Shown here piece after piece: positions 1 to 33,310 of a DNA stretch of 33,310 nucleotides. Each line of letters begins with the position of its first letter. Position 1 is the stretch's first letter. The notes beneath the pieces were generated by a model, which searched no databases, had not been told where the DNA came from, and saw only the letters and a list, made by a program, of their open reading frames with translations. The position numbers were made by a program, and so were the translations under genes. Source of the stretch: Thiobacillaceae bacterium (lineage in GTDB: Bacteria; Pseudomonadota; Gammaproteobacteria; Burkholderiales; Thiobacillaceae); the NCBI GenBank assembly GCA_025458005.1, contig JALOTG010000004.1, positions 1 to 33,310 on the forward strand. The letters run 5' to 3'.

Positions 1-1
1 C

Positions 2-1123
2 TGCCTGCAGTTCAACCTCAAGCAGCTGCCGGCGGCGCGGGTGGCCGAACACCTCAGGCACGTGCTCGGCGCCGAGCAGGTCCCCTGCGAGCCCGGCGCC
101 CTGCAGCTGCTCGCGCGCGCCGCCGCCGGCAGCATGCGCGACGCCCTGTCGCTGACCGACCAGGCCATCGCCTACGGCGGCGGCTCGGTCAAGGAGGCGG
201 AAACCGGCGCCATGCTGGGGGTGCTCGACCAGGCCTATCTGTACCCGGTCCTGGAGGCCCTGGCCGATGGCGACGGACCGCGACTGATGCGGGAGGCCGA
301 ACGCATCGCCGAGCGCAGCCTGTCCTTCGACGCCACGCTGCAGGATCTGGCCGCGCTGCTCTACCAGATCAGCCTGGCCCAGACCGTCCCGGAGGCCGTC
401 GCCGAGGACGCGCCGGAGCGCGACCGCCTGTTCCGGCTGGCGCACCGGCTGGACGCCGAGACCCTGCAGCTGTTCTACCAGATCGCCACCCTGGGCCGCC
501 GCGACCTGGAATGGGCCCCGGACGAGTTCGCCGGATTTTCCATGACCCTGCTGCGCATGCTGGCGTTCGCGCCGGACAGCGGCGACACGGGATCCGCGCG
601 CCGCCCACCTCGCCAGGACGAACGCGCCACGCCTCCCCCCGACCGCGCGGCGGCATCCGTGCCGGTGCCAGCGGCCATGACGGTGGACGCCCCTGAAGTG
701 GCAACCCCTCCGCAGGCAAGCGATGCCGTGCCCTACCCCGCCGCGGGCAGCGAGACCGAGGCCACGGACTGGATCGCCCTGACCAATCGCCTGACCGGCG
801 GGGCCAAGCAGCTTGCCTCCCACTGCGAACTGCTGGAGCGCTCTCCGGAACTGCTCCGCCTGTGCCTGCCCGAGGCCCGCAAGCCCCTGCTGGAAAGCTT
901 CGGCGACAAGTTGCGCGCTACCTTGCGCGAGCGCCTGGGCGAGCGCCTGCGCGTGGAGTTCGTGTTCGGCGCCAGTACCGGCGCCGCCCCGGCGCTGGTC
1001 GAGGCGCGCGCGCGGGAGCAGCGCCAGAGCGAGGCGGAGGCGGCCATCTACGACGACCCCTTCGTGCAGTCCGTGCTGCGTGAGTTCGACGCCAGGATCA
1101 CCCAGATCAAACCCCTCGCGTGA
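2..1123 (+). CDS. dnaX: DNA polymerase III subunit gamma/tau, 3' part
   Basis: The clamp-loader ATPase subunit of DNA polymerase III, cut by the left window edge. The open frame runs in from base 2 without a start codon; the first residues (CLQFNLKQLP) match the end of the AAA+ region of DnaX, followed by the helical domain III (GSMRDALSLTDQAIAYG) and a Pro/Ala-rich linker around 590-740. The final part, ending in FVQSVLREFDARITQIKPLA, is the tau-specific C-terminal region that contacts the polymerase. The N-terminal Walker A region lies outside the window. Within the visible part I see no A-rich slippery heptamer of the kind that makes the short gamma form in E. coli. The following genes ybaB and recR give the classical dnaX-ybaB-recR order. 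Confidence 0.95.
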   Translation, partial: CLQFNLKQLPAARVAEHLRHVLGAEQVPCEPGALQLLARAAAGSMRDALSLTDQAIAYGGGSVKEAETGAMLGVLDQAYLYPVLEALADGDGPRLMREAERIAERSLSFDATLQDLAALLYQISLAQTVPEAVAEDAPERDRLFRLAHRLDAETLQLFYQIATLGRRDLEWAPDEFAGFSMTLLRMLAFAPDSGDTGSARRPPRQDERATPPPDRAAASVPVPAAMTVDAPEVATPPQASDAVPYPAAGSETEATDWIALTNRLTGGAKQLASHCELLERSPELLRLCLPEARKPLLESFGDKLRATLRERLGERLRVEFVFGASTGAAPALVEARAREQRQSEAEAAIYDDPFVQSVLREFDARITQIKPLA

Positions 1124-1183
1124 ACCCCACGATCCCCGGTTGAGGCAATACACTAGAACCCCTTTTGAGAGGCAGATGAGATC

Positions 1184-1510
1184 ATGATCAAAGGCGGCAT
1201 CGGCAACCTGATGAAGCAGGCCCAGGCCATGCAGGAGAACCTGCAGAAGGCCCAGGCGCGGATCGCGGAAATGGAAGTGGAAGGCCAGTCCGGCGCCGGG
1301 CTGGTGAAGGTGGTGATGACTGGCAAGCACGACGTGAAGCGGGTCGCGATCGACGCCTCCCTGATGACGGACGACAAGGAAATGCTCGAGGACCTGATCG
1401 CCGCAGCCGTCAACGACGCCGTGCGCAAGGTGGAGGCCACCACCCAGGAGATGATGGCCGGCGTCACCGCCGGCATGCCCCTGCCGCCGGGGATGAAGTT
1501 TCCGTTCTGA
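1184..1510 (+). CDS. ybaB: YbaB/EbfC family nucleoid-associated protein
   Basis: A 108-residue protein of the YbaB/EbfC family, small dimeric DNA-binding proteins. The N-terminal part is a charged helix with the typical string [18 protein letters not shown], followed by the family's conserved core ([20 protein letters not shown]) and a C-terminal helix ending in a Pro/Gly-rich tail ([12 protein letters not shown]), all usual for the family. Length is normal. The start ATG at 1184 begins [12 protein letters not shown], as in homologues; a GAGAGG stretch at 1167-1172 may serve as ribosome binding site, rather far away. It sits 60 bp after dnaX and 63 bp before recR, most likely in one transcript with both. 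Confidence 0.95.
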
Positions 1511-1514
1511 TTCG

Positions 1515-1572
1515 GTGAGGAGTGAGGAGGAGAGTGCCGGAGGGTTCCCCCCTCACGTCTCACCCCTCACCC
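1515..1572. repeat. Inverted pair of degenerate heptamer arrays between ybaB and recR
   Basis: The left arm reads as three heptamers, GTGAGGA GTGAGGA GGAGAGT (1515-1535). The right arm reads as three heptamers of the complementary type, CTCACGT CTCACCC CTCACCC (1552-1572). The arms are imperfect reverse complements separated by about 16 bp, so the transcript can fold into a hairpin. The right arm ends one base before the recR start codon and replaces any Shine-Dalgarno sequence there. A second element of the same design is at 26001-26104. Confidence 0.7.
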
Positions 1573-1573
1573 G

Positions 1574-2166
1574 ATGATGCATCCACCCGCCCTCGCCGCC
1601 CTGATCGACGCCTTGCATGCCCTGCCCGGCGTGGGGCCGAAATCCGCCGCCCGCATGGCCTATCACCTCCTGCAGCGCGACCGGACGGGCGCCGGGCGAC
1701 TGGCCGCCAGCCTCACGGCGGCCCTGGAGCGGTTGCATCCCTGCGAGCGCTGCAACAACTTCAGCGAGACGCCGGTCTGCGAGCTATGCGCCAACCCGCG
1801 CCGCGACCCGCGCCTGCTGGCGGTGGTGGAGATGCCGGTGGACCTGAACCGTCTGGAAGAGACCCACGCCTATCCGGGCCTCTATTTCGTGCTGATGGGG
1901 CGGCTGTCGCCCCTGGACGGCGTCGGACCCCGGCAGATCGGCCTGGACCGTCTGTTGAAAAGGGCCCAGGACGGCGTCACCGAGGAGGTGATCCTGGCCA
2001 CCAACTTCACCGTCGAGGGCGAGGCCACCGCCCATTACGTCGGCGAACTGCTCAAGGCGCGCGGCCTCGCCGTCACGCGCATGGCCCGCGGCGTGCCGGC
2101 CGGCGGCGAGCTCGAATATGTGGACGGCTTGACCATCGCCCAGGCCTACGCGGATCGGAGGCCGCT

Positions 2167-2170
<4 letters not shown>
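1574..2170 (+). CDS. recR: Recombination mediator protein RecR
   Basis: RecR, 198 residues, acts with RecF/RecO to load RecA onto gapped DNA. Visible parts in order: the helix-hairpin-helix ([18 protein letters not shown], about residues 16-33), a four-cysteine zinc finger (C57, C60, C69, C72), the Toprim domain ([29 protein letters not shown]) and the C-terminal segment with [13 protein letters not shown]. Length is that of the family. Two ATG codons stand in tandem at 1574 and 1577; either could start. No Shine-Dalgarno sequence precedes them because the right arm of a heptamer repeat abuts the start, so translation may depend on coupling to ybaB or on the hairpin. The stop codon overlaps the GTG start of the next gene. 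Confidence 0.95.
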
Positions 2171-5096
<2,926 letters not shown>

Positions 5097-5110
5097 GGGC
5101 TGTTCCCGAC

Positions 5111-6087
<977 letters not shown>

Positions 6088-6091
<4 letters not shown>

Positions 6092-7026
6092 AGGCCGACG
6101 ACGCCGGCCCGCTGGTCAGCGTGGTCATCCCCGCCTACAACGCAACGGCCTTTCTTCGCCAGACCCTGGACAGCGTGCTGGCGCAGACCCATGCCGCGCT
6201 GGAGGTCATCGTCGTCGACGACGGCTCCACCGATGCCACGCCGGACCTGCTGCGCGGCTATGGCGACCGCATCCGGGTGCTGCGCCAGGCCAACGCCGGC
6301 CAGGCGGCGGCGCGCAATCGGGGCGCCCAGGTCGCGCGCGGCGAACTGATCGCCTTCCTGGACAGCGACGACCTCTGGGACGCCGACAAGATCGCCCGCC
6401 AGGTCGCCCTGCTCGCCCGCCATCCGGCGGCCCTGGCCACCTGGTGCGACCACCGCAAGATCGACGAACAGGGTCGCCTCATCGCCGACAGCGCGGCCCT
6501 CGACTACCCGCGTCCCTCCGGGGACATCCTGCGCGCCCTGCTGCTGGGCCCCTGCATCATCACCCCCGGGCTGGTCCTCCTGCGCCGCGCGGCCTTCGAG
6601 GCCACCGGGGGCTTCGACGAGGCCCCCATGATGCGCGGCCACGAGGACTATGCCCTGTGGATGCGCCTGGCCACCCGCGGTTCGTTCGTCTACAGCCCGG
6701 AAACCCTGGTCTCCTACCGCCGGCACGCCGGCCAGGCCACCCGCCAGAGCCGCTACGAGATGCAGATGGCGCGCGCCAAGCTGCGCGGGCTGCTGGGCAT
6801 CCGCGACGCCATCGCGGCCCAGCGCGACAATGATCTCAAGCGTCTGTACGCCTGGCTGCTGGCGGAAAGCCACATCATCGCCGCCTGGGCGGCGCGGCAG
6901 ATGGGCGACGCGCGCGACGCGCGCAGGCTGGCGGCCCGGGCCCTGGCGATGCAGCCCTGCTCGGCGCGCGCCTGGCGCGCGCTGGCCAGCGCGCTGATCC
7001 CGGCCGGCGCGACCACCGCGACCTGA
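6088..7026 (+). CDS. Family 2 glycosyltransferase
   Basis: A 312-residue cytosolic GT-A fold glycosyltransferase. The nucleotide-binding start [20 protein letters not shown], the [16 protein letters not shown] strand-loop and the metal-binding DSDD in [10 protein letters not shown] are intact, and [20 protein letters not shown] carries the acceptor-side ED motif. The C-terminal ~70 residues are helical and Ala/Arg-rich. Its ATG overlaps the stop of the UDP-glucuronate decarboxylase gene, indicating coupled translation. Donor and acceptor cannot be read from the sequence; a pentose or glucuronate transfer is a guess from the neighbour only. Confidence 0.9.
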
Positions 7027-7041
7027 ACCCCGCAGCCGGCC

Positions 7042-8016
7042 ATGCCCGCCACCGCCATCTCGGTCGTCATCCCCACCCACAACCGCCCGGAACTGCTGGC
7101 GGAGGCGCTGGCCAGCGTGGCGGCGCAGAGCCTGCCGCCGGCCGAGGTGATCGTCGTCGACGACGCCTCCGACCCGCCGGTGTCGCCGCGGCAGCTCGAC
7201 CTGGGTGGCATCCCGGTCAAACTGCTGCGCCACGACCAGGCCCGCGGCGGGGCGGCGGCCAAGAACACCGGCGTGGCGGCCGCCACCGGCGGTCTGCTCG
7301 CCTTCCTGGACGACGACGACCTCTACGCGCCCGGCTACCTGGCCGCCGCGGCGGCGGCGCTGGCCGGTCACCCGGAACTCGACGTGGTGTTCATGGGGGT
7401 GGACTGGTTCGGGCGCAACGCCGAGGCCAGCGGCAGGAACTACCGGGAGGCCATGGCGCGCACCCTGGCGGCGGCCGGCCGGGCCGACAGCGATGCCCCG
7501 CTGATCCGTTTCGACCGCGGCCTGGTGGCCGCCCTGCTGGAACGGGTGCCGATGGCCTTCCAGCGCCCGGTGGTCCGGCGCGAGGCCTTCCCGCGCATCG
7601 GCCCGTACGAGCCGCACTGCCTGCTGTGGGACTGCGACTGGGCGCTGCGCGCCGCCCTGGACGGACGTGCCGGCCTGTGTCCGGCGGGCCTCTATCGGCA
7701 GCGCTCCGAGGGCCAGGGCTACTCCTCCCGGCCCGAGCGCTGGGAGGAGCAGATGCTGTCGGTGCTGGAGATCCGCCAGCGCCTGGGCGCCCTGGTGCGC
7801 CAGCGCCACCCCGATGACCGGCCATTGCGGCAACTGTTCGACCGCGCCATCGCCCGCTCCTGGTTCGACCTCGCCTACCACCATCGCCGGCACGGGCGGA
7901 CGCGCGAGGCGCTGGCGGCCTGGCTGCGAAGCCAGCGGCACGCCCCCGATCCGCGCCGCCTCGGCCTGCTCCTGCGCATCCTCGCCACCCCGACCGGTTG
8001 GCTGAAGGGACGCTGA
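7042..8016 (+). CDS. Family 2 glycosyltransferase
   Basis: A 324-residue GT-A fold transferase with VVIPTHNRPELLAEAL at the N-terminus, VIVVDDASDPP, and the metal-binding DDDD stretch in AFLDDDDLYAPGYL. In the C-terminal half, LLWDCDWALRAALDG occupies the place of the ED motif, followed by a helical tail. It is only 15 bp downstream of the other family 2 transferase and differs clearly from it, so it is not a recent duplicate. With the UDP-glucuronate decarboxylase it makes a three-gene sugar module set apart from the large polysaccharide locus at the right end of the window. Substrates are unknown. Confidence 0.88.
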   Translation: MPATAISVVIPTHNRPELLAEALASVAAQSLPPAEVIVVDDASDPPVSPRQLDLGGIPVKLLRHDQARGGAAAKNTGVAAATGGLLAFLDDDDLYAPGYLAAAAAALAGHPELDVVFMGVDWFGRNAEASGRNYREAMARTLAAAGRADSDAPLIRFDRGLVAALLERVPMAFQRPVVRREAFPRIGPYEPHCLLWDCDWALRAALDGRAGLCPAGLYRQRSEGQGYSSRPERWEEQMLSVLEIRQRLGALVRQRHPDDRPLRQLFDRAIARSWFDLAYHHRRHGRTREALAAWLRSQRHAPDPRRLGLLLRILATPTGWLKGR

Positions 8017-8081
8017 CCCCGAGCGGGGCTTGAAAAAGGACCACGGGCGATCAACCTAACCCGGAACAAAACAAGGAAGGC

Positions 8082-8942
8082 ATGACCATGGGACAGTATT
8101 CCTTCGACGTCGGCAGCGACAATTTTCAGCAGGTGGTGATCGATGGCTCCCGCCAGGCCCCGGTGGTGGTGGACTTCTGGGCCGAATGGTGCGGCCCCTG
8201 CCGGGCCCTCAAGCCGATCCTGGAAAAGCTCGCCGACGAATTTCAGGGCAGGTTCATCCTGGCCAAGGTGAACGCCGACCAGAACCAGGATCTGGCCGCC
8301 CGCTTCGGCGTGCGCGGCATTCCCAGCGTGAAGGCGGTGGTGGACGGCCAGGTGGTGGACGAGTTCTCCGGCGCGATTCCCGAGGCCGCGGTGCGCGAGT
8401 TCCTCGCCCGCGTCATCCCCTCCCCCGCCGAGGAACTGCGCCGCAAGGCAGCCGATCTGCGCGACGCGGGCGACACGGCAGCGGCCCTGCAGGTGCTGGC
8501 CGAGGCCTCCCGGCTGGACATGGCCAACGAGGCGGTGCGCCTGGACGCCGCCGAGCTCCTCCTCGACCTCGACCAGGCGGAGGAGGCCCGACGCCTGCTG
8601 GACAGCCTGTCCCCCGCCGGCAAGCAGGAAGAGCGCGCCCAGCGCCTGCTGGCCCGGCTGACCTTCGCCGCATCGGGGCAGGGCGAGGGCGACGAGCAGG
8701 CCCTGCGCGATCGTGTCGCCGCCGCGCCGGACGACATGGAGACGCGCCAGAAGCTGGCCAACCTGCTCATCGCCGCCGGCCGCCACGCCGAGGGCATGGA
8801 CGCGCTGCTGGAGATGATCCGCCGCGATCGCGCCTGGAACGAGGAGGCGGCGCGCAAGACCCTGCTGGCGGTGTTCAACCTGCTGGGCGGCGGCCCGCTC
8901 GTCTCGGAATACCGCCGCAAGCTCGCCAGCGCGCTGAACTGA
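8082..8942 (+). CDS. cnoX: Thioredoxin-TPR protein, CnoX/YbbN-like co-chaperone
   Basis: A 286-residue protein with an N-terminal thioredoxin domain (residues about 5-110) and a C-terminal tetratricopeptide-like helical half. The active site WCGPC (residues 36-40) is complete, and GIPSVK supplies the cis-proline. E. coli CnoX has lost one of these cysteines, so this homologue should be redox-active, like the Caulobacter type. The family holds and protects unfolded substrates during oxidative stress and hands them to GroEL or DnaK (family knowledge). Two ATGs fit the start, 8082 and 8088; the AAGGAAGG at 8073-8080 is better spaced for 8088. A 65-bp spacer separates it from the preceding glycosyltransferase. 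Confidence 0.9.
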   Translation: MTMGQYSFDVGSDNFQQVVIDGSRQAPVVVDFWAEWCGPCRALKPILEKLADEFQGRFILAKVNADQNQDLAARFGVRGIPSVKAVVDGQVVDEFSGAIPEAAVREFLARVIPSPAEELRRKAADLRDAGDTAAALQVLAEASRLDMANEAVRLDAAELLLDLDQAEEARRLLDSLSPAGKQEERAQRLLARLTFAASGQGEGDEQALRDRVAAAPDDMETRQKLANLLIAAGRHAEGMDALLEMIRRDRAWNEEAARKTLLAVFNLLGGGPLVSEYRRKLASALN

Positions 8943-8989
8943 GGCCGCTCCGCCCGAGGCGCCGCGCCGCACCCTGGCGCCCGCCCCGG

Positions 8990-9012
8990 CGAGGGCCTAT
9001 GCTTCGCCCTCG
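8990..9012 (+). other. Stem-loop between the thioredoxin-TPR and GAF genes
   Basis: CGAGGGC at 8990-8996 pairs with GCCCTCG at 9006-9012 around a 9-base loop. No T-run follows, so it is a poor match to an intrinsic terminator; it may attenuate or stabilise the transcript between the two genes. The remaining bases of this 95-bp spacer hold only the AAGGAGGA ribosome binding site of the next gene. Confidence 0.4.
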
Positions 9013-9037
9013 GCATGCGCAACCACAAGGAGGAGAC

Positions 9038-9781
9038 ATGCTGCCAGGCCATGACCGGAGCAAGCTGCGCGAACTCGTCGCGTTTGATCCCTGCGGCACG
9101 TTCGACGAATCCCTCTACCGCCTCACCGCCCTGATCGGCGAGATGCTGGCCGCGCGCCGCGTCTCCCTCATGCTCCGCGACGTCAGCCGTCGGGAGGGCA
9201 CCCGCCTCAAGCTCGCCGCCCTCGCCGGTCAGTTGCCCGAGGCGGCCTGGAAGGACGAACCGGGCATCGGAGAGGGCATCGCCGGCCGGGTGATGGCGAG
9301 CGGGTGCCCGGCGCGCAGCGACGACATCGCCCGCTCCGAGTGGCGCGAGCTGGCGCGGCGACCGGAGGCATCGGCCAGCTTCATGGCCTGCCCGGTGCCG
9401 ATCGGCGGACAACCCGCCGGGGTCCTCAACATCAGCGAGCCGATCGACCGGCCGGCCTTTTCGGATGACGAACTCTACCTGGCGGAGCTGGCCGCCCTGC
9501 TGGTGGGCCGCAGCATCCAGGAACTGCAGCTGCGCGGGCTGCTCGACTCGCGCTTCGCCCAGATGGCCCTCGCCAGCGCCGGTCAGGCGGACGCCCGGGC
9601 GGTGGTCAACCTGGCCGCCCACGAGCCGGACCAGGTGGCGCGCATGCTGGCCAAGTCCTTCTACAAGGAGATGCGCCACTGCGGCTTCAGCCCGGGGCAG
9701 ATCGTCAACGCCGCCGGGGAGATCATCTCGGAACTCACCGGCAGCCTGAACCGGCACAAGAAGCGCATGGAGCGGGTCTGA
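9038..9781 (+). CDS. GAF domain protein
   Basis: A 247-residue soluble protein. Residues about 25-165 form a GAF sensor domain: LIGEMLAARRVSLMLRD, GEGIAGRVMASGCPARSDDI, FMACPVPIGGQPAGVLNIS and a final helix ELAALLVGRSIQELQLR follow the usual strand and helix order. The remaining ~75 residues are helical and basic at the end (SLNRHKKRMERV), with no enzymatic or DNA-binding domain that I recognise. A strong AAGGAGGA precedes the ATG at 9038. It could sense a small molecule or redox state and act through a partner; nothing in the sequence identifies one. It ends 15 bp from the convergent carbonic anhydrase gene. Confidence 0.82.
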   Translation: MLPGHDRSKLRELVAFDPCGTFDESLYRLTALIGEMLAARRVSLMLRDVSRREGTRLKLAALAGQLPEAAWKDEPGIGEGIAGRVMASGCPARSDDIARSEWRELARRPEASASFMACPVPIGGQPAGVLNISEPIDRPAFSDDELYLAELAALLVGRSIQELQLRGLLDSRFAQMALASAGQADARAVVNLAAHEPDQVARMLAKSFYKEMRHCGFSPGQIVNAAGEIISELTGSLNRHKKRMERV

Positions 9782-9798
9782 GAGGGACACGCCCCCTC
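9782..9798. terminator. Small hairpin at a convergent gene junction
   Basis: GAGGG (9782-9786) pairs with CCCTC (9794-9798) around a 7-base loop, directly after the GAF gene stop and overlapping the stop of the gene on the other strand. There is no T-run, so termination strength is doubtful, but position and symmetry fit a shared terminator. Confidence 0.35.
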
Positions 9799-10321
9799 AC
9801 CGGTACTGCGCCGCCAAACGCCGGTAGTTGTCCGCTTGATAGGCGAACCAGGCCAGTTCCTCGGCGCTGAGCGGCCGCAGCGGCCGGGCGGGACGTCCCA
9901 GGTGCAGCCAGCCGCCGCGCAGCACCCGGCCCTCCGGCACCAGGCTGCCGGCCGCCAGCAGCACACGCGGCTCGATCACCGCGTGGTCCATGACCAGGGA
10001 GCCCATGCCGATCAGGCATTCGTCTTCGACCGTGCAGCCGTGCAGGATCACGCCGTGGCCCACCGTGACCCGCTCGCCGATGATCAGGGGCGCGCCCTCG
10101 GGGGCTTCCGGGCGCTTGTGCGACACATGCAGCACGGAATTGTCCTGCACGTTGCTGCCGGCGCCGACGCGGATGGCGTTGACGTCGCCGCGGATCACCG
10201 CGCCGGGCCACACGGACACTTCTTCGCCCAGCGCCACGTCGCCGATCACCGTGGCGGAGGGGTGGACGAACACCCCCCGGCCGATTTCCGGCAGCCTGCC
10301 CTGGAACGCCTCGATCGCCAT
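9797..10321 (-). CDS. Gamma-class carbonic anhydrase family protein (YrdA/PaaY-like)
   Basis: A 174-residue left-handed beta-helix protein built from hexapeptide repeats (for example ATVIGDVALGEEVSVWPGAV). The three zinc-ligand histidines expected in the family are present at H65, H89 and H94 (SVLHV and VTVGHGVILHGC), and the NVQDN stretch is typical. Members are trimeric; some hydrate CO2, while many YrdA/PaaY-type proteins have no proven activity, so the reaction is not certain. The ATG at 10321 gives the normal family length and has AGGGGGG upstream; the frame remains open a further 25 codons toward 10396 but that extension would run into the divergent prlC start. Confidence 0.92.
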   Translation of the reverse strand: MAIEAFQGRLPEIGRGVFVHPSATVIGDVALGEEVSVWPGAVIRGDVNAIRVGAGSNVQDNSVLHVSHKRPEAPEGAPLIIGERVTVGHGVILHGCTVEDECLIGMGSLVMDHAVIEPRVLLAAGSLVPEGRVLRGGWLHLGRPARPLRPLSAEELAWFAYQADNYRRLAAQYR

Positions 10322-10336
10322 GCGCAGCCCCCCTGG

Positions 10337-10366
10337 AAAAATCGCGGTCTGGCCGCAAGTATAGTC
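10337..10366. promoter_or_regulatory. Possible divergent promoter region between carbonic anhydrase and prlC
   Basis: The 73-bp gap must hold start signals for both directions. TATAGT at 10360-10365 is a good -10 match for the plus strand, and the overlapping TATACT on the minus strand (10363-10358) is one for the other direction. I see no convincing -35 box for either, so this is only a weak call. Confidence 0.3.
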
Positions 10367-10394
10367 ATCACCATCAACCGCACCCAGGATCGCC

Positions 10395-12449
10395 ATGAAT
10401 CCCTTGCTCGACTTTTCCGGCCTGCCCCGCTACGCCGAGGTCCAACCCGAACACGTCACTCCCGCCGTCGAGCAGCTGCTGGCGGAGAACCGCGCAATGG
10501 TGGAACGGCTCGTCGCCGACCCCGCGCCGCCGAGCTGGGACGGCTTCGCCGCCCCCTTGGAGGACGGCAACGAGCGCCTCTCCCGCGCCTGGGGCCAGGT
10601 CTCGCACCTGCACTCGGTGCTGGACAGCCCGGAGCTGCGCGAGGTCTACAACGAGAACCTGCCCAAGATCACCCAGTACTACGCCGAACTGGGCCAGCAC
10701 GCGGGGCTCTACCGCAAGTTCAAGGCCCTGGCCGCCAGCGCCGAGTACGCCAGCCTCGCGCCGGCGCGGCGCAAGATCGTGGACAACGAGCTGAGGGACT
10801 TCCGCCTCGGCGGCGCCGAGCTGCCCGAGGACAGCAAGGCGCGCTTCATGGCCATCCAGGAGGAACTGGCCAGTCTCTCCGCGAAATTCGAGGAGAACCT
10901 GCTCGACGCCACCAACGCCTGGTCGAAGCTCATCGAAGACGAGAATGATCTGGCGGGGCTGCCGGACGACGTGAAGCAGATGTTCGCCGAGAGGGCCCGG
11001 GCGGATGGCGCATCGGACGGCACTGCGGGCTGGAAGCTCAACCTGCAGGCCCCCTCCTTCCTGCCGGTCATGCAGTTCTGCGCCAACCGCGCCCTGCGCG
11101 AGGAGATGTACCGCGCCTACGTCACCCGCGCCTCCGAGTTCGGGCCGGAGAACCTGGACAACACCCCGCTCATCGGCCGGATCGTCCGGCTGCGCCAGGA
11201 GGCCGCCAGGCTGCTGGACTACCCCGATTACGCACACGTCTCCCTGGTGCCCAAGATGGCCCAGACCCCGGCCGAGGTGCTCGGCTTCCTCGACGAGCTG
11301 GCCCGCCGCGCGAAGCCCTACGCCGAGCGCGACATGGCCGAGCTGCGCGAATTCGCCGCCCGGGAGCTCGATCTCGCCGACCCGCAGGCCTGGGACCTGG
11401 CCTATGTCTCGGAAAAGCTCAGGGAGGCGCGCTACGCGTTCTCCGAGCAGGAGGTGAAGCAGTACTTCCAGGAGCCGCGCGTGCTGGCCGGCCTGTTCCG
11501 GCTCATCGAGACCCTCTACGGCCTCGCGATCCGCGAGTCCCAGGCCCCCGTCTGGCACGAGAGTGTCAAGTTCTTCGACATCCGCGACCGCGCCGGCGAA
11601 CTGGTCGGCCAGTTCTACCTCGACCTCCACGCCCGCGACAGCAAGCGCGGCGGCGCCTGGATGGACGACGCCATCACCCGGCGCAGGACACGAGGCGGCA
11701 TCCAGACCCCGGTGGCCTATCTCAACTGCAACTTCGCCCCGCCGGTGGGCGGCAGGCCGGCCCTGCTCACCCACGACGAGGTGATCACCCTGTTCCACGA
11801 GTTCGGCCACGGCCTGCACCACCTGCTCACCCGCGTCGAGGACCTCGGCGTGTCGGGCATCAACGGCGTGGAGTGGGACGCGGTGGAGCTGCCCTCCCAG
11901 TTCATGGAGAACTTCTGCTGGGAGTGGGACGTCCTGAAGCACATGACCGCCCGCGTCGACACCGGCGCGCCGCTGCCGCGCGACCTGTTCGACAAGATGC
12001 TGGCGGCGAAGAACTTCCAGGCCGGCATGCAGACCCTGCGCCAGATCGAGTTCTCCCTGTTCGACATGCACCTGCACCACGACTTCGACCCGGACGGCGG
12101 CCGGAGCGCCCTGGAACTGCTCAACGAGATCCGCAGGCAGGTGGCGGTGGTCATCCCGCCCGCCTACAACCGCTTCCCGAACAACTTCTCGCACATCTTC
12201 GCCGGCGGCTACGCGGCCGGCTACTACAGCTACAAGTGGGCGGAGGTGCTGTCGGCCGACGCCTACAGCCTGTTCGAGGAGGAGGCGCAGAGCCACGTCG
12301 GCGGCGTCCTCAACCCCGACGTCGGCCACCGCTTCTGGAGCGAGATCCTGGCCCAGGGTGGCTCACGGCCGGCCATCGAGTCGTTCAAGGCCTTCCGCGG
12401 GCGGGAACCCACCATCGATGCCCTGCTGCGGCACAATGGCATGGCTTGA
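10395..12449 (+). CDS. prlC: Oligopeptidase A, M3 family metallopeptidase
   Basis: A 684-residue cytosolic zinc peptidase that degrades short peptides, including cleaved signal peptides in E. coli. The HEXXH zinc site is HEFGH, with H468, E469 and H472, followed by GLHHLLT; the third ligand region is GINGVEWDAVELPSQFMENF. The start MNPLLDFSGLPRYAEVQPEHVTPAVEQLL and the end ALLRHNGMA match OpdA/PrlC. Length is that of the family. An AGGA at about 10384 provides a ribosome binding site. It is probably transcribed alone, divergent from the carbonic anhydrase gene and followed by a 202-bp regulatory gap. Confidence 0.96.
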   Translation: MNPLLDFSGLPRYAEVQPEHVTPAVEQLLAENRAMVERLVADPAPPSWDGFAAPLEDGNERLSRAWGQVSHLHSVLDSPELREVYNENLPKITQYYAELGQHAGLYRKFKALAASAEYASLAPARRKIVDNELRDFRLGGAELPEDSKARFMAIQEELASLSAKFEENLLDATNAWSKLIEDENDLAGLPDDVKQMFAERARADGASDGTAGWKLNLQAPSFLPVMQFCANRALREEMYRAYVTRASEFGPENLDNTPLIGRIVRLRQEAARLLDYPDYAHVSLVPKMAQTPAEVLGFLDELARRAKPYAERDMAELREFAARELDLADPQAWDLAYVSEKLREARYAFSEQEVKQYFQEPRVLAGLFRLIETLYGLAIRESQAPVWHESVKFFDIRDRAGELVGQFYLDLHARDSKRGGAWMDDAITRRRTRGGIQTPVAYLNCNFAPPVGGRPALLTHDEVITLFHEFGHGLHHLLTRVEDLGVSGINGVEWDAVELPSQFMENFCWEWDVLKHMTARVDTGAPLPRDLFDKMLAAKNFQAGMQTLRQIEFSLFDMHLHHDFDPDGGRSALELLNEIRRQVAVVIPPAYNRFPNNFSHIFAGGYAAGYYSYKWAEVLSADAYSLFEEEAQSHVGGVLNPDVGHRFWSEILAQGGSRPAIESFKAFRGREPTIDALLRHNGMA

Positions 12450-12464
12450 GGGCCAGAACAGAAT

Positions 12465-12480
12465 GTCGGACTAGTTGACA
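12465..12480 (+). promoter_or_regulatory. Upstream element 1 of the PEP-CTERM gene (GTC-N8-TGAC)
   Basis: The bases GTCGGACTAGTTGACA have the form GTC-N8-TGAC and match element 2 (12508-12523) at 12 of 16 positions. The two start 43 bp apart, about four helical turns, as expected for tandem enhancer sites of a sigma-54 activator. Binding is inferred, not shown. Confidence 0.5.
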
Positions 12481-12507
12481 GCGAAAACCACAAAACCCTG
12501 CCAAGGC

Positions 12508-12523
12508 GTCGAAACATTTGACA
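12508..12523 (+). promoter_or_regulatory. Upstream element 2 of the PEP-CTERM gene (GTC-N8-TGAC)
   Basis: GTCGAAACATTTGACA is a partial palindrome (GTC.AA...TT.GAC). Its centre is about 85 bp upstream of the -24 GG of the sigma-54 promoter, a normal enhancer distance. A third element of the same form lies upstream of the deacetylase promoter at 27075-27089. Confidence 0.5.
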
Positions 12524-12598
12524 CTACCCAATCAAGGGGCATGCACCAGAATGGAGCCCCCCCTTCGGACAAGGCTTTTCGGCGCTGCCATTGGCATT

Positions 12599-12614
12599 TG
12601 GCACAAATTTTGCT
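12599..12614 (+). promoter_or_regulatory. Sigma-54 (-24/-12) promoter of the PEP-CTERM gene
   Basis: TGGCAC at 12599-12604 and TTGC at 12610-12613 fit the sigma-54 consensus TGGCACGN4TTGC with one difference (A instead of G at the seventh base) and exact GG-to-GC spacing. The start site would be near 12625, giving a leader of about 27 bases that contains AAAGAGG before the ATG at 12652. The TGGCA motif is also present just upstream (12592-12596) as part of a TGCCATTGGCA palindrome. Published work on PEP-CTERM bacteria reports RpoN and PrsK/PrsR control of such genes, which agrees. Confidence 0.85.
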
Positions 12615-12651
12615 AGATACAGACGCCTGATAGATAAAGAGGTATCCGTCC

Positions 12652-13629
12652 ATGCAAAAGATCCTGATCCCCATCCTGGGCAGCAGCCTGCTTCTCGCCG
12701 CATCCGCCGCCCAAGCCGCTACCGCTCCCCCGATGATCAACCCATGCAACGTCCTTTATGCGCCCATGTTCCCCGGCGCCGACATCTCGGATGCCGTCGG
12801 GACATGCAACGACAATGCCGCCGTCGTCGAGGTGCTGATCAACAACAGTTCCTATTATTACGACAACTTCGAACAGAAAACCTCATCCCACGGCATTTGG
12901 ACCACCACCAGACCACTCAACCCAACTGGTGCGGTAGATGGCTGGTATGTCACTAACGATTACAACCCCCCGGGTGGTGCGGCGGCAACTTCATACACGA
13001 CCCTTGGGCATAATCATGCCCACGCGCTGAGCCTCTTCGGGGGCGAGGAATATGATGATGATGGAAACTTTGAGCGCAGCCTCAGCTTTGCAGCCAGCGC
13101 CCGCAGCCAGTGGGTCGATGTCCTGACCTTCGACGCCGACGGTACCTATTCGGCCACGTTTACCGTGGACGGTCATGCCGGGGGACTTTCTGGCGGCTTC
13201 ACTGCTTGGTTTTATGGATCGCCAGGCGCTTTTGAAAGCACACGAAACTGGAATTTCGACGTTACCGTGATGGGTCTCGACGACTCGGTGAATGCCACCT
13301 TGAGCATGGGCCAGAGTGGCGCCTATCTGACCGGATCCTTCAACGACAGCGGCACCCTCAATTTCGATTACCTGACAGGCAACCGCTACCTGATCGTCGC
13401 AAGCCTGCAAGCCGGTGTGAGTAACGGCGGCACGGTGGATTTCTACAACACCGCCAGCCTGAGCGGCGTGACGCTCACCCCGGGCACCACCATGAGTGCC
13501 CTGTCAGGTACGGACTACTTCAACCTCGGCAGCACGGTGGCCCCCCCCATCCCCGAGCCAGAAACCTACGCCCTGATGCTGGCCGGCCTCGGCCTGGTCG
13601 GCTGGGCCGCCCGCCGACGCGCGCGCTGA
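12652..13629 (+). CDS. PEP-CTERM sorting domain protein
   Basis: A 325-residue secreted protein and predicted exosortase substrate. It has a signal peptide (residues 1 to about 22, ending ASAAQA), a body rich in Asn, Ser, Gly, Tyr and Thr that looks all-beta, two early cysteines (NPCNV, GTCND), and a C-terminal tripartite signal: PEP at residues 301-303, a hydrophobic stretch (ALMLAGLGLVGWA) and a basic end (RRRAR). No known domain is recognisable in the body. Its cognate sorting enzyme, exosortase A, is encoded 8.5 kb away on the other strand. The gene has its own sigma-54 promoter and a terminator, so it is a single-gene unit. Base composition is visibly poorer in G+C than the neighbours. 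A run of eight C (13541-13548) lies immediately before the sorting signal. Confidence 0.93.
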   Translation: MQKILIPILGSSLLLAASAAQAATAPPMINPCNVLYAPMFPGADISDAVGTCNDNAAVVEVLINNSSYYYDNFEQKTSSHGIWTTTRPLNPTGAVDGWYVTNDYNPPGGAAATSYTTLGHNHAHALSLFGGEEYDDDGNFERSLSFAASARSQWVDVLTFDADGTYSATFTVDGHAGGLSGGFTAWFYGSPGAFESTRNWNFDVTVMGLDDSVNATLSMGQSGAYLTGSFNDSGTLNFDYLTGNRYLIVASLQAGVSNGGTVDFYNTASLSGVTLTPGTTMSALSGTDYFNLGSTVAPPIPEPETYALMLAGLGLVGWAARRRAR

Positions 13630-13648
13630 TAGCCCCATCGCGCAACCC

Positions 13649-13680
13649 GACGCCGGCCCCAGGCCGGCGTCTTCGTTTCC
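13649..13680 (+). terminator. Intrinsic terminator after the PEP-CTERM gene
   Basis: A perfect 10-bp stem, GACGCCGGCC (13649-13658) with GGCCGGCGTC (13662-13671), has a 3-base loop and is followed by the T-rich TTCGTTTCC. It starts 20 bp after the stop codon and separates the PEP-CTERM gene from the next gene. Confidence 0.85.
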
Positions 13681-13726
13681 GGGCCGGCTCGCTGTTAAAA
13701 TCCGCCCACTTCCCGGGAGAATCCTC

Positions 13727-14236
13727 ATGCGCATCAGGAATGGGTTGATCTTGCTGCTGTGCCTCGCCGCCCTCGGCGCCCAGGCGGGGCAGATGTACCG
13801 CTGGGTCGACGAGAAGGGCGTCGTGCAGTATTCCGACCAGCCGCCGCCGCCCAAGGCGCGCAAGGCGGAGACCATCAGGCCGCGCGGCAACGTGGTGGAG
13901 ACGGACAAGGAAAGCTACGAGATGCAGCGTGCCCGCAAGCTCAACCCGGTCAGCCTCTACGTGACCGATTGCGGCCTGCCCTGCGACCAGGCGCGCGACT
14001 TCCTGGCACAGCGCAAGATCCCCCACGCCCGCAAGAACCCGCAGTCGGTGCCCGAGGATGCCGTGGAGCTCAAGCAACTGATCGGTGCCCTGGAGGTGCC
14101 GGTGATCAAGGTCGGCGGCCGCCACGCCAAGGGCTTCGAGATGACGGCCTGGCAGGAACTGCTGGATTCCGCCGGCTACCCTCACGAAGGCTCCCCTCAG
14201 GCGGCCAGCGGCCCCATGCCCAAGAGCGGCAACTAG
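13727..14236 (+). CDS. DUF4124 protein with glutaredoxin-like C-terminal domain
   Basis: A 169-residue exported protein. A signal peptide covers about residues 1-20 (LILLLCLAALGAQA). The DUF4124 domain follows (QMYRWVDEKGVVQYSDQPP, residues 22-41), and residues about 74-150 resemble a glutaredoxin fold: VSLYVTDCGLPCDQARDFL, then EVPVIKVGGRHAKGF with the cis-Pro VPV. The candidate active site is C82-G-L-P-C86, with three residues between the cysteines instead of the two of classical CPYC, so thiol-disulfide activity is uncertain. It would act in the periplasm. It is 28 bp upstream of the asparagine-synthase-like gene, probably one operon. A TAAAAT at 13696-13701 may be a -10 element, without a clear -35. 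Confidence 0.85.
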   Translation: MRIRNGLILLLCLAALGAQAGQMYRWVDEKGVVQYSDQPPPPKARKAETIRPRGNVVETDKESYEMQRARKLNPVSLYVTDCGLPCDQARDFLAQRKIPHARKNPQSVPEDAVELKQLIGALEVPVIKVGGRHAKGFEMTAWQELLDSAGYPHEGSPQAASGPMPKSGN

Positions 14237-14264
14237 CCTCACCAAACTCAAGGAGCGTCTCCCC

Positions 14265-16082
14265 ATGCAGGGACTCATCGGATGGTTGAAACCCGCCGGC
14301 TGCGATGGCCTGGCCACGCAGCAGGCCATGCTGGCCGGCGACGACCGTCCACCACAGGCCCCCCTGCACAGCCAGATCGAGGCCATGTGGGGTCTGTCGA
14401 CTTGGGCGACCGCCGCCGACATCGCCCGGCAGGGTGATCTGGCCGCCGCCATCGTCGGACGCCCGCGCTTTCCGGGCACCGAGGCGAACGAGGCACACCC
14501 GGCGGCGACGCTGCTCGGACTGTGGCAGGCGCACGGTCCGGCGATGATGGATCAGGTGCAGGGCAGCTTCGCCCTGGCCGTGCTGGACAACCGCGCCAAC
14601 CGGGTCTTCCTGGCCATCGACCGGATGGGCATCCACAGCCTCGCCTTCGCCGCGCGCAACGACGGCATCGTGTTCGCCGACCGGGCCGACGCCGTGGCCG
14701 CCCACCCGGACGTGGGACGCCGGCTGGACGAGCAGGGCTTGTTCAACTACTTCTACTTCTACGACCTGCCCGCCCCCGGCACGGTCTTCCGCGGGGTGGA
14801 GAAGCTGCTGCCGGGCCAATGGCTGCAATGGCGCAACGGCGCGGCGGAACGGGGCTACTACTGGCACCTGGAGTACCGCGACGAGCCGCGCACGGACTTC
14901 GACGCCCAGTCGGCCCGCTTCCACCAGTTGCTGCGCGAGTGCGTCGGCCGGGCCAGGGGCGGGGACGAGGTGGCCGCCTTCCTGTCCGGCGGCACGGACA
15001 GCTCCACCGTCTGCGGCGTGCTCGCCGAGCTGCAGGGCCGGCCGGCGCGCACCTATTCGATCGGCTTCGAGGCGCAGGGCTTCGACGAGATGGAGTACGC
15101 CCGCCTGGCGGCCCGGCATTTCGGCCTGGACTCGCGCGAGTACTACCTGAAGCCGGACGACATCCTCACCGCCATCCCCATCATCGCCCGCCACTACGAC
15201 GAGCCCTTCGCCAACGAATCGGCGGTGCCCACCCTGTTCTGCGCCCGCCTGGCGGCGGCGGACGGCCACCGGGTGATGCTGGCCGGCGACGGCGGCGACG
15301 AGATCTTCGGCGGCAACGCCCGCTACGCGAAGCAGAAGGTGTTCGAGGCCTACCACGCCCTGCCCGGCTTCCTGCGCGGCGGCCTGATCGAGCCCCTGGC
15401 CGGCCTGCCCGGCCTCGCCGCCCTGCCCCCGATGCGCAAGCTGCAAAGCTACATCCGCCAGGCCAACATCCCCCTGCCGGAACGCATGGAGTCTTACAAC
15501 TACATCTACCGCCAACCCCTCGAGGCGATGTTCTCGAAGGCGCTGCTGGACGGCGTCGACGCGCACCTGCCCTCCGCCCTGCTGAAGGACGCCTACGACC
15601 GGGCGGACTCGGACTCCTACATCAACCGCATGCTGCACCTGGACCTCAAGTTCACCCTGGCCGACAACGACCTCAGGAAGGTGAACGGCATGACCGAGGC
15701 GGCCGGCATCGAGGTGCGCTACCCGCTCATCGACGACGCCATGGTGGCCTTCTCCGGCGAGGTGCCGCCAGACTGGAAGATCAGGGGCCAGTACCTGCGC
15801 TGGTTCTTCAAGACCGCGCTGAAAGGCTACCTGCCCGACCAGATCATCAACAAGAGCAAGCACGGCTTCGGCTTGCCGTTCGGCGTCTGGGCCAAGGAAC
15901 ACCCCCCCCTGCGCCAGCGAGTCGAGGACCGCCTGGCCGATTTCAAGCGGCGCGACCTGCTCAACCCCGCCTACGTCGATCAGTTGCGCCAGGAGCACAT
16001 GACCGGCCACGCCACCTATTTCGGCAAGATGATCTGGGTGATCCTGATCCTGGAGGAGTGGCTGGCGGCGCGCGGGCTTTGA
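14265..16082 (+). CDS. Asparagine synthase-like protein with degenerate glutaminase domain
   Basis: A 605-residue relative of AsnB. The synthetase half is intact: the PPi-loop motif SGGTDSS is at residues 241-247, and GDGGDEIFGG and EVRYPLIDD follow. The N-terminal glutaminase half is degenerate: the nucleophilic Cys2 is replaced by Gln (MQGLIGW), and the RGPD and NGEIYN motifs are absent. It therefore should not use glutamine through this domain; it could use ammonia or another amine, or carry out a different ATP-dependent amide-forming or adenylating step, as beta-lactam synthetase-type relatives do. The start has AAGGAG upstream. A second member at 19082-20989 keeps the Cys2. Its place beside the polysaccharide locus suggests modification of uronic or acidic sugars, which is inference. 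Confidence 0.85.
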   Translation: MQGLIGWLKPAGCDGLATQQAMLAGDDRPPQAPLHSQIEAMWGLSTWATAADIARQGDLAAAIVGRPRFPGTEANEAHPAATLLGLWQAHGPAMMDQVQGSFALAVLDNRANRVFLAIDRMGIHSLAFAARNDGIVFADRADAVAAHPDVGRRLDEQGLFNYFYFYDLPAPGTVFRGVEKLLPGQWLQWRNGAAERGYYWHLEYRDEPRTDFDAQSARFHQLLRECVGRARGGDEVAAFLSGGTDSSTVCGVLAELQGRPARTYSIGFEAQGFDEMEYARLAARHFGLDSREYYLKPDDILTAIPIIARHYDEPFANESAVPTLFCARLAAADGHRVMLAGDGGDEIFGGNARYAKQKVFEAYHALPGFLRGGLIEPLAGLPGLAALPPMRKLQSYIRQANIPLPERMESYNYIYRQPLEAMFSKALLDGVDAHLPSALLKDAYDRADSDSYINRMLHLDLKFTLADNDLRKVNGMTEAAGIEVRYPLIDDAMVAFSGEVPPDWKIRGQYLRWFFKTALKGYLPDQIINKSKHGFGLPFGVWAKEHPPLRQRVEDRLADFKRRDLLNPAYVDQLRQEHMTGHATYFGKMIWVILILEEWLAARGL

Positions 16083-16102
16083 CGGCTCAGCGCCCGCGCC
16101 GC
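16065..16102. terminator. Hairpin spanning a convergent gene junction
   Basis: The left arm (16065-16077) and right arm (16092-16102) form an 11-bp GC-only stem with a two-base bulge. It covers the stop codons of both the asparagine-synthase-like gene (plus) and the membrane protein gene (minus), which end only 4 bp apart. It is a candidate two-way terminator; there is no strong T-run apart from TTT in the loop. Confidence 0.45.
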
Positions 16103-16638
16103 AGGCCGAGCCGCAATCCGGCGCCGGCCAGATAGGCCGCCGCGACCGCGACAAGCAGCCACTTCGGCAGCGCGCAGGCGTAGATCAGGCCCACCCCGGC
16201 CGGGCTCGCGCCGTCCGCGAACAGCCGCCACAGGGCCAGGTTCTCCAGCGCGTCGAGCGGCCAGGCCAGCGGGAGCAACCAGGCCAGGACGATGCCCAGA
16301 CGCCCGGTCCGGCCGCCGGTCCGCTCGGCCAGCAAGGCGCAGCCCAGGGAGAGGAACCAGGGGTAGACGGCCATGAACAGGTAATCGAAGCCCAACCCGA
16401 ACAGGGCCCGGTCGCGCAGGGGCCCCCGCCAGGCGTCGAGGATGGCGCGCGCCGCGTCGACCTCGTGGGTGAGCTGCAGGCTGATCATCCCCCAGGGCGC
16501 CGCACGCCCCGCCTCGCCCTCGGCCAGGGGATCGTGGATGAGACCCATGGCCGCCAGCAGGGCCAGGGTCAGGACCAGCAGCAGGAGGAAGAGCCGAAGA
16601 CGGCCGGCGGGCGACAGGCGATGGTAGGGATGCCGCAT
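16087..16638 (-). CDS. Unrecognised multi-pass membrane protein
   Basis: A 183-residue protein whose family I do not recognise. Hydrophobic segments at about residues 14-34, 80-105, 112-135 and 145-172 suggest four membrane helices, with a soluble loop between the first two (about 35-78). Noteworthy is a polar cluster inside the third hydrophobic segment, DALEN, next to several prolines, and FDYLFMAVYPWF in the second. It ends in a short Arg-rich tail. It is the last gene of the minus-strand polysaccharide locus, 12 bp after a GT4 gene, and has a GA/GGGG-rich ribosome binding site before the ATG at 16638. Co-transcription suggests a part in envelope polysaccharide handling, nothing more specific. 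Confidence 0.7.
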   Translation of the reverse strand: MRHPYHRLSPAGRLRLFLLLLVLTLALLAAMGLIHDPLAEGEAGRAAPWGMISLQLTHEVDAARAILDAWRGPLRDRALFGLGFDYLFMAVYPWFLSLGCALLAERTGGRTGRLGIVLAWLLPLAWPLDALENLALWRLFADGASPAGVGLIYACALPKWLLVAVAAAYLAGAGLRLGLRRGR

Positions 16639-16650
16639 CCGCCCCGCCCC

Positions 16651-17871
16651 TCAGGCCCGGGCTGCTGGCCGGCCCTCATGCACGTCCCGGAAGATCGCCA
16701 GGAGTTGCGCCACGCGCTTGTCCCAGTCGTTGTCGCGGGCATGGGCCAGGATGGCGTCCCGGTCCCAGGCCCGGCGCAGGGCCGCGTCGAGGGCCTCGGC
16801 CAGGCGGGCGTGGTCGTCGAACGGCACGATGGCGCCCAGCGCGTCGGTCGCCACCACCTCGCGGTTGCCGCCCACGTCGCTCGCCACCACCGGCAGGCCG
16901 CAGGCCATCGCCTCCAGGATGACGTTCGCCCAGCCCTCGTTGCGGGTGGACAGGACGAAGACGTCCGCGGCGGACAGCGGCCACTTGAGCTCAGCCGGCG
17001 GCAGGGCGCCGAGAAAATGCACCCGCTCGGCCAGGCCCAGTTGGGCGGCCTGCCGCTTGAGGGCCTCGCTCATGTCGCCCTCGCGGCAGGGACCGCCCAC
17101 CACCAGGTAGTGCAGGTCGGCATGCCGGGCGAGCAGTTCGGGCAGGCAGGCGATGACGCGATGGAAGCCCTTGCGCTCCACCAGGCCGCCGACAGTGACC
17201 AGCACCCTGGCGTTCTCCGGCAGGCCGAAGCGGCGCCGCGCCTCGGCCCGGTCGACGGGATAAAAGAGGCCGGTGTCCACCCCGTTGCCGACCACCGTGG
17301 TGCGTTCCTCGGGCACCCCCAGGGAGACCGCCAGGCGGCGCAGGGAATCCGACACGCCGATGACCCGGGCGGCGCCCCGCATGGCGGCGGCGAGCCTCGG
17401 GCGCAACCTGGGGTTGCGGGCGTGGGGCACCTCGGTGCCGCGCAGCGTGAGGGTGTAAGGCACGCCGAGCCAGCGTGACAGCAGACTGGCGGCATAACCG
17501 TCCGGATAGGCGAAATGGGCGTCGATCAGGTCGAAGCCGGGATCCTGTCTGAGCCGCCGCAGCAGCGGCAGCATGGACATCGCCATCAGCCGCCCGTCCC
17601 AGTGCCGGAAGGCGCCGGGGAGAGACAGGAAATGGGGGAAGAGGACCTCCACGCCCTGCTGGGTCTCCCGCCGCGCGGCCGCCGGACGATAACCCGGGCG
17701 CAGCGCGCGGATCAGTCCCTGGCCGGGAAACCAGGGCTTCGGCGAGACCACCGTGAGGGGCAGGTGGCGCGCCACCCGGAACATGCGCGCGCGGATGAAC
17801 GGCCCGGCGCCGGGCTCGCCGGCATGGGGGAACAGGCTGGACAGGACGAGGACGCGCGGCCGCTCGCTCAC
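16651..17871 (-). CDS. Family 4 glycosyltransferase
   Basis: A 406-residue GT-B fold transferase. The N-terminal domain begins RVLVLSSLFPHAGEPGAGPF; the C-terminal donor-binding domain has VVGNGVDTGLFYPVDR, VTVGGLVERKGFHRVI, and the EX7E motif in NEGWANVILEAMACGLPVVAS. The start is a GTG at 17871 that overlaps the stop of the preceding gene by 4 bp (GTGA), so translation is coupled. It resembles the large GT4 group acting on undecaprenyl-linked intermediates at the inner face of the membrane. Donor sugar and linkage are unknown. It is not one of the XrtA-specific transferase families that I can name. Confidence 0.9.
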   Translation of the reverse strand: MSERPRVLVLSSLFPHAGEPGAGPFIRARMFRVARHLPLTVVSPKPWFPGQGLIRALRPGYRPAAARRETQQGVEVLFPHFLSLPGAFRHWDGRLMAMSMLPLLRRLRQDPGFDLIDAHFAYPDGYAASLLSRWLGVPYTLTLRGTEVPHARNPRLRPRLAAAMRGAARVIGVSDSLRRLAVSLGVPEERTTVVGNGVDTGLFYPVDRAEARRRFGLPENARVLVTVGGLVERKGFHRVIACLPELLARHADLHYLVVGGPCREGDMSEALKRQAAQLGLAERVHFLGALPPAELKWPLSAADVFVLSTRNEGWANVILEAMACGLPVVASDVGGNREVVATDALGAIVPFDDHARLAEALDAALRRAWDRDAILAHARDNDWDKRVAQLLAIFRDVHEGRPAARA

Positions 17872-19085
17872 AGCGCCCGACCCAGGGCGCGGCCGTAGAT
17901 GGCGCGGTAGTTGGCCACCGTGGCCGCCCAGTTGCGTTCCGTTTCCACGTAATGACGACCGTTGCGGCGCAGGGTCTCGCCCTGGTCAGGCAGGTTGAGG
18001 CCCTCCAGGGCGCGCCGGGCCAGGGCTTGCACGTCGCCGGCCTTGAACAGCAGGCCGGTCTCGCCGTCGCGGATCAGCTCGTGATGGCCGCCCACGTCCG
18101 AGGCGATGAACAACCTGCCCTGCGCCATCGCCTCGAGCGGCTTCAGGGGCGTCACCAGCTCGGTGAGGCGCATGGAGTGGCGCGGATAGGCCAGCAGATC
18201 GATCTGGTCGTAGTAGCGGCTCACCTCGCCGTGCGGGACACGGCCGGTGAAGACGACCTTGTCGGCGACCCCCAGCGCCTGGGCCTGGGCCTTGAGATTC
18301 GCTTCCTGGGGACCGCCGCCGACCAGCAGGACGCGGATGTCGGGATCCTGCTCCAGCATGATGGGCAGGGCCCGCAGCAGCAGGTCAAGGCCCTCGTAGG
18401 CGTAGAAGGAGCCGATGAAGCCCAGCACGCGCCGGCCGGCCAGGCCCAGCCGCTCGCGTAGCGCGGGGTCCGCCTGGCCGCCCAGGACGAAGGCCTCGGC
18501 GTCCACCGCGTTGGGCACCACGCCGATCTTGTCGGCGGGGATGCCGCGGGCGATCAGGTCGTTGCGCAGGCCCTGGCAGATGGTCACCACCTGGTCGGCC
18601 CGGCGCACGGCGCGCGTCTCCAGCGCCTTGGTGAGGATGTAGCGCAGGCCGCCTTCGGCCTGGGTGCCGTGGTCCACCGCGGCGTCCTCCCAGAAGGCGC
18701 GGATCTCGTAGACCACCGGGATACCCAGGCTGTGGCCCACGCGCAGGGCGGGGTAGGCGTTGAGCAGCGGGGAATGGGCGTGCAGGAGGTCCGGCTTCAG
18801 CCGCCGGGCGATCTCCAGCAGGCGGGCCTCGGTGGCGCGCATCAGGGCCCACTGGTTGAGCACCGGCAGCCGGGTCGCCAGGCCCTTCGGCGGCGGGGTG
18901 CGGTAGAAGCGCAGGCCGTCGGCCTCCTCCTCCGCCACCGTGCAGTTCACCTGCTTGGGGCTGGTGAGGTGGTGGGTCTCCCAGCCCATGCGGCGCTGCT
19001 GGCGCAGGATGTTGGCGCTGCGGAAGGTGTAGCCGGAGTGCAGCGGCAAGGAGTGGTCGAAGACGTGCAGGATCCTCAGGCTCAT
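17868..19085 (-). CDS. XrtA-associated glycosyltransferase, TIGR04063 (Daro_2409) type
   Basis: A 405-residue GT-B fold glycosyltransferase. The N-terminus (LRILHVFDHSLPLHSGYTFR) and the region LLHAHSPLLNAYPALRVG are characteristic of the third XrtA-associated transferase family; VVPNAVDAEAF, LGFIGSFYAYEGLDLLLRAL and LVTPLKPLEAMAQGRLFIAS form the donor-binding half. The ATG at 19085 overlaps the stop of the amidotransferase gene (ATGA) and the stop overlaps the GTG of the next transferase, so three genes are translationally linked. It probably adds one sugar of the exopolysaccharide repeat; the sugar is unknown. Confidence 0.9.
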   Translation of the reverse strand: MSLRILHVFDHSLPLHSGYTFRSANILRQQRRMGWETHHLTSPKQVNCTVAEEEADGLRFYRTPPPKGLATRLPVLNQWALMRATEARLLEIARRLKPDLLHAHSPLLNAYPALRVGHSLGIPVVYEIRAFWEDAAVDHGTQAEGGLRYILTKALETRAVRRADQVVTICQGLRNDLIARGIPADKIGVVPNAVDAEAFVLGGQADPALRERLGLAGRRVLGFIGSFYAYEGLDLLLRALPIMLEQDPDIRVLLVGGGPQEANLKAQAQALGVADKVVFTGRVPHGEVSRYYDQIDLLAYPRHSMRLTELVTPLKPLEAMAQGRLFIASDVGGHHELIRDGETGLLFKAGDVQALARRALEGLNLPDQGETLRRNGRHYVETERNWAATVANYRAIYGRALGRAL

Positions 19086-20989
19086 CGGGTCGTCTTGGCT
19101 TTGTCCTGGTTTTCGAGGAAGGCGGCGAACATCAGCAGCGCCCACAGCGAGGCGCTGTAGTCGCGCACGCCCACGGCGTGCTCGTCCACCATGCGCTTCA
19201 TGAAGGCCATGTCGAACAGGCCGGTGTCGGCCATGCGCGGGGAGAGCAGCGAGGCGCGCAGCTTCTCCTTGAGCGGGCCGCGGAACCATTCCGCCAGCGG
19301 GATGGAGAAGCCCATCTTGCGCCGGTACATGATGTCGTGCGGCAGATGGGGTTCCAGGGCGCGCTTGAGCAGGTACTTGCCCTCGGCGCCCCTGAGCTTG
19401 AACTCGACCGGCAGGCCGGACACCCATTCCATCAGCTTGTGGTCCAGGAACGGCACCCGCACCTCCAGGGCGTGGGCCATGCTGGCGCGGTCCACCTTGG
19501 TGAGGATGTCGCCCACCATGTAGGTCTTCATGTCCAGGTACTGCACCTGGCTCACCGTGTCGAGATGGGCGCAGCGGGCATGGTGGCGGCGCAGCACCTC
19601 CACCGCCCGGTAGCCGGCGAGGCGCTGCCTGAAGGCCTTGCTGTAGAGCCGGTCGCGCAGCCCGTCGCCCATCACCGAGACGCCGTGGAAATAGCCCTCC
19701 ACCGTGTCGCGCGCCATCGCCTCGAAGGTGGTCTTGGCGCGGAACACCTTGGGCGCCCAGTCGGCCTTGGGGTAGACCCGGCCGAGGAAGCCGAACAGCG
19801 GCCGCCGGACGGACAGGGGCAGCAGGTGGCGCATGCGCTCCTCGTAGGAGTGCCAGCGGTAGCGGCGGTAGCCGGCGAAGTTCTCGTCGCCGCCGTCGCC
19901 CGACAGGGCCACGGTGACCTGCCGGCGCGCCAGCTCGCAGACCCGGTAGGTCGGCATGGCGGAGGAGTCGGCGAAGGGTTCGTCGTAGAGGTGGGCGAGC
20001 TGGTCCACCAGACTGAAGTCGTCCGCCTCCACCCGGTCCACGTGGTGGTCGGTGCGGTAGCGCTCCGCCACCTGGCGGGCGTAGTCGGACTCGTCGTACT
20101 TGGCCTCGGAAAAGGCGATCGAGCAGGTCTTCACCGGCTGGTCCGACAGCCCCGCCATCATCGCCACCACCGCGGAGGAGTCCACGCCGCCGGAGAGGAA
20201 GGCGCCCAGCGGCACCTCCGCCACCAGGCGGATCCTGACCGCCTCGCGCAGGCGCTCGATGAGCTCCGTTTCCGCATCCGCCAGGCTCATCGCCGGCAAG
20301 GGCTGGAAGGGCACGTCCCAGAACTCGCGTGGCGCCGGCACCGGCTGGCCGCGCTTCACCGTGAGGCGGTGGCCGGGCGGCAGCTTCAGCGCCGTCTTGT
20401 AGATGGTGCGCGGCTCCGGCACGTAGCCGTAGCCGAAGTAGTCCTCCACCGCCTCGTCGTCGATCGCGCGGCGGAAGCCCGGCCAGGCGGTGATCGTCTT
20501 CAGCTCCGAACCGAACACCAGCCAGCCGTCGTCGGTACTGGCGTAATAGAGCGGCTTCACCCCCAGGCGGTCGCGGGCGAGGAAGAAGACCTGCCGGTTG
20601 CGGTCCCACAGGGCGAAGGCGAACATGCCGCGGAAGTGACGCACGCAGTCCTCGCCCCACTCCTCCCAGGCGTGCACGATGACCTCGGTGTCGGAACGGG
20701 TGCGGAAGCTGTGGCCCAGGCGGGTGAGCTCGGGGATCAGGTCGACGAAATTGTAGATCTCGCCGTTGAACACCACCGCCACCGTGCCGTCCTCGTTGAA
20801 CAGCGGCTGCTGGCCGGCGGCGATGTCGATGATCGACAGGCGGCGGTGGCCCAGCCCCAGCCCCGGCTCAAGATGCAGTCCGGCCTCATCCGGGCCGCGG
20901 TGCCACTGCATGTCGTTGATGCGGGCGAGGGCCTCGCGGTCCACGTCGCGGGTCTGCCTCAGGTCGAATACGCCGGTGATGCCGCACAT
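19082..20989 (-). CDS. XrtA/PEP-CTERM system amidotransferase (AsnB-like)
   Basis: A 635-residue glutamine-dependent amidotransferase of the asparagine synthase family, matching the exosortase-A-associated type (TIGR03108). The N-terminal nucleophile Cys2 (MCGITG), RGPDEAG, and NGEIYN are all present, and the C-terminal synthetase half has LSGGVDSSAVV and LSGDGGDENFAGY. It can thus release ammonia from glutamine and transfer it to an adenylated carboxylate, probably on a polysaccharide sugar or precursor rather than on free aspartate (inferred from the locus). A 63-bp gap separates it from the upstream transferase gene; I see no promoter or terminator there. Confidence 0.92.
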   Translation of the reverse strand: MCGITGVFDLRQTRDVDREALARINDMQWHRGPDEAGLHLEPGLGLGHRRLSIIDIAAGQQPLFNEDGTVAVVFNGEIYNFVDLIPELTRLGHSFRTRSDTEVIVHAWEEWGEDCVRHFRGMFAFALWDRNRQVFFLARDRLGVKPLYYASTDDGWLVFGSELKTITAWPGFRRAIDDEAVEDYFGYGYVPEPRTIYKTALKLPPGHRLTVKRGQPVPAPREFWDVPFQPLPAMSLADAETELIERLREAVRIRLVAEVPLGAFLSGGVDSSAVVAMMAGLSDQPVKTCSIAFSEAKYDESDYARQVAERYRTDHHVDRVEADDFSLVDQLAHLYDEPFADSSAMPTYRVCELARRQVTVALSGDGGDENFAGYRRYRWHSYEERMRHLLPLSVRRPLFGFLGRVYPKADWAPKVFRAKTTFEAMARDTVEGYFHGVSVMGDGLRDRLYSKAFRQRLAGYRAVEVLRRHHARCAHLDTVSQVQYLDMKTYMVGDILTKVDRASMAHALEVRVPFLDHKLMEWVSGLPVEFKLRGAEGKYLLKRALEPHLPHDIMYRRKMGFSIPLAEWFRGPLKEKLRASLLSPRMADTGLFDMAFMKRMVDEHAVGVRDYSASLWALLMFAAFLENQDKAKTTR

Positions 20990-21052
20990 GATGTTCCGTT
21001 CTGGTTCATTCCGTCTTGTCGTAACCCCGGCGCGGGCCGTACTTTGGCCGCC

Positions 21053-22198
21053 TCATGCCGCGCCTGTGCCGAGCACGCTTGCATAGACGGCCTGATAGGC
21101 CGCCGTCATGCGCTCCAGCGTGAATTCCCGGTCGATGCGCGCGCGCGCCGCCTGACCCTCATATCGGCAGCGCCCGGCATCTCTGCAGTAACCGCTCAGG
21201 ATTTCGGCGAGGGCCTCCGCGTCGCCGGCCGGGAACAGGGTCCCGGTGACGTCCTCCCGGACCAGTTCGGGATTGCCGCCGACGCGGCTGGCGACCACCG
21301 GGAGCCCGGTGGCCATGGCCTCCAGGATGGTGTTGGAGATGCCTTCCCCAAGCGAGGGCAGCACGAACACATCCAGGCCGCGCAGCAGCTCGGCCGTGTC
21401 GTCGCGATTGCCGGGCAGCCAGGCGCGCTGCGCGAGACCGGCGTCCTCCAGCAGCCGCTGGCAGACGGCCCGATGCTCGCCTTCGCCGACGATCACCAGG
21501 CGCAGTCCGTCGGGATCCGGCGCGATCTCGTTCAGGCGGATGAAGGCGCGCGCCAGGGTCGGGTAGTCCTTCACCGCCGCCATGCGCCCGACGCTGCCAA
21601 TCACGCAGCGCGCGCCGGCGAAGAAGCCGGGCGGGCCGAGGTCGGGCCGCGCCGCGCCGCGCGGGTGGAACATGTCGCCGTCGACGCCGTTGTAGATCTG
21701 CGTGACGCGGTCAGGGCGCGCGCCCACCGTGCCGGTGAGCCAGCCGGCCAAGTCCCGGCTGACGGCGATATAGCGGTGCACCAGCGGGCGCGCGGCGCGG
21801 CGCAGCAGGTTGTACTTCCAGTTGCGCCCCTCCAGGTCGAACACGTCGCGGCCGTGCTCGCCATGCACCCGGACGGGGATGCCCAGCCAGGCGGCGACGA
21901 ACTGGGCCTCCAGGGCATTGAGGTTGCGGGTGTGGACGATGGCCGGCCGGAGTTCGCGCAGCAGGCGCGCCAGCCGCGCATACCAGGAATAGTCGTGGCC
22001 CGGCCGTTTGTCCAGGTCGTGGAAGCTGACGTCGCCGCGCCGGATGCGCTGTTTGAACTCGGTGTGCCCGGCCAGGCTGATGATGGCGTGGCGGTAGCGC
22101 CCCTCCGGCAGATGGTTGATCAGGTTGACCATGCCGTTTTCCATGCCGCCGGTGCCGAAGTGATACACCACGTGGGCGATCAGGGGCGCCTGGCTCAT
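21053..22198 (-). CDS. XrtA-associated sugar transferase, stp2 (TIGR03088) type
   Basis: A 381-residue GT-B glycosyltransferase. The start LIAHVVYHFGTGGMENGMVNLINHLP and VHTRNLNALEAQFVAAWLGIPVRVHGEHGRD are the hallmarks of the second XrtA-associated transferase family. The donor-binding half has IYNGVDGDMFHP, IGSVGRMAAVKDYPTL and an EX7E motif in GEGISNTILEAMATGLPVVAS. The ATG at 22198 overlaps the exosortase stop codon by 4 bp, so the two are translated together. The frame is open further upstream within the exosortase gene, but the overlap and homology decide for this start. It presumably extends the polysaccharide repeat unit. Confidence 0.92.
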   Translation of the reverse strand: MSQAPLIAHVVYHFGTGGMENGMVNLINHLPEGRYRHAIISLAGHTEFKQRIRRGDVSFHDLDKRPGHDYSWYARLARLLRELRPAIVHTRNLNALEAQFVAAWLGIPVRVHGEHGRDVFDLEGRNWKYNLLRRAARPLVHRYIAVSRDLAGWLTGTVGARPDRVTQIYNGVDGDMFHPRGAARPDLGPPGFFAGARCVIGSVGRMAAVKDYPTLARAFIRLNEIAPDPDGLRLVIVGEGEHRAVCQRLLEDAGLAQRAWLPGNRDDTAELLRGLDVFVLPSLGEGISNTILEAMATGLPVVASRVGGNPELVREDVTGTLFPAGDAEALAEILSGYCRDAGRCRYEGQAARARIDREFTLERMTAAYQAVYASVLGTGAA

Positions 22199-23739
22199 GG
22201 ACGATCGGCCATCCCTTCCAGGGCCGGCGACATGTCGGCAAGGAAGGCGGTCAGCGCCGCTTCCGCCGCGTCGGGCTGTTCCTGATAGGGCGCGGCAACG
22301 ATCAACGCGGTGCCGTCGCCATGGCCGCCCAGCACCTGGATCATGGCTACGCGCAGCTTGATGAGGATGGGGTTGAGCAGGTTCTCGCCCTGCACCCGGT
22401 TCCATTGCCAGGCCAGGATGCGCTGTCGGCCGTCGATCGCCCGCAACCGGGTCTCGCGGACCTGCAGCGCGTGGCCGTTGATGGTCACCACCCGCACCCG
22501 TTCCCCCACGTTCTGCCAGACCGGGTGTTCCTGGCGGATCATGAAGTTCTGGGTGTTGATCAGCTCCGCGCCCTGGCGCTGCCGCCCGTAATAGGCGGCG
22601 TAGAGCAGGACCCGGTCATCGCCGCGGGCGTAGTGGCGGGTGGCCAGGGCGTCCATGCCCACCCAGTGCGGCAGCCAGTCCGCGAAGCCCCCGTCGACCA
22701 CTTGCCAGCCGCCGGTCGGCTGGGGTGCCGTCAGATCGGCCCTGACCTCGCGCTGCCCCAGCCAGCCCTCCCACAGCGGAGCCAGCGCCACCAGGCCGAC
22801 CAGGACGGCCGCCACGACCGCCGGCGAGCGCGGCGCGCGGGGCGGCGGCGGGGCGGCGGGCGCCTCCGCCGGGTGATCCTCGCGCCAGATCAGGCCGATC
22901 CAGAACATGCCCAGCATGACGATGCCGAACCACACCCAGCCGTAGATGTAGTGGTCCACGCCGAGGGCCAGCTTCATGTCCGAGTAGTGGGCCAGCAGCA
23001 CGATGATGGTGGCGCGGAAGCCGTTGGCGATGATGGGCACGATCAGGGCCGCCAGGGCGAAGGCGACCCGCTTCCAGGGGGTGCGGTAGGTCAGGTAGGC
23101 ATAGAGCAGACCCAGGGTCAGGGAGGCAATCACGTAGCGGATGCCGGAGCAGGTCTCCACCACGCTCCAGTCGCCGCTGGGCAGACTGAAGAAGGTCCCC
23201 TCGCGGAACACCGGCAGGCCGATCAGGCGCAGGGCGGCGACGGTGAAATCGGCGGTGAAGTCCATCAGCGGCTGCATCAGGAACTCGCCGTTGGGCACCA
23301 TCAGCAGGAGGTAAAGCAGCGGGAAGATGGCCGCCCAGACCAGCCTGGGCCCGAGCAGGGCCCACACCGACGTCAGCCAGAGGCCGACGAAGGCATACTG
23401 TTCCACCACCAGCACCCCGCTGGCGCGCGCCAGGAGCCACAAGCCCAGCAGCGGCAGCACCAGCAGCAGGGCGCGTCGGTCCGGCCCCGCCTCGACCGCC
23501 GCCAGCCGGTGACGCTCTCGCCACACCAGCCACAGGGCGATGGGCAGGATGACATAGCCATGCGCGAAGGTCTCCGAGCGCTCCCAGATCGCCACCATGG
23601 ACGCGGCGCTGGGATGCAGCAGCGCGGCCAGGGCGGCCCAGGTCAGGGCGAGCAGGCCCAGGCTCAGATACCAGGCCCGCAGGGCCACCGAGGGGGCCGC
23701 CGGTTCGGTTCCGACGGCTTGCGCGGTCGTGTCGCTCAT
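22195..23739 (-). CDS. xrtA: Exosortase A fused to EpsI domain
   Basis: A 514-residue integral membrane protein. Residues about 20-285 form the exosortase core with around eight hydrophobic helices; the catalytic triad is visible as C197 (VETCSGIR), R242 (NGFRAT) and H263 (VDHYIYGW). After a Pro/Ala-rich linker and one more membrane helix (about 308-325), residues about 330-514 are a periplasmic EpsI domain (WQVVDGGFADWLPHW; LINTQNFMIRQEHPVWQNVG). Fusion of both is usual for exosortase A. The enzyme is thought to cleave PEP-CTERM proteins at their sorting signal and pass them on for anchoring or release. It overlaps by 4 bp both the preceding stp1 gene and the following stp2 gene. Confidence 0.95.
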   Translation of the reverse strand: MSDTTAQAVGTEPAAPSVALRAWYLSLGLLALTWAALAALLHPSAASMVAIWERSETFAHGYVILPIALWLVWRERHRLAAVEAGPDRRALLLVLPLLGLWLLARASGVLVVEQYAFVGLWLTSVWALLGPRLVWAAIFPLLYLLLMVPNGEFLMQPLMDFTADFTVAALRLIGLPVFREGTFFSLPSGDWSVVETCSGIRYVIASLTLGLLYAYLTYRTPWKRVAFALAALIVPIIANGFRATIIVLLAHYSDMKLALGVDHYIYGWVWFGIVMLGMFWIGLIWREDHPAEAPAAPPPPRAPRSPAVVAAVLVGLVALAPLWEGWLGQREVRADLTAPQPTGGWQVVDGGFADWLPHWVGMDALATRHYARGDDRVLLYAAYYGRQRQGAELINTQNFMIRQEHPVWQNVGERVRVVTINGHALQVRETRLRAIDGRQRILAWQWNRVQGENLLNPILIKLRVAMIQVLGGHGDGTALIVAAPYQEQPDAAEAALTAFLADMSPALEGMADRP

Positions 23740-24929
23740 GTCGTGCTTCCACCTTGCAAAAGTTCATCCACCCTGGCCAGGCAGGCCTCCCAGGCATATT
23801 CGGTGAGGACGCGCTGCCGCGCGGCGGCCCCCAGATCCAGGCCGGCCAGGGCCTCCAAGGTCCGCGCCGCGTATTGTTCCGCCCCCTCGGCCAGCAGCAC
23901 CTCCGTGCCCGGGGTGGCGCTGAGGCCCTCCAGGGCCTGGGGCGAGACCACCACGCTGCGCGCCATGGCCATGCCCTCCAGGACCTTGTTCTGCACGCCG
24001 CGGGCGATGCGCAGCGGCGCCACCACGGCAAGGGCATGCGCCAGGTAGGGCCGCACGTCGGGCACCCGTCCGGTGACCCGGACGCCCGGCAGCCTTGCCA
24101 GGGCCTGCACCTCGGACGATGGCCGGCTGCCGACGATGCAGAATTCCGCCCGGGGGCGCGCCGCGCGAACCGCTGGAAAGACCTCGCGCGCGAACCAGGA
24201 CACGGCGTCCACGTTGGGCCAGTAGTCCATGGCGCCGGTGAACACCACCGCCTCCACGCCCGGCGCGTAGGGGTTGTCATACTCGCGCTCGGGGGAGAAG
24301 TAGTCCGCGTCGACGCCGTTGCCGTACCAGCCTACCCGGTCCGCCACCGCCGGCGCGGCGGCGCGGAAGTCGGCCGCCTCCTGGGCGGAGACGAACAGGC
24401 CGGCGTCGAACTCGCCCGCCACCCGGGCCTCCCAGTCCAGCAACCGATCCGCTTCCCGCCGGTAGAGCCAGGACAGCGGCCAGGGCTTGGTGGGGGCATA
24501 CTGCCGCCACTTGTCGGAGTCCATGTCGACGAAGTCCATGATGCGCCGCGCGCCGCGCGCCGCCATGACGAACTGGGCCATGGCCGAGGAGTAGCAGACC
24601 ACCTGCCCGACGCCCGCCGCGAGACGTTCATCGACCCAGGCGCGCATGGCCGGATGGCGGTAATACACGGTGGTGAGGGCCTCGCCGGTGAGCAGGCCGC
24701 GCAGGGACTTCCACCTGGCGACGGCCGGCCCGATGTCGATCAGCCGCAGGCTGGCGCACAGGCCACGCAGGGCGTCGGCGTGTCGCCGGTCCTCCGGGTC
24801 GTCGACGAAGGCGCCCAGGTGCACGCGATAGCGCGCGGCGAGATGGCGGAACAGGTGATAGGAGCGGATCTTGTCGCCCTTGTCCGGCGGATAGGGGATG
24901 CGGTGGACGAGGTAGAGCAGGTCTTGCAT
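23736..24929 (-). CDS. XrtA-associated glycosyltransferase, stp1 (TIGR03087) type
   Basis: A 397-residue GT-B fold transferase with the distinctive N-terminus LYLVHRIPYPPDKGDKIRSY of the TIGR03087 family, nearly always found in XrtA loci. The C-terminal half shows VGWYGNGVDADYFSP, VVFTGAMDYWPNVDAVSWF and the donor-site region GVQNKVLEGMAMARSVVVS. The ATG at 24929 begins MQDLLYLVHR, as expected. The stop overlaps the exosortase start. It lies 25 bp downstream of the FemAB-like gene. Acceptor and donor are not known for the family. Confidence 0.92.
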   Translation of the reverse strand: MQDLLYLVHRIPYPPDKGDKIRSYHLFRHLAARYRVHLGAFVDDPEDRRHADALRGLCASLRLIDIGPAVARWKSLRGLLTGEALTTVYYRHPAMRAWVDERLAAGVGQVVCYSSAMAQFVMAARGARRIMDFVDMDSDKWRQYAPTKPWPLSWLYRREADRLLDWEARVAGEFDAGLFVSAQEAADFRAAAPAVADRVGWYGNGVDADYFSPEREYDNPYAPGVEAVVFTGAMDYWPNVDAVSWFAREVFPAVRAARPRAEFCIVGSRPSSEVQALARLPGVRVTGRVPDVRPYLAHALAVVAPLRIARGVQNKVLEGMAMARSVVVSPQALEGLSATPGTEVLLAEGAEQYAARTLEALAGLDLGAAARQRVLTEYAWEACLARVDELLQGGSTT

Positions 24930-24954
24930 GGCTCGCGTCGCGGGCCCGGCCGGC

Positions 24955-25992
24955 CTAGCCCAGGCTCCGCACGATGTGCGGGCCGAGGAAGTTGGCCACC
25001 GGCAGGGGCAGGCGCTGCCAGGCCTTGATGAACAGCCGGTACTTGGGGTTGTTCGGGTTGTTCTCCGGCACCCGCCGCGCCCGCACCAGCTTGTAGCGGT
25101 AGTGCAGCGGCTGTGGCTCGAAGCCCCAGTTGCGCTTGAAGTCGTATGGGCCGGTGCCGACCTTGCTGCGGCCGTAGTCGAACACGCGCGCGCCCCGCTC
25201 CACCGCGCGCCGCATCACCTCCCAGTACTTGAAGTCGTTGGCCGCCAGGCCGCGCGCCTCCACCGCGTCGCCGGCGTAGTAGGGCAGGATCTCGTCGCGG
25301 AAGTAGAAGGAGAGGACACCGCTGATCACCTGGCCCCGGGGGCTGCGCACCAGCAGGACCTCGCAGTCGTCGCCGAAGACGCGGCGCAGCAGGGCAAAGT
25401 AGCGCCGGGGCAGGGCCGGCGTGCCGTGGCGGCGGACGTTGTCGGCGTAGACGCCGAAGAAGCCGTCCACGCCCGTCTCCAGCTCCGCCGTCAGCCCGTT
25501 CTTGATGCCCTTGCGCACCATGGCGCGCTGCTTGCGCGGGATGGCCAGCATGTTCTGCTCCACCTCGGGATCGAGCGCCTTGCGGAAGGTGACGTACAGG
25601 TCGGTGCCGGGCCAGTCGGCGTGCGCCGCCGTATCGCGGTCGCGATACTCCAGGTGACCGACGCCCAGCGCCTCGGCGAGCGCCTGGGCCTCCCGGTCCA
25701 GGGCGGCGCGGGCCGCGTCGCTGGCGGCGGCGATGCCGCCGTAGACGCAGAAGGGCGTGGAGATGAGGGCATGGCCGAACAGCCGGCTCTTGATCTCGGC
25801 CAGCGGCAGTACCCCCTCGATGCGGCCCGCCCGCTCGGCCAGCAGGAAATGGGGGCGGTGGCCGAAGGCCTCCTCCAGCACGGTCTTCCAGCCCAAGCGA
25901 TGGAAGAAGGTGGCCTCGGGCAGCGCCTGCACAAACGCGTCCCAGGCGGCGGCGTCCTCATCCCGGACGCGCCGGACAGTCAGATCAGACAT
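24955..25992 (-). CDS. FemAB-like protein, XrtA/PEP-CTERM associated
   Basis: A 345-residue member of the FemAB/GNAT-like group (TIGR03019 type). The characteristic C-terminal region is present: FKYWEVMRRAVERGARVFDYGRSK and the following GPYDFKRNWGFEPQPLHY, which holds the Fem-type acyl-transfer domain signature. FemAB proteins transfer an aminoacyl group to an amino acceptor; here the target may be the polysaccharide or a sugar amine, which is inference. The start is placed at the ATG at 25992 (MSDLTVRRVRDEDAAAW); the frame is open 28 codons further upstream, but that part is repeat-derived sequence and has no family similarity. The upstream 101-bp gap is filled by heptamer repeats. Confidence 0.9.
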   Translation of the reverse strand: MSDLTVRRVRDEDAAAWDAFVQALPEATFFHRLGWKTVLEEAFGHRPHFLLAERAGRIEGVLPLAEIKSRLFGHALISTPFCVYGGIAAASDAARAALDREAQALAEALGVGHLEYRDRDTAAHADWPGTDLYVTFRKALDPEVEQNMLAIPRKQRAMVRKGIKNGLTAELETGVDGFFGVYADNVRRHGTPALPRRYFALLRRVFGDDCEVLLVRSPRGQVISGVLSFYFRDEILPYYAGDAVEARGLAANDFKYWEVMRRAVERGARVFDYGRSKVGTGPYDFKRNWGFEPQPLHYRYKLVRARRVPENNPNNPKYRLFIKAWQRLPLPVANFLGPHIVRSLG

Positions 25993-26000
25993 GGGTTGCA

Positions 26001-26104
26001 ATAGAGTTTCGAATGTTGAGTTGTGAGTGCTTAGTCGCTGATTATGGTTTCGCGGCGTGGCCGCCTGGCAACTCAAGGCTCACAACTGAAAACTCACAAC
26101 TCGC
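26001..26104. repeat. Inverted pair of degenerate heptamer arrays between femAB-like and deacetylase genes
   Basis: The left part reads in one heptamer phase as ATAGAGT TTCGAAT GTTGAGT then TGTGAGT GCTTAGT (26001-26035). The right part reads AACTCAA GGCTCAC then AACTGAA AACTCAC AACTCGC (26070-26104). GAGTTGTGAGT at 26018-26028 is the exact reverse complement of 26092-26102. The element supplies the last codons and the stop codon of the deacetylase gene. It shares its design with the element at 1515-1572, though the heptamer sequence has drifted. No promoter is visible in this gap. Confidence 0.7.
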
Positions 26105-26942
26105 CCGCATACACCTGGTCCGCGCGCCCCCAGCGGAAGTCGCCCAGCAGGCGGTCCAGCTTGCCCTCCATGCGATGGAGGTTGACGTAGTGGCGAAAGC
26201 GGCTCTTCGCGCTCGCCCCCGGCACGCGCGGCTGATCGGGATCGATCTCCCAGGGGTGGAAGTAGAACATGCAGGGCCGTCCCTCCGCCTCGTTCACGCG
26301 GCGGATCAGGCTGCGCGAGATTCCGTAGGGCAGCAGGCGGAAATAGCCGCCGCCAGCGGCCGGCAGGTTGCGCCCCATCAGGCTGACCGTGGTGGGCGGC
26401 ACCTCCAGCAGGGCCGGGCAGCGCTCCGGCCTGTAAGGGAAGCGCGGTGCCTCGGGCATGCCGTAGTGGTCATGGGCGATGGGATAAATGCTGGAACTGT
26501 AGCGGTAGCCGGCCTCGGCGAGCTCGTCCAGGGCCCACAGGTTGGCGGCGCCGATCGAGAAGCTGGGCGCCCGGTAGCCGCGCACCGGCACCCCGCCAAG
26601 GTCCTCGAGCAGCTTCTTGGAGCGGTCGATGTCGGCGCGGAAGGCGGCGGGCGTCAGGTCGCTGGCGCGCTCGTGGCCGTAGCCGTGGCTGGCCAGCTCG
26701 TGGCCGTTGTCGACGATGGCGCGGGGCACGCCCGGATAGCGCTCGGCCACCCAGCCCAGGGTAAAGAAGGTGGCCTTGACCCCGCGGCTGTCGAACAGCG
26801 CCAGGATGCGCTCCAGGTTGGCCTCCACCCGGCAGGGCCAGCTTCCCCAGTCCTCGCGCCGGATGTTGGGCGCGAAGGCAGCGACCTGAAAGTAGTCCTC
26901 CACGTCGACGGTCATCACGTTGTGCAGGTTCGTGTTCAGCAT
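26094..26942 (-). CDS. XrtA-associated polysaccharide deacetylase (TIGR03006, DUF3473 C-terminus)
   Basis: A 282-residue NodB-type carbohydrate esterase 4 protein. Metal-site motifs are visible: TVDVEDYFQ near the N-terminus, SHGYGH for the two histidines, and RAPSFSIG. The C-terminal part (RPCMFYFHPWEIDPDQPR; SRFRHYVNLHRMEGKLDRLL) is the DUF3473 extension of the XrtA-linked family. It would remove acetyl groups from N-acetylated sugars of the exopolysaccharide, which fits the WecB gene upstream. The ATG at 26942 is chosen because it follows a sigma-54 promoter by about 35 bases of leader; the frame is open to 27029, which would include the promoter. The Shine-Dalgarno is weak. The last two codons and stop lie in a heptamer repeat. 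Confidence 0.92.
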   Translation of the reverse strand: MLNTNLHNVMTVDVEDYFQVAAFAPNIRREDWGSWPCRVEANLERILALFDSRGVKATFFTLGWVAERYPGVPRAIVDNGHELASHGYGHERASDLTPAAFRADIDRSKKLLEDLGGVPVRGYRAPSFSIGAANLWALDELAEAGYRYSSSIYPIAHDHYGMPEAPRFPYRPERCPALLEVPPTTVSLMGRNLPAAGGGYFRLLPYGISRSLIRRVNEAEGRPCMFYFHPWEIDPDQPRVPGASAKSRFRHYVNLHRMEGKLDRLLGDFRWGRADQVYAGEL

Positions 26943-26987
26943 GGTCTTGGCCGTCGTCCGTCCCGATTCGAAATCATCCGCTTTCCA

Positions 26988-27003
26988 TGCAAATACCGGG
27001 CCA
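26988..27003 (-). promoter_or_regulatory. Sigma-54 (-24/-12) promoter of the deacetylase gene
   Basis: On the minus strand, TGGCCCG (27003-26997) and TTGCA (26992-26988) fit TGGCACGN4TTGCA with one difference (C for A at the fifth base) and exact spacing between GG and GC. Transcription would start near 26977, about 35 bases before the ATG at 26942. It lies in the 156-bp gap after wecB, so the deacetylase and following genes may have their own control inside the larger locus. Confidence 0.7.
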
Positions 27004-27052
27004 GCCCGGCACCCCGCGCCAACCCGCATGCCTGCTGCGATGGTGCGAGGGT

Positions 27053-27078
27053 TGACCCGCCCGCGGCTCGGCGGGTCA
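27053..27078. other. Strong stem-loop between wecB and the deacetylase gene
   Basis: TGACCCGCC (27053-27061) pairs with GGCGGGTCA (27070-27078) in a perfect 9-bp stem with an 8-base loop. On the minus strand it follows the wecB stop by about 20 bases, but no T-run follows, so it is either a weak terminator or an mRNA-stabilising hairpin. Its right arm overlaps the upstream element at 27075-27089. Confidence 0.5.
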
Positions 27079-27089
27079 TGATTAGTGAC
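27075..27089 (-). promoter_or_regulatory. Upstream element of the deacetylase promoter (GTC-N8-TGAC)
   Basis: On the minus strand GTCACTAATCATGAC has the form GTC-N8-TGAC, also a palindrome GTCA-N7-TGAC. Its centre is about 81 bp upstream of the -24 GG, nearly the same distance as element 2 of the PEP-CTERM gene. Agreement with the PEP-CTERM elements is limited to the outer bases. Confidence 0.4.
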
Positions 27090-27098
27090 GAGATTCCG

Positions 27099-28193
27099 TC
27101 AGGCGTCCAGCCAGCCGCGCAGGAGGCCGGCGATGCGCTCCGCGGCCCTGCCGTCCCAGAATTCCGGTATGCGTCCCCGCTTGCCTCCGTCCGCCAGCAC
27201 TTCGGCGAAGCATTGCAGGATCTTGTCCGGATCGGGCCCGGTCAGGGTGTTGGTGCCCTCGGTCATGGTCACCGGGCGTTCGGTGTTCTCGCGCAGGGTG
27301 ATGCAGGGCACGCCGAGCGCGGTGGTCTCCTCCTGCAGCCCGCCCGAGTCGGTCAGCACCAGGGTGGCGTCCCGCGTCAGCCCGAGCATCTCCAGGTAGC
27401 CCACTGGCGGCATTAGGCGAATGCCAGGCCGTTGCAGCCGATCGCCGAGGCCGAAGCGCTCGGCGGCGGCGCGAGTGCGCGGGTGGATGGGGAAGACCAC
27501 CGGCAGCCGCTCGGCGATGGTCGTCACGGTGTCCAGCAGCGCCGCGAGGATGCCCGGATCGTCGACGTTGGACGGGCGGTGCAGGGTCAGCACGGCATAG
27601 CCTGCCGCGGGCCGCTCGCCCAGGGTGCGCTCCGCGGGCACGGCGCGCTCCAGGTTGCGGCGCAGGGTGTCGATCATCACGTTGCCGACGAAGTGCACCC
27701 GCGCCGGGTCGATGCCCTCGCGCACCAGGTTGTCCAGGGCATGCCGCTCGGTGGTGAAGAGCAGGTCGGAGATCTGGTCGGTGAGCACCCGGTTGATCTC
27801 CTCCGGCATGCGCCGGTCGAAGCTGCGCAGGCCCGCCTCCACGTGGATCACCGGCACCCCCTTCTTGGCCGCCACCAGGGCACAGGCGATGGTGGAGTTG
27901 ACGTCGCCCACCACCAGCACCGCGCGTGGCGACTCCTGGTCCAGCACCGGCTCGAAGGCACGCATGATGTCGGCGGTCTGCACCGCGTGGGTGGAGGAAC
28001 CCACCTCCAGGTTGACATGCGGGCGCGGGATGCCCAGCTGCTCGAAGAAGCTGTCGCTCATCGAGGCATCGTAGTGCTGCCCGGTATGCACCAGCCGCGC
28101 GTCGATAGGCCGTTCGGCGAAGGCCGCCATGATCGGGGCGATCTTCATGAAGTTGGGCCGCGCGCCCACCACGCACAACACTTCGCAGCCCAT
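27099..28193 (-). CDS. wecB: UDP-N-acetylglucosamine 2-epimerase (non-hydrolysing)
   Basis: A 364-residue GT-B-like epimerase interconverting UDP-GlcNAc and UDP-ManNAc. Typical stretches are VLCVVGARPNFMKIAPIM, the HTGQHYDASMSDSFFEQLG segment, VVGDVNSTIACALVA, IHVEAGLRSFDRRMPEEINR and TDSGGLQEETTALGVPCITLR. Length is that of the family. The ATG at 28193 overlaps the stop of the ATPase gene (TGATG) and has AGGAG upstream; a TTG one codon earlier is possible but less likely. It supplies an N-acetylated precursor and precedes the deacetylase, so the repeat unit probably contains ManNAc or a sugar derived from it. Confidence 0.95.
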   Translation of the reverse strand: MGCEVLCVVGARPNFMKIAPIMAAFAERPIDARLVHTGQHYDASMSDSFFEQLGIPRPHVNLEVGSSTHAVQTADIMRAFEPVLDQESPRAVLVVGDVNSTIACALVAAKKGVPVIHVEAGLRSFDRRMPEEINRVLTDQISDLLFTTERHALDNLVREGIDPARVHFVGNVMIDTLRRNLERAVPAERTLGERPAAGYAVLTLHRPSNVDDPGILAALLDTVTTIAERLPVVFPIHPRTRAAAERFGLGDRLQRPGIRLMPPVGYLEMLGLTRDATLVLTDSGGLQEETTALGVPCITLRENTERPVTMTEGTNTLTGPDPDKILQCFAEVLADGGKRGRIPEFWDGRAAERIAGLLRGWLDA

Positions 28194-29203
28194 CAATCGC
28201 GCTCCTGGCCTTCGCTGACCGTGTAGAGGATCTTGCGCACCATGGGGATCAGGCGGGTGATGCTGCGCTCGATCTGGCTAAGCCGCTCCTCCAGATCGGG
28301 CGGCAGCGCGACGACCATCTGGCCGGCCGAGCCGTGGCTGACGGCGGGGATGGCATAGCCGCTGCGTTCCGCCTGGGGGCTGACCTGATGGTGCACCTCC
28401 TGGCGCAGATCCTGGATCACCTCCTGCACCGCCGCGCCGTCGAACTGGCTACGCTCCTCCAGGAAGCCGAACAGCAGCAGCCGGTCGCACAGGGTGTTGA
28501 TCTTGCGCGGCACGCCGCCGGAGAAGGCGTGGATGGCGTCGAAGGCATCCTCGCTGAAGCCGGGATTGCCCTGCCAGCCGGCCGTCTTCAGACGATGCAG
28601 GACATAGCCCATGGTCTCGTCCCGGTCCATGGGCCCGAGGTGGTAGGAGGCGATCACCCGCTGCCGCAGCTGCTGCATCTCCGGGCTCTGCAGGGTGTCG
28701 CGAAACTCCGGCTGGCCGAGCAGGAAGCTCTGCAGCAAGGACTTGTCGCCCTCCTGGAAATTCGACAGCATGCGCAGTTCCTCCACCGCGCGGGGCGACA
28801 GGTTCTGCGCCTCGTCCACGATCAGGAGGGCGCGCTGGCCCTGGCGCAGGGTGTCGCGCAGGAAGGCCTGCAGGTTGTTGAGCAAGGCCGCCTTGCTGAC
28901 GTTCTCGAAATCCAGGCCGAAAGCGGACGACACGCTGCGCAGCATGTCGTCGGCATCGAGTTGGGTGCTGACCAGGTTGGCCGCCAGGTAGTTGCCGCGC
29001 TCCAGCTTCTTGAGCAGGCTCTTCACCAGCATGGTCTTGCCCGCCCCCACGTCGCCGGTGATGATGATGAAGCCCTCGCCCAGCGAGAGCCCGTATTCCA
29101 GGTAGGAGAAGGCCCGCTTGTGGCCGCGGCTGCCGTAGAAGAAGCGCGGATCGGGGTTGAGCTGGAAGGGCTTGTCGCGCAGCTGGTAATAGGCTTCGTA
29201 CAT
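28193..29203 (-). CDS. XrtA-associated secretion ATPase (TIGR03015)
   Basis: A 336-residue AAA-type ATPase related to GspA/ExeA. It begins MYEAYYQLRDKPFQLNPDPRFFY, the family hallmark. Walker A is GDVGAGKT (residues 50-57) and Walker B LLIVDEAQ (126-133). After the ATPase domain (to about residue 260) comes a variable region with a short helix near the C-terminus (LEERLSQIERSITRLI). Members are found almost only in XrtA exopolysaccharide loci and are presumed to power or organise export. It starts 4 bp after the outer-membrane protein gene and overlaps wecB, so all are one transcript. Confidence 0.94.
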   Translation of the reverse strand: MYEAYYQLRDKPFQLNPDPRFFYGSRGHKRAFSYLEYGLSLGEGFIIITGDVGAGKTMLVKSLLKKLERGNYLAANLVSTQLDADDMLRSVSSAFGLDFENVSKAALLNNLQAFLRDTLRQGQRALLIVDEAQNLSPRAVEELRMLSNFQEGDKSLLQSFLLGQPEFRDTLQSPEMQQLRQRVIASYHLGPMDRDETMGYVLHRLKTAGWQGNPGFSEDAFDAIHAFSGGVPRKINTLCDRLLLFGFLEERSQFDGAAVQEVIQDLRQEVHHQVSPQAERSGYAIPAVSHGSAGQMVVALPPDLEERLSQIERSITRLIPMVRKILYTVSEGQERD

Positions 29204-29207
29204 GGCT

Positions 29208-30776
29208 TCAGAAGGTCATCTTGACGCGGGCCGCCAGCGAGTTCTCCGCATAGTCGTCGCCCGGCTGGCTGGCGTCGCGTTCCTGGTGGCGCAGTTCGAC
29301 GTCCCCGGTCACCTTGGACAGGAACTTATGCCGGATGATGAAGCGGGCGTTCCAGAGGTCGTCGTCCCGATCGCCGTCGCTATCCTCCTGCTGGGACAGG
29401 CCGCCCGACAGGGTGAAGGTGGTCCGCGCGCTCGGCTTCAGGCTCCAGGACGCCTGCAGGCCGCGACTCTGGTCGGTCTCGCCGCTGGTCTGGTACTCCC
29501 GCTCATTATTGAACAGGCTGATGCGCCAGTCGCTCCTGCGCAGCCGGTAGGTCCAGGTGCCGACCAGCCGCTTGCTGACATAGTTCTGGTCGCTGAGGCT
29601 GGTGTTGAAGGCCTGGGGGCCGAACAGGGCGTCCAGATCGGATTGGCTGAGCTGGGTGCAGCCCGGCGGGGCGCTGCCGCTGCCGATGCTGCCGTCGGCG
29701 CACTGCCAGTATGCGGCGGGTGACAGGTACTCCTCGTTGTAGTCCGTCAATTGCTCGCTGTAGCGCAGGCTCCAATTGCCGCGCCGGGTGCGATGGGTCA
29801 GATCGAGTGATTGGGTGCGGCCGAAATTCCGCACCGTGCTGGAGGCGCGGATGCTGGTGCGCAGGGTGGGATTCAAGGTGACGCTGCCGCTGAAGAACCC
29901 CCCGTCGTCGGAGTCGTTGTAGATCACGTCCATGGACAGCCGTCGGCCGGGGTTGTAGAAGAAGCCGAGGCCGTAATAGCTGTAGTCACGCACGCGGTTG
30001 GAGGCTCCCGTGTAGTTGTTCTTGTCCAGGCCGGCCTGGACCAGCAGGCCGAAGTCGCGCCTGATCTGCAGCCGCAGGCTCGCGAGTCCCGACTCGCGAT
30101 CGCTGTCCTGCCGGTCCTGGTAATCGGTGTCCGCCTTGTCGTAGCTGACGCTCCAGGACAACGGGAAGAAATCCGCGCCGCTGGTCGCCTTCAGGACATA
30201 GCGGTTGGTGCTGCTGTCGCTGCCGTTGGTGTCGTCATCGCTGGAGACGGCCTCCCGGGAATAGCGCATCTCCAGCGTGCCCGTGGAACCGAAGCGGTGC
30301 TTGAGATAGGGGGTGAGGCCATAGCCGGCGTACTGGGTGGTGTTGCCGGCGCCGACTCCGTCGCCGAGGCCCCCGCCGCGTCCGTAATCGACCTGCTGCT
30401 GGGAGGCACGCGCGGTGGCGTCCAGGTAGAGCCAGTCCGCCAGCAGTTCCGCGTTGGCCCGCCCGTTCAGGTTGTGCAGGACGTCGTTGTTGCGGCTCTC
30501 GTTGGCGTAGATCAGCCCCTGCGGGCGGTAATCGGCGTTGACCTTGAGCCGGCGGCCGTCGCGGCTCACGCTGACGGCGGGGGTGATCTCGGTGATCCAG
30601 TCGCTGCGCGCCCGGTCGTCGGGGTCCAGGTCGACGTTGTCGGTGTAGCGCTCCTCGATGCTGAGCCTGGGCGTGACCTTCCAGTCGCCGGCCCAGGTCG
30701 CGCCCGGTCCCGCGAGTATCAGCAGGGAAATGGCAATGCAGAGACCGGGCAGACGTCTACTTGCCGTATTCGCCAT
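29208..30776 (-). CDS. TIGR03016-type outer-membrane beta-barrel protein, XrtA system
   Basis: A 522-residue exported protein. A signal peptide covers residues 1 to about 29 (LCIAISLLILAGPGATWAG). The remainder is a long series of alternating polar and aromatic strands, for example WKVTPRLSIEERYTDNVDL, YGLGFFYNPGRRLSMDVIYND and NARFIIRHKFLSKVTGDVEL, and it ends in the aromatic-terminated strand LAARVKMTF, as outer-membrane barrels do. It is presumed to form or assist the export channel for the polysaccharide. The start is set at the ATG at 30776, inside the hexamer repeat of the upstream kinase gene; the frame is open to 30800 but that extension has no signal-peptide character. Confidence 0.9.
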   Translation of the reverse strand: MANTASRRLPGLCIAISLLILAGPGATWAGDWKVTPRLSIEERYTDNVDLDPDDRARSDWITEITPAVSVSRDGRRLKVNADYRPQGLIYANESRNNDVLHNLNGRANAELLADWLYLDATARASQQQVDYGRGGGLGDGVGAGNTTQYAGYGLTPYLKHRFGSTGTLEMRYSREAVSSDDDTNGSDSSTNRYVLKATSGADFFPLSWSVSYDKADTDYQDRQDSDRESGLASLRLQIRRDFGLLVQAGLDKNNYTGASNRVRDYSYYGLGFFYNPGRRLSMDVIYNDSDDGGFFSGSVTLNPTLRTSIRASSTVRNFGRTQSLDLTHRTRRGNWSLRYSEQLTDYNEEYLSPAAYWQCADGSIGSGSAPPGCTQLSQSDLDALFGPQAFNTSLSDQNYVSKRLVGTWTYRLRRSDWRISLFNNEREYQTSGETDQSRGLQASWSLKPSARTTFTLSGGLSQQEDSDGDRDDDLWNARFIIRHKFLSKVTGDVELRHQERDASQPGDDYAENSLAARVKMTF

Positions 30777-31737
30777 AACCGTAGCCGTAGCCGTAGCCAT
30801 ATCCGTAGTAGTCGCCCTGAGCCGAACGCGACGCGGCCTTGTTCAGCACCAGCCCGATGTGCTCGCAGCCCGAGAGGTGGGACAGGGCGTCCTTGATCGC
30901 CTCCCGCGGCGTGCGCTCCGCCTCCACCACGAAGACGATCTGACCCATGTAGCTGGCCAGCACGGACGCCTCGCTGGTGGCCAGGAGCGGCGGCGTATCG
31001 AAGATCACGATGCGGTCCGGGTAGCGGCTGGAGATGTCGTCGACGAAGGCGCGCATCGCCGCGCTGGCCAGCAGTTCGTTGGCGTGAGAGATGGACGGCC
31101 CGGCCGGCAGCACGGTGAGCTTGGCGATGTCGGTCTTGATCAGCACGTCGGAGAGCGGCAGATCGGGATTGCGCAGCACGTCGATCAGGCCCTGCTTGGC
31201 ATCGATATCCAGGTAGCGAAGCACGGCGGACTTGGCCACGTCGGCGTCCACCAGCAGCACCGTGTTTTCCATCTCCGTGGCCATGCTGATGGCCAGGTTG
31301 ATGGCGGTGAAGGACTTGCCCTCGCCGGGCAGGCTGCTGGTGACCATGATCAGGTTGCCGCGTGGCACGCGCGGCGTGTCCGCGTGGCCGAAGGCCTTGG
31401 CCAGCAGGGGCCGCTTGATGAGGCGGAATTCCTCGGCGATCTGGCTGCGGCCGGCGTCCGGCGTGAGCATGCCGGCCGCCTTGAGGCGGTCGATGTCGAT
31501 GGTAACCTGACGGGACGTGCCGCCCCAGACAGTGATCGGTCCGTCATCCTCATCGCTGACGGGGGGCCTGGCCGGGGCGCGTGGCGCCTCCATCTCGAAG
31601 GACGCGGCGGCCCGCTCGATGGATTCCTCGACCAGGCGCTTCCTGCTGGTCGGATCCGCGTCCGAGGCCAGAGGGCCGGCGGGGGGGGTCTGGTATTTGG
31701 CTCCCAGCTTGCCGGCGGCCTTCTCGATTATGCTCAT
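30757..31737 (-). CDS. XrtA-associated tyrosine autokinase (TIGR03018)
   Basis: A 326-residue cytosolic bacterial tyrosine kinase. Walker A is SLPGEGKS (135-142), Walker A' LLVDADV (161-167) and Walker B IVIFDTPP (243-250). The C-terminal tyrosine cluster has eight tyrosines between residues 310 and 324, mostly as Gly-Tyr repeats, the autophosphorylation tail. The N-terminal 120 residues are variable, with an acidic, Pro-rich part. The partner is the Wzz-like protein encoded 19 bp upstream; cycles of phosphorylation are thought to control polymerisation and chain length. A run of eight C (plus-strand G, 31681-31688) lies near the 5' end. GAGGAGA precedes the ATG. Confidence 0.94.
   Translation of the reverse strand: MSIIEKAAGKLGAKYQTPPAGPLASDADPTSRKRLVEESIERAAASFEMEAPRAPARPPVSDEDDGPITVWGGTSRQVTIDIDRLKAAGMLTPDAGRSQIAEEFRLIKRPLLAKAFGHADTPRVPRGNLIMVTSSLPGEGKSFTAINLAISMATEMENTVLLVDADVAKSAVLRYLDIDAKQGLIDVLRNPDLPLSDVLIKTDIAKLTVLPAGPSISHANELLASAAMRAFVDDISSRYPDRIVIFDTPPLLATSEASVLASYMGQIVFVVEAERTPREAIKDALSHLSGCEHIGLVLNKAASRSAQGDYYGYGYGYGYGYGEYGK
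30772..30804 (-). repeat. Hexamer repeat coding for the Gly-Tyr tail of the kinase
   Basis: Five to six tandem GGYTAY hexamers encode the Gly-Tyr repeats of the tyrosine kinase tail. The start codon of the downstream outer-membrane protein gene (30776-30774) lies in the last copy, read in a different frame. Changes in copy number would alter the number of tyrosines without shifting the frame. Confidence 0.75.
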
Positions 31738-31756
31738 GGCGATCTCCTCGGATAGG

Positions 31757-33310
31757 TCAGGCTGCCGGCGAGATGACCAGGTAGTAGGTCATCAGCACGC
31801 CGTAGGCCACCACCAGGCCGCCCCCGGCCAGGGCGAAGGTCCAGTTGAGCCGCCGCTTGCGCCTGCGCAAGGTGTCGGTGTCGAGTCGACTGACCGCGCC
31901 GAGGGGCTGCAGGCCGGTCAACTCGCGCAACTGGCGCCGGGTGTCCACGGTCGGCCGCAACTGTGCCAGCACGAAGGCCAGGGCGATGCCGAAGCCCAGA
32001 CCGCCCACCGGTGTCAGGGAGATCAACAGCGGCCGATTCGGCGAGGCCGGCGTGCTGGGCACCCGCGGCGGATCGATGACGCGGAAGTCCACCACGTCGG
32101 TCTTGCTCTCCACCTCGCCGGACAGGCTCGCCGTCTCGCGCCGGGCCAGCAGCTCGGCGTAGTTGCTCTTGTAGACGTCGTAATCCCGTGTCAGCTGGGT
32201 CAGTTCGGCCTCCAGCTGCGGGATGGTATCCACGGCGCGCATCAGTTCGTCGCGCTGCTGTTCGAACTGCCGGACGCGGGCCTTGAGCGCCGCCACCTGG
32301 GCATCGGACTCGGCGATGGCGATGGACAACTGCTGGTAGACCGGGTTCTGCGCCTTGACCGCCACCGGGTTGCTGTTGACCTCGGCCGCCGCCGCCTCGG
32401 CCTCCTTGCGCTTCTGGTCCTGCAGGGAGGCGATGAGCTGCTTGGTGCGCAGGATTTCCGGATGCATGTCGGTAAAGCGCAAGCGCAGATTGTCCAGCTG
32501 CGTCTGCAGGGCGGTGATGCGCCCGTCCAGCACGCTGTTGCCGGCGGTCATGCTGGGCGCGACCGGCGTGGAGATCGTCTCCTCCTGATCGGCCAGCTGC
32601 TGCTGCAGCTGCTTCTTGCGGTTGAGGGCTTCCTCCATCTCCAGCTTGGCCTGGCGCAAGACGGTGTTCGCCTCCTGCAGGCGGGCGTAGTACTGGCCCG
32701 TTTGGCCCGGCATCTGGCCGACGTTGCGGCGCTTGAACTCCTCCAGCTGCTTTTCCTTCTCCAGCAGCTTGGCCTCGTAGCTCTTGAGCTGGTCCTCGAT
32801 GAACTTCTGGGTGTTGGACAGATCCTTGCGCGTGCCGCCCAGGCTGCTCTCGGTGAACAGGGTCAGCAACGCCTGCACCACCCGCTTGCCCAGGTCCGGG
32901 TTGGCGTGGGTGAAGCCGATGGTGTAGAGGTTTTCCCGGGTCGTGCCGCTCAGCTGGATGCGCTCTGCGATGTCGTTGTAGAGCTCCTCGAGGGCCTTGG
33001 GATCCTTGGCGCGCAGGTCCAGGTCGGTCATGCGGGCGATCTTTTCCAGGTTGGGACGGCTGACCAGGGTGCGGGTCATCATCTCCACCTGCTGCGTCAT
33101 GTTGGGCTGCACGGCCAACCCCGACAGCAGCGGCCTGAGCAGGGACTGGGTGTCCACGTAGACGCGCGCCTGGGCCTGGTACTCGTTCTGCAGGAAGTAG
33201 ATCCACACCCAGCCGACGACGGTCACCACCCAGGCGACGATCAAGGCCAGCCACCGTCGCCGCCAGACCCCCCTCAGGTAGCCCAGCAACTGCTCCAGAG
33301 TCTCTTGCAT
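31757..33310 (-). CDS. XrtA-system polysaccharide chain-length determinant (Wzz family, TIGR03007)
   Basis: A 517-residue inner-membrane protein. The start codon is the last three bases of the window (33310-33308) and gives the expected N-terminus (MQETLEQLLGYLRGVWRRRW), so the gene appears complete. Membrane helix 1 is at about residues 20-40. A large periplasmic part with long coiled-coil helices follows (residues about 150-390). The Wzz-type proline-rich stretch (FRVIDPPRVPSTPASPNRPL) precedes helix 2, and a further hydrophobic segment lies near the C-terminus. It sets polysaccharide length together with the tyrosine kinase encoded just downstream. Promoter and ribosome binding site lie outside the window. 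Confidence 0.93.
   Translation of the reverse strand: MQETLEQLLGYLRGVWRRRWLALIVAWVVTVVGWVWIYFLQNEYQAQARVYVDTQSLLRPLLSGLAVQPNMTQQVEMMTRTLVSRPNLEKIARMTDLDLRAKDPKALEELYNDIAERIQLSGTTRENLYTIGFTHANPDLGKRVVQALLTLFTESSLGGTRKDLSNTQKFIEDQLKSYEAKLLEKEKQLEEFKRRNVGQMPGQTGQYYARLQEANTVLRQAKLEMEEALNRKKQLQQQLADQEETISTPVAPSMTAGNSVLDGRITALQTQLDNLRLRFTDMHPEILRTKQLIASLQDQKRKEAEAAAAEVNSNPVAVKAQNPVYQQLSIAIAESDAQVAALKARVRQFEQQRDELMRAVDTIPQLEAELTQLTRDYDVYKSNYAELLARRETASLSGEVESKTDVVDFRVIDPPRVPSTPASPNRPLLISLTPVGGLGFGIALAFVLAQLRPTVDTRRQLRELTGLQPLGAVSRLDTDTLRRRKRRLNWTFALAGGGLVVAYGVLMTYYLVISPAA

Follow-up and report, generated by a model that had tools for sequence, protein, structure and literature searches.

The window considered here, the whole stretch of 33,310 nt analysed from a Thiobacillaceae bacterium, contains a PEP-CTERM protein gene that is preceded by an M3-peptidase gene (10395-12449), the two being separated by a gap of 202 bp whose G+C content is 51% vs 69% for the window as a whole. 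The features found in and behind this gap are compiled in Table 1; the signal peptide of the PEP-CTERM protein was read from the sequence. Because a likely intrinsic terminator follows the gene, it is probably transcribed alone. The product of the next gene downstream (13727-14236) is a DUF4124 protein whose C-terminal part weakly matches glutaredoxin-like proteins, and the right part of the window, from about 17.9 to 33.3 kb, is occupied by an XrtA exosortase/exopolysaccharide locus.

Table 1. Features of the PEP-CTERM gene and of its upstream control region (positions in the window)
Feature	Position	Strand	Basis or remark
Far PEP-CTERM/PrsR box (candidate), TGTCGGACTAGTTGACA	12464-12480	+	score 15.7 with matrix from other genes
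Near PEP-CTERM/PrsR box (candidate), CGTCGAAACATTTGACA	12507-12523	+	matrix score 15.9
75-bp spacer, DNA expected to loop	12524-12598	+	falls by its length into the phase class of 90-93 bp
Sigma-54 -24/-12 promoter, TGGCACAAATTTTGC	12599-12613	+	TGGCAC-N5-TTGC; conserved in orthologue
Predicted transcription start	12625	+	12 bases past the -12 C; inferred from sigma-54 promoter geometry
Ribosome-binding site, AAGAGG	12637-12642	+	read from sequence
PEP-CTERM protein, 325 aa, signal peptide	12652-13629	+	PF07589, 35.4 bits; genome scan
Part of the gene coding for the sorting motif	13546-13620	+	PF07589
Likely intrinsic terminator, 10-bp stem	13649-13671	+	

A preliminary description of this DNA had placed a -24/-12 promoter and two similar upstream elements in the gap, and all three are there: the promoter scores 22.2, the runner-up in the 33-kb window reaching 12.8, while the elements, GTCGGACTAGTTGAC at 12465-12479 and GTCGAAACATTTGAC at 12508-12522, share 12 of 16 bases and have starts separated by 43 bp, the centre of the nearer one being about 85 bp away from the -24 box. 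The rarity once ascribed to them, one occurrence per 3-4 kb, was overestimated, as GTC-N9-GAC is found 20 times in the window, or about once per 1.7 kb. A box matrix was trained on 21 boxes of PEP-CTERM genes other than the window gene in the same genome (G000, an incomplete draft of 3.19 Mb in 329 contigs, about 90% complete), for which all genome-wide statements rest on pattern and family searches. Its consensus is TGTCGR-N6-TTTACA, and GTC-N8-TGAC, proposed earlier as the site, is therefore a minority variant, differing in the right half of the box, and not the consensus; in the latter role it was rejected, GTCG-N6-TTGAC being counted 98 times genome-wide vs 82 for the reversed-pattern control, and GTCG-N6-YTTAC 55 times vs 34. 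With this held-out matrix, the far and the near box outscore every other forward-strand position of the window, the third-ranked reaching 10.7, and they rank first within 400 bp upstream of the gene; a single reverse-strand match of 17.9 lies inside the M3-peptidase gene. At local composition, such sites are expected by chance at about 6e-7 (far) and 2e-6 (near) per position, and a chance origin of the boxes was rejected on the strength of the held-out matrix and of the conservation in an orthologue described below. Nevertheless, both boxes score below every training site (15.7-15.9 vs 16.5-31, same matrix), both carry TTGAC in place of the TTTAC of nearly all other boxes, and the near box lacks the leading T. 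With distances counted from the first base of a box to the T of the -24 TGG, the far box lies at 135 bp and the near box at 92 bp.

Upstream DNA could be read for 47 of the 54 PEP-CTERM matches in the genome. Enrichment of the motif in front of other PEP-CTERM genes, which had been suggested as a check, was indeed found, in that 18 of the 47 genes carry a box, nearly always with a -24/-12 promoter (both in 17 genes, a box alone in 1, a promoter alone in 1 and neither in 28; Fisher p about 1e-10). Forward sites number 23 in 18.3 kb of upstream DNA, most of these being training sites of the matrix, whereas the coding sequences of these genes, 41.6 kb in total, contain 2. Judged from these counts, about 40% of the PEP-CTERM genes appear to use the box and the sigma-54 switch, and the rest appear not to. 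A seven-gene PEP-CTERM cluster on contig C9 (L040), in which 0 of 7 genes has a box or a sigma-54 promoter, represents another class of these genes, under different control. The regulators are encoded as well: PrsR occurs once well above the model cut-off (744.7 bits), adjoining PrsK (799 bits) and EpsB_2, PrsR and PrsK being recognised by TIGR02915 and TIGR02916 above cut-off and lying in tandem on contig C292, and there is one RpoN (451 bits) as well as ihfB (143.8 bits). Two further loci, L171 (contig C212, box 906-920) and L185 (contig C121, box 16416-16430), combine a PrsR box and a -24/-12 promoter with secreted-looking products that have no PEP-CTERM motif and no NCBIfam match and share the Tat-like N-terminal stretch RR(R/S)xxKAGLAAPxVLxxLASRPVLG; they are possible new members of the PrsR regulon. 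Boxes with weaker -24/-12 sites are also seen at L184 (contig C81, box 12359-12373) and L172 (contig C213), in front of genes whose products, as judged by eye from the sequence, are a 668-aa protein and one resembling methyltransferases, and for this reason the regulon may reach beyond surface proteins.

The distance between box and promoter is far from arbitrary. In the window genome the nearest boxes start 58, 67, 69, 69, 70, 70, 79, 79, 79, 80, 81, 82, 90, 92, 92, 105 and 114 bp from the T of TGG. Searches with a box and promoter pattern of free spacing, carried out in 399 genomes of the order and separately in the genome_contigs collection, gave sharp peaks at about 60, 69, 80, 91, 101 and 113 bp, and hardly any distances in between, among the matches listed; the near box of the window belongs to the fourth peak of the six, with the far box placed another 43 bp (about four turns) upstream. 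When 182 fully read promoters were analysed, a period of about 10.8 bp fitted best (bootstrap 10.45-11.1; 10.5 by regression on turns). Collapsing similar spacers reduced the sample to 113 promoters and left R = 0.69 at a period of 10.9 bp (p about 1e-23), and removing the commonest turn still gave p about 1e-12 (n = 62), where these Rayleigh p-values assume independence beyond the collapsing; with jittered distances, R never rose above 0.34. The samples are defined by pattern and favour strong sites in one orientation. Shared ancestry was considered as the source of the phasing and discarded, the signal surviving both the collapsing and the removal of the commonest turn. The spacing between box and promoter is thus nearly always an integral number of DNA turns, with a period of about 10.5-10.9 bp. 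The few short box-to-box distances (21, 32, 32, 41 and 43 bp) are all near whole turns; a general claim of box-to-box phasing was not upheld, such pairs being too few.

A second regularity concerns the spacer, in which about a third of the PrsR-type promoters carry an IHF-like element, TAANNNNTTGATT. The reverse IHF consensus is YAANNNNTTGATW, and a spacer was called IHF-like if at least 8 of its 9 positions were matched. By this measure, the element is present in 32% of the genome_contigs promoters vs 5% of locally shuffled spacers (among the matches listed), in 42% vs 9% in the separate set from the order, and in 50% vs 4% for the promoters of this design in the window genome. Its usual start is 31-33 bp ahead of TGG; minor groups are displaced by about one turn in either direction. 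In the window spacer, the IHF scan reached 5/9 (reverse) and 6/9 (forward) at best, without a recognisable IHF site, and the window promoter lies outside the IHF-assisted sigma-54 class. Along other lines, the A+T content in the spacers of loci L228-L307 oscillates with a period of about 10-11 bp when aligned on the -24 box, as has been reported for the qrr enhancers, and since it does so about every turn, phased A+T-rich bends rather than IHF itself may be involved.

The only close orthologue in 117 genomes of the family, in G087 (76% identity), follows the same upstream gene. Its near box has the canonical form TGTCGGAAATTTTTACA with TTTACA and lies, as in the window, 92 bp from a conserved -24/-12 promoter, whereas the sequence between them has diverged (identity at 32 of 73 aligned positions), which marks the near box as the conserved element. 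In the shorter gap before the orthologue there is no far box; this box may be either an extra copy in the window lineage or one that the G087 lineage has lost.

Taken together, the window very probably holds a sigma-54 promoter that depends on PrsR and belongs to the PEP-CTERM regulon. The match to a held-out matrix, the co-occurrence of box and promoter, the orthologue, the encoded regulators, the lack of a sigma-70-type promoter in 12380-14300 and the phasing all support this reading, as do the published definition of the system and the RpoN dependence of a PEP-CTERM gene in Aquincola (both cited below); the low box scores, the TTGAC, the missing leading T of the near box, the missing far box of the orthologue, the lack of an IHF-like site and the failure of plasmid-borne prsK or prsK-prsR to restore floc formation in Aquincola speak against it. 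In the mechanism envisaged, RpoN-polymerase would be held in a closed complex on the -24/-12 promoter, and PrsK would phosphorylate the NtrC-type response regulator PrsR. PrsR would then bind the near box, aided by the far box four helical turns up, and a short loop of about 75 bp would bring its AAA+ ring to sigma-54, upon which the promoter would open, in other promoters presumably with the help of IHF. Because the loop would be only about 75 bp long, and a loop this short resists twisting, the box would have to face the right side of the helix, and whole-turn distances would be kept.

The part assigned to the far box may be questioned: it is possible, though rather unlikely, that only the near box works and that the far box is a chance match or a decaying copy. 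This would agree with its absence in G087 and with the single detectable box of most promoters, yet a site of its quality should arise by chance at the very low rate given above, and second forward boxes were found 23 times among 179 promoters vs 0.4 expected, in an orientation ratio of 23 to 4 (same to opposite) and with short gaps near whole turns. Binding of another NtrC-type activator in place of PrsR, the TTGAC marking a different specificity, appears improbable. The identical deviation in both window boxes would fit such an activator, and about nine further proteins of the genome match the PrsR model, below cut-off, over the sigma-54-interaction region; on the other side, the orthologue has a canonical TTTACA box at the same position, and TTTGAC variants occur among the second boxes of typical promoters elsewhere as well as at one other PEP-CTERM gene of the window genome. 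That the TTGACA hexamers within the boxes (12475-12480 and 12518-12523) are -35 elements of housekeeping promoters, the boxes being incidental, is extremely improbable, as the search for a sigma-70-type promoter in 12380-14300 was negative, the boxes of other genes have TTTACA, and the -24/-12 promoter is near-perfect and conserved.

Beyond the window, which contributes a further target to a regulon known since 2006, the PrsR-dependent promoters of Proteobacteria rather likely share an unreported layout: a box in whole-turn register (10.5-10.9 bp) with a common promoter reference point, an IHF-like site 31-33 bp (plus or minus one turn) upstream of the -24 box, and the -24/-12 promoter, the whole being strict enough to predict working PEP-CTERM promoters and to derive the helical repeat of DNA in loops from natural sequences. 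The spacing rule turns a loose description (mean 63, SD 11) into a precise, testable layout, and should make the prediction of PrsR targets much cleaner. The results also suggest that part of the PrsR regulon lies outside the PEP-CTERM genes, and the phased promoters constitute a large natural data set on short-loop constraints in bacterial enhancers.

In comparing with known systems, one should begin with the work of Haft et al. (2006, PMC1569441), who found 99 of 167 proteobacterial PEP-CTERM genes preceded by a 17-nt motif 1 ending in TTTACA, sometimes repeated and followed after a spacer of 62.8 ± 10.6 nt by the -24/-12 motif 2, and who named PrsR as the cognate activator. The proposal of a PrsR/RpoN target in the preliminary description, backed by the enrichment and by the PrsR, PrsK and RpoN genes, is thus a rediscovery, as box, sigma-54 motif and activator had been published there. 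The window shares with that description the repeatable 17-nt box (p about 1e-6, as a TTGACA variant), the promoter with -24 (GG) and -12 (GC), single PEP-CTERM genes, long intergenic regions and a genome with PrsK and PrsR, and its distances of 75 nt from motif 1 to motif 2 and 38 nt from motif 2 to the start codon lie within the allowed ranges (32-92 and 23-221 nt); it differs in boxes ending in TTGACA and in the length of the spacer. Spacing is given there as mean and SD only, whole-turn phasing is not mentioned, and the IHF-like element is described neither there nor in the open literature that was searched. For pepA of Aquincola tertiaricarbonis (2023, PMC9850573), again a PEP-CTERM gene with a sigma-54 promoter and a predicted enhancer upstream, dependence on RpoN1 and a mapped start with TGGCAC/CTGCTT at -24/-12 were reported; floc formation of the mutant was not restored by plasmid-borne prsK or prsK-prsR. 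RpoN dependence is experimental in Aquincola and predicted from sequence at the window. The IHF-assisted promoters of NifA and NtrC (PMC7057263) likewise combine an enhancer, often an IHF bend, and a sigma-54 promoter, but with another activator and box, and the window promoter has no IHF site. No report of PrsR box phasing was found in the open-access literature searched, and the phasing is apparently unreported for PrsR. The principle is already known, since the LuxO-dependent qrr enhancers of Vibrio (PMC4740811), with an NtrC-type activator, tandem boxes and loops of about 80-120 bp, cluster in a similar manner at intervals of about 11 bp; there, however, activator and site are different and the enhancers come from a single gene family of one genus, while the phasing of PrsR boxes extends across many proteobacterial groups.
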